A stretch of 55,561 bases of DNA from assembly GCA_001552775.1 (NCBI GenBank), contig KQ959277.1:79867-135427 (forward strand), in the 5' to 3' direction. The stretch is from Bacteroidales bacterium KA00251. Lineage in GTDB: Bacteria > Bacteroidota > Bacteroidia > Bacteroidales > Porphyromonadaceae. The position numbers and the translations under genes are program-made. Below the pieces are notes generated by a model. It saw only the letters and a program-made list of their open reading frames with translations. It was not told the DNA's origin and did no database searches. How positions within the stretch are numbered: position 1 is the stretch's first letter; each line of letters starts with the position of its first letter. Shown here one piece after another: positions 1 to 55,561 of the stretch.

Positions 1-742
1 GTCCACCCACAGCAAGCTGTTCGATAGAGGAAGAAAGAAAATCTCTCAGAGCACCTAGCTCATCATTTACCTCTATCCTTAGTGCCTGAAATAGGCGACT
101 GAGCTTTCTGTGCCTTTGCTGAGGTTGACGAGGTAGTAGGGGAGCCACGGCTTCTACAAGATCCTTACTTGTTGTGATCATACGCTCAGAGCGTCTGCTC
201 TCTATGCAGTTTGCAATGCGAGCAGCATCAGTAAGCTCTCCATAGTTGCGGAATATACGCTCAAGCTCTTCTCTACTATAGCTAGCAAGAATTTCTTGTG
301 CGGATAGTGTGGCATTACGATTCATACGCATGTCCAGTGGAGCATCTTCAAAACGGAAACTGAAACCTCTCTCTGGCGTGTCAAAATGGTGAGAGGAAAC
401 ACCCAAGTCGGCAAGTATTCCATCTACTTTTTCCACTTGATAGAAGTCCATCCAAAAAGGAAGATACCTAAAATTACTTGCTACAAAGGTAAAGCGATCA
501 TCATGAGGTGCATTTTCTGCCGCATCAGAGTCTTGATCAAAGGAAAATAATCTGCCTTCTGATGACAGATGCCGTAAGATTTCGCGAGTATGACCTCCTC
601 CTCCCATCGTGCCATCAATATAGACCCCCTTAGGATTGGTAATGAGTAGCTCCATAGACTCTCTGAGTAGTACAGGAGTGTGATAGCTAAAGGTGTGCTC
701 CTCCATGGAGTCAGTTGGAAAGTGAACTTGCTTATTGCTCAT
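1..742 (-). CDS. rsmH: 16S rRNA (cytosine(1402)-N4)-methyltransferase RsmH, C-terminus beyond window
   Basis: I translated the minus strand directly. It starts MSNKQVHF at 742 and stays open to the window edge, giving about 247 of the roughly 300 residues usual for RsmH (MraW). The SAM-binding glycine motif DGTMGGGGHT lies near residue 45, ADLGVSSHHFD near 105, PERGFSFR near 122 and LDMRMN near 133, all family signatures. The enzyme N4-methylates C1402 in the ribosomal P site and is normally the second gene of the division/cell-wall (dcw) cluster. The usual first gene, mraZ, is not upstream: only about 250 bp separate this start from mscL. A TAnnTTTG promoter box sits about 70 bp upstream of the start. 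Confidence 0.93.
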   Translation of the reverse strand, partial: MSNKQVHFPTDSMEEHTFSYHTPVLLRESMELLITNPKGVYIDGTMGGGGHTREILRHLSSEGRLFSFDQDSDAAENAPHDDRFTFVASNFRYLPFWMDFYQVEKVDGILADLGVSSHHFDTPERGFSFRFEDAPLDMRMNRNATLSAQEILASYSREELERIFRNYGELTDAARIANCIESRRSERMITTSKDLVEAVAPLLPRQPQQRHRKLSRLFQALRIEVNDELGALRDFLSSSIEQLAVGG

Positions 743-813
743 CAAGCTAGGATACTTACTGCTTTGTATAAACTTGGCTAAGTCTACTGAAATGCTAATG
801 CCTTATATGTCTA

Positions 814-821
814 CAAAGATA
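814..821 (-). promoter_or_regulatory. Bacteroidota -7 promoter box for rsmH
   Basis: Read on the minus strand the sequence is TATCTTTG, a full match to the Bacteroidota -7 consensus TAnnTTTG. It lies about 72 bp upstream of the rsmH start. No clear TTTG -33 box is seen at the usual 19-21 bp distance. Confidence 0.55.
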
Positions 822-870
822 CAAACAAAACGAGACTGTAGGAAGAGTTTCCTTTATCGGAGGAGAAACC

Positions 871-907
871 AAAAAGGTACTGAGGATCTTTTATCTTCAG
901 TACCTTT
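871..907 (-). terminator. Rho-independent terminator downstream of mscL
   Basis: On the minus strand GGTACTGAAGAT pairs with ATCCTCAGTACC around a short AAAAG loop (one G-T pair) and is followed by TTTTT. It lies about 90 bp past the mscL stop, so mscL transcription should end before the rsmH promoter. Confidence 0.75.
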
Positions 908-994
908 CACGGTTAGATTCCTTTAAAAGGTTAGGTTAGGTCCTCAATCATACGTAATAAAAGAGGTAGTGAGCTGTTTTTAGGAACACAAGTT

Positions 995-1423
995 TTACTC
1001 TTTTTTGAGAGAGTCTCTAATCTCTTGTAAGAGCTTTACTTCTTCGCTAGGCTCAGCAGGCACTTCCTGTTCTTCTTGGGTGGGTGCTTCATGACTACGA
1101 AGACGGTTGATACCCTTGATCATTAGGAAAATTACAGTAGCAATAATTAGGAAATCCACGACCACTTGTATGAAGTTTCCAATTGTCATGGCTACCTCTG
1201 GTTGTACAACCTCCTCGCCTGCCAAAATAGCTTTTCGAAGAACAATTTTTAAGTCTGTAAAGTTTGCTTGTGAGGTTAGTAGAGTAATAGGAGGCATAAT
1301 TACGTCCTCCACAAGACTACTTACTATTTTCCCAAAAGCACCACCAATGATGATACCCACAGCCATGTCTACCACATTGCCGCGGAGAATAAACTCTTTA
1401 AATTCTTTTCCAAACTTAGACAT
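995..1423 (-). CDS. mscL: Large-conductance mechanosensitive channel MscL
   Basis: The 142-aa protein forms the homopentameric inner-membrane channel that opens under membrane tension and protects against hypo-osmotic lysis. The N-terminal amphipathic helix (MSKFGKEFKEFILRGN) is followed by TM1 with the GIIIGGAFGKIVSSLV gate-lining pattern (residues about 20-40), a periplasmic loop, TM2 (about 84-105) and a charged C-terminal helix ending in LLQEIRDSLKKE. Length and layout match the family. It has its own upstream promoter box and a downstream terminator, so it is probably monocistronic. Confidence 0.95.
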   Translation of the reverse strand: MSKFGKEFKEFILRGNVVDMAVGIIIGGAFGKIVSSLVEDVIMPPITLLTSQANFTDLKIVLRKAILAGEEVVQPEVAMTIGNFIQVVVDFLIIATVIFLMIKGINRLRSHEAPTQEEQEVPAEPSEEVKLLQEIRDSLKKE

Positions 1424-1490
1424 AATGAATACTGCTTTCTTGCTCCTTTATAGATTTGGTTGAGAGAAGATAGAGTCTTCCCTTTTCATA

Positions 1491-1498
1491 CAAAGGTA
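1491..1498 (-). promoter_or_regulatory. -7 promoter box for mscL
   Basis: TACCTTTG on the minus strand matches TAnnTTTG, about 68 bp upstream of the mscL start. It is identical to the boxes before bioD, hydA, the tRNAs and the FMN riboswitch. Confidence 0.5.
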
Positions 1499-1524
1499 TC
1501 TCTTTTGTTTCAAAGAAGAGGCTT

Positions 1525-3573
1525 TTATTGTTGATTTTGACAAAAGCCATCTCTCTTGACTAGAGCCTTTATCTCAGGGTCTCTTCCTCTAAAAGCACGA
1601 TAGAGATTTTGTGGATCGTCTGTGTCGCCTTTTTCAAGAATTTGCTTCCTGAAAGATTCTGCAGTGGACCGATCAAAGACTCCATGCTCCTGAAATAGAG
1701 AAAAAGCATCGGTGGAGAGGACTTCACTCCATTTGTAGCCATAGTAGCCTGCTGCGTAACCTCCACTAAAGAGATGAGAAAAGGAGGGGCTCATTGCGCA
1801 TCCTTCTGGTAAAGTTCCAAATCCAGGAGCCTTATTAAAGGCCTTTTTCTCAAACTCTTCGATTGAAAAGTCTTCTTTCAATGGCGAGTTTATGGTATGC
1901 AAAGCTAGATCAAGAAATCCGAAGGCAAGTTGGCGTTGAGTATCATATCCTGTACGGTACTTAGAGGAGTCTATAAAGCGCTGAAGAAGAGTGGAGGGAA
2001 TCTGCTCTCCTGTTTGATAGTGACGAGCGAAAGAGGCTAAAAATTCAGGTTCTGTAAGCCAGTTTTCATTGATTTGACTGGGGAGTTCTACGAAGTCGTG
2101 CACCACATTTGTGCCACTTAACGAAGAAAAACGAACTTGTGTGAGTAAGCCATGTAGAGCATGTCCAAACTCATGTAGGAAAGTGTGTACTTCACTGGGT
2201 AAGAGCAAGGCTTCTTGCCCTTCACTAGGAGGATTGAAGTTCATCACTAGAAGAATATGAGGACGTTGTTTCTCACTAGCTTCACGAAGATTGTTCATCC
2301 AAGCGCCACTGCGTTTCCCTTCCCTTGGAAAGAAGTCAAGATAAAGGAGCCCGATAAACTCCTTTCTCTCGGGATCTTCTACGCGGTAGGCTTTTATTCC
2401 TTCAGCATAAACGGATAGGGACGGGTCATAGATGAAACTAAGTCCATAGAGTCTTTCTGCTAGTCCTAATACACCTTTAATGGTACTTTCTAAAGGAAAG
2501 TATGGCTTTAGTTCCTTTTCTGAAAACTTAAAGTCTTTTTGGCACAGCTTTTCAAAGTAAAAGTTGATATCCCATGGTTTGATGGATGAGCCTTTGATGG
2601 TCGCTATTTTTTTTAGTTCCTCTTCCGCTTTGGGGAGAGATACAGTCTCAAGACTTTCAATAAAATGGAAGACCTTATCAGGGTGATTGACCATTTTTAA
2701 TTCCAAGGCATAGTGTGCATAGCTGGGATAACCTAAGATCTGTGCTTTAGCAAGCCTTAAGTTGACGATCTTTCTTACGAGTGCTGCATTGTTGTATATA
2801 TTGTGTTGATACCCGCGTTGCATCCACGCCTTGTAAAAAGTTTCCCGTAGCCAAGACGTCTCGGCAAAGCGCTGTATAGCTTGATATTCAGGTGCATCAA
2901 GAGAGAATAGATAGCCACTAAGCTCACCCTCTTTTATGGCTCTTTGATGGGCAAGCTCTAGGATGTTGCTGGGAATACCTTGCAAAGCTTCATCTGCAGG
3001 TGGAAGGTATAGCCTAAAGAGCTTGGAGTCGCTAAGAAGGTTGTTGCCAAAAGCAAGGGAAGCTTTGCTAAGTGCTTCATTAATCTTTCTAAGAGCCTCT
3101 TTCTTCTCTTTAGGAAGAAGAGCTCCATTTCGTACAAAGCTTTGGTATTGGCGATGAAGTAGTCGCTTTTCCTCTTCTAATAGCGAAAGAGTCTCCTTAC
3201 TATCATGGAGTACTTTTATTCGTTGAAACAATGAATCAGATAAGGAAATGTCGCTACTAAGAGCAGAGAGTTTCGGAGAAAATGCTTCTGCGGTAGACCT
3301 AAGTATGTCATTACTATTTGCACTGAGTAGATTATAAAATGCCCCTAATAGTGCTTCTAAAGCTTCTCCACTGTTTTCTAAAGCAAGAGAAGTGTTGGCA
3401 AAAGAGGGATTCTCGGTGTTGCTTTCAATTGCATTAATTTCCTCGCGTTGTAGCTGAATGGCACAATCAATAAGTTCGCCATAGTCAGTGTCTTTTATTT
3501 GGTCAAATGGATAGGCATGGAAAGGGGTCTCTGGCTTTATAAAAAGCTTTGTAAGTTTCTCTTGGGCAGTCAT
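1525..3573 (-). CDS. dcp: M3-family zinc metallopeptidase (peptidyl-dipeptidase Dcp-like)
   Basis: The 682-aa length fits oligopeptidase A / Dcp enzymes. The thermolysin-like zinc motif HEFGHALH is near residue 465, with the downstream glutamate ligand in FVELPSQINENW. The C-terminal substrate loop GYAAGYYGYKWSEVLS, with the Gly/Tyr pattern typical of M3 enzymes, is present. No signal peptide is visible at the start (MTAQEKLTKLF), so a cytoplasmic role in degrading short peptides is most likely. The gene starts 62 bp downstream of hydF and may be co-transcribed with the hydrogenase genes, although no functional link is known. Dcp (dipeptide release) and oligopeptidase A cannot be separated by reading alone. 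Confidence 0.88.
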   Translation of the reverse strand: MTAQEKLTKLFIKPETPFHAYPFDQIKDTDYGELIDCAIQLQREEINAIESNTENPSFANTSLALENSGEALEALLGAFYNLLSANSNDILRSTAEAFSPKLSALSSDISLSDSLFQRIKVLHDSKETLSLLEEEKRLLHRQYQSFVRNGALLPKEKKEALRKINEALSKASLAFGNNLLSDSKLFRLYLPPADEALQGIPSNILELAHQRAIKEGELSGYLFSLDAPEYQAIQRFAETSWLRETFYKAWMQRGYQHNIYNNAALVRKIVNLRLAKAQILGYPSYAHYALELKMVNHPDKVFHFIESLETVSLPKAEEELKKIATIKGSSIKPWDINFYFEKLCQKDFKFSEKELKPYFPLESTIKGVLGLAERLYGLSFIYDPSLSVYAEGIKAYRVEDPERKEFIGLLYLDFFPREGKRSGAWMNNLREASEKQRPHILLVMNFNPPSEGQEALLLPSEVHTFLHEFGHALHGLLTQVRFSSLSGTNVVHDFVELPSQINENWLTEPEFLASFARHYQTGEQIPSTLLQRFIDSSKYRTGYDTQRQLAFGFLDLALHTINSPLKEDFSIEEFEKKAFNKAPGFGTLPEGCAMSPSFSHLFSGGYAAGYYGYKWSEVLSTDAFSLFQEHGVFDRSTAESFRKQILEKGDTDDPQNLYRAFRGRDPEIKALVKRDGFCQNQQ

Positions 3574-3635
3574 GCTAATTTCTATTTCTAAGCTTTATGG
3601 GTATCTATGATAGATCTTGTACAAGGAAAAATGGA

Positions 3636-4811
3636 TTAAGGAAGAGCTACTTTATTGAGTATGCCTGTAAGGTATGCAATCGCTATACCGTAATTTGTCA
3701 TAGCTACACCTTGTGCTGTTGCAAGATCTTGACGACTTACTAACAGTCGCCGATTAAACATACACCCACCACAGTGAATAACCGCATCGTATGGAGTAAG
3801 GTCTTCGGGAAAGTCTTTGCCTGCCACAAAAGAGATCTTTAAACTCTCTCCAAAGCGTTTGCGTAGCATTTGAGGAATTTTGACAGTGCCTATATCCTCT
3901 CCTTGAGGAGCGTGAGTACATGCTTCGGCAATGAGTATGTGGGAGTGTGAGGATAGCTTATCAAGGGCTTTAGCTCCTAGTACAAAACGTGTAAGGTCGC
4001 CTCGCTCTGCACTCATTAAAATAGAAAATGATGTAAGCAAGGTACCGAATGGTATCAGTTTCTCCACCATTGCGAAGACTTGGGAGTCTGTAATAATAAG
4101 TTGCGGGGGAGCTTTCAATATAGAAAGCGTGCGCGCAAGTTCTTCTGGGGTTGTGCATATTGCCGAGCATTGGCGATCAAGTAAAGCCCGAATGGTCTGT
4201 ACTTGTGGCAGTATAAGTCGACCCTTGGGGGCTGCAGAGTCTTGAGGCATAACGAGTAGCACAGTATCGCCTTTTTTGCAGAGATTGCCAAGGAGAGATG
4301 GATTCTCCGTTTCTTTTTTGAGAATGGACGAGAGCTTTTGTAGAAGTTCATCAATTCCTTTGCCTTTTAATGCACTAACGATGACAGGAGGATAGTCAAA
4401 TCTCTTTTGTACTTCCTCTGTAAGTTGATCTAATTCGTACGAGTGGTAGCAGTCTGCTTGTGCGATAATGGGCAAGATGGCAACTTTACTTGGAACCTGT
4501 TGTAGGAATGGAGATGGAAGAGTCTCCCCTTTACTGATAAGGTATAAGATTAAATCGGCTGTAGCAAGCTCTTTTTGGGTTACTTCTTCTCGTTTCTTTC
4601 CGAGAATAGAGGCATCTGATAGCCCTGGAGTATCTACCAAAAGAATAGGACCTACCTCTGCCAATTCCATACTTTTAGCGACACTGTCTGTCGTTGTACC
4701 TGCTAAATTTGAAGTTAACGACCGCTTTTGTCGAAGTAATCTATTGAAAAGGGTAGACTTCCCGCTGTTTACTCTCCCTACAAGTAGTACTCTTTTTCTT
4801 TCCAAGATCAT
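3636..4811 (-). CDS. hydF: [FeFe]-hydrogenase maturation GTPase HydF
   Basis: HydF is the scaffold on which the 2Fe subcluster of the H-cluster is built before delivery to HydA. The N-terminal GTPase domain shows G1 GRVNSGKST (near residue 12), G2 AGTTTD and G3 DTPGL. The C-terminal cluster-binding domain shows CTHAPQGED and HCGGCMFNRR, which hold the ligand residues of the HydF [4Fe-4S] site. The position expected for the G4 NKxD motif reads AQAD, so nucleotide specificity may be relaxed. Its start is 32 bp from the hydG stop, in the order hydA-E-G-F. Confidence 0.93.
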   Translation of the reverse strand: MILERKRVLLVGRVNSGKSTLFNRLLRQKRSLTSNLAGTTTDSVAKSMELAEVGPILLVDTPGLSDASILGKKREEVTQKELATADLILYLISKGETLPSPFLQQVPSKVAILPIIAQADCYHSYELDQLTEEVQKRFDYPPVIVSALKGKGIDELLQKLSSILKKETENPSLLGNLCKKGDTVLLVMPQDSAAPKGRLILPQVQTIRALLDRQCSAICTTPEELARTLSILKAPPQLIITDSQVFAMVEKLIPFGTLLTSFSILMSAERGDLTRFVLGAKALDKLSSHSHILIAEACTHAPQGEDIGTVKIPQMLRKRFGESLKISFVAGKDFPEDLTPYDAVIHCGGCMFNRRLLVSRQDLATAQGVAMTNYGIAIAYLTGILNKVALP

Positions 4812-4843
4812 AGTTATACCGCCGTGAAGTACTAGATGCGAAA

Positions 4844-6262
4844 CTAAAAGTGGAGATCTCGCCGACCTTCACCGACCTCAAGAAGGCGTTGAGAAGTAAG
4901 CGTACGAATTTTAGGATTCGGGATGTAGGTGAGTTGCTCTTTGATAAGTTGTAAGCCCACTTCCCGTGTGCCCTCAGAAGCATAGTCATCTAAATATTCT
5001 TGAAGGGTAAGAAGGGCATTGGGGCCACAGCAGTTGGCTATTTGTCCACTCTTGCAAAGAGCCATAAATCTGTCTCCAGTGCGTCCTTCTCGATAGCAAG
5101 CTGTACAAAAACTAGGGATGTGACCTTCTTCAAGAAGCCAATGTACTACTTGATCAAGGGTTCTTGAGTCACTCACTTGGAATTGTTCGGAGTGCTGAGC
5201 ATCACGCTCTTGGGCATATCCCCCAACTGTGGTTTTTGATCCTCCACTTATTTGGGATACTCCTACGTGGAGAGCTTTGCGACGTACCGATTCTTTCTCA
5301 CGTGTGGAGACGATAATCCCAGTATAGGGTACAGCAATACGTGCTACAGCTATAAGATGAAGAAAAATGTCATCTGGTACAGCATTAGGGAAGGAGTCTA
5401 GTGATACATCATCGGCGGGGCAGATTCGGGGAACGCTTATTGTATGAGGCCCTACACCATGGGTAGCCTCTAGATGCTCTGCATGCATAAGGAGCCCCAC
5501 AAAGTCGTAGAGGTAGGTATTTAAGCCGAAGAGAACCCCTATCCCCACGTCGTCTATCCCTCCTTCCATAGCTCTGTCCATGGCTTCCGTGTGATAGCTG
5601 TAGTCGCTTTTGGGACCGTAAGGATGGAGCTTTTCATAGTTTTCTTTGTGATATGTCTCTTGAAAGAGAATGTAGGTGCCTATACCTGCATCGTGTAGTT
5701 TTTTGTAGTTCTCTACTGTGGTGGCGGCAATATTTACATTTACTCTACGGATTGCACCATTTTTATGATGGATAGAGTAAATGGTATTTATAGATTCTAG
5801 AATGTACTCAATAGAGTTGAGACGAGGATCCTCTCCCGACTCAATGGCGAGTCGCTTGTGTCCCATATCTTGAAGAGCTATTACTTCCCTCTTGATTTCC
5901 TCTTGGGTAAGTCTGTGTCGAGGAATTGTACGGTTTTTTACGTGGTACGGACAATATACACAGCCGTTGATGCAATAGTTGGATAGGTATAAGGGTGCAA
6001 AAAGGACAATACGTTTTCCGTAGAAACGTAGCTTGATTTTCTCTGCCATTAGAGCTACCTTTCTACGCACCTCAGGAGAGGTATTGTGCAATAAAACAGC
6101 AGCTTTCCGATGGTCGAGACCTTTCATTTGTTCGGCTTCTTGTAAAATCTCGTCAATGAGTACGTGATCATCTTTGTGTGCTGTCGCATACTCTAGTGTA
6201 TCGAGTATTTCTTGATGGCTGATGAACTCAGTCGCCTTGAGTGAGTGTTTGTTGTAGCTCAT
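4844..6262 (-). CDS. hydG: [FeFe]-hydrogenase maturase HydG (radical SAM tyrosine lyase)
   Basis: HydG cleaves tyrosine to p-cresol and supplies the CO and CN ligands of the H-cluster. The radical-SAM CX3CX2C motif CINGCVYC lies near residue 103. The C-terminal CX2CX22C motif, starting CTAC and ending in CCGPNA, binds the auxiliary cluster that distinguishes HydG from ThiH. The 472-aa length is typical. It lies between hydE (46 bp upstream) and hydF, so the three maturases form one transcription unit. Confidence 0.95.
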   Translation of the reverse strand: MSYNKHSLKATEFISHQEILDTLEYATAHKDDHVLIDEILQEAEQMKGLDHRKAAVLLHNTSPEVRRKVALMAEKIKLRFYGKRIVLFAPLYLSNYCINGCVYCPYHVKNRTIPRHRLTQEEIKREVIALQDMGHKRLAIESGEDPRLNSIEYILESINTIYSIHHKNGAIRRVNVNIAATTVENYKKLHDAGIGTYILFQETYHKENYEKLHPYGPKSDYSYHTEAMDRAMEGGIDDVGIGVLFGLNTYLYDFVGLLMHAEHLEATHGVGPHTISVPRICPADDVSLDSFPNAVPDDIFLHLIAVARIAVPYTGIIVSTREKESVRRKALHVGVSQISGGSKTTVGGYAQERDAQHSEQFQVSDSRTLDQVVHWLLEEGHIPSFCTACYREGRTGDRFMALCKSGQIANCCGPNALLTLQEYLDDYASEGTREVGLQLIKEQLTYIPNPKIRTLTSQRLLEVGEGRRDLHF

Positions 6263-6308
6263 AAGCTCTTAGTTTGGTTTTGGTTTGAAAGTAAGGCGAG
6301 TGAAAGGG

Positions 6309-7343
6309 TTAAAGGGGAGCATCTCCACGTCCCCAGTCAATACTATATCCGATTTTCTCTAGTTCTTTTTTCAATAAGGTAACTCCCTCAGCGGATTCCG
6401 CCCCTAGAGATGCTTTATGGTCGTAGAGTGAGTAGTCTTTTCTATGAGACATCGGCGATAGGTTAGGCATCACCACATTGCAGCCAGACAAGATAGCTCG
6501 TATCCTCCCCTCAGGGTGCAGTGTAGCCATTGCGGTAGTGGCTGGAATCATCGCGGTAGGGCAAAAGATACGACAGAGTGCAAGAAAACGTAGAGTAAGC
6601 TCAAGCGAACCTTTAGCTTTTTGAGCAAAGGGTGTCGCTGAATGGGGAAGAAAAGGACCTACTCCTATCATAGCGGGGTTGAAATCACGTATGAATATAA
6701 GGTCTTCTGCCATATGTTCTATCGTTTGTTTAGGCGAGCCTACCATTATTCCAGTGCCTGTCTGAAATCCGATTCGCTGAAGAGCTGCAAGCGAGGCTAG
6801 ACGATGAGATAGCGACATGCCTGGTGGGTGAAGTAGACTGTAGTGAGTCACATTGTGCGTTTCATGTCGCAAGAGGTATCGATTGGCTCCTGCATTATAG
6901 AGGTCTTGATATTCGTGAGGCTCCATCTCTCCAAGCGAAAGGGTAATTGCCACTTCTGGATATCGGCGACGAATCGTTTGTATCAGTTTTACAAGTCGCT
7001 CACCACGCCAATAGTGATCTTCTCCCCCTTGTAACACAAATGTGTGAAAGCCTATGCTGTGACCTTCATCACATTGCAGAAGGATTTCCTCAGACGAGAG
7101 TCGATACCTTATTAGTTGCGTATTGCTTCTGCGAATACCACAATAATAACAATCGTTTGCACAATAGTTAGAGATCTCTATGAGTCCTCTTAGGAAGATT
7201 TTCCTACCAAAGCTCCTCTCAGCAATAGCACGAGCATATTCCGAGAGAGCTTTGGTAGTATCTGTCGAAGGGTCTCTCAGCAGAGAGACGATTTCTTGAG
7301 AATTGACTTCGTCAGGCTTCTTGTTGATGAGCCAACTTATCAT
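6309..7343 (-). CDS. hydE: [FeFe]-hydrogenase maturase HydE (radical SAM)
   Basis: HydE acts on the HydG-derived Fe(CO)2(CN)cysteine product on the way to the bridging dithiomethylamine ligand. The radical-SAM motif CANDCYYC is near residue 62 in a BioB-like TIM barrel, followed by LQGGEDHYW, the second conserved block. The 344-aa length is standard. Its first 32 bp overlap the 3' end of hydA in another frame, which suggests translational coupling. Confidence 0.93.
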   Translation of the reverse strand: MISWLINKKPDEVNSQEIVSLLRDPSTDTTKALSEYARAIAERSFGRKIFLRGLIEISNYCANDCYYCGIRRSNTQLIRYRLSSEEILLQCDEGHSIGFHTFVLQGGEDHYWRGERLVKLIQTIRRRYPEVAITLSLGEMEPHEYQDLYNAGANRYLLRHETHNVTHYSLLHPPGMSLSHRLASLAALQRIGFQTGTGIMVGSPKQTIEHMAEDLIFIRDFNPAMIGVGPFLPHSATPFAQKAKGSLELTLRFLALCRIFCPTAMIPATTAMATLHPEGRIRAILSGCNVVMPNLSPMSHRKDYSLYDHKASLGAESAEGVTLLKKELEKIGYSIDWGRGDAPL

Positions 7344-8820
7344 AGGTGAGCTCCATTTTGTCCACCTCTTTGAGGAGCTGTCTGCGACCTGCTACGATGT
7401 CGTTGAATGCACTAGGACCTGTAACGCATCCCCCTTCGCAAGCCATTACCTCTACGAACTGTACATCTGCTTTACCTTTGCGACCGTAATTTTTTAGCTT
7501 TCTTACGGCGGCCTTATCCAGACCTGCAACCTCCTCTGCAGTCAACTGCTCTGCAAAGTTTTTGTAGCGTGGAATGGCGTGCAGGTATGAGAGAACAGCA
7601 TCTTTTACGCCACCATTGCGAGCAAAGGCATGGGCTTCTCGTACGGCACTAAATTCTGGTGTATACTCGGGGGCATCTTTTACCTCTATATTCATCCCCG
7701 CAAATACAGATCCCAGCTCTTCAAAGGTCATGACCATATCTACATCCACATTGGGACGTTTTACCTCTTTCCGTTTTGCTACGCACGGACCAATAAATAC
7801 AATCCGACTATTTGGATATTTTGCGCGAGCCCGTTCTGCAGTATATACCATGGGGGAGTGAGAGTGCGAAACAAAAGGCTTTAATCCAGGAGCATGCTTG
7901 TCAACCAATTCGTAAAACGAGGGGCAGCATGAGGTCGTCATAAAAGCTTGTCCCCCTTCAATCTTTTCTACTAGCTCGGCACCTTCGTGAGAAACAGTGT
8001 CCATAGCACCTTGAGCAACCTCTATTACATCGTGGAAGCCAATCTCTTTTATTGCTCCGTATACTTTTTCTCGTGAGGTTTTAAATTGTCCCAATATCGC
8101 TGGTGCAACAATTGCAACTACTTGTTCTCCTCGCTCAATAGCGCCTAGAATATCAAATACCTGTGAGATCTCAAAGATCGCGCCAAAGGGACATGCATTT
8201 AAGCAGGAGCCACAATAGATGCACTTTGATTCATCGATTTGCTCAATCCCTTCTTCATCTTTCGTGATCGCACCTACAGGGCACGACTCCTCGCAGGGTA
8301 CAGGTATGTATACAATGGCATGATAGGGGCAATGCTTGTGACAGGCACCGCAGCTTACACACACACTATGATCAATACGTGCTTGCCCTGTTTTGGGTGA
8401 AAAAGAGATGCAATTTTTTGGACAATTGATGGAGCAAGCACGGCTTACGCAACCTCTGCATAGGTTAGAAACCTCGTAGTTGATTTGCACGCACGAAGTA
8501 CACGCTTCGTCAATTACACAGAGTACATTCTCTTTTGTAGGTTTGGGACGGTGGAGTGCCTCATGAGCATATTGAGAAAGTGGCGTAAGCTCGTCTTTCT
8601 CATCGCTCATATCAAATCCTAGCAAGGGGAAGGTTTTGTATTTCCATACAGCACGCTCCTTATGCGGACAGCATCTCCCGAGTACATTTCTATTTTTTCG
8701 AGGGCTTAGCTCAATAGGTATCCGATCAATCGTCTTTATAAGCTCATCTTTGCACCATCTCTCTACTAGTGTCGAAAGAAGCTTGTGACGAACGATCATT
8801 ACGTTGTTGATAAAAGTCAT
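7312..8820 (-). CDS. hydA: Monomeric [FeFe] hydrogenase, group B type
   Basis: The 502-aa protein reversibly reduces protons with ferredoxin-like electron donors. Cysteine-rich 4Fe-4S segments fill residues about 105-230, including CVSCGACHKHCP and CIYCGSCLNACP. The H-cluster motifs follow: TSCCPSF (L1), GPCVAKRKE (L2) and MACEGGCVTGPSA (L3). TSCCP with PSA after the GGC block, plus the unusual cysteine-rich N-terminal segment, fits group B rather than the better-studied group A enzymes. No signal peptide is visible. It is first in an operon with hydE, hydG and hydF. A -7 box and two inverted repeats lie upstream. Confidence 0.9.
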   Translation of the reverse strand: MTFINNVMIVRHKLLSTLVERWCKDELIKTIDRIPIELSPRKNRNVLGRCCPHKERAVWKYKTFPLLGFDMSDEKDELTPLSQYAHEALHRPKPTKENVLCVIDEACTSCVQINYEVSNLCRGCVSRACSINCPKNCISFSPKTGQARIDHSVCVSCGACHKHCPYHAIVYIPVPCEESCPVGAITKDEEGIEQIDESKCIYCGSCLNACPFGAIFEISQVFDILGAIERGEQVVAIVAPAILGQFKTSREKVYGAIKEIGFHDVIEVAQGAMDTVSHEGAELVEKIEGGQAFMTTSCCPSFYELVDKHAPGLKPFVSHSHSPMVYTAERARAKYPNSRIVFIGPCVAKRKEVKRPNVDVDMVMTFEELGSVFAGMNIEVKDAPEYTPEFSAVREAHAFARNGGVKDAVLSYLHAIPRYKNFAEQLTAEEVAGLDKAAVRKLKNYGRKGKADVQFVEVMACEGGCVTGPSAFNDIVAGRRQLLKEVDKMELTYDKLAHQQEA

Positions 8821-8850
8821 AGAATCTCTACTTTAATCTGTTTCTCATAT

Positions 8851-8865
8851 ACCTCAATATGAGGT
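8851..8865. promoter_or_regulatory. Inverted repeat between hydA promoter and start (candidate operator)
   Basis: ACCTCA-ATA-TGAGGT is a 6-3-6 perfect inverted repeat. It lies just downstream of the hydA -7 box, around the expected transcription start, where a bound repressor would block initiation. The cognate regulator is unknown. Confidence 0.4.
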
Positions 8866-8869
8866 CTTA

Positions 8870-8877
8870 CAAAGGTA
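8870..8877 (-). promoter_or_regulatory. -7 promoter box for the hydAEGF operon
   Basis: TACCTTTG on the minus strand, 50 bp upstream of hydA. A CAAA (TTTG on the minus strand) about 22 bp further upstream may be the -33 element. Confidence 0.6.
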
Positions 8878-8919
8878 CGACTATTCCTACAAAAAAGGGC
8901 CAAAAAGCAAGTTCTGAAG

Positions 8920-8938
8920 TGCACTCTAAAAGAGTGCA
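8920..8938. promoter_or_regulatory. 19-bp palindrome upstream of the hydA promoter
   Basis: TGCACTCT-AAA-AGAGTGCA is a perfect 8-3-8 inverted repeat centred about 55 bp upstream of the hydA -7 box, a typical activator position. Its size and symmetry suit a dimeric regulator such as a CRP/FNR family protein. That assignment is inference only. Confidence 0.45.
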
Positions 8939-9440
8939 AGCAGTGAAAAGAAGTGTTTATCTACAATAAAATAGTTTTTAGCCATTATAACGAGGTGTTT
9001 CAATCATTATGAGAGATTTTTATGTGTGCTGTGGATTATTTTTATCGCCCCAAGACAGAAGAAAACCCATCATCTCTCCAAGTTTGTTCCCCTTTCATTG
9101 TATAAAATTGAAAAATGTGAAAAAGTAGCAGTCACCTTTTCATTGAAAAGTACTGGAAGATTTTTTTTGAATCTCTTTGATGTTCCAATTAAGTAGTACT
9201 GAAGTCAAGTAGTAAATACATTAGCCCATCTCCCAAAAGGGATCTGATGAATTGTAATTGGAGAATTGCTCATCGTCTTTTCATTCTCTTCTCTTTGTGT
9301 TCTCACCCATCTAATGCAGTTTGGTGATAGGAGGGGCAGTGCAACTAAGTGTGTCAGTTTGAGCTATATTTTCTCGTTCTTGTTGCCTCTTACGCTTATT
9401 CTTCCTTGTGTGGATCTAAGCAAGATTACGGATTTTGTGT
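8939..9440. other. Divergent intergenic region between hydA and bioD
   Basis: Apart from the promoter-proximal sites described separately, this A+T-rich stretch shows no convincing gene. A 98-codon plus-strand frame (9266-9562) runs through the bioD promoter and has no recognisable features, so I do not call it. No tRNA, riboswitch or terminator is seen. Confidence 0.5.
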
Positions 9441-9448
9441 TACCTTTG
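9441..9448 (+). promoter_or_regulatory. -7 promoter box for bioD-rel-bioB
   Basis: TACCTTTG on the plus strand, 122 bp upstream of bioD, implies a leader of about 115 nt. No TTTG is seen at the standard -33 spacing. Confidence 0.5.
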
Positions 9449-9570
9449 CTTGAAAGCTATAGACTATGTTTTTTTGGAAGACCTTCCTGTACGAGGATCT
9501 TGAAGAAGGGGTCTTTCCCCAAAAAAAGTAGGGTACGTATACTGATCCATAGTAAGCGATAAAATTTACG

Positions 9571-10260
9571 ATGCTACAAGATAGTAAGATCTTTTTTGTC
9601 AGTGGTATAGATACAGATATAGGCAAGACCTATGCAACGGCTTACTATGCCTCTATACTTCGTATTAAAGGCTATAATGTGGTCACACAAAAGCCTGTTC
9701 AGACAGGGTGTGTGGGAAAAAGTGAAGATCTTGAGACGCACGATCGGTTGGCTGGTACGGAAGAGAGATATAACGAGGCAAGTGTTTACCGATGCAGTTA
9801 CCTTTTCCCCTTCCCAGCTTCGCCTCATCTCTCTGCTAGAATGGAGCATGTAGCTATTGCACCTGAAAGAATAGATGACGATAGTCGTGCTTTACTCTCC
9901 CTTGGGTTCAATCGTGTGCTTATGGAGGGGGCAGGAGGTCTTATGGTGCCACTTACAGAGAGTCTGCTTACAATTGACTTTGTGGCTAGACGAGGTTATC
10001 CACTTTGTTTGGTTACATCGGGTCGTTTAGGGAGTCTTAATCATACGTTGCTAAGTCTTGAAGCGATCCAACATCGGCAAATACCTCTTCAAGCAATCCT
10101 GTATAACCTTTACCCTGGAGATAAACCAGAAATTGAAGAGGAGACGCGTCATTATCTTAAAGAGTATCTTTCCCAAAACTTTCCCAATGCCGAGTGGCAT
10201 GATGTACCTGCTCTTGCTATGGGAGAGGCTTTTTCTCACCCCAAATGGGAAGAGAAATAA
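9571..10260 (+). CDS. bioD: Dethiobiotin synthetase BioD
   Basis: BioD closes the ureido ring of dethiobiotin from 7,8-diaminopelargonate, CO2 and ATP, the step before BioB. The N-terminal P-loop variant GIDTDIGKT (near residue 12), KPVQTG (near 40) and EGAGGLMVPL (near 117) are the family's nucleotide- and substrate-binding motifs. At 229 aa it has normal length. It is followed after 33 bp by rel and then bioB and bioA, so it begins a biotin/stringent-response gene group. Confidence 0.95.
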   Translation: MLQDSKIFFVSGIDTDIGKTYATAYYASILRIKGYNVVTQKPVQTGCVGKSEDLETHDRLAGTEERYNEASVYRCSYLFPFPASPHLSARMEHVAIAPERIDDDSRALLSLGFNRVLMEGAGGLMVPLTESLLTIDFVARRGYPLCLVTSGRLGSLNHTLLSLEAIQHRQIPLQAILYNLYPGDKPEIEEETRHYLKEYLSQNFPNAEWHDVPALAMGEAFSHPKWEEK

Positions 10261-10293
10261 CAACTCCTTCTAAACTTTTAATATATAATCGCG

Positions 10294-12564
10294 ATGGCTA
10301 GCATTACCCCCTCAGTTGGTACTCCTCTTCCCTCTGACAATCAACTTACAGAAAAGGAAGAAAACGAATTGATAGACCGTGAGTACAAAGCACTCGTAAA
10401 CGACTACCTCAATAGCAACCATCGCCGAAAGGTAGCGATTATTGATAAAGCCTTCAATTTAGCACGAAAGGCTCATGAAGGAGTACGTCGCAGAAGTGGC
10501 GAACCCTATATCTTGCATCCTTTGGCAGTAGCTCGTATCGTATGCCATGAGATGGGGCTGGGCTCCACCTCAATATGTTGCGCACTTCTACACGATGTCG
10601 TGGAGGATACCGAGTATTCTACGGAAGATATAAGAGCACTCTTTGGCGATAAAATAGCAAGCATTGTAGAGGGGTTAACAAAGATCTCGCGTGAAATGCT
10701 CCCCGATAAAGTGGAGTCTGCACAAGCAGAAAACTTTCGTAAGCTTATCCTCACAATGAATGATGATATCCGTGTAATCTTAATCAAGATTGCGGATCGT
10801 CTGCATAATATGCGTACGCTTGGAGCCATGCCGCGCAACAAGCAACTTAAGATAGCAGGAGAAACGCTGTTTATCTACGCACCTATAGCTCATCGCTTGG
10901 GACTTTTTGCGATTAAATCTGAATTGGAGGAGCTAAGTTTCAAGATAGAGCACCCCGAAGAGCACCAGTATATCATTGATAAGATAGCTAGTACAGAGCA
11001 ACAACGACAGCACGTCTTTGAGCGTTTTTGTGAACCTCTTTATAAAGCTTTTGAAAAGATCAATCTTCATTACGATATGAAGGCTCGTGTTAAGTCGAGC
11101 TACTCAATATGGCGTAAGATGCAGGAGAAAAAGATCCCCTTTGAGGAGGTCTACGATCTCTTTGCTATACGTATCGTTTTTGAAAGTGATCCCGACATCA
11201 CAGATAAAAATCGCTGTTGGCAGATTTACTCCATCATTACGGATATATACCTGGTAAAGACGGATCGCATCAGAGACTGGGTGAGCAACCCTAAGAGCAA
11301 TGGGTATCGAGCACTTCACCTTACAGTGATGGGGCCTGATGGTAATTGGGTCGAAGTCCAAATCAGAAGCGACAAGATGGACGACATAGCCGAGAGGGGC
11401 TTTGCCGCACATTGGAAATACAAAAGCCAAAATGTAGAAGAGGATTCAGAACTTGAAAAGTGGATAGAAACAATCCGAGAAGTTTTAGAAAATCCTACAC
11501 CTGACTCGCTAGACTTTCTCGACACTATCAAGCTTAATCTCTTTAGTGAAGAGATAAGAGTCTTTACCCCAAAAGGTGATACTATCGTGCTACCACAAGG
11601 AGCTACTGCTCTAGACTTTGCCTATGCTATCCATGAAGAGGTGGGAATGCATTGTATTGGAGCAAAAGTGAACCACAAATTAGTTCCCTTTAGCGTCCCT
11701 TTACAAAACGGTGATCAAATCTCTATTATTACATCTGCTAAGCAGGTGCCTTCACCAGAGTGGAGAGGTTTTGTGACCACTGCAAAAGCGCGCTCTCTTG
11801 TAGATGCCTTTCTTAGAAAGCAGCGTAGAGAGCAGATAGCGAAAGGCGAGTCAATGGTGGTTAAACTCTTTGAAAAAGATGGAAAGAGAGTTACCCCCAA
11901 TGAACTTGATCGAGTAGCTAATTACTATAACTTTCACAAACGAGAAGACTTTTTCTATGCTGTAGGAGGGGGCTCAATTACTCTCCCCAATAGTTTCAAA
12001 AAATTGGTACACGAGGGAGATGGCAATAACTTCTTTTCTCGTCTCTTTCGAACTGGAAGAGGTAAAAGTTTTGATCAGGATGCATCCCAAGGTGGCGATG
12101 CTTCTAAGATCAATACCCGTGTTCCGTACTTGCTCAAGGAGCATGACTTTAAGACAAACTATATCATAGCTCCTTGCTGTCGTCCTATCTACGGAGACGA
12201 AACAATTGGATTTATTGATGATCAAGGAAAAGTTGAAATCCATAAGCGTTCTTGTCCAGAAGCAATCCGTTTAAAGAGTAGCTTTGGAGATAGGATTGTA
12301 GAAACAATATGGAGTGATCATCCACAATCTACTTTTGATGCGAAGATAGAAATTCAAGGAATAGACTCTACAGGTATACTCAACATAGTTATTCAAAATA
12401 TTACCGAAGACTTTCTTATCCCTATTACGGATGTGCAACTGCATGCACATGATGGTGTCTTTGGCGGTACCATCCAACTGAAAGTACGTGATGTAGCAAC
12501 TGTGCGTAGAGTATGTGAGGCTCTTCGTAAAAATCCTTCTATCTCTACTGTCAATCGAATTTGA
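10294..12564 (+). CDS. rel: Bifunctional (p)ppGpp synthetase/hydrolase (RelA/SpoT family)
   Basis: The 756-aa protein has the full long-RSH layout. The HD hydrolase domain has [16 protein letters not shown] (near residue 99) and [10 protein letters not shown] (near 167). The synthetase domain has [12 protein letters not shown] and [11 protein letters not shown] (about 245-370), followed by a TGS domain (about 405-465), a cysteine-containing linker with APCCRP and RSCPEA, and a C-terminal ACT domain. All hydrolase metal ligands are intact, so both activities are expected. It makes and degrades the stringent-response alarmone. Its stop lies just before the bioB start, inside the biotin gene group. 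Confidence 0.95.
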
Positions 12565-12578
12565 TTGCACTGAGACCA

Positions 12579-13640
12579 ATGTCAAAAGCAACAGAAAACT
12601 TGATGCATAGTATCAGTGAGGGGAAGCATGCACCCAGAAAAGAATGTGAAGCGGTGTCCTCTCTTGAAAACAAAATCTACAATGGTGGAGACCTTACCAA
12701 AGAGGAAGCGCTTTACCTTTCTTCTCTTTGTGATAAATCCCTCTTGTATGAAGCCGCACATCGTATCACAGCACAATTGTGCGGAAAAAAGTTTGATACA
12801 TGCTCAATCATTAATGTAAAGAGTGGAAACTGCCCCGAAGATTGTAAGTGGTGTGCTCAAAGTATCCACTTTCATACAGGATGTGTAGCACATAGTCTCC
12901 TCACTCCAGAGGAGTGTGTAGCACAAGCTTGCTACAATAGAGCACAAGGTGTAAATCGTTTTTCTCTTGTGGCAGTAGGGCGTACGCAATCTCTGCACGA
13001 AATCGAAAAGATGGCTTCAATCATACGAGCAATCAGAGCGAAAAGTGATGTGCAATGTTGTGTTTCTTTAGGACTTCTTGATGAAGAAAAACTTCGTATT
13101 CTCTATGAGGCAGGTGTGACTACTTATCATTGTAATATGGAGTCCTCCCCGCGACACTTCAAAAAACTAGTATCTACACACACACAACAAGAGAAGATCG
13201 AAACTATACGAGCTGCAAGAAAGGTGGGTATGAGAGTTTGTTCTGGAGGAATTATTGGGATGGGAGAGAGTATGGAAGAGCGTATTGACTTTGCTTTTCT
13301 CTTGCGTGAACTTCAGATTTTTTCTATTCCTATAAATATACTTCACCCTATTGCTGGAACACCACTAGAAAAAATGGCTCCACTTACAGAAGAGGAGTAT
13401 CTTACCACGATTGCACTCTTTCGTTTTATTCATCCGTATGCCTTTTTACGTTTTAGTGGTGGAAGAATACAAGTGCCCATTCCAACAGTACGCAAAGCTA
13501 TGTATATAGGAGTAAACTCTGCCATCACTGGCGATATGCTCACTACTATAGGAGCACGGGCCAAGGAGGATATGGAGCTTATTCGCGAAATGGGCTATTC
13601 TACGGCTCTCAATACAGATTGGGAGGTAATTAATGAATAG
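12579..13640 (+). CDS. bioB: Biotin synthase BioB
   Basis: BioB inserts sulfur into dethiobiotin by radical SAM chemistry. The CX3CX2C motif appears in [14 protein letters not shown] (near residue 84), and the later conserved blocks [11 protein letters not shown] and [12 protein letters not shown] are present. I start it at ATG 12579 (MSKATENL), 15 bp after the rel stop. A TTG at 12561 would extend it into rel and is less likely. bioA follows after 110 bp. Confidence 0.94.
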
Positions 13641-13749
13641 TTTAGCTTCCTTCCCCTTCCCAAGCTATTCTGGACCAGTCCCAGCTGAGCAGTAAGGTAA
13701 TTTATATAACCATTCCTCTTTTTTGAAAGCACTAAACTTAACCTAACGA

Positions 13750-15027
13750 ATGAATCAAAAAGAGATCTTACAATTTGATCGAGAGCATCTTTGGCACCCA
13801 TACACGTCAACTATTGATCCGCTTCCTACCTATTTAGTCTCCCATGCAAAGGGGTGTACGATTTATCTAGAGGATGGTACTGCTCTCACAGATGGGATGA
13901 GCTCCTGGTGGGCTTGTATTCATGGATACAATCACCCTCGGCTTAATGCAGCCATTGAGAAACAGCTCCACAAGATGAGCCATGTGATGTTTGGAGGACT
14001 AACACATCGCCCTGCCGTAGAGCTAGCTTCCAGACTTATCTCTATACTCCCCTCTGGACTGGATCAGCTCTTTTATGCCGATAGTGGATCGGTAGCAGTA
14101 GAGGTGGCCATGAAGATGGCAATGCAATACGCTCAGAGTAATGGTTCAAGTAGAAAAAAGCATTTTGTTACAATAAGGTCTGGTTATCATGGAGACACAT
14201 GGCATGCAATGAGCGTATGCGACCCCGTAACAGGCATGCATGGTATCTTTTCTGGAACTCTACCAGTACAGTATTTTCTGCCACAGCCTTCGTGTCGCTT
14301 TGGCGAGGAGTGGCGTCCTGAGGTAATGGATCCCCTCAAAGACCTTCTTGCTCAGCATGCTCAAGATCTTGCAGCACTGATCCTAGAGCCCATTGTGCAA
14401 GGAGCTGGGGGTATGTACTTTTATCATCCTAGATATCTTGTAGAAGCTATTCGTCTTGCCCATGAGGCAGGCGTGTTGGTTATATTTGATGAGATTGCAA
14501 CTGGATTTGGTCGAACGGGTAAATTTTTTGCGCTAGAGTGGGCAGGTGTAGTGCCCGATATCCTCTGCATAGGAAAGTCGCTTACGGGTGGCTATATGAC
14601 ACTCTCTGCTACAGTTACACACAAAGCTATTGCGGATATAATATGCTCGGGGGAAGCGAAGTGCTTTATGCATGGTCCCACTTTTATGGGTAACCCCTTA
14701 GCTTGTAGTGTAGCTTTAGAAAGTCTTTCGCTCCTTTTAGAAAGTGACTGGCAAGAACGTATTTATGCTATTGAGCAACAAATGAAAAGAGAGCTTGCAC
14801 TTGCACGAAACTCTTCTAAAGTGGCAGAGGTGCGTGTACTTGGAGCAATAGGCGTGATTGAGACCAAAGAGCCTGTGAATATGGCAAAGCTACAAAAGCG
14901 TTGTATAGAACTTGGGGTATGGATAAGACCTTTTGGAAAGCTATGCTATATTATGCCACCCTATATTATTACGTCCAAAGAACTTACCAAACTTACTTCG
15001 GCTCTTATTGATATAGCAACCTTTTAA
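13750..15027 (+). CDS. bioA: Adenosylmethionine-8-amino-7-oxononanoate aminotransferase BioA
   Basis: BioA is a PLP enzyme converting KAPA to 7,8-diaminopelargonate with SAM as amino donor. The signature [13 protein letters not shown] lies near residue 56, the PLP-phosphate region [14 protein letters not shown] near 118, [12 protein letters not shown] near 246 and the Schiff-base lysine in IGKSLTGGY near 277. At 425 aa it has normal length. Together with bioD and bioB it supplies the last three steps of biotin synthesis. The earlier genes bioC and bioF are not in the window. Confidence 0.95.
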
Positions 15028-15063
15028 TAGTTGGGGAGGGATCTATTATAAAGACATTTTAGC

Positions 15064-16497
15064 TTAAGAAAAATTTCTTTGTCGTAGACGAAAGTTTTTT
15101 GGGAAAAGATTGTTGAGTCTTCCAGATACCGCATTGGCGAAGCCTATCGGATAACCTTCTCTAGTCACACAAACAACACCGTTCGGTATAGACGAAACCT
15201 CAGATAGTTTTTGTAGGGCTTCTCCTGAGAAGTATTGTAGAGTCTCTTTGTCATTGAGTGGTACTGTGGGGAAGCTCTTTTCCTCAAATTGTGTGGAAAA
15301 TGGAAGTAGGGGGTGAGGGGTTAAATGCTTACCTTTCTGCTGAGCAAGTGGGATTCCTGCATGCCTAATCTGTATTTTAGCATCAAGAAGGGCCTCATAT
15401 ATCTCATATACAGTTTGCGATAGTGCAAAGAGTTCATTTTGACTATGCATTATACCGTGGTATTCTTCTTGTAGACTCTCTGAAGAAAGCCAAGAAGAGA
15501 GTATGCTTTGGGGAATTTCTACTTGTATCTCCCTTACTAGACTGTTTCTTTTCTTTCGTTTTTTCTTTTCTTGGAGTTTTTTTTCTCCATCTTTTTGCAT
15601 AGGAGCCCAATAAAAGCCTTCTCCCTTTGTGCGATGAGGAAGGGCGCGCCAACCGAGTCCTTCTTTGCCATTGAGGAATCCCCATTCTTGTTGAGGAGAA
15701 AGAGCAATGAGATGGCAGCTGTCTTTTTGAAGCATATACTGCACATTTTCCTCATTTTCTTGATGGTTAAAAGTACATGTAGAGTATAGGAGCACTCCCT
15801 GAGGGGCTAGCAGTTGCCATGCTATATCTAGAATCTCTCTTTGTCTAGCGACACATGCTTCTATTGCCTCCAAACTCCAATCTTGTCTAGCTGCTTCACT
15901 TTTTCGAAACATGCCTTCACCGCTACATGGAGCGTCGACAAGAATAAGGTCAAATTGTATATCAGTGGCCAAAAACTGGTCTGGATAAGCTCGCGTAACG
16001 ATTGTATTGGGATAGCCCCACCGTAGAAGGTTTTCCTCAAGAATAGATGCCCTCTTGGCTATAGGTTCATTGGAGATAATTGTGCTCTTTGAGGGAAGCA
16101 AATCAATGAGTAAAGTGGACTTACCACCAGGAGCTGCACAGAGATCAAGCACCTTTAGTGGACGACTGGGAAGAGATGGGGCAATTTGTGCTATTGCCAT
16201 GGAGGATGGTTCTTGTATATAGCAGTATCCTGCTTGCCATTCGTATCGTGTAGCAAAGAGTGGACGTTGGTCAATGAGTAAAGCCTGGGGATACCAAGGA
16301 ACTGGGGATCCTTTACCTAAAGGTGTAGTCAGCGCTTCAAGCTTATCAGGAGTGAGCCTTTTGTGAAGATTGGGACGGATGGCCCCTATATTAGACTCTT
16401 TTTCTAGTGCATGACGGAAGGCTATAAAGTCCTCTTGGGGAAATTGTGTCCTAAAAACTTCCCAAAAATCCTCAGGAATCGGAGTCTCCATGCTCAT
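15064..16497 (-). CDS. rsmF: RsmF/Nol1-Nop2-Sun family RNA m5C methyltransferase
   Basis: The 477-aa protein has the SAM motif LDLCAAPGGKST (near residue 118) and both catalytic cysteines of RNA m5C methyltransferases, in APCSGEGMF and YSTCTF. The C-terminal part (about 310-477) has a lysine-rich linker and then a RsmF-like domain ending near GFANAVSGRLNNLFP. RsmF-like enzymes methylate 16S rRNA, but the exact target base cannot be told from sequence. Its start overlaps the cyclophilin stop by 4 bp (ATGA), showing translational coupling. Confidence 0.87.
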   Translation of the reverse strand: MSMETPIPEDFWEVFRTQFPQEDFIAFRHALEKESNIGAIRPNLHKRLTPDKLEALTTPLGKGSPVPWYPQALLIDQRPLFATRYEWQAGYCYIQEPSSMAIAQIAPSLPSRPLKVLDLCAAPGGKSTLLIDLLPSKSTIISNEPIAKRASILEENLLRWGYPNTIVTRAYPDQFLATDIQFDLILVDAPCSGEGMFRKSEAARQDWSLEAIEACVARQREILDIAWQLLAPQGVLLYSTCTFNHQENEENVQYMLQKDSCHLIALSPQQEWGFLNGKEGLGWRALPHRTKGEGFYWAPMQKDGEKKLQEKKKRKKRNSLVREIQVEIPQSILSSWLSSESLQEEYHGIMHSQNELFALSQTVYEIYEALLDAKIQIRHAGIPLAQQKGKHLTPHPLLPFSTQFEEKSFPTVPLNDKETLQYFSGEALQKLSEVSSIPNGVVCVTREGYPIGFANAVSGRLNNLFPKNFRLRQRNFS

Positions 16498-17195
16498 TTA
16501 GGTTTGCCAATCAAGGTTACTTTTTTGATAATAATATCTCTTTTGGGTCGATTGGTCTCATCGGTTTTAGCTTCTTCTATTTTTTCAATAGTTTCCATTC
16601 CTTTGACCACTTCACCAAAAACAGTATATTCACCATCAAGGCTTGGCTCTCCTCCTTGTATTTTATAGATTGCTCTTTCGTATGGAGTAAAGACTCGTTC
16701 TGTGTTCTTTTCTATGTCGTCTAGGTCCCAATCTGTAAAGAAAGTACCTGTGGTGATATAAAACTGTGTTTGTGACGACTCCTTCATAGGATTTAGCTCG
16801 TTACCAATCCGTGCTGCTGCTACAGCCCCTCGCTTGTGAAAGAGTTTATGTTGTAGTATTTCAGCAGGGATTCGTACTTGGATGGTATCGCGACTTACAT
16901 CGGTTTGCGGGGTTGCTCCTTTGGTGAGGAGGTTGCCTGTTTGTACCATAAATCGTTGGATCGTACGATGAAAAAGTACACCTTCATAGGCTTTTGTGCG
17001 TATAAGTTGCAAAAAGTTGTCTCTGTGCAGAGGAGTCTCATCGTATAGCCCAATGACAAAGCTTCCTTTAGAGGTTTCTATTAGAACATAATGAGAAATA
17101 TGGGGTTGGTAGTAGCCTTGTAGCTCCTTCTCTTGTGCTAGAAGAGGAGAGAATAGGAGTATGGATGCAAGTAAAAGAAGAATTCTTTTTGCCAT
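16494..17195 (-). CDS. Secreted cyclophilin-type peptidyl-prolyl isomerase
   Basis: A signal peptide (MAKRILLLLASILLFSPLLAQ) precedes a cyclophilin domain. SFVIGLYDETPLHRDNF, FHRTIQRFMVQTGN and the late FGEVVKGMETIEKI are cyclophilin landmarks. An insertion between the core strands, including DWDLDDIEKNTERVF, is common in Bacteroidota homologues. It probably assists folding in the periplasm. It sits 14 bp after the yitT-like gene and overlaps the methyltransferase gene. Confidence 0.92.
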   Translation of the reverse strand: MAKRILLLLASILLFSPLLAQEKELQGYYQPHISHYVLIETSKGSFVIGLYDETPLHRDNFLQLIRTKAYEGVLFHRTIQRFMVQTGNLLTKGATPQTDVSRDTIQVRIPAEILQHKLFHKRGAVAAARIGNELNPMKESSQTQFYITTGTFFTDWDLDDIEKNTERVFTPYERAIYKIQGGEPSLDGEYTVFGEVVKGMETIEKIEEAKTDETNRPKRDIIIKKVTLIGKPK

Positions 17196-17209
17196 AATCT
17201 AGAAAAAAA

Positions 17210-18166
17210 CTATATCAATGGAGGAATGGTATCGTTGGTAGCATTTGTTGTGGCAACGAATGCCTGTGGATCCTTTTCAAGTACCTTCTTTTTGAGTTTA
17301 GAAAGGTGCTTTTTCTCCACAATCATAAAAATTAAATTGCGATCGGTTCCCTTGTACATCCCTTTTCCGTAAAGTATAGTAGCTCTTAGTCCCAATTCAT
17401 TGTTGATAATTGCTTTAAGCTCTTCAGGGTTTTCACTTACAATAAATACGGCTTTATTGGGATTTTCAGGGCTTAATAGTTCAATAAATCGTCCATATAC
17501 AAATATAGTGACTAATGAGTATAAAGGCACCTTGAAATCCTTGAAGGCAAGTAATCCAAATAGCACTACTAGCGAATCAATTGCAATAATAAGATTGCTA
17601 ACACGGATATTGCTTCCTTTTGCAAGTACACGTGCCAACACGTCAGTCCCCGCACTTGTGCTACCAACCTTAAATGTTAGGTATACTCCTAGTCCTAAAA
17701 TAGCCCCTCCATATACAGCACAAAGAAGAGGATCTCCCTCTACAATAGGATTCCCATGCGTGATGTACTGCGTGAAAAGATCCGTAAAGAAGGCAATAAG
17801 TAGGAATGTTGCTATCGTTTTCCCTCCAGAATGAAGTCCAAGTTTGCGACTTGCTAGCAAAAAGAGTGGAATATTGAAGAAAAGAGAAAATATACCAATT
17901 GGAAACCCTTCGGGAAAAAAGCTAAAAAGCCCTTTGGTGAGGTGATTGATCGTGATGCTAATCCCATAGATACCACCTGGTACAATACCTGCAGGAGCAA
18001 TAAATATTGAGTATGCAGTAGCTTGACAGAAAGCACCCAATACCAGGAGCAGCATGTCTAGAAAAATGTGTTTTCGTCCTCCACGTATTCCTTCTTGGAA
18101 GGGGTTTCGTGGCTTCTTAGCCTTGTTTTTAGGGAGATGCGGATAGGATGGATTTGTGGTAGACAT
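17210..18166 (-). CDS. YitT-family membrane protein (DUF161/DUF2179)
   Basis: The 318-aa protein has about six hydrophobic segments, starting near residue 35 (FLDMLLLVLGAFCQATAYSI), and glycine-rich motifs such as GGIYGISI, GGAILGLGVYL and GSTSAGTDVLA. These are typical of the YitT family. A soluble C-terminal DUF2179 domain (about 240-300) includes GLRATILYGKGMYKG. Transport function is unproven in this family. It is first in the operon with the cyclophilin and the methyltransferase. Confidence 0.9.
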   Translation of the reverse strand: MSTTNPSYPHLPKNKAKKPRNPFQEGIRGGRKHIFLDMLLLVLGAFCQATAYSIFIAPAGIVPGGIYGISITINHLTKGLFSFFPEGFPIGIFSLFFNIPLFLLASRKLGLHSGGKTIATFLLIAFFTDLFTQYITHGNPIVEGDPLLCAVYGGAILGLGVYLTFKVGSTSAGTDVLARVLAKGSNIRVSNLIIAIDSLVVLFGLLAFKDFKVPLYSLVTIFVYGRFIELLSPENPNKAVFIVSENPEELKAIINNELGLRATILYGKGMYKGTDRNLIFMIVEKKHLSKLKKKVLEKDPQAFVATTNATNDTIPPLI

Positions 18167-18183
18167 TTCTTCTTCTTTTCCTG

Positions 18184-18191
18184 CAAAGATA
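18184..18191 (-). promoter_or_regulatory. -7 promoter box for the yitT-cyclophilin-rsmF operon
   Basis: TATCTTTG on the minus strand, 18 bp upstream of the start codon, matches TAnnTTTG and would give a very short leader. Confidence 0.5.
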
Positions 18192-18323
18192 GTACTATTC
18201 TTGTGGATTGACAGAAAAAAACGACACTCTCTTCAAAAAAAAGTTCTTTTTGCACGCTGTCCTAAATATTCATGTTTTATGGTTGCTTGTTAAAAAGCGA
18301 AACAACCATCTGAGAGAAACTCG

Positions 18324-19472
18324 CTAGTGGAATAGGTCACTACATAGCCCACCAGGTCCCAGAGCGACTCCTTGAATAAGAGGAAATGTAGGCTGAAGTC
18401 CTTTGGTAGAAAGCTTGGGGTAGTATGTAATGAGTGTAAGGCCTTTACCTCTGCAAGACTCCAGCAGTACGAGTAACTTGTCGTATATGCCAGCCGTAGG
18501 CTCTACAATGAGGAAACTTCCTCTGGGAATGGACGACAAGTTCGGTATCTCTTTATTGAGATCAAGTCTATAGGCCTTTCCCTCAGTATGAGAAAGAGAG
18601 GGAATCTCTTTCCCTCTTTGTGGAGAAAGAGTAGTAGCTCGTTTAATTTTTTGTTGGAGTAGTCGTTTGATGATATGCTTTGTAAAAGTATTCTTGGGGT
18701 GGTACTTTTCATAGAAAAGCCCCATGGCTCCGTAAAAGGCTTCGTTGTATCGCTGAGGATTGAAAGCCGCACTTTCGCTTTCTCCTTTGTAGTGGAGTAC
18801 AGGAGTTGGCTGATAACGGATGGAGTATCCCGCTTTCTTCATGGCATAGCATAGGTCAATATCTTCGCCATACATGAAGTAACGCTCATCCAGCAAGCCA
18901 ACTTTTTCTAAAGCTTCTCGGCGCATTAGCATAAAGGCGCCACATAGCAGTCCCACTTCGCTAGGTAAGCTCTCATCGCGGTAGCCCATATAATAGCGAT
19001 TGAAGAGACGACTTTTGGGAAATCGTTTAGAGAGTCCACTCAGTTTACAAAATGTGCTCCATAGAGAGACCGAATAGCGTCGGCATTCTGGAAGGAAATT
19101 GCCTCGAGCATCAATCAACTTGGCACCAACGGCTCCACAAGTAGAGTTTTTCTCCATTACTTCTATACAATTGCTAAGAGTACTTTCTCCTACGAGAGTA
19201 TCAGGGTTAAGTAGAAGTATGTAGGGAGCAGACGAGGCTCTTATTGCTATATTGTTAGCCTCGGCAAAGCCTCCGTTGCGTGAGTTTTCAATAAAATTGA
19301 CTTCTGGAAAAAGCTTTTTGAGGTATGCCGTGCTATTATCCTCAGAGTGATTGTCTACCACCCATATAGTTCGAGGTGTATCCTCAGGAATCGCTTGCAA
19401 CGAAAGAAGAACTTGCGCAACAAAGAGAGGTACGCGGTAGTTGACAATAACGATGTCGACCATCTTATCCAT
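18324..19472 (-). CDS. Family 2 glycosyltransferase
   Basis: The GT-A fold is evident: VDIVIVNYR at the start, VVDNHSEDNS near residue 39, the LLLNPDTL nucleotide-sugar/metal site near 90, and GEDIDLCYAMKKAGY near 200. This pattern is common in rhamnosyl- and related transferases building surface polysaccharide or LPS. The last about 100 residues form an extra region with no motif I recognise. It lies 15 bp after yidD and is the last gene of a six-gene run. Donor and acceptor sugars cannot be inferred. Confidence 0.88.
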   Translation of the reverse strand: MDKMVDIVIVNYRVPLFVAQVLLSLQAIPEDTPRTIWVVDNHSEDNSTAYLKKLFPEVNFIENSRNGGFAEANNIAIRASSAPYILLLNPDTLVGESTLSNCIEVMEKNSTCGAVGAKLIDARGNFLPECRRYSVSLWSTFCKLSGLSKRFPKSRLFNRYYMGYRDESLPSEVGLLCGAFMLMRREALEKVGLLDERYFMYGEDIDLCYAMKKAGYSIRYQPTPVLHYKGESESAAFNPQRYNEAFYGAMGLFYEKYHPKNTFTKHIIKRLLQQKIKRATTLSPQRGKEIPSLSHTEGKAYRLDLNKEIPNLSSIPRGSFLIVEPTAGIYDKLLVLLESCRGKGLTLITYYPKLSTKGLQPTFPLIQGVALGPGGLCSDLFH

Positions 19473-19487
19473 ACGCTGAATAGTTTT

Positions 19488-19754
19488 TTAGGGTACAGGG
19501 TCATAGCCACTTTTTCCAAAAGGATGGCATCGAAGAATTCTTCGAATTGCCAAGTATGTTCCCTTAAAAGGACCATGCTTCCTTAAAGCAATGAGGGCAT
19601 AGGTTGAGCAGGTAGGTTGAAAACGACAGGAGGGTGGAAAAAAGGGCGAAATGGCATATTGATAAAAGTGAATAGGCTGAGAGAGTAGCCACACAAGCGC
19701 CTTTCTACACGTGCGTATTGCCGGAATTACAAGGTCCTTGCAAGGGGTATTCAT
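19488..19754 (-). CDS. yidD: Membrane protein insertion efficiency factor YidD
   Basis: The small 88-aa protein carries the YidD signatures [23 protein letters not shown] and [15 protein letters not shown] across residues 31-82. YidD supports YidC-dependent insertion of inner-membrane proteins. Its start overlaps the rnpA stop by 4 bp, the usual pairing. Confidence 0.95.
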
Positions 19755-20215
19755 ATAGCCTTCCCCTCCTTTGAGGTATACTTCTCTACCGCTTTTAGCA
19801 AGTGGCGAAGTATTTTGTCCATTGCTAGATCCACTTCAGAAAAAGTTGGCAAGGACTGGGTAAGCACAATGAGGGCAAAACTGAGATGAAGGGAGGACGT
19901 ATTGATCTCTTTGTAGAGTAGGTGTCTCCCTTCATGCCGTCTGTAGCTTTCTCGAATGAGACGTTTTATTCGATTCCTATCCACTGCTTTTTTAAAGCGG
20001 TGTTTGGATACACTTATTAGCAATTCTATGCTAGGCGAAAGAGGAGCATCCTTGCCGTTTTTATTGTCGGAATGAATGAGAAAAACTACACGAAAAGGAA
20101 AAACTTTGAAGCTTTTCCCTTTCTCAAAGAGTTGCTGTACTTGGCTACGAAGATATAGCCTTTCGCTCTTCTTAAAAACCTCTTTATTCCTTAAATTTTT
20201 TGGCATGATGCTCAA
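19751..20215 (-). CDS. rnpA: Ribonuclease P protein component RnpA
   Basis: RnpA is the protein subunit that helps the RNase P RNA process tRNA 5' ends. The conserved basic helix motif [18 protein letters not shown] (near residue 76) is the hallmark. Start choice: 20215 (MSIMPKNL) overlaps hemD by 32 bp, while ATG 20206 (MPKNLRNK) is an equally good start and shortens the overlap. The rnpA-yidD pair is typical of bacteria, although here it follows hemD and not rpmH. Confidence 0.94.
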
Positions 20216-20960
20216 GATAGTACTCTAAAGCACCAGCCATAGAACGGTACTCTTCGGTTGCCTTGGTGAAGCTGAAGTCTATGCGAAGATTTTCTTTTTT
20301 TACGGCTGTTGCTGTGAGCTCGCCAAAAGCACCAATGATTGTGTCACCTTGTTTGAAGTCTGGGATTAGCTCTAGGAGTGCTTTGATACCGTAGGGACTA
20401 AAAAAGAGAATCACATCATATGGAGCATTGAGCCCCCCCTCTATTTCACGAGTCATTGTGCGGTACACAACGCCCTCTTTATAGTTAAGCTTGGTTTCTT
20501 TTAACAATTGAGGTAGCTTGTCAGCATGGTCTTCGCTTACAGGGATAAAGTACTTTTCCTTGGCATGGGAAGGTCTAGACATTATTTCGGCGAGCTCTGC
20601 GGTATGTCCATTGGCTCCAAAGAAGGCTTTTCTCTTTCGGTATACAATATATTTTTGGAGGTATAAAGAGACCGCCTCTGAGGTGGAGAAATACTTCATC
20701 GTATCGGGGAGAGTAACTCGTAGAGACTTTAGTAACTCAAAGAAACAATCAATGATTGTCTTTGAAGTGAAGACAATTGCTGTAAAATTGCTGAAGTCTA
20801 TTTTCTGTTTCCGAAACTCGGTAGGGTCAATGCTTACTGTCTGAATAAGTTGACAAAACTCTATATCCAAGTTGAAGCGTTTAGCAATATCGAAATAGGG
20901 AGATCTCCCTGTGGAAGGCTCTGGCTGAGAAATAAGGATTTTCTTGCGTTGTGTGGACAT
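20184..20960 (-). CDS. hemD: Uroporphyrinogen-III synthase family protein (HemD)
   Basis: The 258-aa protein has the two-lobed HemD pattern: KKILISQPEP at the start, FTAIVFTSKTIIDCFFELL near residue 56, YKEGVVYRTM near 165 and YDVILFFSPYGIKALLEL near 185. HemD cyclises hydroxymethylbilane in haem synthesis. The family is highly divergent and Bacteroidota copies beside DUF4271 and rnpA are conventionally annotated hemD. Catalytic activity is therefore inferred from family and context. Confidence 0.82.
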   Translation of the reverse strand: MSTQRKKILISQPEPSTGRSPYFDIAKRFNLDIEFCQLIQTVSIDPTEFRKQKIDFSNFTAIVFTSKTIIDCFFELLKSLRVTLPDTMKYFSTSEAVSLYLQKYIVYRKRKAFFGANGHTAELAEIMSRPSHAKEKYFIPVSEDHADKLPQLLKETKLNYKEGVVYRTMTREIEGGLNAPYDVILFFSPYGIKALLELIPDFKQGDTIIGAFGELTATAVKKENLRIDFSFTKATEEYRSMAGALEYYLEHHAKKFKE

Positions 20961-20988
20961 AATTGGGTTTCCGTACTGTCACTCTAGC

Positions 20989-21684
20989 TCATTTTAGCAA
21001 AAGTAGTACTTCTACGGCTACGACAATAGGTACCACTTCGCAGGTGCAAAGGTACAAAAAAAAGAGCAAGATGTGGGAAAAGGTAGTCTCGAGTGTACGA
21101 AAAGCACAGACAGCTAAGTAAAGTCGCCATAGTACTAATACGGCAATAAAAAAGTAAGTGCCAAAGAGAAAGGAGGTCGCACCTAAGAGCAAGAAGTTCC
21201 CTATACAAAATAGTAGAGGTAGCTGCCAAAGAGATACCTGATAGCAGATAAACCATCGTTTACGCGCTTCCTGCGAAATAAACACATAGCCCAAAATCCG
21301 AAAGTGGAGTAGATCAAAGATGAGAAGAAAGAGTATACCCCCTAAGAAAAAAAGAGCGTAGAGTGCTATGTCTGGGAGAGTCGTATAAAGAAAAACATCC
21401 CTTTCTGTAAGCATGGTCGTTACCGCAAAAGCCAGTTGTCCTGCTCCAAGAATAGCAGAAAAGAGAGTTATTCCCATTGTACTCATTCTCTTTTTACAAG
21501 TTTTCTTGTGAAGGTGCTCGGTACCCAATGCCACTGCTTTCATTCCTCCTGTGTAAAAATGTCTCCAAAAAAATAGAGGAGCGAGTACAAGAAGAGAAAA
21601 GATAATGGCAGCGATAGTCGCTGTGTCGTGCAACGCTTGCCCTGTCCAAAAGAAAACCTGCTGCATAAAGAAAGGAGCGACCAA
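20989..21684 (-). CDS. DUF4271 integral membrane protein
   Basis: The 231-aa protein has about six or seven hydrophobic segments and no obvious catalytic motif. The position directly upstream of hemD is characteristic of DUF4271 proteins in Bacteroidota, and the sequence fits that family by its hydrophobic layout. Function is unknown. It lies 1 bp after the TonB-dependent receptor stop and 28 bp before hemD. Confidence 0.78.
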   Translation of the reverse strand: MVAPFFMQQVFFWTGQALHDTATIAAIIFSLLVLAPLFFWRHFYTGGMKAVALGTEHLHKKTCKKRMSTMGITLFSAILGAGQLAFAVTTMLTERDVFLYTTLPDIALYALFFLGGILFLLIFDLLHFRILGYVFISQEARKRWFICYQVSLWQLPLLFCIGNFLLLGATSFLFGTYFFIAVLVLWRLYLAVCAFRTLETTFSHILLFFLYLCTCEVVPIVVAVEVLLLLK

Positions 21685-21685
21685 G

Positions 21686-24181
21686 CTAAAAGTCCAAAAC
21701 CAAGTGTATATTGAGCTGACGACGCGTCAAGTAGTTGGGCACCGCAAATTGATTTTGGTGAGCATCTGTAATCCAATAGTAGCCACTAACATTGGCATTG
21801 TCAAAGAGGTTGAAAAGTTCTACCGAGAGGTCAAGATAGTTGAGCCACGATAGCCAATGTTGCTTATGATGTCGGGATTTTTCAAACAGGCGATAAGTGA
21901 CTCCTAGGTCTACACGAGAGTATGCTTTCCCTTTAAACATAGGGGCTTCGAAGGAGGCCGAAGGTTTAAATTGAGGAAGACCTCCTGATAGAGCTGCTCT
22001 TAGGCTGAGACGTATCGGTTTAAAGCCTGGGAAATAGTCTTGAAAGAAGAGAGAAAAATTGTAGAGCGGGGCATTGGGAAAAGGCATTGTGCCAATCCCA
22101 GGGAGCACTTGTTTACTTTTGAGTAGCGAGAAGGTGATCCAGCTGTCCACGTCGGGTACAAACTCACCATAGAGTTTAAAGTCAAGTCCCATTGCATAGC
22201 CTCGTCCGACATTATCCCCAAGATAGCGTACTTTTACGTTTTCTATACGGTAGGGGTTGAGGTGAAAAAGATACTTGAAATAGGCCTCTGTAGTAAAGCG
22301 AAATTTCCTTCCTGCCATAGAAAAACTGTAGTCGCTAGCTAAAAGAAAGTGGAGTGAGCCTTGGGAGCGAATTTTTTTGTTGAGCAGGATATAGTTATTT
22401 CCAGATTCGTCTTGATGCACTTTCCTAAGTTCTTTGTAAAATGGAGCTTGATAATAAAGTCCTGTAGCCCCTCGTAGGGTAAGCTTGGATAGGTTGGAGG
22501 GGGAAAAGGCAAATACAAAACGTGGTGAAAATATCAGCTCTTTGGTAAATGCATAAAAGGAGGTACGTAGGCCAGGGTAGAGTTGCCAAATACCCATTGA
22601 AGACTCCAATGAGATTTTGTCTTGAATGTAGGCAGAGGCTCTCGCTGTAGCAAGTTGATTATCGCTATAAAGGTTGTAGAGTACATTTATCTTGTCGGTA
22701 TTGTGCGGTATATTGTACCCTGCCGAGTCTAGTTTTGACCATTCCGATATACGATCGTTCACCCATTCACCTCTAAGGTCTAGTCCTGCTTTTAATGTAT
22801 GTGTGTCATTGAGCGTCCAAAGAAGGGTATAGTTGGTAGTAGCTATGCTATAGTTAAGGTTATTGCGAGCATGCTCTAGATTGCTACCAGTGGCGAGAGC
22901 TGAGAGAGACGCTCCTACTGGATCTTGAGAGGATTCTCCGCCCTCTAGATCGGCAAGAAAGTAGCTCCCTTCGATGTCGTAAGTCTCCTGTTCTCGACTA
23001 TTGTAGCCGACAAAAGAAAGAATATGAGTGAGGTCTTGTTGCTGGCGATAGGTAAGCTGCATGTTGCCATAAAACGACAAGAAGCGATCTTGCTCTTGCC
23101 CATCAAAGTATACTTTGAGATTTTTTACACGATTGATTGTGCCAAAACGAGTTTCGCGAGTTTGGGGAATAAAACTGTAGTGCGTAAAAGAGACGTTGCC
23201 AAGGAAAGATATTTTCCACTGGGGAGACCATTCGTATTGTGCATAGGTTTGTCCATCAAGATAGATCGGTCGGTATTCTCCTTTTGTATCCATACTCTTT
23301 AGCATACTCCTACCATCTTTGAAGCGGGCTCCAGCAATGATTGAAAACTTTCCCTTACGAGCTCCGATATAAAGATGGTCATTTTGTAAGCCCATACCGA
23401 TATTGGCTTCAAAACGTGCAGGAGTACGATACCGAATATCTAGTACCGAACTCATTTTGTCGCCGTATTCTGCTGTATAGCCACCAGCTGAGAAGTTTAC
23501 ACTTCTTATCATTTCTGGCTGTACAAAACTGAGACCTTCTTGCTGTGCAGAGCGTACAAGAAGAGGACGAAAGACCTCCATCCCATTGACGTAAACCATG
23601 TTTTCATCATAGCTTCCTCCCCTCACAGAGTATTGCGAACTTAGTTCGTTTTGCTGAGTTACTCCAGCATAAGTACTCACTAATGTTTCTATTCCTGCAG
23701 AGGGGCCTACTACAGCCTTGATATGCTCAGCCTTTACGGTCTCCATGTTGCTTTTCTGTTTTGAAGACGAGGCAGTTACAGTCACAGCACCGAGCATAAG
23801 ATTGGCGTCGGGAAGCGTAAAGTCTATTCGAGTGTCTTGCTTTACCCCATTAGGAAGGTTTTTGGATACACTTTTGTATCCAATGCAGCTTGTCTCTATT
23901 GTAAGGCTATCCGAATGGGGGTAAAGTGTGAATGAGTAGGCCCCTTTAAGGTCGCTTACTGCTCCAATAGCTTTTCCCACTACTCGGATGGAGGCCAAAG
24001 AAATAGGCTCACCACCACGATCTTTAATAAAGCCGTGGATACGTATTACCCCTAACTGTTCCCTCTTGTCGGTATTCTCTTGGGCGGAAAGTCTAAAGCC
24101 TAGGAAGGCAAGAAGCGCAAAAATACCAAGAAAGCAATACCGGAGGGGTACTTGTCGCACGATATAATACCCTGCATGCAT
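21686..24181 (-). CDS. TonB-dependent receptor with carboxypeptidase-regulatory N-terminal domain
   Basis: The 831-aa outer-membrane protein has a signal sequence (hydrophobic residues about 12-31, ending SAQ). A carboxypeptidase-regulatory-like domain (about 42-125, IRIHGFIKDRGGEPISLAS) is followed by a plug domain (about 132-250, with YSVRGGSYDENMVYVNGMEV) and a long beta-barrel ending in LVLDF with a terminal aromatic. Such receptors take up large nutrients using TonB energy. No SusD partner is adjacent, so a glycan role is not implied. It is first in the run to the glycosyltransferase. A TACTTTTG box lies only 5 bp upstream of the ATG, so the mRNA may be nearly leaderless or the true start may be a downstream GTG. 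Confidence 0.92.
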   Translation of the reverse strand: MHAGYYIVRQVPLRYCFLGIFALLAFLGFRLSAQENTDKREQLGVIRIHGFIKDRGGEPISLASIRVVGKAIGAVSDLKGAYSFTLYPHSDSLTIETSCIGYKSVSKNLPNGVKQDTRIDFTLPDANLMLGAVTVTASSSKQKSNMETVKAEHIKAVVGPSAGIETLVSTYAGVTQQNELSSQYSVRGGSYDENMVYVNGMEVFRPLLVRSAQQEGLSFVQPEMIRSVNFSAGGYTAEYGDKMSSVLDIRYRTPARFEANIGMGLQNDHLYIGARKGKFSIIAGARFKDGRSMLKSMDTKGEYRPIYLDGQTYAQYEWSPQWKISFLGNVSFTHYSFIPQTRETRFGTINRVKNLKVYFDGQEQDRFLSFYGNMQLTYRQQQDLTHILSFVGYNSREQETYDIEGSYFLADLEGGESSQDPVGASLSALATGSNLEHARNNLNYSIATTNYTLLWTLNDTHTLKAGLDLRGEWVNDRISEWSKLDSAGYNIPHNTDKINVLYNLYSDNQLATARASAYIQDKISLESSMGIWQLYPGLRTSFYAFTKELIFSPRFVFAFSPSNLSKLTLRGATGLYYQAPFYKELRKVHQDESGNNYILLNKKIRSQGSLHFLLASDYSFSMAGRKFRFTTEAYFKYLFHLNPYRIENVKVRYLGDNVGRGYAMGLDFKLYGEFVPDVDSWITFSLLKSKQVLPGIGTMPFPNAPLYNFSLFFQDYFPGFKPIRLSLRAALSGGLPQFKPSASFEAPMFKGKAYSRVDLGVTYRLFEKSRHHKQHWLSWLNYLDLSVELFNLFDNANVSGYYWITDAHQNQFAVPNYLTRRQLNIHLVLDF

Positions 24182-24185
24182 ATCG

Positions 24186-24193
24186 CAAAAGTA
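24186..24193 (-). promoter_or_regulatory. -7-like box immediately upstream of the TonB receptor gene
   Basis: TACTTTTG on the minus strand matches TAnnTTTG, but it lies only 5 bp before the ATG. If it is used, transcription would begin at or inside the first codons. Confidence 0.3.
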
Positions 24194-24351
24194 CCTCTTT
24201 TCTTACAAACTCCCTAATAGCGATAATGTCGTGAAATAGTATACAAGGAATAGTAGAGCGTATGCAAGACTTATTCCAATAGAGATAAAAAGGAAGTAAG
24301 TCATACTGAAAATCACGAAAAGAGAATTGGAGTTATCTAAATATTTTTATT

Positions 24352-24359
24352 TACCTTTG
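24352..24359 (+). promoter_or_regulatory. -7 promoter box for the tRNA-Pro/tRNA-Gly unit
   Basis: TACCTTTG lies 10 bp upstream of tRNA-Pro, with a TTG about 22 bp further upstream. The box is a full consensus match in the right place for a stable-RNA promoter. Confidence 0.7.
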
Positions 24360-24369
24360 CAGGGCTTAC

Positions 24370-24442
24370 CGGGATGTAGCACAGTTGGTAGCGCGCCACG
24401 TTCGGGACGTGGAGGTCGGAAGTTCGAGTCTTCTCATCCCGA
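24370..24442 (+). tRNA. tRNA-Pro (anticodon CGG)
   Basis: I folded the 73-nt cloverleaf by hand. The acceptor stem is CGGGATG/CATCCCG, the D arm GCAC/GCGC, the anticodon stem CCACG/CGTGG with loop TTCGGGA, and the T arm GGAAG/CTTCT around TTCGAGT. The anticodon CGG reads CCG proline codons. The 3' CCA is not encoded (CCT follows the discriminator A). Confidence 0.96.
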
Positions 24443-24484
24443 CCTTATACTAAAGGTGTTGTAAGTAGGTACTCTTTATATTAT

Positions 24485-24557
24485 GCGGCAATAGCTCAGT
24501 TGGTAGAGCATCAGCTTCCCAAGCTGAGGGTCGCGAGTTCGAGCCTCGTTTGCCGCT
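24485..24557 (+). tRNA. tRNA-Gly (anticodon CCC)
   Basis: The 73-nt cloverleaf has acceptor stem GCGGCAA/TTGCCGC, D arm GCTC/GAGC, anticodon stem TCAGC/GCTGA with loop TTCCCAA, and T arm GCGAG/CTCGT around TTCGAGC. The anticodon CCC reads GGG glycine codons. It lies 42 nt after tRNA-Pro, so the two are probably co-transcribed. CCA is not encoded. Confidence 0.96.
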
Positions 24558-24571
24558 CTTTTGATGAACGT

Positions 24572-24610
24572 AACCTCTGTGGAAAATAAAGTTCTGCAGA
24601 GGTTCTTTTT
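24572..24610 (+). terminator. Rho-independent terminator after the tRNA pair
   Basis: AACCTCTG pairs with CAGAGGTT across a 17-nt loop and is followed by CTTTTTG. It lies 15 nt after tRNA-Gly. Confidence 0.75.
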
Positions 24611-24858
24611 GTTGCTATAGGTAAGTCAAAACGCCCTGTTCTAGTATATCTCTGAGAGGATGTAGAGTCTATCTCTGTCTATCTGTAACAAGAGTGAAGC
24701 AGTAGATCAATTGCTCAGTAATTACGAGATCTCTAAAAAACTTCTTTATTGTTACAGGCTATCTTAGGTTATTCCTCTCTTTTCTACACCTCTTTTTATT
24801 TGGATAGTACTATAGAAATAGGTACATTTGAGGAGTGAATAAATACATATAGAAAACT

Positions 24859-25833
24859 ATGAATCGATTTACAAATAACAGGTTAGGTGCTAGAGAGGTC
24901 GTGTTGTTGTTGGAAGAACTACACAAGCGTGGCTACGAGCGCTTACGCTTCTTTGGTTATGTTTCCCCCAATGGAATGGCTTACAGAGTCTATCTTGCTC
25001 ATCAAGATGCAGTGGCTGAAAATGGATATGAATTGTGGGGTAGAGCTATCTGGTATACCTCCGTTGGAATTAATTGTTGCGGAGTACCATCAGAGATTCT
25101 TGCAGATGAGTTTTTGTACGAGTTTGCAGACCATCCAGATCTGCTGAGAGCCAAGGCAGAAGATCATGAATATGTACATTGGTTTGAGCAAGTTGTGGAG
25201 CTTGCTCAAAGAGATGTATTTCTAAGTCCATATTCGGAGTATGAAGTGTCGAGTGTCCATAAAGGATATATAGCTACAACAGGAAGTAAAGATTATCATC
25301 TTCCTTTACCACCACTATCTCCTAGACCTTACACTGCTACTCCCGCAGCTCAGATTTGGGTAAATAGTGCTTCACAAGTCGCCGAGAGGTTACATCAAGG
25401 GCAAACGGATAAGGCTGGTGTGTCTTATTACCAAGGATATCTCTCTGCTGTCGCAGCTCTTGGGCGAGATTGGCGTGAGCGAGTAGTAGGTTATTTGCAC
25501 GACTCTACAGAGGATACTCCTTATACACTAGATTTTGTACTTACTCTTTTGGAGGAGACTGCAGGTGCATCGCTTTCTTCCTGGGACAAAGCGGATATTG
25601 AGAGAGCATTACGATTGTTAGATCATCATGCTGCCTCCAGTAGAGAGGATTATATAAAAAGTATTGTTGCTAGTCCATTAGCTACGGCAGTCAAATTGCA
25701 CGATTTAAAGCACAATATGGAGATTTCACGAATACAATCTCCTTCACCTCGCGACTATGAACGTATAGAACGCTATCAACGAGAGTATGCCTTTCTAAGC
25801 CATTACCTTCGTCCGCCTTTTTATCTTGATTAG
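24859..25833 (+). CDS. Protein with C-terminal Rel/SpoT-like HD hydrolase domain, one metal ligand replaced
   Basis: I do not recognise the N-terminal about 165 residues. The C-terminal half aligns by eye with the Rel hydrolase domain in this same window. LHQGQTDKAGVSYYQGYLS matches the Rel region carrying AHEG and HPLAVA, LHDSTEDTPYT (near residue 214) matches [10 protein letters not shown], and VKLHDLKHNMEISR (near 279) matches [11 protein letters not shown]. The HD and later Asp ligands are present, but the first ligand His of HP is replaced by Gln (YQG). It could be a small alarmone hydrolase, a hydrolase for another nucleotide, or a non-catalytic relative. It stands alone between the tRNAs and ribB. 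Confidence 0.75.
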   Translation: MNRFTNNRLGAREVVLLLEELHKRGYERLRFFGYVSPNGMAYRVYLAHQDAVAENGYELWGRAIWYTSVGINCCGVPSEILADEFLYEFADHPDLLRAKAEDHEYVHWFEQVVELAQRDVFLSPYSEYEVSSVHKGYIATTGSKDYHLPLPPLSPRPYTATPAAQIWVNSASQVAERLHQGQTDKAGVSYYQGYLSAVAALGRDWRERVVGYLHDSTEDTPYTLDFVLTLLEETAGASLSSWDKADIERALRLLDHHAASSREDYIKSIVASPLATAVKLHDLKHNMEISRIQSPSPRDYERIERYQREYAFLSHYLRPPFYLD

Positions 25834-26097
25834 CACGAGCCTTCAGTAGAGCTTGCGAAAACTGTAATCGTTCCTGTTCTTGTTGATTCATCCTCTTGAG
25901 GATTGTCTAGGTGCAAGCGAAAGGGTAGGGAGGTAGCTGTGGATAAATTGCTGTAGAAAACTCAGGTGAAGAGGCTCCCTCAAAAACAGAAAGTCCAATT
26001 TCTAATCACTATTTCGGAGTGATTTATTCCTCCTCTGGAGGCAAGAAAGACCTGGTAGAATGAATGACAATTTTTGGAGGCTCCTTGTGTGGGGGAT
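25834..26097. other. Intergenic region before the FMN riboswitch
   Basis: No gene is recognised. A small hairpin (AATCAC...GTGATT near 26007-26026) followed by TATTCC could end transcription of the upstream gene, but its T-run is poor. Confidence 0.35.
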
Positions 26098-26128
26098 TTT
26101 GTCGTCCTCTTTTAATTATTTACCTTTG
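26098..26128 (+). promoter_or_regulatory. Bacteroidota promoter for the FMN-riboswitch/ribB transcript
   Basis: TTTG (26098-26101), a 19-bp spacer and TACCTTTG (26121-26128) match both elements of the Bacteroidota consensus. It is the best-formed promoter in the window, placed just before the riboswitch. Confidence 0.8.
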
Positions 26129-26130
26129 CG

Positions 26131-26250
26131 AATGATTCAAGAGGAGAGGTGCAATTCCTTACCGGTGGTATAGTCCACAACTCCCCTAGGGACTGATATG
26201 GCGAAATTCCATAACCGACGGTGATAGTCCGGATGGTATTCGAATCAAGG
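26131..26250 (+). promoter_or_regulatory. FMN riboswitch (RFN element)
   Basis: The conserved RFN blocks appear in order: ATTCCTTACCGGTGGTATAG, then AGTCCAC, ACTGATATGGCGAAATTCC, and finally CCGACGGTGATAGTCCGGAT. The closing P1 helix is GATTC (26134) with GAATC (26242). It binds FMN and lowers expression of the downstream ribB when FMN is plentiful. It is flanked by a consensus promoter and the ribB gene. Confidence 0.95.
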
Positions 26251-26270
26251 TGTCGCTACCTATGTATGGG

Positions 26271-26330
26271 TTTGTACTCAGAGCGTTGGCACATCTACTT
26301 TTGTTTACCACAGATCCTCGTACTTTTTTT
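26271..26330 (+). terminator. Possible expression platform of the FMN riboswitch
   Basis: An imperfect hairpin bounded by GTAC (near 26275) and CGTAC (near 26320) is followed by seven T residues (26324-26330), upstream of the ribB start. This fits transcription attenuation. The pairing is interrupted, so a translational mechanism is not excluded. Confidence 0.35.
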
Positions 26331-26354
26331 ATATACTCTCAAAGTAAGAAGGAA

Positions 26355-26990
26355 ATGGGACAAACTAAAACTAATTTTGAAGCCGTAGAGGCTCGTATCC
26401 AAGCCGCAGTTCAAGCCCTCAGAGAGGGGCGTGGCATCCTGCTTGTAGATGATGAAGATCGTGAGAACGAGGGCGACATCATCTTCTCCACAGCGAAACT
26501 AACCCCAGAAAACATCGCATTGATGATACGTGAATGTAGTGGTATCATCTGCCTCTGCCTTAAGCCAAAGAAGTGCCAAGAACTCCATCTACCTCAGATG
26601 GTACAGCACAATACTTGTGTGAATAATACGGCCTTTACCATATCAATAGAGGCAAAGGAGGGGGTTACTACAGGTGTCTCTGCAAGAGATCGCTACGTTA
26701 CGATCACAACGGCAGCACGAAGTGGTGCAAAGCCTGAAGACCTTGTGCATCCTGGTCATGTCTTCCCCCTGCAGGCTAAAGAGGGTGGAGTACTTGAGCG
26801 TCGAGGTCATACAGAGGGGAGTATAGATATAGTTTCTATTGCGGGTCTAGGAGATACGGCCATCCTCTGTGAGCTAACCAATGAGGATGGCACGATGGCA
26901 CGTATGCCAGAGATTGAGAAGTTTGGAGCGGCACACAATATGCCTGTCCTTACGATTGAAGATATCGTCGCTTACCGTAAGCAAAGCTAA
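26355..26990 (+). CDS. ribB: 3,4-dihydroxy-2-butanone 4-phosphate synthase RibB
   Basis: RibB converts ribulose 5-phosphate to the four-carbon precursor of riboflavin. The catalytic loop [11 protein letters not shown] lies near residue 32, followed by [21 protein letters not shown] and [12 protein letters not shown] start at ATG 26355 (MGQTKTN), preceded by AAGGAA and giving 211 aa, close to the usual 217. An open frame back to GTG 26250 would run from the riboswitch through the T-tract and is unlikely. No fused GTP cyclohydrolase II domain (RibA) is present. Confidence 0.95.
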
Positions 26991-27213
26991 AGCTACTTTT
27001 ATAGACGATTATAAACCAACCTTTGTCATGGCAAGATCCACTTGCTTGCCATGCACATCTAAAAGTCTTTCGGGGGCAACTTTGGTATCATTTTGCCTGA
27101 ATACTTCTCGAGATGCGAGGGGGAGAGCTTTGTGAGGAAGATAAAAATCCCATATCAAAGTACACTTTTGCCACATTAAGTTGTAGAAAGACTTATGCTC
27201 TTGAAGCATATAT

Positions 27214-27260
27214 CGAGAGACCCTATCCCAACTAATCAGTTGGAGATAGGGTCTCTTTTT
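27214..27260 (+). terminator. Strong Rho-independent terminator after ribB
   Basis: AGAGACCCTATC and CCAACT pair with AGTTGG and GATAGGGTCTCT around a four-base loop, followed by TTTTTG. The stem is about 18 bp with one small bulge. It lies 225 bp beyond the ribB stop. Confidence 0.8.
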
Positions 27261-27346
27261 GTATTACGAACAGTTTGACGATATTAAGGGCTTTGTGAAA
27301 CTCTTTGTACAAAGTCTTATTTTGCTGACGGGTCTCTGCTAGAATT

Positions 27347-27354
27347 TACCTTTG
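27347..27354 (+). promoter_or_regulatory. -7 promoter box (target unclear)
   Basis: TACCTTTG, with TTTG 22 bp upstream. The next open frames are a doubtful 57-codon ORF and then the helicase gene 400 bp on. Confidence 0.4.
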
Positions 27355-27406
27355 TTTCACTTCGGTCTTGTCTCTCCATTTTAGGGGTAAGGTTCGCTAT
27401 TGTATC

Positions 27407-27580
27407 ATGAGCAATTATGGTTTTGTGGCAATGGCTTACTTTGCACTATTCCCCATAAGTTCAGTTAGAAAAGATTTTGAAAGGGTCGTTTCCCATCGTT
27501 TTCAAAGGATGTTTCCACAAGAGGTTATAGCTATTCCTAAATTAAGCTTATTCAAGCGAAAAGACAGGAGCAAGGAATAG
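27407..27580 (+). CDS. Doubtful 57-aa ORF
   Basis: The frame starts MSNYGFVAMAYFALFP about 50 bp after a consensus -7 box and ends in a basic KRKDRSKE tail. Nothing in it is recognised, and it may simply be a chance frame or a gene remnant. It is included only because a promoter box precedes it. Confidence 0.2.
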   Translation: MSNYGFVAMAYFALFPISSVRKDFERVVSHRFQRMFPQEVIAIPKLSLFKRKDRSKE

Positions 27581-27600
27581 GTTAACTGATAGGAATTAAG

Positions 27601-27608
27601 TACCTTTG
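27601..27608 (+). promoter_or_regulatory. -7 promoter box for the helicase-nuclease gene
   Basis: TACCTTTG lies 157 bp upstream of the ATG at 27765. No clear -33 element is seen. Confidence 0.45.
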
Positions 27609-27764
27609 ACCTAAAGCAGTTCAAAGTCCAATTAAGAAGAATCAAAAGCATAGGTAAAAATGAGAGGAAGGGTATAGAAGTGAGGTTAAGGTCTACTCAA
27701 TTTGTGAAGACAATTTCCTAGCTTGCAATACATCCCCAAATAATTCCGAAATAACGAGGAGTGT

Positions 27765-30485
27765 ATGAATGAAAAGCAGTGTATGATTGTTGACTTAGAA
27801 AAAGAGGATAGTAAGCACAAGTTTATTACCGATCAAGTCGCATCCATAAAGAAGAATGAAAATGGGCATTGGACGGTCCGCTTTATAACTTCCCCACGTG
27901 TTTTCCAATACAACCAAGCACGCTTACTTTACTTTACACAACCTGAAGCAATAGACATTCAAAACAAAGGAGTTTATATTAACAATTGGCGTATTTCCGA
28001 TGTGTCAGAATTACTTCGTTTCGGGCAAGGTTATTACTGTTTTTATCGTATCACTTACAACAATGGCTATGCTGAAAACCTTGATGGCAAAAATGTCTAC
28101 ATTACGCGTACTCCTCTAAATGAGTCTGGTGGCTCTACTTGGGAATATCTACTAAAACTTGCAGAGGAGACTGGTCTGTGCGATGAGGAGGGAAATAACA
28201 TCCTTTATAAAGGATATAGCCTGATCGATACAAAGCGCGATAATGTGCCACTTGCTCAATACCTTGGTAGTAATGATAAGGTGTCCACTTATTCTTCGCC
28301 AAAGCAAATCTATTATCCTTTTGGCTGTAATGCCAGCCAAAAGAGAGCGGTGGAGTCGGCTTTAACCCATCAAGTGAGTATCATACAGGGTCCTCCTGGT
28401 ACTGGGAAGACGCAGACCATACTCAATATCATCGCCAATCTTCTTTTAGAGAAAAAGAGTGTATTGGTGGTGTCCAACAACAATTCAGCTGTCGCTAATG
28501 TGGCCGAAAAACTCCAAAAGGAAGGACTAGGCTTTATCGTCGCTATGCTGGGAAATACTGACAATAAAGAGTCCTTTATTGAGCAACAGACCTCCCGATA
28601 CCCCAATATGCAAGAGTGGCTATTGAAAGATGCTTTTGCAATAAGACAATTGGCTAAGGAGTCTCTTCAAACCGTTTCCGAGGGGCTTGATGACCAAGTA
28701 ATGGTGGCTAAGCTCAAAGCTGAACTTCAATCGTTGAGCACAGAAAAGCAGTATAGCGACTTTCAAAATCAGATAGAATTGCCTAGGATTGAGTGGCTTT
28801 GTAAAAAACCTTCTAAGAAATTGCTTAAGCTACTAGCTCTTTGTGAGTTTATGCACGAACAATCGCATACGCCTAACCTCTGGTTTCGTCTTAAGTGGTT
28901 TTTTATACTTGGTCCCCAAGCATTCTCTTTCTTCAAAGGGAGTATGCCACAAGTGAAAGAGAGCTTGCGAAAAGGGTACTATCACAGTAGAAAGACAGAG
29001 ATAGAGCAAGCTCTTATTCAGGTCTCAGACCGCTTGGATAAGATTGATCTCGATGATAGCATCAAGACGCTTACAAAATCCTCCCTGCAATTCCTTAAAC
29101 ACGAAATAGCGAGACGCTATAAAGGCGTCGGCCGACAATTGTTTTCCTACAACGATATTAAGCATCGCACTGGAACTTTTTTGAAAGAATATCCCATTGT
29201 ACTAAGTAGCACCTACAAGTCTAACTCTAACATTAGTCAAGACTATGTGTTTGACTATGTGATCATGGACGAAGCCTCGCAAGTAGATATTAAGACGGGG
29301 GCTTTAGCACTCTCTTGTGCGATCAATGCTGTAATTGTTGGAGATGACAAGCAACTGCCCAATGTAGTGACTCAGGAGGAGCGGCTTGCGCTTGATGCCA
29401 TAAGGAGTTGCTACAATGTGCCTGATTGCTATAATGCGACTAAGCATAGCTTCTTAAAGTCCTGCACGGAGATCTTCAAGGATGCCCCTACCACCTTGTT
29501 GCGAGAGCATTATCGTTGTCATCCTAAAATTATAGAGTTTTGTAATCAACGATTTTATGATGGCGAACTTATACCAATGACTAAGGATAGTGGGGAAAAG
29601 GATGTACTGCAAGTTGTACGAACTGTAAAAGGGAATCATGCAAGAGGCCACTTCAATCAGCGCGAAATAGACGTCATCGTGCAGGAGGTTTTGCCAAAAT
29701 ATGCCGACCAATCAAGTGTTGGAATCATTACGCCCTATAGAGATCAGGCTCTAGCTATCAATCAGGTATTAGGCAAAGACCTTGCAAGCACTGTGCACAA
29801 GTATCAAGGCAGAGAGTGCGACACCATTATTATGAGTATGGTGGATAATGCCCCCACGGAGTTCTCGGATGACCCTAATCTATTCAATGTGGCTATCTCG
29901 CGAGCGAAAACTCATCTTTGTATAGTGACCACAGGAAATGATTTACCCAAGAATACAAATTTGGCTCAACTGATAGATTACATACAGTACAACAACTTTG
30001 CAGTTACTGAGAGCAAGCTACAATCAGTCTTTGATTTGCTCTACCAACAGTATACCACAGAGAGGCTTGCCTATCAAGCAGAGCATCCACAAATCTCTGA
30101 ATATCTATCCGAGAATCTCCTATACAATACCCTGGGGCAAGCTCTTAAGGATCTGCATTTGTACAATTTGTCGGTAGTCTGTCACTATCCCCTTTCAAAA
30201 CTAATCTCAGATTTGTCCCTCTTGAATCTTGATGAGCAGATATTTGTAGAAAGTGCTTTTTCTCACGTGGACTTTCTAATCTATAATCGTATCACTAAGC
30301 GACCATTGAGAATAATCGAAGTAGATGGCTGGCACTATCATAAGGATAGTACCGTACAACAAGCTCGTGATAACTTGAAAGATAGTATTCTTTCTAAGTA
30401 TAACCTTCCTTTATGCCGTATTTCTACGACAGATACTGTAACCTTAGAAACTGTGAAAGCCCTGCTAGAAGGGATACATGAATAA
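27765..30485 (+). CDS. SF1 (Upf1-like) helicase with C-terminal endonuclease-like domain
   Basis: The 906-aa protein has an N-terminal region (1-190) of unknown fold and then superfamily 1 helicase motifs: Walker A GPPGTGKTQT (near residue 210), motif II IMDEASQ (near 502), GDDKQLPN (motif III), LREHYRCHP (motif IV), TVHKYQGRECDTI (motif V) and FNVAISRAK (motif VI). A long helical insertion separates motifs Ia and II. The last about 120 residues contain HVDFLIYN and IIEVDGWHYHKD (near 850), which resembles Vsr/DUF2726-type PD-(D/E)XK endonuclease cores. A helicase-nuclease standing alone in accessory DNA suggests phage or plasmid defence. It matches no named system I can place with confidence. 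Confidence 0.85.
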   Translation: MNEKQCMIVDLEKEDSKHKFITDQVASIKKNENGHWTVRFITSPRVFQYNQARLLYFTQPEAIDIQNKGVYINNWRISDVSELLRFGQGYYCFYRITYNNGYAENLDGKNVYITRTPLNESGGSTWEYLLKLAEETGLCDEEGNNILYKGYSLIDTKRDNVPLAQYLGSNDKVSTYSSPKQIYYPFGCNASQKRAVESALTHQVSIIQGPPGTGKTQTILNIIANLLLEKKSVLVVSNNNSAVANVAEKLQKEGLGFIVAMLGNTDNKESFIEQQTSRYPNMQEWLLKDAFAIRQLAKESLQTVSEGLDDQVMVAKLKAELQSLSTEKQYSDFQNQIELPRIEWLCKKPSKKLLKLLALCEFMHEQSHTPNLWFRLKWFFILGPQAFSFFKGSMPQVKESLRKGYYHSRKTEIEQALIQVSDRLDKIDLDDSIKTLTKSSLQFLKHEIARRYKGVGRQLFSYNDIKHRTGTFLKEYPIVLSSTYKSNSNISQDYVFDYVIMDEASQVDIKTGALALSCAINAVIVGDDKQLPNVVTQEERLALDAIRSCYNVPDCYNATKHSFLKSCTEIFKDAPTTLLREHYRCHPKIIEFCNQRFYDGELIPMTKDSGEKDVLQVVRTVKGNHARGHFNQREIDVIVQEVLPKYADQSSVGIITPYRDQALAINQVLGKDLASTVHKYQGRECDTIIMSMVDNAPTEFSDDPNLFNVAISRAKTHLCIVTTGNDLPKNTNLAQLIDYIQYNNFAVTESKLQSVFDLLYQQYTTERLAYQAEHPQISEYLSENLLYNTLGQALKDLHLYNLSVVCHYPLSKLISDLSLLNLDEQIFVESAFSHVDFLIYNRITKRPLRIIEVDGWHYHKDSTVQQARDNLKDSILSKYNLPLCRISTTDTVTLETVKALLEGIHE

Positions 30486-30530
30486 GTGATTCCTCCATGA
30501 GGCAAAGCGTTTCTTGAATGAGACTATGCT

Positions 30531-30557
30531 GAGACTGTTGCAAAAGTCAACAGTCTC
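30531..30557 (+). repeat. Solo MITE end hairpin
   Basis: GAGACTGTTG-CAAAAGT-CAACAGTCTC is a perfect 10-bp stem. It nearly equals the first 27 bp of the full MITE copies at 33133 and 33970, which makes it a MITE fragment. It lies 46 bp after the helicase stop and could act as a 3' mRNA hairpin. Confidence 0.7.
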
Positions 30558-30626
30558 ATCCAAGTACTGGAAAACGTAGACGGAGGTTAAAGAGGACGCC
30601 GGGGATGAGTATTCCTTCCCGTGTGA

Positions 30627-30664
30627 TAAAAAAGAGTCGTGACATACACTATATGCCACGACTC
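30627..30664 (-). terminator. Rho-independent terminator downstream of the LRR protein gene
   Basis: On the minus strand GAGTCGTG pairs with CACGACTC across a 15-nt loop and is followed by TTTTTTATC. It lies about 75 bp past the stop codon of the LRR gene. Confidence 0.75.
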
Positions 30665-30737
30665 GGTGTGCTGAGGCTTTACTTCACACAGCCTCTAGCG
30701 GTCTTTGTCCGCCAAACTAAATCTCACGTATTAAACG

Positions 30738-32909
30738 CTATAGACGAACAGGCATAGCGAGAATTTCGCTAGTAGATGCACGTCGCACTACTAGCAATCC
30801 TGTTAGATTCATCTTGGGAAGCATATAATAAGCTCCAGATACTACGGTCTTGGAGAGGAGAGTGCCGTTGAGAGTGTACAGGGATAGTTGATAGCTATCA
30901 GCTTGTGCAAATTCAATTCGATCTCCTACCTGTTTAGCCGAGAGTTTTTGATTGAGTTGATGGAGTTCTTGAATGGCAGTTGGTTGTTTATACTCAAAAC
31001 TACTCACCTTGAAGTAGCCAATATTCAAGACAGACTCGTTCGTGTCCTCACCGATAGAAAGTTTTTTCAATTCATAGCCGAAGCGTCCCAAGCGTGTGTA
31101 TCCATCAAATTCTTCTCCCTCTGTATCCGTACCTTTTGCTGGAAGGTAGCGCTCTTGAAAGAACTCCTCTCCCTTAAGTTCCTTATATTTGGCTTCAGTT
31201 TCAAATACTAAAGAGATATAAGGGGCTACTTGACCGTCAAAGAGAAGGTACTTTGCTTCAACACCTGGTACCGAAGGATTGGCATAGGTTACTAGCTCTC
31301 CTCCAAACTGGGGCTCTCTCTTCACTTCTACGCGATTGGCTACATCTTGTTCGTAAGATTTTACAGCTTCCTCATCAGCTGCTTCAAGTGTCAAAAGAGG
31401 CTCTATAATAGTGTTTACTTTAGGAGCAACCTCTATCAAGTAGAGTGGATCCCCTGTAGAAGATAGTATTGAAGTCTGCCCTGCTGTTACACCTTTTATC
31501 TTTTTCTCTTTGCTCGACCAAGAGGCAATTTCTGGAAAGTGATTGTAGATTACATCCGTTGAGTTGATGCCATCAAGCGCTTTTTGCTCATCTCGGTCCA
31601 AGGAGAGGTATTGGTACTTAGGGGTCTCCGCTTCTATTTTTACCTCCTTTAGTACAGGATGGTCGTTGTAGCTGGTCTCCTCTTCGGGGGCTACATATAG
31701 GGTGAGCTTGCTTAGATCGACTCCATCTAAGGCATCCTTATCTTGAAATTTTACGATTCCGCGACCTAGGCAGTGTAGAGCTTGTAGCTCTTTACAATCT
31801 TGAAAGCTCTGAAAGCCCATCATTGGACAACTCGTTGCAAACGTTACTGTGTGCAATTTGCTTGATCCCTCAAAGCATCGCAAGGGAATATAGTCTATTG
31901 CCTGAGCAATATAAACCTTTGTCAACGTCTGATGAGTTGAAAAAGCAGCTTGAGCAATATCGCGTAGGGTAGATGGAGCAGTATACTCAGTTAACCCATT
32001 GGCTGCTGGAAGGGCATATAATACGGTGTAGTCGGAAGAGTAGACTGCCCCCTCTTTGCCTACTGTAAGACTTTTATGATTGGGAGAGAGGGTGATCTTC
32101 TTCAAAGATTTGCATTGTAAGAATGGAGATTCATAGGCTAAATCGTCTCGTCTAAAGGAAAATGATGCTGGCAAGTCAATCTCCTCAATGGCTGTTCGTA
32201 CAAAAGCCCCAAATCCGATTCGTTCTAACCCCTCATTTAGGGTGATCTCCTTAAGAAGTGCTACATCCAGAAAAGCATTTCTTCCTATTACCTTCATGGA
32301 TTTAGGCAAAGTTATTTTCTTGATGAATAGCGAACCTGCAAAAGCATGGCCTCCTATTGTTTCCACACCTTCTGGAAGGCTTAAGGTAGCATCCTTTCGG
32401 CCCATAGCATAAGCCAATAGAGTAGTTCCAGCTTTATTTGTGAGGTAGCCATCAGTTACTTTGAAGTAGCGGTTTTCTGGGGCTACTTCAATGTCTGTCA
32501 AAGATAGACACTCTCCAAAGGGGTTAAAAAACTCCTTTTTGTTTACCACTCCTATTTTTTTTGTACTCTTAGGAATGAAAATCTTTTTGAGTCCAGTAGC
32601 ATTAAAGGCTCCACGCTCTATCTCCACAACTTGATCGGAAAGAATCACTTCCGAGAGGCTCGTATTCATATAGAAGCAAAACTCCCCAATCTTCTTTACT
32701 TTGGATAGCGTAGGGTCTAGGTTCATGTTTAGATGGGTAAGATCGTCCGCAAACCATCTCGTTAGGGTTAGTCCATCGTCGCTTAGGACGTAGTCGTCTC
32801 CAGACACTAGCGGTCTCTGTGTAGAGGGTTGTGCTTGAGCCTTTGAAGGATTAACGGTCAAGATGAAGAGCACGATTGATAGAAGTGCACTGCACACTGT
32901 TTTTATCAT
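30738..32909 (-). CDS. Secreted BspA-like leucine-rich-repeat surface protein
   Basis: The 723-aa protein has a signal peptide (MIKTVCSALLSIVLFILTV, cleavage near AQA) and then several LRR_5 (BspA/TpLRR) repeats in residues about 70-400. Examples are VKKIGEFCFYMNTSLSEVIL, VETIGGHAFAGSLFIKKITL and MKVIGRNAFLDVALLKEITL. The C-terminus (about 650-723) has LYTLNGTLLSKTVVSGAYYM and GLLVVRR, which resembles the type A sorting domain of the type IX secretion system. BspA-like proteins bind host matrix or other bacteria, and the role here is inferred. A -7 box and a terminator frame it as one gene. Confidence 0.85.
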   Translation of the reverse strand: MIKTVCSALLSIVLFILTVNPSKAQAQPSTQRPLVSGDDYVLSDDGLTLTRWFADDLTHLNMNLDPTLSKVKKIGEFCFYMNTSLSEVILSDQVVEIERGAFNATGLKKIFIPKSTKKIGVVNKKEFFNPFGECLSLTDIEVAPENRYFKVTDGYLTNKAGTTLLAYAMGRKDATLSLPEGVETIGGHAFAGSLFIKKITLPKSMKVIGRNAFLDVALLKEITLNEGLERIGFGAFVRTAIEEIDLPASFSFRRDDLAYESPFLQCKSLKKITLSPNHKSLTVGKEGAVYSSDYTVLYALPAANGLTEYTAPSTLRDIAQAAFSTHQTLTKVYIAQAIDYIPLRCFEGSSKLHTVTFATSCPMMGFQSFQDCKELQALHCLGRGIVKFQDKDALDGVDLSKLTLYVAPEEETSYNDHPVLKEVKIEAETPKYQYLSLDRDEQKALDGINSTDVIYNHFPEIASWSSKEKKIKGVTAGQTSILSSTGDPLYLIEVAPKVNTIIEPLLTLEAADEEAVKSYEQDVANRVEVKREPQFGGELVTYANPSVPGVEAKYLLFDGQVAPYISLVFETEAKYKELKGEEFFQERYLPAKGTDTEGEEFDGYTRLGRFGYELKKLSIGEDTNESVLNIGYFKVSSFEYKQPTAIQELHQLNQKLSAKQVGDRIEFAQADSYQLSLYTLNGTLLSKTVVSGAYYMLPKMNLTGLLVVRRASTSEILAMPVRL

Positions 32910-32998
32910 ACACGTTTCTGTTTTAAACTTATTCTTTTTTTAAATGAGTAATTCCTCTTTTGGGTACGCACAAGCTTTTGTCGAGTGCGGCATGCCTG

Positions 32999-33006
32999 CA
33001 AAAGTA
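32999..33006 (-). promoter_or_regulatory. -7 promoter box for the LRR protein gene
   Basis: TACTTTTG on the minus strand, about 90 bp upstream of the start, matches TAnnTTTG. Confidence 0.4.
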
Positions 33007-33132
33007 GGTAAAAACTTCGTTGTTTCTTCTGTTTTGTTTCTTTTGTTGGGCTTTTTTAGTAAGGAAATCTTTTGTATGTGTTAATTTGATATTACTTAGG
33101 TGCGTTGCACGAGAAGAAAAGAAACATTTATT

Positions 33133-33307
33133 GAGACTGTTGCAAAAGTCAACGGTCTCACAATCTTGCTCGTAAGATTGTCTAGACTTTGCAGAAAGGA
33201 TGAAGCGCAAGGCGCAGAGGGTGAGGTCTGAAGGGAGCATACCTCCGTATTGAGACAAAGCCGAATCCCGAAAGCAACACAGCGATTCGCCTTTATGCAA
33301 CAGTCTC
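33133..33307 (-). mobile_element. MITE copy B (175 bp)
   Basis: The ends GAGACTGTTGCA and TGCAACAGTCTC are perfect 12-bp inverted repeats, and the interior is nearly identical to the copy at 33972. No transposase is encoded. On the minus strand the interior reads open as LLHKGESLCCFRDSALS. A clean target-site duplication is not visible. Confidence 0.85.
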
Positions 33308-33403
33308 TTATTAGGTCTTTTGAGTAGGGCACGGCTATGACTTCAGTCAAGTATAAAGAGCACTGGGGAGATTTTTTTTAGTGGCTTAGCAAGCGAAAAA
33401 GTA

Positions 33404-33971
33404 TCAGAAAAAGAGACCCTTGTAAATGTTCCGAGAGTTTTTGAGAAATGTTCCGAGAGTTTTTGAGAAATGTTCCGAGAGATTTTGGGAAATGTTCCGA
33501 GAGATTTTGGAAAAAGTTCCGAGAGATTTTGAAAAAAGTATTGGAAGATTTGACCTCCTCTTTGAGATGTGTTTCTTGAAGTTTTCTGCCTGCTCAAAGA
33601 TTTCTTTGAACACTTCATCATTGTTGTCGGGTGGATAGTGATGCTTAGCCAGTACTAGTATAAGATCCACCTTTAGCGCCGCCTTGATATCAGCACGATT
33701 GGCCCAATCGGTGTATTTCGACTTATCATCTACAATCTTCTTGATCCTCTCTATCGGCTTCGACTCTGATTTCGGCTTGAGCTTGCGAAGTACTGACGCT
33801 CCATTTTTATTCTCTATGGCATCCTCGCAGGCAGTCGCAAAAAAATGTAGTCAATTGTGAGCTGTGCTATCTGCCTTTTGTACTCGTTGCATATTCTCAT
33901 AAGGGCTTTGGCATTGACGTATGGCTTTTCAAAAGCTTGTGCAGCTTTTTCTTCTGGCTTTCGCATCTTGA
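33404..33971 (-). pseudogene. hsdR: Remnant of type I restriction subunit HsdR (C-terminal end)
   Basis: On the minus strand two adjacent frames give MRKPEEKAAQAFEKPYV...IDYIF, then CEDAIENKNGAS...WANRADIKAALKVDL, HHYPPDNNDEVFKEIFEQAENFKKH. The last part matches the C-terminal signature of HsdR endonuclease/translocase subunits (KxGYPP ... EQAE). A run of seven A (33839-33845, plus strand) marks the frame break; one extra base would restore the reading frame. The upstream end is cut by a MITE at 33972, beyond which only a few codons remain. The 3' end runs into the 22-bp tandem repeats. No helicase, hsdM or hsdS is present, so this is a dead fragment. Confidence 0.75.
33426..33535. repeat. 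Five-unit 22-bp tandem repeat
   Basis: Units start at 33426, 33448, 33470, 33492 and 33514 with consensus ATGTTCCGAGAGWTTTTGRG plus AA. The first two are identical and later ones drift by 1-4 bases; a sixth, heavily decayed unit may follow. It sits at the 3' end of the hsdR remnant and stays open on the minus strand, giving a 22-residue period (LGTF, SRNIS, LSEHF). Confidence 0.93.
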
Positions 33972-34142
33972 GACTGTTGCAAAAGTCAACAGTCTCAAGA
34001 TCTTGCGAGCAAGATTGTCTAGACTTTGCAGAAAGGATGAAGCGCAAGGCGCAGAGGGTGAGGTCTGAAGGGAGCATACCTCCGTATTGAGACAAAGCCG
34101 AATCCCGAAAGCAACACAGCGATTCGCCTTTATGCAACAGTC
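33972..34142 (-). mobile_element. MITE copy C (171 bp) with 9-bp target-site duplication
   Basis: GACTGTTGCA and TGCAACAGTC bound the element, and GCATCTTGA is present on both sides (33963-33971 and 34143-34151) as an exact 9-bp duplication. It sits inside the hsdR remnant. Element plus duplication is 180 bp, exactly 60 codons, and the minus-strand frame runs open through it into the hsdR fragment. Confidence 0.9.
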
Positions 34143-34179
34143 GCATCTTGAACATATAACGAGATTGGAGATATTTTCA

Positions 34180-34187
34180 TAAATTTG
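34180..34187 (+). promoter_or_regulatory. -7 promoter box for the 975-aa secreted protein
   Basis: TAAATTTG matches TAnnTTTG, 73 bp upstream of the ATG. No well-spaced -33 box is visible. Confidence 0.4.
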
Positions 34188-34259
34188 CGCCCATCTTGCA
34201 CTTGACCAACATATATTGTGCAGATACTTACTTAAACAAAGAAAAAACTTAGTAATCCT

Positions 34260-37187
34260 ATGAAGAGACGAATATTTATTTATCCGCTTCTACTCCTTAT
34301 GTTGCTGCCTTTTCTCGGCAATGCACAAGCTACAGACTCTGATGTGCTGACCTTTTACACCGAAAAAGAGGTAGGCGAAACCATTAAACTCAGCCTTAAG
34401 TACGAGGGTATGCTCCAAATCGATGGCTTGGAAAGCGTACCACCCAGTCAAAATTATACCTATCACCTATCTGACGTAAAGCTCACTAAGCAAAAAGTGG
34501 TTATCAAGGGCAAACTAATCTCCTTAGGTATCCACAACGAGCAGGAAATAACCCGTATAGATGCACCAGGGCACGAAACCCTTCAGGAAGTATACTGTGT
34601 CAATAATGCACACTTTAAGGTCGCAGACTTTGCCAAGAGCTCTAAGCTGAAGCTTATCTTCGTAGCTGGCTCTGGTCTCGAGGGGGCGGACCTCACCAAG
34701 TTCGTGCAGACTCTACCTAAAGTAGCGAATGGCTCGCTGGTCATATACAGAGCTGTAGAAGGCAAGAAAGCACCTGCTACATGGACGATAGCAGACATAG
34801 CCACAGCCAATGCCAAGGGTTGGCACATCAATGCCATTGTGAAAAACGTGCTGAGCGAGCTTTATCCAGATGAAATCACCTTCACACTCGATCCGAGCAA
34901 AGAAAAGAAATTCCGAATGGGGATCTTAGGGAGCTATTCCGACGTGCCCTTTATCTCCGATATAGCGAGCAATCCCTTTATTGAGCAATCGAATACCTTC
35001 GTTGAATACACTACAGACAAAGGGTCTGTAACCATCGGGGGCAATACCTCTTTCCTCAGTCTTGACGGTAGAAATGTTACGGGGCTTTCAATCGGCAAAA
35101 ATCGCAGTTTGGAGCGCCTTGCTATCTCTAACCTTAGCATAAAAGAAGCCGATTTCTCTGGTTGTGAGACGTTGTATGACATCGATTGCTTTGACAACGG
35201 CATCCGAGGCGAAGCTACTACGCGTCTTATGGCGAGCTTGCCCGACCGCAGGACGCTTAATAAGGCTGGAAAAATCGTCTTTACGAAGGAAAACTCTAAA
35301 ACATCCAACGAATATACCGACCAAGACCTCTATTTGGCAAAAACTCGTAACTGGAGCGTTTGGAAGCGTAACAAAGGGGGGAGCGATGTCGAGATTACCC
35401 CAAAGGGGAGCTATAAGCAATTTTCCGTTACCACGGACAAAAAGCCTGGTGATCCTTTCTATGTCTACTATTATGCCCAATCAGAGAAAGATGCCGTCTT
35501 TGGTGGAGTTAGACTCCTTCCCAAGGAAAAATGGACTAATGATAAGAATGCGATACTTACGGCACAAAAGGTCTTGTTTGTAGGCAATATATTTACGCTT
35601 GTACTTCCCGATCAGCAGATCACATCCATCACTACCGAAGATTATCCCGAGCTACGCTCTCTTGAGATATCGGGCAATAAGCTTGAACGTATTGATCTTT
35701 CTCGTTTTACCGAACTCCTAAATGTGGGCTGTGCACGCAATCCGTTTACACAAGAAGGGGCGACATTTACTTTGTCGCACCTCCCAGATCGCTCTAGCAA
35801 GGAGGAAGCAGGCAGAATCGTATTTGTTTCTGACGATGATGATGCTCCGCAAATCAATATCACTAATGAAGCACTTCTTGCAGCAGGCAAACTCAACTGG
35901 AAGGTGATGCGTCGCCACAAAGATGGCAAGGAGACTGAGATACAGCCTAAGGAAGAAACTACTATTACCCTTGTCACAGAGCGAGCCATAGGAGAAAAAG
36001 TCTCCATTCATATTGCTAACGAAGATGGGCAGCCCGTATCAGTAACTGGTCTCAATGTACCTACAATTGAGAGTGGGGTGGAGCTTGTAGAGTATACACT
36101 CACCTCTCAAACGGTGACCATCACTGGAAGTGTCAATTTATTAGAGATACCTCATGGAGGCTGGACTCAGATAGTAACGTCCGAAAATAATCCCCTAAAG
36201 ATGCTCGTTTATCCAAAGAATAAGGTTGTAGCCCCCGTTTTGCACACTCCAATGCTTGAGATGGTTCAGTGCAATAATAACGGTATGAGCGTAGAGCAGA
36301 CACGCAATTTGATTGCTTCGCTCAGAGATTTTACACCTTTTGCTAAAGATGGACAATTTGGAAGCCTCCTCTTAGAAGACGAAACCCTCTCTGAGGCTAT
36401 CAACGTCTATACCGATACTGAAATCACCGCAGCTAACGCCAAAAACTGGAAGTGTGTAGTGAAGTTTTCTGAAGAACTGGCGGGCGAGCTCTTTACCTCC
36501 GATAAAAACGTGCTCCGTTTCAATACGCAGCTTCCGAAGAAGAGCAAAATTCGCTTTACCATCCATTACAATGGTGCCCTCCTCGCAGCAGATGGAATCG
36601 GAAAGCAAGAAGAGCTACCCAAGAGCTCAGACAAAGAGCAGGAAGGAGAGCTAACGGCCAACTTCGTTCGCTTCGTAGGCGATATTGACAACCTCAATAT
36701 AGCAAACCTCCAGGTCACTCGCCTTGAGATGAGAGGCAACAAAAGCATCGCACGGGTCAATTGTGCTAACAATGCGATTGCGTCGTTTGACCTCTCCAAC
36801 TGTGAAAAGCTGTACTTCCTTAACTTGACGAAGAATGGACTCAAGGCGGATCTCGTATCGCAGCTGATCGCTCAATTGCCCGACCGTTCGGCCGAGGCAG
36901 ACAAGGGTGAGTTGCGGCTCTTTGACACCTTCAAGGGGCAAGGCGAGAGCAACGAACTCTCCAGTGACCACGTTCGCGCTGCCAATGCCAAAGGATGGCG
37001 CATTACAGATGCCACGAAAGAGATCACAGCCGAGCTACTAGGCTCTGAACTTGTCCTCCGTCCACAAGAAAGCGATGATACAATCTATACGCTAGACGGT
37101 ATTCGCCTCTATACTTCAGTAGATGAGCTTTCTGAGGGTATCTATATCATCGGAGGCAAGAAGGTAATCATCAACCACTCCAAGTAA
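34260..37187 (+). CDS. Large secreted modular surface protein with LRR-like repeats
   Basis: The 975-aa protein has a signal peptide (MKRRIFIYPLLLLMLLPFLGNAQA) and about five imperfect modules of roughly 150-190 residues. Each contains an LRR-like stretch (SLEISGNKLERIDLSRFTEL; LNLTKNG), then a block such as LMASLPDRRTLNKAGKIVF, LSHLPDRSSKEEAGRIVF or LIAQLPDRSAEADKGELRLF, and then an A-N-A-K-x-W element (AANAKGWRI). The extreme C-terminus, LSEGIYIIGGKKVIIN, resembles a short type IX secretion sorting signal. It resembles internalin-like adhesins of oral Bacteroidota in style. Binding partner and function are unknown. Confidence 0.82.
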   Translation: MKRRIFIYPLLLLMLLPFLGNAQATDSDVLTFYTEKEVGETIKLSLKYEGMLQIDGLESVPPSQNYTYHLSDVKLTKQKVVIKGKLISLGIHNEQEITRIDAPGHETLQEVYCVNNAHFKVADFAKSSKLKLIFVAGSGLEGADLTKFVQTLPKVANGSLVIYRAVEGKKAPATWTIADIATANAKGWHINAIVKNVLSELYPDEITFTLDPSKEKKFRMGILGSYSDVPFISDIASNPFIEQSNTFVEYTTDKGSVTIGGNTSFLSLDGRNVTGLSIGKNRSLERLAISNLSIKEADFSGCETLYDIDCFDNGIRGEATTRLMASLPDRRTLNKAGKIVFTKENSKTSNEYTDQDLYLAKTRNWSVWKRNKGGSDVEITPKGSYKQFSVTTDKKPGDPFYVYYYAQSEKDAVFGGVRLLPKEKWTNDKNAILTAQKVLFVGNIFTLVLPDQQITSITTEDYPELRSLEISGNKLERIDLSRFTELLNVGCARNPFTQEGATFTLSHLPDRSSKEEAGRIVFVSDDDDAPQINITNEALLAAGKLNWKVMRRHKDGKETEIQPKEETTITLVTERAIGEKVSIHIANEDGQPVSVTGLNVPTIESGVELVEYTLTSQTVTITGSVNLLEIPHGGWTQIVTSENNPLKMLVYPKNKVVAPVLHTPMLEMVQCNNNGMSVEQTRNLIASLRDFTPFAKDGQFGSLLLEDETLSEAINVYTDTEITAANAKNWKCVVKFSEELAGELFTSDKNVLRFNTQLPKKSKIRFTIHYNGALLAADGIGKQEELPKSSDKEQEGELTANFVRFVGDIDNLNIANLQVTRLEMRGNKSIARVNCANNAIASFDLSNCEKLYFLNLTKNGLKADLVSQLIAQLPDRSAEADKGELRLFDTFKGQGESNELSSDHVRAANAKGWRITDATKEITAELLGSELVLRPQESDDTIYTLDGIRLYTSVDELSEGIYIIGGKKVIINHSK

Positions 37188-37320
37188 CGGACAGAGCAGT
37201 ATGGAGGAGCGTAATCTTTCCAGCGGTGGAATTTCTCTTTTCCAACGCAGGAACTTAAAACTTCCAAAAGAGAGAAACGCAATCTTCCTCTAGTTGATAA
37301 AACGGCTGAAAAGCTACAAA

Positions 37321-37360
37321 GAGCGGGCTCAACCACTGCTACCAGTGATTGAGCCCGCTC
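37321..37360 (+). terminator. Stable hairpin after the secreted protein gene
   Basis: GAGCGGGCTCAA-C-CACTG pairs with CAGTG-A-TTGAGCCCGCTC around a four-base loop (CTAC), an 18-bp stem with one mismatch. Only a weak T-run follows (TCAATTTATC), so termination is probable but not certain. Confidence 0.6.
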
Positions 37361-37435
37361 TCAATTTATCTTCCTAGCTCTAGGGGTAGAGCTAACGTGT
37401 TAGTGCATGACCCGAATAAAAAGGATACATTCTTG

Positions 37436-37499
37436 GAGATTGTTGCATAAAGCCGAATCCCGAAAGCAACACAGCGATTCGCCTTTATGCAACAGTCTC
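37436..37499 (-). mobile_element. MITE copy D (64 bp, internally deleted)
   Basis: It keeps both ends (GAGATTGTTGCATAAAG and the last about 55 bp through TGCAACAGTCTC) but lacks the central part of the full copies. This looks like internal deletion of a 175-bp element. Confidence 0.8.
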
Positions 37500-37624
37500 T
37501 TAATAGGCCACTCGTTGCTATCAATCCCAGAAACCACGGAGAGCTTCCCCGCTTCTTGCTGGTTCTTTACCTCGGTGCGATCTTCTAAGACCAGCACGTA
37601 GTTATCATTGCTATTTGCTTCCAT
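37500..37624 (-). pseudogene. N-terminal gene fragment cut by MITE D
   Basis: The minus-strand frame starts MEANSNDNYVLVLEDRTEV at 37624 and stays gene-like for about 42 codons before entering the MITE, where it reads RLLHKGESLCCFRDSAL. The opening resembles the start of DUF3945-type proteins found on Bacteroidota conjugative elements, from memory only. It is probably the stump of an integrated-element gene. Confidence 0.45.
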
Positions 37625-37757
37625 AAATCACGCTGTTTGATTTGAATAATACCTTTCAGACAGCAAATATATATAGGAGCAACTCTCCGCTTTTCACCCG
37701 AGGATAAAGAAGGAAATAACGGGAAACCGATAGTAATTAGACACTTACAGAAAATAA

Positions 37758-37776
37758 ATTTCCAGCTCTTGGAAAT
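37758..37776. promoter_or_regulatory. Palindromic operator of the XRE regulator
   Basis: ATTTCCA-GCTCT-TGGAAAT is a perfect 7-5-7 inverted repeat 6 bp upstream of the -7 box TATATTTG. This is the expected place for autorepression by the adjacent XRE protein, as in controller (C) proteins of restriction-modification systems. Confidence 0.6.
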
Positions 37777-37782
37777 ATTTGC

Positions 37783-37790
37783 TATATTTG
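37783..37790 (+). promoter_or_regulatory. -7 promoter box of the restriction-modification operon
   Basis: TATATTTG matches TAnnTTTG, 20 bp before the XRE gene's ATG. Confidence 0.6.
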
Positions 37791-37810
37791 TACCCGAAAT
37801 AAAGAGAGTG

Positions 37811-38125
37811 ATGAGAGAGAAGAAACTACTAGAGCGTCTGTATAAGCTACGCACTGAACGACAAATACCCTCCCAAGAACTAGCTAGGATTCTTGGGGTG
37901 GAGCCACCGATGTACAGTCGTATGGAGCGAGGGTCTCGCAACATCAAGGTGGAGCATCTGAAGAAAATTGCAGAGTTCTATCATGTAGATTGCGATGAGT
38001 TGCACGCTCTTTGGGTCGCAGACAAGCTCAGTGAGTTTGCTCAAGGTCTGCCACAGGAAGTGTTTGAGCAAGCGATATCAATACTGAATCGTGAAAGGGA
38101 TAAAGATAATGGAGAAGGACAATAG
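37811..38125 (+). CDS. XRE-family helix-turn-helix regulator (C-protein-like)
   Basis: The 104-aa protein has an HTH_3 domain in residues about 6-60 (LYKLRTERQIPSQELARILG, then MYSRMERGSRNIKVEHLKKI). I start at ATG 37811; an open frame back to TTG 37769 would cover the operator and -7 box and is therefore rejected. It is the first gene of the locus and overlaps the methyltransferase stump by 17 bp. By position it should time expression of methylase and restriction genes. Confidence 0.87.
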   Translation: MREKKLLERLYKLRTERQIPSQELARILGVEPPMYSRMERGSRNIKVEHLKKIAEFYHVDCDELHALWVADKLSEFAQGLPQEVFEQAISILNRERDKDNGEGQ

Positions 38126-38234
38126 ACGGCAATTCAACTTTATAGACTTGTTCGCTGGTTGTGGTGGTTTTCTAACACATGGCACATTACACACTGCACG
38201 AGCTTGCATATCTGTCTCACGTTTTAAATCTTAG
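38109..38234 (+). pseudogene. N-terminal stump of a cytosine-C5 DNA methyltransferase
   Basis: The frame reads MEKDNRRQFNFIDLFAGCGG and then diverges to a stop after 41 codons. F-x-D-L-F-A-G-C-G-G is motif I, the SAM site of m5C methyltransferases, and sits at the right distance from the N-terminus. Motifs IV (PCQ), VI (ENV), VIII and X are missing. The start overlaps the XRE stop by 17 bp, so this was the original second gene. The intact methyltransferase gene begins only 6 bp after the stop, which suggests that most of a first methylase was deleted. Confidence 0.8.
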
Positions 38235-38239
38235 AGCGT

Positions 38240-39232
38240 ATGAATAAAATCAATGAGTTTCATTTATTTGCAGGAATCGGAGGAGGAATTTACGGAGGTC
38301 ATATCTTAGACCATTCTTGTTGCGGAGCAGTCGAGATTGATGACTATTGCAACGAAGTTTTAGTGCAAAGACAACGTGATGGCTGGATGGATTCATTTCC
38401 AATTTATGGTGATATAACGACTCTCAATGGAGGTAATTTCAAAGGAGCATTTGACATTCTCTGCGGAGGTTTCCCTTGCCAAGCATTTAGTCATGCAGCG
38501 CGAGGCAAAAACATTTCTGAGAAGAACCTTTGGCCTGAGATGCTTCGGTTCACAAAAGAGTCTGAAGCTCCAATCGTTTTTGGAGAAAATGTTACGCTTA
38601 AAGCTATCCGCACAGCATCTATGGATTTGCAATCCGCAGGTTATAGCGTTAAGTATTGCAAGCTTTCGTGTGGCAGCCTTGGTGCAGACCATAGACGTGA
38701 TCGGTACTGGCTACTTGGAGTTAAGAGTCCCAATGCCTTAAGTAAAGTAAACGAGAGCTTGGAGCGTCTTGGTAAAATGCATATGGACTGTTGGGTCAAA
38801 CCATTTGACGAGCTTGCAGATGACGCAATCCTCTCTAATCGTAGAGCGCAACTGAAAGCTATAGGCAATGCACAGGCTCCGTTGGTAGCTGCAACAGCTT
38901 TTAGGGTTTTGGCTTACAGGCACAAGAACCAAATAAACAACTCCCTAAAGGTAACGGAGGAGGAAATCAGTCGATTTTTCACTACTCAAACGACTTGGAT
39001 TAAGGAAACATATGGGGAGGATTTTGGATTCGTCCACACCCCTACCACTATGGCCAATTACTCTGCTCCATCAATGATGAAACATGCAGGATGCAGAAAT
39101 TTTGTTGAGGTATTCAATCGTCCTACGCCTGCCAATGCCGAATACTTAATGGGCATGCCTTACGGGGCCTCTTCCACAAACCCAATGAGCAAGAAGAATA
39201 TAGAGATATGGAAACAGAGCATAAAGCTATGA
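38240..39232 (+). CDS. Cytosine-C5 DNA methyltransferase
   Basis: The 330-aa protein has motif I LFAGIGGGIYGG (residues about 9-20), motif II AVEID, motif IV with the catalytic cysteine in GGFPCQAFS (near 76), motif VI FGENV (near 115) and motif VIII DHRRDRYWLLG (near 155). A short variable region is followed by motif X-like LKAIGNAQAPLVAATAF (near 215). Unusually, about 100 more residues follow, including HTPTTMANYSAPS and EYLMGMPYGASS, blocks that normally come before motif X in Dcm-like phage enzymes. It would protect the host target against the McrB-like/nuclease pair downstream. Its stop overlaps the next ATG (ATGA). Confidence 0.9.
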   Translation: MNKINEFHLFAGIGGGIYGGHILDHSCCGAVEIDDYCNEVLVQRQRDGWMDSFPIYGDITTLNGGNFKGAFDILCGGFPCQAFSHAARGKNISEKNLWPEMLRFTKESEAPIVFGENVTLKAIRTASMDLQSAGYSVKYCKLSCGSLGADHRRDRYWLLGVKSPNALSKVNESLERLGKMHMDCWVKPFDELADDAILSNRRAQLKAIGNAQAPLVAATAFRVLAYRHKNQINNSLKVTEEEISRFFTTQTTWIKETYGEDFGFVHTPTTMANYSAPSMMKHAGCRNFVEVFNRPTPANAEYLMGMPYGASSTNPMSKKNIEIWKQSIKL

Positions 39233-40764
39233 CACTAAAAGAGATTACTAGTATTTTAGAGCGGACTGGAGTATCAAAGGTCACAGTAGAGACAATACCT
39301 AGAACATACTCTACTACTAAACTTTCCTCCTTCCTTACAGTGCAAATAGGCAACAGGGCTGCATCCAGTTGGAAAAAGGCTCAATACATTGTTGCAGCCT
39401 ATGACGATAGCAATGCTTCTCAAGAAGAAATTTTAGATGGTTGGAAATCTATGACTATCTCTCATGGAGAGCAGTTTCTGATCTTAGAAGAAGAGCCCAA
39501 TATATGGTCTTGCTATAACTCAACAGGAGATAAAGTGTCCTTAGAGAAAGTATTAATTGGCAAATCTCTAAAAACTAATGCACCCACCCCGTACCGTCAA
39601 TACATTACTGCAATCAAGTCAAAGCCATTTTTGTTGCTTGCGGGCATCTCAGGTACGGGTAAAAGTCGCATTGTACGGGAGCTGGCTCGATCTTGCTGGG
39701 ATAAAGACTCCGAGGAGTACAAGGCGCAGAAGCCTAGAAACTTTGAGATGATACAGGTCAAGCCTAATTGGCACGACTCGTCCGAACTCTTCGGCTATGT
39801 GAGCAGAATAAATGGAGAGCGGTTTATCGTTGGTCCATTTCTGAAGTTTATGGTTAGGGCGATGCAAGAGCCCGATGTACCCTACTTCCTCTGCCTTGAC
39901 GAGATGAACTTAGCCCCTGTGGAGCAATACTTCGCAGAGTATCTAAGCGTCATAGAGAGTCGCAAGCTTAAAGATGATGGGACTATAGAGACTGATCCTA
40001 TAGTGGACTTTGAGTCCACAGATGCCTATCACAGTTTGATAACTCAGTTGTTCCCAAAAGAGGATGAGGAGGAAGATAGACGGCTGTTTCTTTCGAAGGA
40101 AGGAGGCAAGCGGCTGTCAATACCCCCGAACCTCATCGTCGTTGGCACGGTCAATATGGACGAGACCACTTTCTCCTTCTCTCGCAAGGTGCTAGATAGA
40201 GCGATGACGATAGAGATGAATGAGGTAGACCTGAGGGGTGGTCTCACTGATAGGTATGAGTTGATAGAGCGACAAAGCGTTGAGACCCTAGTTGGCAACG
40301 CTGTGGAGGGTGTGGATGTCTATGCTAGCCATCAGGCTGTCTGTGATATCTGCCTCACATACCTCCAGAAGGTCAATGAGGTACTAGAGGAAACGCCCTT
40401 TAAGGTGGCATATCGCACTAGAAATGAAGTACTCCTCTATGTGGTCAATAACTTGCCCTATAACAAGTCGGCAGATGGCACAGCACTGCCCCAAGAGTAT
40501 GTGATAGCTCGAGCACTAGACGAGATCACCAATATGAAGATACTCTCTCGCATAGAGGGCGATGAGAGCAAAGTGCGCAAGGATCGCTTGGATAGACTAG
40601 AAGAGACCATTAGGGAGGGGCTTGAATCTATTTCAGGTCGCCAGTATGGGGCCGAATCTATGGAGCGGGATGATAGTCAGGTAGAGAAGTCTATCTCTAT
40701 CGCCAAGCTAAAGGAGATGACGAAGAAGCTAACAGACTCGGGCTATACGAGCTACTGGAGCTAA
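39229..40764 (+). CDS. McrB-like AAA+ NTPase, restriction component
   Basis: Residues about 1-125 form an N-terminal domain I do not recognise, probably the DNA-specificity module. The AAA+ core has Walker A GISGTGKS (near residue 142), the McrB-type segment VKPNWHDSSELFGYV (near 185), Walker B CLDEMNLAPVEQYFAEYL (near 223) and sensor 1 GTVNMDETTFSFSRKVLDRAM (near 306). These features place it with McrB and LlaJI.R1. I choose ATG 39229, coupled to the methylase stop by ATGA, over the in-frame ATG 39208. It probably forms a GTP- or ATP-driven ring that moves on DNA and works with the nuclease 12 bp downstream. Confidence 0.88.
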   Translation: MTLKEITSILERTGVSKVTVETIPRTYSTTKLSSFLTVQIGNRAASSWKKAQYIVAAYDDSNASQEEILDGWKSMTISHGEQFLILEEEPNIWSCYNSTGDKVSLEKVLIGKSLKTNAPTPYRQYITAIKSKPFLLLAGISGTGKSRIVRELARSCWDKDSEEYKAQKPRNFEMIQVKPNWHDSSELFGYVSRINGERFIVGPFLKFMVRAMQEPDVPYFLCLDEMNLAPVEQYFAEYLSVIESRKLKDDGTIETDPIVDFESTDAYHSLITQLFPKEDEEEDRRLFLSKEGGKRLSIPPNLIVVGTVNMDETTFSFSRKVLDRAMTIEMNEVDLRGGLTDRYELIERQSVETLVGNAVEGVDVYASHQAVCDICLTYLQKVNEVLEETPFKVAYRTRNEVLLYVVNNLPYNKSADGTALPQEYVIARALDEITNMKILSRIEGDESKVRKDRLDRLEETIREGLESISGRQYGAESMERDDSQVEKSISIAKLKEMTKKLTDSGYTSYWS

Positions 40765-40776
40765 CCTATAGATCCT

Positions 40777-43035
40777 ATGGAGCTGCTGAAGATAGAGCAT
40801 GAAGACTTTACCCTAAGCATCGAGTGTACGAAGTACAGTGATGTCTGGGCAAAGGCTAAGCAGTATGTAGGGGAGCAAAATCTTACCTCTACATACTCCT
40901 GGACGGAGGGTGTAAAGTCGGTCAAAAGACTCCTGGACAATGGGGATGAAGTAGAGATAGCTCCTCAAGACAAGTCAGCTCTAGCTATATTCTTTGACCA
41001 CACGGACTATCCTATCTGGGTGGAGTTTGACGCTGGGGTGACAAATGCCCGATTTGCTTCAATACTTCAGTCAGACAACGAGCGTTTTAGCTACCACAAG
41101 AGCCATCGCATCTTGACAGGCTTTATCAACTTTGGCAATGATATAGGACGTGGTGAGATAGTACTCAAATATGATGTGGCGGGGAGAGAGCGTACGTTTG
41201 TCTTTGGCTTTGATGTCCTGAGTACTAAGCTCAACTATCATGAGCACTGGCGGAGTATCATCGCCGACATTGAGGCGGAGTATAGTATGCTATCGCTGGA
41301 CTACATGCGTAGGACATTTCACAGCTTCTCTCCAGACAGTGAGGGCGAGCGACCAGACCTCGTATGGTGGAGCATATTCCAGGGGCAACAGGAGCGATTC
41401 TTGACCGCCATCAGACATATCATAGAGCGACCTCGTCATCGCTTGCGTAGTGAGATGACCTATCAGCGACTAGACAAGATCAAGAGAGTCCCTAGTACCT
41501 TAGAAAACGAGATCGCAGAGCATAGGCTTGAGGAGGAACGACTCTACCGTGTAGCGGAGCATGTACACTCCAATGACACGCAAGAGAATAGATTCTTAAA
41601 GTTTGCACTTGCTGAAATTGCCAAGAAGTATGATGCTCTAAAGCGTAAGATCGAAACGCTTGAAAATAGCTCAGTCACGCTCCGTGAGGAGATGAGCCGT
41701 ACAAAGAGCCAGATGCAGTCCTTACAGCGACACCCTTTCTTTCGCAGTGTGGGACTATTTCAAGGCTTTAGCCAGGAGAGCTTAGTACTACAGAAGGCCA
41801 CAGGCTATACTGATGTCTACCGCACATGGACCCTCTTGCGGCGGGCATATTCGCTACATGAGGGCTTATTCCGCCTACAGTCTAAGGATATAGCGACTCT
41901 GTATGAGATATGGTGCTTCATAGAGGTAAGTCATATCGTAAAGGAGCAACTCGGTATATCTGATGAGGAGGTCGATCATCGAAATCGTATGGAGATGGGA
42001 GGTCTCTTCACCTGGGATCTAGGTAAAGGGGAGCAGTCGCGAATACTATTTAGGAAAGATGGGATTGAGCTAGCAGAGCTTATCTACAATCCGAAGCACA
42101 CCCAACGAGAAAACGAGACTACGAGTGTGGAAAAATTTGTTGTGAAGACCGTCTCCCAGAAGCCAGACATCGTCCTGCAATTAGTCAAGGATGATATCCA
42201 GACAGGTATGAAGATGACCTATCTCTTTGATGCTAAGTATCGCATAGACTCTAATAGATATGGTGTAGACTACCCGCCAGATGATGCGATCAATCAGATG
42301 CACCGCTACCGTGACGCAATCTACTATCAGCAAGGTCAAGGGGTGCCACTGAAGAAGGAGGTGGTGGGTGGCTACATCCTCTTCCCTGGGTCTGGAGAGC
42401 CACTAGATGTTCAGACGGCAACGTTCTACAAGAGTATCAAAGAGGTGAATATCGGAGCCTTCCCACTTCGTCCGAAAAATACAGAAAATAGGAAGTTACT
42501 CTCAGACTTCATCGGCTCACTGATAGCAAATGAAGGGCAGTCTCTGATAGCGGACAGTATCCCGCAGAAGGGGCTAAACTACATCATTGACTCCATAGGT
42601 TCTGATAGCGACATGGCCTTTGTGGGGTATGTCCGCCAACCTCAGTCAGACTCGTCAGAGTCTTATAAGTCGTACTATAGGAAGTTTGTTGAGAACGACT
42701 CTCCACAGTTTTACTACTCTGGTCGGAGCTTGAGTAAAGGCATTGATTTGCGTTCGGTTAGATACGTATTCCCCAGCCTTCCTGGCAACGGATATTATAG
42801 GGTGAAGCGCATCTACTCAGAGCGACGAGATGATTTATTTCTTGATCAAGAGGAACAAGAAGACAAGAGTATGCGTATTGTTTTTGAGTTAGGGGAGTTC
42901 ATTTCTCTTGGAGAGAAGAAACTCAAGTTTAGCTTTAGTGGTGAAAACAAATGTCTTCAAGTAAAACAAACAGGGGAGACAAAGCCTTTGAGACAAATCA
43001 AAGAAGAGTTTAAAAGAATTCAAACAGAAAAGTAA
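40777..43035 (+). CDS. DUF2357-type PD-(D/E)XK nuclease, McrC-like partner
   Basis: The 752-aa protein has an N-terminal beta-rich region (1-250) and a heptad-like coiled coil (about 283-325, KKYDALKRKIETLENSS). The nuclease core has QKPDIVLQL (near 461) and LFDAKYRID (near 484), giving the PD...D-x-K pattern, followed by MHRYRDAIYY as the usual helix. This layout fits DUF2357/DUF524 proteins that pair with McrB-like NTPases in place of classical McrC. It probably cuts DNA at sites located by the NTPase ring. The last about 110 residues are an extra domain of unknown role. Confidence 0.83.
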   Translation: MELLKIEHEDFTLSIECTKYSDVWAKAKQYVGEQNLTSTYSWTEGVKSVKRLLDNGDEVEIAPQDKSALAIFFDHTDYPIWVEFDAGVTNARFASILQSDNERFSYHKSHRILTGFINFGNDIGRGEIVLKYDVAGRERTFVFGFDVLSTKLNYHEHWRSIIADIEAEYSMLSLDYMRRTFHSFSPDSEGERPDLVWWSIFQGQQERFLTAIRHIIERPRHRLRSEMTYQRLDKIKRVPSTLENEIAEHRLEEERLYRVAEHVHSNDTQENRFLKFALAEIAKKYDALKRKIETLENSSVTLREEMSRTKSQMQSLQRHPFFRSVGLFQGFSQESLVLQKATGYTDVYRTWTLLRRAYSLHEGLFRLQSKDIATLYEIWCFIEVSHIVKEQLGISDEEVDHRNRMEMGGLFTWDLGKGEQSRILFRKDGIELAELIYNPKHTQRENETTSVEKFVVKTVSQKPDIVLQLVKDDIQTGMKMTYLFDAKYRIDSNRYGVDYPPDDAINQMHRYRDAIYYQQGQGVPLKKEVVGGYILFPGSGEPLDVQTATFYKSIKEVNIGAFPLRPKNTENRKLLSDFIGSLIANEGQSLIADSIPQKGLNYIIDSIGSDSDMAFVGYVRQPQSDSSESYKSYYRKFVENDSPQFYYSGRSLSKGIDLRSVRYVFPSLPGNGYYRVKRIYSERRDDLFLDQEEQEDKSMRIVFELGEFISLGEKKLKFSFSGENKCLQVKQTGETKPLRQIKEEFKRIQTEK

Positions 43036-43207
43036 ATAATGAAAATGAATTGAGCACAGTTAAAAGTAAGGGTATAGCTCAAAAAACACACAAATGCAAC
43101 ATCAATAAAAGCGGTGGGACTTCTTTAGTGAGTATCAATCAAAATCGTTGCATTTATAGTTGAATCTACCTAGTTTCACATCAGGGCGACAGCTTAAGAA
43201 AAATAAG

Positions 43208-43215
43208 TAGATTTG
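43208..43215 (+). promoter_or_regulatory. -7-like box before the GHKL-nuclease gene
   Basis: TAGATTTG matches TAnnTTTG, 28 bp before the ATG at 43244. With the 208-bp gap it suggests separate transcription from the McrB-like/DUF2357 pair. Confidence 0.4.
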
Positions 43216-43243
43216 CAGAGTGCTATCAGTAATAGTAGAGATA

Positions 43244-45451
43244 ATGACCAATAAAACAATATTCAGCGATGCAGATAAATTTTTAGAGTACAAAGACTTA
43301 CGATGGTCTGGAATTCTAAAGAGTGTACGGAAGTCGGCAAACAAATTACAGCCTTTGTTCGAGACCTTTACAAATAGCCTTGAGGCGATAAAGCTTCGCC
43401 AAAGAAAAGGGGATGTATTTGACCCCTATATCAATGTAGTACTGAATTTTAGTCCAAATTTAATTGGTGGTTCCAGTGAACTAATTGATATTTCAGTAGA
43501 AGACAATGGAATAGGCTTTGATGATGACAATTTCAGAAGGATGGTCATATACAAAGATGATACAAAAGGCTTCAACAATCGTGGGTCTGGTCGTATCCAA
43601 ATGATTCACTTCTTCCAATATGTTACTATTGATAGTACGTATCAAGAAAAAAGCATCGTAAAGAAGAGAAAGTTTACACTCTCAAAAGGAACTCAGTTTA
43701 TAGACAAGAATACAATATTGTATAATACGGAAGAGCCTCATCCTGTTAATAATGGCGAAATTAAAACTGTGGTAAAAATGCAAGCACCACTAGACAATAA
43801 AGATGCAGAAGATTATGCCAAGTATGATTGTACTAATCTGAAGGACGAGCTAATCAACCATTACCTGCTTCACTTCTGTGCAATTAAAGACAATCTTCCC
43901 TCCATTAATATAATTTGGCTAGTCAATAATTTGGAGAGTTCAAGGGAACAAATCACATTCGATGATATCCCAGAACCAACACACAAAGACGTAGTTATAT
44001 CTGTTCCTATGTGTAAGATCTCTGAGGACATGAAGCGTGTAGATTATGTGGCTGATAATGTGGTTAGTATAAGCATTTTTCCTTATAAGATCAGCTCTGA
44101 TATTTTGCAAACAAGCGAAATAAAAATTACCAGTAAAAATGAAGTTTCAGAAACAACCAAAATAAAACTTACATGTATTGACCCCAGTGTAGCACTTGAC
44201 AACTATCGATACTTGTTTTTACTGAAAAGCGATTATTTTGACAGGCTTGATGGCGATGAGCGAGGCAATATAGAAATTATAGACAAAACGGAATTCAGAA
44301 AAAGAGCAAAATCTCAAGGTTTTATTGAAGAGCAAATACTTCTGAATGATATTCAAGAGGTCGTTAATGATAAGGCCAGTGAAATCTATGAAGAAATTGC
44401 AATTCAGAATCAGATGTTTTGTGACAGAATAGAGCAACTAAAAAAGGATTATCTTCTTTCAGAAGAAGCTTTATCGGACATATCTTTGAGTGATAGTATA
44501 GAAGAAGTATTCAAAAAAGCATATACATATGATGCCAAAGTAATGGCACAAGAGAATGCAAAATACGAAGGTGAAGTCCAAATTTTGAACAGCTTAGACC
44601 CTTCTTCTGATGATTATCAAGGTAAGCTTTCAACAATCGTTGATCAACTAGTAGAATCAATTCCCATTCAAAATCGTGTTACCCTCTCTAAATACGTTGT
44701 ACGGAGAAAAATGGTTATTGAGTTGATGGATAAAATTTTGAATCGAATGTTGCATTGCCAAGAGGAGTCAAAGAGGAATACTGATGAAAGGCTTCTGCAC
44801 AATCTAATATTCAAGCAACATAGTAACAATCCTCTTACAAGTGATTTGTGGATGATCAATGAGGAATATATGTATTTCAAGGGAACTTCGGAAAGCGTGC
44901 TTTTTAAGGTTGAAATAGATGGCAATCGTATTTTTAGAGATGAGTTTGAAGATGAGGAAAAGCGTTATTTCAATTCTCTTGGAGAAAATCGTAGACTTAT
45001 GCGAGCAGATGTACTTCTTTTTCCCTCTGAAAGCAAATGCGTAATTATTGAGTTCAAAAACCCAAGTGTGAATCTAGCAGATTGTCTAACGCAAATATCA
45101 ACGTATGCGTATTTTCTCAGAAACTTTACAAAACCAGAATATAAGTTCCTTACCTTCTATGGTTATCTCATTGGTGAGAGTTTAGAGAAAAGAGATGTTA
45201 GGGCAGCAGATGGAGATTTTAAGACAGCTCCACATCTCGACTTCCTGTTTCGACCGATGAAAACAGTTCGCGATGACAGTGGATCGAATCAAGATGGATC
45301 TCTCTATACCGAAGTGATTCAATTCTCAGTACTTAAAGAGCGTGCCAAGCTTAGGAATAAAGCTTTTATTGACTGCTTAATGCCTAAAGGAACAACAAAT
45401 GTTGATGAAGAAGACTCCGTCCAGCTTCATCAACATTTAATTCCATTATAA
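43244..45451 (+). CDS. GHKL (MORC/Hsp90-like) ATPase fused to a PD-(D/E)XK nuclease
   Basis: Starting at ATG 43244 (MTNKTIFSD) the protein has 735 aa; an in-frame GTG 8 codons upstream is less likely. The N-terminal GHKL fold shows the N-box ETFTNSLEAI (near residue 42), G1 VEDNGIGFDD (near 87) and the glycine-rich lid RGSGRIQMIHFF (near 113). The middle is helical and charged. The C-terminal domain (about 570-660) has RADVLLFPSESKCVIIEFKNP and QISTYAYFL, which gives the D...ExK...Q order of PD-(D/E)XK nucleases. MORC/MutL-like GHKL ATPases are known in prokaryotic restriction-modification neighbourhoods. Here it probably acts as a clamp-loaded nuclease or an extra effector. Confidence 0.85.
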   Translation: MTNKTIFSDADKFLEYKDLRWSGILKSVRKSANKLQPLFETFTNSLEAIKLRQRKGDVFDPYINVVLNFSPNLIGGSSELIDISVEDNGIGFDDDNFRRMVIYKDDTKGFNNRGSGRIQMIHFFQYVTIDSTYQEKSIVKKRKFTLSKGTQFIDKNTILYNTEEPHPVNNGEIKTVVKMQAPLDNKDAEDYAKYDCTNLKDELINHYLLHFCAIKDNLPSINIIWLVNNLESSREQITFDDIPEPTHKDVVISVPMCKISEDMKRVDYVADNVVSISIFPYKISSDILQTSEIKITSKNEVSETTKIKLTCIDPSVALDNYRYLFLLKSDYFDRLDGDERGNIEIIDKTEFRKRAKSQGFIEEQILLNDIQEVVNDKASEIYEEIAIQNQMFCDRIEQLKKDYLLSEEALSDISLSDSIEEVFKKAYTYDAKVMAQENAKYEGEVQILNSLDPSSDDYQGKLSTIVDQLVESIPIQNRVTLSKYVVRRKMVIELMDKILNRMLHCQEESKRNTDERLLHNLIFKQHSNNPLTSDLWMINEEYMYFKGTSESVLFKVEIDGNRIFRDEFEDEEKRYFNSLGENRRLMRADVLLFPSESKCVIIEFKNPSVNLADCLTQISTYAYFLRNFTKPEYKFLTFYGYLIGESLEKRDVRAADGDFKTAPHLDFLFRPMKTVRDDSGSNQDGSLYTEVIQFSVLKERAKLRNKAFIDCLMPKGTTNVDEEDSVQLHQHLIPL

Positions 45452-45477
45452 TATGTGGCTAAGAATACTCTTCTCTA

Positions 45478-45831
45478 TTATTTAATTAGATGACAAAGAG
45501 CACAGTCAGCTTTGATACGGGCAGTCTCGCTCTCGACGAGGGAGAGGACCTCTCGTTTCACACGTTTATAATTGGCTTCAATAGTTTCACGCAGACTGTC
45601 GGAGCCATTTTCGTTTGTAAAGTCCGCTATGATGGGGATAGGCTGGTATGCTTTCGTTTCAGCCGAGACCTTGGCAGCATCCACAACTATCTCAGCGTGG
45701 AAGAGACTGTTGCACGAAGGCGAACTGCTGTGTTGCTTTCGGGATTCGGGTTTGGTCACGTACGGAGATATGCTCCCTTCACCCTCATCCTCATCGTCTT
45801 GCATTTCATCCTTCGTGAAAAGTCTCGGCAC
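45478..45831 (-). CDS. Hypothetical chimeric ORF, MITE-encoded N-terminus
   Basis: Residues 1-42 come from MITE copy E (MPRLFTKDEMQ...KPESRKQHS). The rest, starting NSLFHAEIVVDAAKVSAET and including IIADFTNENGSDSLRETIE, is outside the MITE and nearly identical to the ORF at 55174-55530. I do not recognise the flank. Conservation of the frame between two copies argues that the C-terminal part was once coding, probably the tail of a larger protein. Whether this form is expressed is unknown. Confidence 0.4.
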   Translation of the reverse strand: MPRLFTKDEMQDDEDEGEGSISPYVTKPESRKQHSSSPSCNSLFHAEIVVDAAKVSAETKAYQPIPIIADFTNENGSDSLRETIEANYKRVKREVLSLVESETARIKADCALCHLIK

Positions 45832-45874
45832 ATTTTAGTAAATGTGCGAGAATGGCACTTCGTGCAACATTCTC
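45490..45874. repeat. Left direct repeat flanking the export cluster
   Basis: About 385 bp here match 55190-55561 in the same orientation at roughly 90% identity by eye. Each unit is a MITE copy plus about 200 bp of conserved flank. Confidence 0.85.
45703..45874 (+). mobile_element. MITE copy E (172 bp, opposite orientation)
   Basis: The ends GAGACTGTTGCACGAAG and CTTCGTGCAACATTCTC are imperfect inverted repeats. The interior is recognisably the same family as copies B and C but diverged (CTGTGTTGCTTTCGGGATTCGG is shared). The inner hairpin CACATTTTAGTAAATGTG replaces the CAATCTTGC/GCAAGATTG hairpin of B and C. Confidence 0.82.
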
Positions 45875-46005
45875 AGGAAGATTTTCTGATCAATGCGCTC
45901 ATTGAAATTGTCTGAGACAGCTCCAACGAACATACCTTGAGTGGGGTTGCGTTTCTATTGTTGTGCTATTCTGTTCGTGTCGTTTGCTTTGCTCATTACA
46001 TTCGA

Positions 46006-47265
46006 TTAAAAGCTATATTTTGCCTTCGCCCATACTTCTGAATTGTTTTTGTACGTGCTGAAGATACCTTCATCGCCTCCAAACCAATCATACCCGAGAG
46101 AGAGCTGAATGAAGTCATTCAGAGAGTAGGTGGCAGTAAACCGACTAAACCAACCTTTATGCTTGAGGTCGAAATAGGTGAAGTTGGAGAGTTGTAGGGT
46201 GTTATCCAACAGCTTTTTCGACACATTGAGCGTAAGGAGTAAATTGTGACGGGGCTGTGCAATCTGGTCTTCGTACTTTAGGATGCTTTCAGAGGAAAAC
46301 TGTGCCATCACCACCCAATCTTTGGGGGCATACCAATCGATACCCACGAGATAATTCACAGTGTTGAATCCTTTTTGTTTCTGATCAGACGCATCAGGTC
46401 TATAGCTGAAATGCTTCCCCACATTGAAGGCTGCTTCTCCTCGTAATACCAGTTGCCCTAGAGGTTTGGATATGTCTCCTCCGAAAAATCCCATTCGGTA
46501 GTATTGCGGAGAAACGACAATGTGGGTATCTGTAGGGCGATACGTAAACACGGGCATCTTGTTCCACGTATGCAATGCGGAGAGCGAAAAGTCCACTCCA
46601 GGCAAGGTAAAAGAGAGCTTTCCGCCATACTCGATATTGGCAAAATGAAAACTGGGGTGGCTCCCGTTTTCTTCCCAGGCAATAGGCTGTGGGCTATCTT
46701 TGGGCAAAATGCACCATGGATTTATTGCATCGGTAGGTAGTTTATACCCTTCAAAGGTTGGCACGGCAAGCAGTTCCAGTTTCATTTTGTCGTTAAAGAC
46801 GAAAAAGCGTAGGGCATTGACTGGCATCCGAATGTCATCATAGTCTTGTGCCAAGAACTCTGTCATATCCATAGGAGAGACCAAGTCGGTAATACGCACA
46901 CCGTCTGCCACCCCCCAAATGACCAATTGTCGCCCAAGGCGAAAGCCCCAATGGTCATCTCTATGGTCAAGATACGCTTCCCGCAGTTCAACACCTGTAC
47001 GCTCTTTTAATAATGCATTGTAAGTTGCGTTGAATGAGACAAAGAGCGAACAGCCTTCAAAACTTTTACCTATCTCTCCTCTTATTCTCGTGCGCGAAGC
47101 CATAAAGTTGTTCGGTTTTTCGGAGCGGACGGCATGATAGGTATCCACAAATCCTTTGACTTGCCATGATGAAGCTACCTCTTCTTGGCCCCATGCGATA
47201 TGCAGGGGCAAGAAGAGAATAAACAGCAACAAGAATTTTGCTGAATGCTTAGTTGTATCTGTCAT
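46006..47265 (-). CDS. Outer-membrane beta-barrel protein of the export cluster
   Basis: The 419-aa protein has a signal peptide (hydrophobic residues 11-25, cleavage near AWGQ). It then shows alternating beta-strand patterns and a C-terminal aromatic (WAKAKYSF), as in outer-membrane barrels. Motifs such as RLGRQLVIWGVADGVRITDLVSP resemble DUF1302-like porins that accompany MMPL transporters in other bacteria. It is the last gene of the run and its start overlaps the LolA-like stop (TAATG). It probably provides the outer-membrane step of substrate transfer. The substrate is unknown. Confidence 0.75.
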   Translation of the reverse strand: MTDTTKHSAKFLLLFILFLPLHIAWGQEEVASSWQVKGFVDTYHAVRSEKPNNFMASRTRIRGEIGKSFEGCSLFVSFNATYNALLKERTGVELREAYLDHRDDHWGFRLGRQLVIWGVADGVRITDLVSPMDMTEFLAQDYDDIRMPVNALRFFVFNDKMKLELLAVPTFEGYKLPTDAINPWCILPKDSPQPIAWEENGSHPSFHFANIEYGGKLSFTLPGVDFSLSALHTWNKMPVFTYRPTDTHIVVSPQYYRMGFFGGDISKPLGQLVLRGEAAFNVGKHFSYRPDASDQKQKGFNTVNYLVGIDWYAPKDWVVMAQFSSESILKYEDQIAQPRHNLLLTLNVSKKLLDNTLQLSNFTYFDLKHKGWFSRFTATYSLNDFIQLSLGYDWFGGDEGIFSTYKNNSEVWAKAKYSF

Positions 47266-48050
47266 TAGAATCGGCCTTTTTCCAACGTGCTTACACTGAA
47301 TTGAGCCTCGTTCATAGGGGTATTGAACTTAGGATCCTTAAACTCAAGAATCGTCTGATGGTTAGTCTGAACATTGGTCATATGCAGTTTTTTTGCAATC
47401 CAAAAACCAGAAACCTTCGCAATGTCCGACAATTCAAGGCGACGGTGTAGTTTCCCCATCTTGTCGTAGTACTCCACCTTAGTGGCGATAAGGCAGTCTT
47501 GACGAATCCACGCCACCTTTCTAGAGTAGATCTCACGTTTGTCTTTAGGCGTGTATTGCAGTTTCCAGCACTTGTGTCCGCCAATAGTCTCTTCGCCCAG
47601 CAACTGGTGGGAGTCTTCGTCTACATTGCGACTGCCCATATCATCATAGGTGAAGTCACTGCCCATAAAGTAATCCTGCTTGGCGGAGGAGCCACTGATG
47701 CGGCGGGTTTTCTTCATAGCGGGCAAATAGAGCCATCTGTCATCGTCTTTATCTGGTTTGTCGTAGTCCCAGGTGAGAAAGCCTGTTCCTTTTACATCTC
47801 CGGGATATAGGAAGAACATGATACTCTTACGGTCTTTTTTCCCCGCTCCCACATCTATGGAGTAAGAGATAAGCTTCCGCTCGCGTATCGCCCCACGCTT
47901 ATTGACCAGTTTCATGACCAATTCCGATTGACGGGTATCGCCATCGGGACGGTCTTTTACTTTTTGGGCAATCTCTCTGCCCGTCTGAGCCATTGCCGTG
48001 GTGGCAAAAGCCAAGACCACCAAACTTGTTAAAATAATTCGTTTCATCAT
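47265..48050 (-). CDS. Periplasmic LolA-like (outer-membrane lipoprotein-sorting family) protein
   Basis: The 261-aa protein has a signal peptide ([22 protein letters not shown]). The mature part includes [35 protein letters not shown] and KLQYTPKD, which are landmarks of the family annotated as outer membrane lipoprotein-sorting protein, often encoded next to MMPL transporters. The fold is LolA/LolB-like and suited to carrying a lipid between membranes. It sits between the ABC pair and the beta-barrel. Start could also be the second Met (48047). Confidence 0.85.
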
Positions 48051-48072
48051 GATTGATATTTTGTTGTTGATT

Positions 48073-49803
48073 TCATCTCATTGACTTTTCAAGCATCTTC
48101 CTGTAGGTAGCCGATTGCTCCTGCAACTCTGCATCCGTACCCATTGCTTCAATCTTACCTTGATGGAGCAACACGATCTTATTGGCTCCACGAATGGTAC
48201 GCATGCGGTGAGCGATAACAATGACTGTCTTCTCCTTGATCAGCTCCGACAAAGCCTCTTGTATTAGGCTTTCATTTTCCACATCTAGCGAGGCCGTGGC
48301 TTCGTCCATCAAGATGATGGGTGCATCTTTTAGGAGGGCTCTGGCGATGGAGATCCGCTGGCGTTCGCCACCAGAAAGTCGCTCGCCGTTTTCCCCAATG
48401 ACGGTATCAATACCATCAGGCATACGATCAATAAACTCATCACAGCGGGCAATTTGGGCGACACGAGTCACTTCCTCGTCCGTTGCTCCTTTCTTGCCGA
48501 TACGAATGTTGTCTTTGATACTGGCATTGAATAGCACTACATCCTGAAAGACAATGGCGTAGTTCTTTAGCAGTGTTTCGGGATCTATCTGACTAATATC
48601 TTCGCCACCGAGCAGGATTTTGCCCTGCTGGATGTCCCAAAAGCGAGCGGCCAACTTGGTCAGCGTGGTCTTGCCACTTCCAGAAGCCCCAATCAATGCT
48701 GTCACCTCGCCTTGTTTCGCAGTGAAGCTCACGCCGTTGATGACGGTATAATCCTCGTAGCCGAATACTACATCTTTGAAATCTATACTATAATCCCTAG
48801 GGTTCATCTCCTGTTTACCCTCCTGAATAGGCATAGTCTTGATCTCCTTGATACGTGCCACCACACCATCGAGTGTCACGATCATAGCCATAAAGGAGAG
48901 GATGCCCTCTATAGGCACGTAGATGCTTGCCGTGAGGATGAGGTAGGCGATATAGACCAGAATATTGATTTGTCCTGCAATCAGCATGTTGGCACCGACA
49001 ATCGCCACCGAAACGATTCCGAGCTTCATCAGCATGCCAGCCAGAGAAGTGGCAATACCAGCGGAGAGTTCCATCCTTACCTTATTCTTAGTATTATCAT
49101 CCATCTTGTGGTAGAACTCGTTCAGTGTTCGCTCTTCCAGATTATAGGACTTAATCTCCTGTATCTGGTCAATCTGCTCTTGTAAGTCGTCAAGCACGTC
49201 ACGACTGGTCTTCACATAGGCATTCACATCATTCCGTTGTTTCTTCTTGGAAAGTGAAAAGAGTAGTAGCGAGATGGGGATGACCCACAATGCCGCCAAT
49301 CCGAGCTGCCAATTATAAGTGAGTATCATTACAGATATAATCACCGTAGAAATGGATGTGGCATAGATATGCGGCACGGAGTGTGAGAATATCTGCTCAT
49401 AGAGATTCAGGTCGCTCATCATCGTTGCCGAGAGGTCGGATACATCACGCTTGCCGAAATATGAGAGAGGCAGTTTCTTCAGACGGTTGGCTATATCGAT
49501 GCGTGAGTTGGCACTTTCATTATAGACATTGTCGTAAAGACGTACGTAATCCCACCTTGCCACAAAAAACATCACCAACAGCATCACTAAGATGATGACG
49601 ATATAGTCTACTAGGGTCAGCTCTGCTGGTGCAGGAATACCCTCCAAACTGCCCAAATACTGGAATAAAAAGACAAATCCGATAATGGGCGGAAACATCT
49701 TGGTCAGATTTAGGATGGTATGCGAGAAGATAGACTTCTGCAGGTTCTTCGCACCCTGCTCCGACATGGCGTATTTTTGCTTAAAGAATTTATTCATTGT
49801 CAC
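48073..49803 (-). CDS. ABC half-transporter (permease-ATPase fusion), first of pair
   Basis: The 576-aa protein has an N-terminal exporter-type membrane domain (about 1-310, six hydrophobic segments). The ATPase domain has Walker [10 protein letters not shown] (near residue 371), the Q-loop VFQDVVLF, signature [14 protein letters not shown] (near 474), Walker [13 protein letters not shown] and H-loop AHRM. All catalytic residues are present. It overlaps the second half-transporter by 14 bp, and the two should form a heterodimer. Its start may be the second Met (49797). Confidence 0.92.
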
Positions 49804-51568
49804 CTCCTATTCTCCAATTGGCGGCTTTTTGATACTCGCTCCACAGCTTTTTGTAGACACCGCCTAGGGTTAATAATTCGTTATGTGTACCACTTTCCAC
49901 GATTTTGCCATTCTCCATTACTAGGATTCTATCGGCATTGATCACCGTGGAGAGCCTATGTGCGATCATCAGTGTGGTTTTGTCCTTTGATAGTTTCTTG
50001 AACGAGGTTTGAATGATATGCTCGTTCTCAGGATCTGCAAAAGCGGTTGCCTCGTCAAGTATCACAAAGTCGGCATTCTTCAGGAAAGCCCTTGCGATAG
50101 AAAGGCGTTGGATCTCGCCACCTGAAAAATAGGTGCCCTTAGTGCCGTATACGGTTTCCAAGCCCTTTTCTAGATTATCGACAATCTCTTTGGCTCCAGC
50201 TCTGACGAGAGCTTGCTCTATCTCCTCATCGCTGGCGTTGGGGTCACCTAGCAATAAGTTCTCCCTTAGGCTCATCTTAAAGAGCTTCGACTTTTGGAAT
50301 ACAAAAGCTACTTTTTGGCTCAGGGCCTCTTTTTTATACTCCTTGATACTGGTGCCTCCAATGAAGATGTCGCCCTCATCGGCATCGTAGAAGCGAGCTG
50401 CCAAACGTGCCACGGTGGTCTTACCTCCTCCCGAAGCTCCCACCAGTGCAACAGTCTCACCTTTGTTCACCTTAAACGATACGTTGTTCAGCACTTTGTC
50501 TTTTCCGTATGAAAAGGAAACGTTTCTGAACTCCAAGCCCTCTCCAACAGCTGTTGCTTCGCCGTAAGTGAGGTCTTCATAATCCAAAGCTGTGTCAATC
50601 TTATCCAACGCCAACTCTGCGAAGTAGATGAAGTTTTGCATGGTGGCACTTCGCATCATAAAGACACCGAATACAGGCCCTATTAATAGATAGATAACGG
50701 AGTTGCCCAGCACCTCTCGCATATCAGCTCCTGAGGTGATCATCATAATGGCAACAGGCACCAAGAAGAATGCCGTAGAGCTTGAAATAGCTTCGAACAG
50801 CGACATCTTATTCTTGAACCCCATGCTCCACCGCACCACGAAATCTTTCAGCTTTACGATGAGTGAGTAGAAACGCTCGAAGCTCTCCACGCTCTGGGCA
50901 AAGGTCTTTACTACTGGGATGCCACGCACGTATTCTACCGATTCGGCAGAAAGATTGGCAAGTTCCTCGTAATACTCTTCCCGCAACTTCTTGCTCTTTG
51001 GAGTCGCCATAGTCGCCATCAATCGCATGGTTATGACCATCGGAACAAGGCTCACTAGACCAAGCCGCCAGTCGAAAAGGAAGAAGAAGACCAATAGCAC
51101 GATGGGCGAAACAATCGTCATGGCGAGGTCTGGCAACTGATGTGCCAGCATCGTGTGGGTCTCTGCAGCCCCATCGACAATCGTCTTGCGGAGATTGCCA
51201 CTTTCACGATTGGCAAAGAAGCCCAAAGGTTTCGCCATCATCTTCTTCACGCTGAGTTTGATGATGTTGGCCTCTACCTCAAAAGCGAAGAGGTGGGAGA
51301 CCATTAATGCACAGAAATAGAGTAGCATTCCTGCTGCAGCAAAACTCGCTGCCAGAATGGCGTAGTATCGTATGGCTCCCCCATCGACACTACCACTCAA
51401 GATAATCCCGCTGACAATCTTATGGATATAGACCATAGGCATCAGCACCAAAATACCCGAGAGGGCCGAGAAAACCATCGCCAGCGGAAGCATATACTTT
51501 TTTTTACCCGCATAGTGGAGTAATCGCTTCAATACCAACGGCTTCTTCTGTTTGTTTGTATTACTCAT
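49790..51568 (-). CDS. ABC half-transporter (permease-ATPase fusion), second of pair
   Basis: The 592-aa protein has a membrane domain (about 1-320) and an ATPase domain with Walker A GASGGGKTT (near residue 371), Q-loop VFQKSKLF, signature FSGGEIQRLSIARA (near 474), Walker B VILDEATAFADPE and H-loop AHRLS. Similar adjacent pairs occur in TetR-regulated efflux loci and in siderophore (YbtPQ-like) systems. Export is more likely given the MMPL neighbour. Its start overlaps the MMPL stop (TAATG). Confidence 0.92.
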   Translation of the reverse strand: MSNTNKQKKPLVLKRLLHYAGKKKYMLPLAMVFSALSGILVLMPMVYIHKIVSGIILSGSVDGGAIRYYAILAASFAAAGMLLYFCALMVSHLFAFEVEANIIKLSVKKMMAKPLGFFANRESGNLRKTIVDGAAETHTMLAHQLPDLAMTIVSPIVLLVFFFLFDWRLGLVSLVPMVITMRLMATMATPKSKKLREEYYEELANLSAESVEYVRGIPVVKTFAQSVESFERFYSLIVKLKDFVVRWSMGFKNKMSLFEAISSSTAFFLVPVAIMMITSGADMREVLGNSVIYLLIGPVFGVFMMRSATMQNFIYFAELALDKIDTALDYEDLTYGEATAVGEGLEFRNVSFSYGKDKVLNNVSFKVNKGETVALVGASGGGKTTVARLAARFYDADEGDIFIGGTSIKEYKKEALSQKVAFVFQKSKLFKMSLRENLLLGDPNASDEEIEQALVRAGAKEIVDNLEKGLETVYGTKGTYFSGGEIQRLSIARAFLKNADFVILDEATAFADPENEHIIQTSFKKLSKDKTTLMIAHRLSTVINADRILVMENGKIVESGTHNELLTLGGVYKKLWSEYQKAANWRIGGDNE

Positions 51569-53958
51569 TATGATTCAATTATGTTTGTTTGTTTATTTGG
51601 TCTTTTGATAGTGTTTGTCTCCTTGCCAAACAGACGGAACTTCTGGATGAGTATAGGCGTCACAAAGAGGTCGGCAAGCAGTGCTGACAAGATCCCTGCC
51701 ACAGATAGTATGCCCATATGTGCAAAGGAGAGACCCTCTGATGTGGTGTATACAGCGAAATTGGCACAGATTACTACGCTTGTCAAGATGATTGGAGTAC
51801 CAATGGTGTGGAATGAACGAAGGATCGCATTCCTATAATTGCCCTTACGGTCAAACTCAAGATGACTATGATTGATGAAGTGTATGGTATCGTCCACAGC
51901 CAAGCCGAGGATCATCGGCATAATAGTGGCCGTCATCATATCCAATGGATAGCCCAGCCATCCCATTAGTCCGCCAACGACCAATGCCGGGGTGATATTT
52001 GGGATTAAACCGACAAGCCCTATGCGTACACTGCCGAAAACAATCATCATCAGTAGACCTATAATAAGGAGAGAAATGGCGAACGAAACCATTTGCCCGC
52101 GTGCGATATACTGCATCATTACGGTAAACTGCGGGATACTTCCAACGGTAGTGACTGTCGCATTGGGGAAGAGCATCTGTGCGTAAGCAATTATATCGTT
52201 CAGCTCTCGCTCTGTTTCCCCTGAATCGTATGAATTCATCTCCACCATCAGACGAAGACGGCGGTAGTCGTAATCTATCCAATACTCTGCTTCACTACCT
52301 CCCGCATTTTCGTAAAGGAGCAACAGCTGTGCAACCTCATCAGGGTTATGGGGAATGGTATAATAAGAAGGATTACCATCATGTAGCGTTTGATTTAGGT
52401 CTTTGAGTATATTCAATACCGAGGTCGTTCGTTTGGTCAACTTATACCCACCAGCATGCTGTGCAAGGGAGTCCAATCGCAGTAGCATTGTTGGAGACTT
52501 TGCCAATCCTTCTTCTGGAAAGTCGATCATTACATCGTAGGTATAAATAGACCCAAGTTCGCTTTCCCCCACCTCCAATAGGTTGTTGACGTAATCAATC
52601 TTTCGTCCCATCGTTCGCTCTACATCAAAAGCCGTCTCTATTTTGGTGAATTGGTAGATAAGAACCACAGAGATAATCCCAGTGAGCCATAGTATCAAAG
52701 TGCCATGCCTGAGTACACTCTTACCTAAGCTTTCTAGCTTCTGATCCATCCACCTTCCACCAGTCTCTTGCACCTTGGGGTGAGGCTTTCCGTCCTTGCC
52801 AAAACTGAGGAGAATGGGCATCAAGGTGATGGAGAAAAGAAATGACAGCATCACACACGAAGAGGAGGCTATTCCGATAAAACGCATCGGTTGCATAGGA
52901 ATGGCGAGGAATGAAAGCAAGGAAGCGAAAGTGGTGAGTGCACTGAAAAGCACTGGCCACCCCATTTCTCCTACCGTTTCCTCCACGGCTTGTTTCCTTA
53001 TTCCATGAATGAGGAACCTACGCTTGAAATAGGAGTATACGTGAATATTGTATGCAATGGAAACGGCAAAGACCAGCAACATAGGGATCAATACCATACC
53101 GCTGTCTATGGTCATACCAACATATCCCAGCACCCCATACACCACGATGATGGAGCTGATAGCGGTGAGAAGAGGGACGACGACCCCTCTAAATGAACGT
53201 GTCACCAGTAGGAGAATAAGAATGGAGACGAGGGTTGCGATACCCATTACGCGTGGCATTTCCTTCCCAATCCATTTCATTTTCATCGCTGTCACATAGG
53301 GTAGCCCAGTTCCTTTGGGATGAAGTGCCTTGTACTTGTCCTTGGTAATAATATGATCTAGTTCATTGCCCGTAAGGACCTCGGGAGAAACAGGATTCTT
53401 CCCCTTATTCCAAACAGAGTCTTCGGGAAAAGTACGTAGCTTAAGTATAATCCACGAGAGCCTCCCATCTTTGGAAATTAATCGCTCTGCTACGTGAGGT
53501 TTCATATAAGCCTTGCGACGAATCTCTTCCAATTGCTTGGGATCCGTAGGGATCGTATCGGGGACTATCTGCTCAATGGCGATACCATCTTCGCCTCCCA
53601 TCATAAACTCGATGTCGGTAAGAGAGGTGATTTTGTCGGCGTACGAAAGGCTGTCCACCATCTCGTTCGTTAGTTCACGAATCAGCTCTAGATTGTCTTT
53701 CGTAAACGAATTGTCACACCTAGTCAGCACGGCTGCGAAGTTGTCATTCCCGAATATCTCCTTGAATTCTTCGGTCTTGACAAGCATCGGGTCGTCTTCG
53801 AGGAAGTAGTCTTCCCATGAGGCACTTACCTTGAAGTATCTAAGTCCCGATACGCCAATGGCAAGGATCAGGATAAACCCTCCCAGCACTACCCAGCGAT
53901 TACGCATCATTCTTTTGCCACGTAAGGCAAACCAATTGTTAATTCTTTCTATTTTCAT
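51568..53958 (-). CDS. MMPL/RND-family transporter
   Basis: The 796-aa protein has one N-terminal TM (about 21-40), a large periplasmic loop (SWEDYFLEDDPML onward), a first TM bundle (about 238-390), a second loop and a second TM bundle (about 625-785). GLAVDDTIHFINHSH in the second bundle carries the paired acidic residues used for proton coupling in RND proteins. MMPL proteins with a LolA-like protein and a DUF1302-like barrel move lipids or hydrophobic molecules. It is the first transporter gene after the TetR pair. Confidence 0.9.
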   Translation of the reverse strand: MKIERINNWFALRGKRMMRNRWVVLGGFILILAIGVSGLRYFKVSASWEDYFLEDDPMLVKTEEFKEIFGNDNFAAVLTRCDNSFTKDNLELIRELTNEMVDSLSYADKITSLTDIEFMMGGEDGIAIEQIVPDTIPTDPKQLEEIRRKAYMKPHVAERLISKDGRLSWIILKLRTFPEDSVWNKGKNPVSPEVLTGNELDHIITKDKYKALHPKGTGLPYVTAMKMKWIGKEMPRVMGIATLVSILILLLVTRSFRGVVVPLLTAISSIIVVYGVLGYVGMTIDSGMVLIPMLLVFAVSIAYNIHVYSYFKRRFLIHGIRKQAVEETVGEMGWPVLFSALTTFASLLSFLAIPMQPMRFIGIASSSCVMLSFLFSITLMPILLSFGKDGKPHPKVQETGGRWMDQKLESLGKSVLRHGTLILWLTGIISVVLIYQFTKIETAFDVERTMGRKIDYVNNLLEVGESELGSIYTYDVMIDFPEEGLAKSPTMLLRLDSLAQHAGGYKLTKRTTSVLNILKDLNQTLHDGNPSYYTIPHNPDEVAQLLLLYENAGGSEAEYWIDYDYRRLRLMVEMNSYDSGETERELNDIIAYAQMLFPNATVTTVGSIPQFTVMMQYIARGQMVSFAISLLIIGLLMMIVFGSVRIGLVGLIPNITPALVVGGLMGWLGYPLDMMTATIMPMILGLAVDDTIHFINHSHLEFDRKGNYRNAILRSFHTIGTPIILTSVVICANFAVYTTSEGLSFAHMGILSVAGILSALLADLFVTPILIQKFRLFGKETNTIKRPNKQTNIIES

Positions 53959-54040
53959 ATCATTTCATGTTACATTCATCTTGAGGTGTCTTTACTCCTA
54001 AGTGGCAATAGCCCAAAAGAGAACAGGAAGACGTTTTGTT

Positions 54041-54078
54041 CAAAAAGAAAGCGAGCCGCCTCTGTAGGCGACTCGCTC
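54041..54078 (-). terminator. Rho-independent terminator between TetR pair and MMPL gene
   Basis: On the minus strand GCGAGTCGCC pairs with GGCGGCTCGC (one mismatch) around a 6-nt loop and is followed by TTTCTTTTTG. It separates the TetR/small-protein transcript from the transporter operon, so the latter needs its own promoter or read-through. Confidence 0.7.
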
Positions 54079-54140
54079 GATAGGATGATTTCCTAAAATG
54101 AAATTTCTTATACTGCAGGACTCTAGAATAAATTCCCCCG

Positions 54141-54332
54141 CTACTTTGTATTTGGATAGTCTGTATCATTCATTTCATCCTTTATTGTCATTGACCACTT
54201 CGTACCAAGCTTTAGTGCAATAGACATTGCCACGGCTTTGCCCACACTTATCAGCATCAAAGAGAGAAAGCCCATCAACGCCCTCTCCAAAATCATATTT
54301 CTTTCATTGCTTGTACTATATGTAATGCTCAT
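54141..54332 (-). CDS. Small (63-aa) membrane protein coupled to TetR
   Basis: The ATG at 54332 overlaps the TetR stop as ATGA, which supports translation. The product starts MSITYSTSNERNMILERAL, has one hydrophobic segment (about 19-42, MGFLSLMLISVGKAVAMSIALKL in part) and a polar tail. I do not recognise it. It may be an accessory protein of the exporter or of the regulator. A longer in-frame start inside tetR is possible but less likely. Confidence 0.55.
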   Translation of the reverse strand: MSITYSTSNERNMILERALMGFLSLMLISVGKAVAMSIALKLGTKWSMTIKDEMNDTDYPNTK

Positions 54333-54961
54333 AATCCGCTCTGATGATCTACCTTCATAAGTCGCTTCCACCCACCTGTACTGAAGTGGATATATTCACC
54401 GATAAAGCATTCGATATCCTCGGAGGAAAGCTCCTCGTGCAATACAATCTCTCTCATCATACTGATCCACCAAGAGCTGATGAAGTGTATGAAAAAAGGG
54501 GAAACACTAGTATGTAGCTCTGGATATAATTCTTTCATCCTTTCTAGATAGTCGATTCCGGTTATCGTGCTTTTATCAATCCATCGCTCCCAATAGTCTT
54601 CAAATCGTGTATCTCGAGTATCAAGAAATAGCAACCTAAACTCCTTGCGATAACGAGTAATCACACCCATTACCTTTTGCATAGATTGACGGTGAAACTC
54701 TTCTGAGGTAAAGATCTCAAGTGAAAGGTTTTTATCACTATTATGGTTTTCCAGCATATTAGTCATCGCCTCCAAAAGTGGACGCAAGACGATTGCCAGC
54801 AAATCATCCTTGCAGGGATAATAATTGTATATGTTGCTTAGCCCAACACCAGACAGCTTGGAAATCTCACGCATAGACACCGCCTTGAAGCCTTTCCTTA
54901 GAAACGCTTCTCGAGCTGTATCTTGCAATAGTCTGCGTGTATGTTCCTTTGTCGTCTGCAT
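54329..54961 (-). CDS. TetR-family transcriptional regulator
   Basis: The 210-aa protein has the TetR N-terminal HTH (residues about 8-55), with AREAFLRKGFKAVSMREI then LSGVGLSNIYNYYPCKDDLL. The rest is the helical ligand-binding domain. It is encoded upstream and in the same direction as the export genes, the classic position for a repressor of efflux that senses the exported compound. The ligand is unknown. Confidence 0.93.
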   Translation of the reverse strand: MQTTKEHTRRLLQDTAREAFLRKGFKAVSMREISKLSGVGLSNIYNYYPCKDDLLAIVLRPLLEAMTNMLENHNSDKNLSLEIFTSEEFHRQSMQKVMGVITRYRKEFRLLFLDTRDTRFEDYWERWIDKSTITGIDYLERMKELYPELHTSVSPFFIHFISSWWISMMREIVLHEELSSEDIECFIGEYIHFSTGGWKRLMKVDHQSGL

Positions 54962-55173
54962 AATAAGAACTTTATCCTACTTCTGCGAGCAAAAGTCGTA
55001 AAGTTTTCCAGAATACACAATACCTAAAAATAGGGGTTTTCCGATCAGCCTTCTTGTTATTTATGACACGATAGAACTGCGAGATGAATGATTATTAATA
55101 CTTCCAACTGGTGCATTCCTCTAGTAATCCCACCAATAGCAACCTAAAAGGCATTGGCATCTATCTTTACGAA

Positions 55174-55530
55174 TCATTCTTTTATGAGGTGAGAGAGTAT
55201 TGGGTCAGCTTTGATACGAGCAGTCACAGAGTCTACGAGGGATAGCTCCTCTCGTTTCACACGTTTATAGTTGGCTTCAATAGTCTCACGCAGACTATCG
55301 GAGCCATTTTCGTTTGTAAAGTCCGCTATGATGGGGATAGGCTGGTAAGCTTTCGTTTCAGCTGAGACCTTGGCAACATCAACAACGATCTCAGCGTGGA
55401 AGAGACTGTTGCACGAAGGCGATCTGCTACGTTGCTTTCGGAATTCGGGTTTGGTCATGTACGTGAGTACGCTCCCTTCACCCTCATCCTTAGCGCCTTG
55501 CATTTCATCCTTCGTGCAAAGTCTCGACAC
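55174..55530 (-). CDS. Hypothetical chimeric ORF, second copy
   Basis: The 118-aa frame matches the ORF at 45478-45831 over its whole length: MSRLCTKDEMQG from the MITE, then NSLFHAEIVVDVAKVSAET and IIADFTNENGSDSLRETIE, ending SHLIKE. The C-terminal about 75 residues are not MITE sequence. Its function is not recognised. Confidence 0.4.
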   Translation of the reverse strand: MSRLCTKDEMQGAKDEGEGSVLTYMTKPEFRKQRSRSPSCNSLFHAEIVVDVAKVSAETKAYQPIPIIADFTNENGSDSLRETIEANYKRVKREELSLVDSVTARIKADPILSHLIKE

Positions 55531-55561
55531 ATTTTAGTAAATGTGCGAGAATGGCACTTCG
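55190..55561. repeat. Right direct repeat flanking the export cluster
   Basis: Same orientation and composition as the unit at 45490-45874. The window ends inside it. Confidence 0.85.
55402..55561 (+). mobile_element. MITE copy F (cut by window end)
   Basis: It begins GAGACTGTTGCACGAAGGCG and closely follows copy E through CACATTTTAGTAAATGTG to the window end, where the terminal inverted repeat (GGCACTTCG) is just beginning. Confidence 0.8.

Follow-up and report, generated by a model that had tools for sequence, protein, structure and literature searches.

Two described restriction-modification (R-M) systems come close to the locus considered here. In LlaJI of Lactococcus a single operon encodes m5C methylase, McrB-like and McrC-like subunits; the system has two methylases for an asymmetric site, and its specificity was attributed to the McrB-like subunit (PMC1459862). 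PcaI of Pectobacterium consists of a single Dcm-like methylase together with AAA+ and DUF2357 subunits (PMC8989522). According to the census of McrBC systems published in eLife in 2024, McrB-like proteins with an NxD motif are linked to methyltransferases and two-component genes; NxD McrB is described there as not yet characterised, its methyltransferase branch is left to a later paper, and the words GHKL and MORC are absent from the main text (PMC11090510).

The paraMORC3 family was defined by a GHKL ATPase, an S5 domain and a C-terminal RE-fold nuclease with E-D-ExK residues; its members were described as R-M-linked as well as stand-alone, and as prevalent in proteobacteria and Bacteroidetes (Iyer 2008, PMC2292703). 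In the same 2008 work a DNA-looping role was proposed for MORC-type proteins. VcSduA of V. cholerae (Shedu type I-D) is a single-gene defence that needs the residues of both its ATPase and its nuclease, defence being abolished by E27A and K557A; its dimer was modelled with a clamp-like middle domain (PMC12137116).

The present locus lies in a stretch of 55,561 nucleotides (the window) from the genome of Bacteroidales bacterium KA00251 (1.86 Mb, 34 contigs). Each of its parts is of a known kind; the informative features are their combination and the make-up of the methylase M2. In the part of the literature that was covered we found no description of a paraMORC3 gene linked to a McrBC-like R-M core, which does not prove novelty.

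Overall organization of the locus

The features of the locus are collected in Table 1. Positions and kinds of the genes as given in the preliminary description agree with the open reading frames and with the Pfam and PADLOC assignments. The R-M core (XRE, stump, M2, McrB-like and DUF2357/PDDEXK_7 genes) occupies positions 37758-43035. The GHKL-nuclease gene has the same direction as the nuclease gene and follows it by 208 nt, so one shared transcript is possible.

Table 1. Features of the island and its borders (positions in the window).
Feature	Position	Strand	Basis and remarks
Dispersed genomic repeats, left of locus	37449..37740		43 genome matches to 37440-37740 including itself; most to a part of ~50 nt
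19-nt palindrome, candidate XRE operator	37758..37776		before TAnnTTTG box at 37783
XRE / C-protein-like regulator	37811..38125	+	ORF, Pfam, PADLOC; ORF may start at 37769
m5C methylase stump, 41 codons, motif I only	38109..38234	+	ORF and translation
M2, single-chain m5C methylase	38240..39232	+	PF00145; catalytic half aa ~1-228, TRD/motif-IX-like half aa ~245-326
McrB-like AAA+ protein, NxD motif (TVNMDE)	39208..40764	+	N-terminal ~133 aa are candidate sequence reader
McrC-like DUF2357 + PDDEXK_7 nuclease, PD...DAK motif	40777..43035	+	Pfam, alignment
TAnnTTTG box, possible own promoter of GHKL-nuclease gene	43208..43215	+	motif match
paraMORC3-type GHKL ATPase with C-terminal PD-(D/E)XK nuclease	43244..45451	+	motifs, families, AlphaFold2, Foldseek
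Dispersed repeats, right of locus	45505..45781		repeat matches; sister synteny back from about 45876-46006

On the right flank, collinearity with four sister genomes (five places) returns at an identity of 96.5-97.9%. The genes of the island are absent from these five sister-genome stretches (blastn, E<=1e-10, pieces of at least 60 nt), with matches to the dispersed repeats only. Among the 38 genomes of the family searched at E<=1e-10, DUF2357 occurs in one, which is the window's own, and the GHKL gene in two, the second being a weak match to aa 30-179. Because of this rarity in the family and the absence from the sister stretches, the island was likely gained by horizontal transfer.

The restriction-modification core

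The XRE protein matches HTH_3 (Pfam, E 2.5e-12) and Control_protein (PADLOC, 2.7e-7). The palindrome reported in front of its gene is present as stated (ATTTCCA-GCTCT-TGGAAAT) with the TAnnTTTG box directly downstream, and can be regarded as a candidate operator. Perfect palindromes with 6-bp arms and a spacer of 3-10 occur in the window at ~0.6 per 190 nt; the position of the palindrome is therefore more telling than the palindrome itself. C-protein timing of the operon is plausible.

The methylase stump overlaps the 3' end of the XRE gene, and the sole methylase motif that it retains is motif I (FIDLFAGCGG). Both the stump and the one intact m5C methylase of the preliminary description were found. 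M2 matches PF00145 at 8.6e-25 (Pfam), and the genome's only other PF00145 match is on contig C26, so the presence of two intact m5C methylases at the locus was rejected. With the first methylase (M1) lost, the R-M system may be inactive.

The McrB-like protein matches AAA_5 (Pfam, 9.2e-6) and PDC-M26A (PADLOC, 2.9e-40), and the nuclease matches DUF2357 (2.1e-46) and PDDEXK_7 (6.4e-32), the families PF09823 and PF04411, in accord with the McrB-like NTPase and DUF2357 PD-(D/E)XK nuclease proposed earlier. The motif TVNMDETT carries NxD in place of NxxD, as do the seven other DUF2357-linked McrB proteins looked at, and PD...DAK is present in all seven aligned DUF2357 proteins. In CoCoNuT systems an NxD McrB is fused to a long coiled coil; as to these traits, the McrB-like protein has no coiled-coil family, judged by Pfam alone, and the nuclease motif is intact. 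A scan of viral contigs gave no relative of the DUF2357 protein.

With its NxD followed by E and its methyltransferase linkage the window resembles the NxD branch as it appears in the available part of the census. The two-component genes of that branch have counterparts in related DUF2357 loci: a receiver-like gene is found at L070, and L071 has a receiver-like gene and a kinase-like one. L071 also encodes a GHKL protein different from that of the window (HATPase_c_3 + HEF_HK) and has Fic and Vsr-like genes. At L074 there are two genes resembling m5C methylases. The Vsr label and these methylases were judged by the appearance of the sequence, apart from a weak match of one of the two to M2.

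The designation of the locus as LlaJI-like holds for the look of the core (m5C methylase, McrB-like gene) and is otherwise loose, since the window has one intact methylase, in contrast to the two of LlaJI, and no match to RE_LlaJI (PF09563), the LlaJI-type nuclease, in place of which DUF2357/PDDEXK_7 is found. PcaI, likened by its description, shares with the window a single m5C methylase, a McrB-like AAA+ protein and a DUF2357 nuclease subunit that is extended at both its N and its C terminus; it differs by the Dcm-like type of the methylase (CCNGG). The part of the PcaI description that was available (PMC8989522) mentions neither an XRE palindrome nor a stump nor a GHKL gene, all three of which the window has. 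Given the single intact methylase, the core probably resembles PcaI more than LlaJI, and PcaI is the nearest characterised system found.

The GHKL ATPase-nuclease

The last gene starts with GTG at 43220 or, more likely, with ATG at 43244, and ends at 45451. No Pfam model reaches its cut-off on the protein. In the alignment of 35 proteins (window included) E39, N43, DxGxG 86-90 and GxG 113-115 are invariant, and so are the nuclease residues E514, D588 and E602-x-K604 (numbering of alignment A3; 1 should be added when counting from the Met at 43244). A weak HSDR_N match is observed in 26 of the 35 members. The AlphaFold2 model has a pLDDT of 82 and a pTM of 0.63. Foldseek aligns it with the ATPase modules of SMCHD1, TRAP1, MutL/PMS2 and MORC2 (partial alignments, TM-scores about 0.2-0.5) and returns no nuclease among the 50 matches listed. 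A sequence search of the PDB gave no match, or one at E 0.56, and no relative of the protein was found in the viral contigs. The fusion of a GHKL ATPase of MORC/MutL look with a PD-(D/E)XK nuclease, as it was first described, is borne out by the invariant motifs and, for the ATPase part, by Foldseek.

Judged by its GHKL motifs and by E-D-ExK, which fit the definition of the family, the last gene encodes a paraMORC3 protein. Linkage of paraMORC3 to a McrBC-like R-M core, as seen in the window, is not named in the available part of the original description (PMC2292703). VcSduA is similar in having a GHKL ATPase and a PD-(D/E)XK nuclease in one chain. VcSduA itself was compared by description; a V. 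fluvialis homologue aligns with A3 over the full length, and its E27 and K556 fall at the places of the catalytic E and K. By domain, assignment to Shedu was rejected: SduA_C/DUF4263 is not among the seven families matched by the 35 members at E<=0.01, and PADLOC names five families, none of them Shedu.

The GC content of the gene is 35.5%. It is the lowest among the listed neighbours in all 10 loci compared (nine chosen of 45, and the window), and low GC is therefore no proof of a separate import of this gene, an argument which we rejected.

Neighbours of the GHKL-nuclease gene

A genome scan gave 45 related loci in 43 assemblies, one of which contributes both L023 and L028 and another both L022 and L058. 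Their neighbours were surveyed over 7 kb by comparison with chosen representatives (homology at E<=1e-8); as several contigs stop close to the gene, some neighbours may have been missed. R-M-type genes were found within this distance in 22 loci and were not detected in 23. They are of type I, type III, ISP, McrBC-like and other kinds, with GmrSD, TOTE, an ISP fragment and two Eco57I-like genes on the opposite strand included in the count. HsdM and HsdS stand just upstream of paraMORC3 in 7/45 loci (with GmrSD between in one), and HsdR is next downstream in four of these seven. In two further cases out of the 45 paraMORC3 is placed between Mod and Res. The genes beside it in the Hsd and Mod-Res loci often abut.

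A McrB-like gene is present within 7 kb in three loci (L018, L051 and L057). At L051 and L057 the GHKL gene is joined to McrB-like and DUF2357 genes and sits upstream of the core, in contrast to its downstream position in the window. At L018 it is accompanied by m5C, McrB-like and RE_LlaJI (PF09563) genes. This locus harbors the nearest relative of the GHKL protein (72-73% identical). As in the window, its gene comes after a McrBC-like R-M core, here one belonging to another family (NxxD, RE_LlaJI-type).

None of the six other DUF2357 loci sampled from the order holds the GHKL-nuclease gene in the fetched stretch (the stretches of L072 and L075 end near the core). In one of these six genomes, G420, a separate contig bears a broken GHKL-nuclease gene, so this gene and DUF2357 can in principle share a cell unlinked. 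On plasmids, 14 records match the GHKL gene and the surroundings of seven were viewed: HsdM, HsdS and a Shedu gene precede it in L096, a gene named restriction endonuclease follows it in L007, and an N-6 methylase gene lies some 6 kb from it in L010; L005 is without annotation, and the remaining three have no R-M gene by name.

The tree of the GHKL gene was built by a quick method from 34 of the 37 full-length genes and the window (35 rows; L020, L028 and L033 omitted), and 12 of its 32 inner branches are open. The DUF2357-linked label needs at least two changes, most simply two gains, and the type I label at least four on well-supported branches. Type I labels are no more clustered than shuffled ones (500 of 500 shuffles as low), and DUF2357 labels are weakly clustered (41 of 500). 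As L018, L051 and L057 are linked and the tree needs at least two label changes, the linkage is genuine and has recurred, yet it is modular. We read the GHKL-nuclease as a module that would have joined different R-M operons repeatedly.

One system or two modules

The island probably comprises two defence modules, a McrBC-like R-M system and a paraMORC3 single-gene defence. The preliminary description had taken it for one composite system with two effectors and named two findings that would speak against this. One of them, a GHKL gene mostly without the McrB-like pair, is what the relatives present (no McrB-like gene within 7 kb in 42/45 loci, some of them on short contigs). The other, a McrB-like pair always without the GHKL gene, is contradicted by L018, L051 and L057. 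An obligate composite system was thus rejected.

A composite in which the GHKL-nuclease is a subunit of the restriction complex, for example one that joins recognition and cut sites by DNA looping, would agree with its closeness and common direction with the core, with the abutting Hsd (7/45, HsdR downstream in 4/7) and Mod-GHKL-Res (2/45) arrangements, and with both the looping model (PMC2292703) and the clamp-like domain modelled for the VcSduA dimer. We consider it unlikely: the McrB-like gene is near in only 3/45 loci, no R-M-type gene was detected within 7 kb in 23/45, 0/6 other sampled DUF2357 loci hold the GHKL gene, and VcSduA works alone (PMC12137116). It could also be that the locus is decaying, the R-M core being dead after M1 loss and the GHKL-nuclease being the sole active defence gene. 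This would explain the reduction of M1 to 41 codons in a system resembling LlaJI, whose asymmetric site is served by two methylases (PMC1459862), and would fit the in-frame stop in McrB at the related loci L070 and L072 (which may be an assembly error). However, the M2, McrB and DUF2357 frames are open with their catalytic motifs present, over 2.9 kb upstream the related locus L087 shows no M2-like ORF that could be a second methylase, and PcaI has one methylase; decay is therefore very unlikely.

The two-module reading starts from gene content, domains, invariant active-site residues, a recurrent non-obligate linkage and, in one comparison, co-inheritance of M2 with the McrB N-domain, which are established here; from these we infer methylation, restriction, repression, gating and any cooperation as follows. 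In the first module the XRE protein would repress its own promoter via the palindrome, and M2 would methylate the recognition site of the host. The N-terminal domain of the McrB-like protein would locate the unmethylated site, the DUF2357 protein would stimulate the NxD AAA+ motor as it travels along DNA, and the PD-(D/E)XK domain would cut it; the second methylase has presumably decayed to the stump. In the second module the GHKL ATPase of paraMORC3 would gate its own C-terminal nuclease, as in VcSduA. This one gene would suffice for defence, and its product may in addition exploit DNA ends or stalled complexes that the adjacent restriction enzyme produces.

One paraMORC3 family thus stands beside type I, type III, ISP-type and McrBC-like R-M genes and also alone, which makes its role, as an independent nuclease or as a restriction helper, directly testable.

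M2 and the McrB N-terminal domain

The best relative of M2 (57% identity) is found in L087, a record deposited as an unverified phage sequence that nevertheless holds M2, McrB and DUF2357. The M2 and McrB-like genes overlap by 25 nt in the window and by 28 nt in L087. Among seven other McrB proteins L087 also gives the best match to the N-domain of the window McrB (32%, E 7e-19). L074 follows with 32 aa at E 0.001, and the others, L057, L070 and L071 included, have no significant match. In contrast, the AAA domain is 57-65% identical to those of L057, L070 and L071 and 42% identical to that of L087, which is about as distant as L051, L073 and L074. It therefore appears that M2 travelled jointly with the N-domain, and this one pair of loci suggests that they are a co-inherited, portable specificity unit. 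The assignment of the McrB-like subunit of LlaJI as its specificity determinant (PMC1459862) fits such a unit. The window adds an NxD McrBC system associated with R-M, and with M2 and the McrB N-domain it provides a natural comparison for the seat of sequence specificity.

At E<=1e-25 a search of 295 genomes of the order gave no M2 relative beyond the window, and the viral contigs gave just two short matches. In Klebsiella, PS-1 and Shamal phage methylase genes, a peptide encoded in the +1 frame is 48-52% identical to M2 residues 245-326. The C-terminal half of the window protein has no match to the second-frame protein of Vibrio L093 (E 0.076) and a brief one to that of Salmonella L095 (30 aa, E 3e-4), as if these two carried another recognition part.

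Nine loci with overlapping frames (eight phages and one plasmid: L088, L091-L095, L097, L103 and L104, with L092 and L094 near copies) were hand-picked from the match lists, three of them from matches of the Klebsiella second-frame protein. The +1 frame is open along most of the methylase gene in all nine, for 228-247 codons in six and for 298/304, 213/286 and 281/292 codons in three; the third frame is not open (longest 25-69 codons). Synonymous-codon shuffling gave +1 frames as long as observed in 13 of 20000 trials for L088 and, per 5000 trials, in 88 for L091, 32 for L092, 5 for L093, 27 for L094 and 84 for L095. Per gene, the chance of such an open frame is modest to small. The stronger sign comes from the window and L087, in which the second-frame peptide forms a domain within the methylase frame itself; both methylase parts stand there in tandem in one frame and no long +1 frame exists (107 and 58 codons).

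In a 1995 paper on M.EcoHK31I, the second gene is reportedly placed in an alternative frame. Some m5C methylases, M.EcoHK31I among them, are known to consist of two polypeptides, with motif IX on a part of its own (PMC3404938, PMC3439449). In M.EcoHK31I motifs I-VIII and X are apart from the motif IX part (PMC3404938); compared by description, the window M2 differs in having both parts on one chain.

Tentatively, and with somewhat less than even confidence, we propose that M2 represents the linearised version of a phage methylase. In phages and a plasmid this enzyme would be dual-coded, its catalytic half and its target-recognition/motif-IX half lying in two overlapping frames of one DNA stretch. 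The R-M lineage would have un-overlapped the halves and paired them with a matching McrB N-domain, the pair would be passed between NxD McrBC motors as a cassette that sets specificity, and paraMORC3 would be a further exchangeable effector. M2 is a case for studying how a dual-coded gene pair may become one ordinary protein, or the reverse. Whole M2 is matched by 746 of 50,697 phage records and the Klebsiella second-frame protein by 20 of them at E<=1e-3, so the overlapped pairs form a minority of its detectable phage relatives.

Base composition and surrounding repeats

The gene of paraMORC3, the GHKL ATPase with a C-terminal PD-(D/E)XK nuclease, has the lowest GC content among the listed neighbours at all 10 loci compared (the window and nine chosen loci), and this holds where the neighbours reach 55% GC. 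The 37440–37740 segment of the window has 43 matches across the genome, counting itself; several copies of a dispersed repeat of ~50 nt adjoin the island.

Positions of features in the window and in comparison loci
Feature	Sequence	Positions
~50-nt dispersed repeat	window	33257–33315
~50-nt dispersed repeat	window	34094–34152
~50-nt dispersed repeat	window	37449–37501
~50-nt dispersed repeat	window	45701–45753
M2 (m5C methylase)	window	38240–39232 (+)
paraMORC3 gene	window	43244–45451 (+)
McrB-like gene, broken by in-frame TAG	L070	2745–4340
McrB-like gene, broken by in-frame TAA	L072	11214–12764
DUF2357 locus	L071	8275–19191
HsdM-like methyltransferase, HsdS, Shedu nuclease, GHKL protein (single row)	L096 (V. 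fluvialis plasmid)	866–6965

Gene neighbourhoods of related loci

The paraMORC3 gene, or an HsdM-HsdS-paraMORC3 set, is preceded at 4 of the 45 related loci (L019–L021 and L023) by a DUF3307 gene and a gene that we take to be SatD-like, for which no Pfam match was found at these four loci. At three others of the 45 (L022, L051 and L057) an AAA_15-like and DUF3226-like pair lies immediately 5' of the paraMORC3 gene.

The further DUF2357 locus L071 encodes a receiver-like protein, McrB, Fic and a different GHKL protein (HATPase_c_3 and HEF_HK); here the same core carries an added GHKL gene of another type.

The catalytic and TRD/motif-IX halves of M2 are arranged in tandem within a single frame, as in its counterpart from L087, deposited as unverified phage sequence; in M2 relatives from eight phages and one plasmid (L088, L091–L095, L097, L103, L104) two almost fully overlapping frames are predicted to encode a catalytic and a TRD/motif-IX half.
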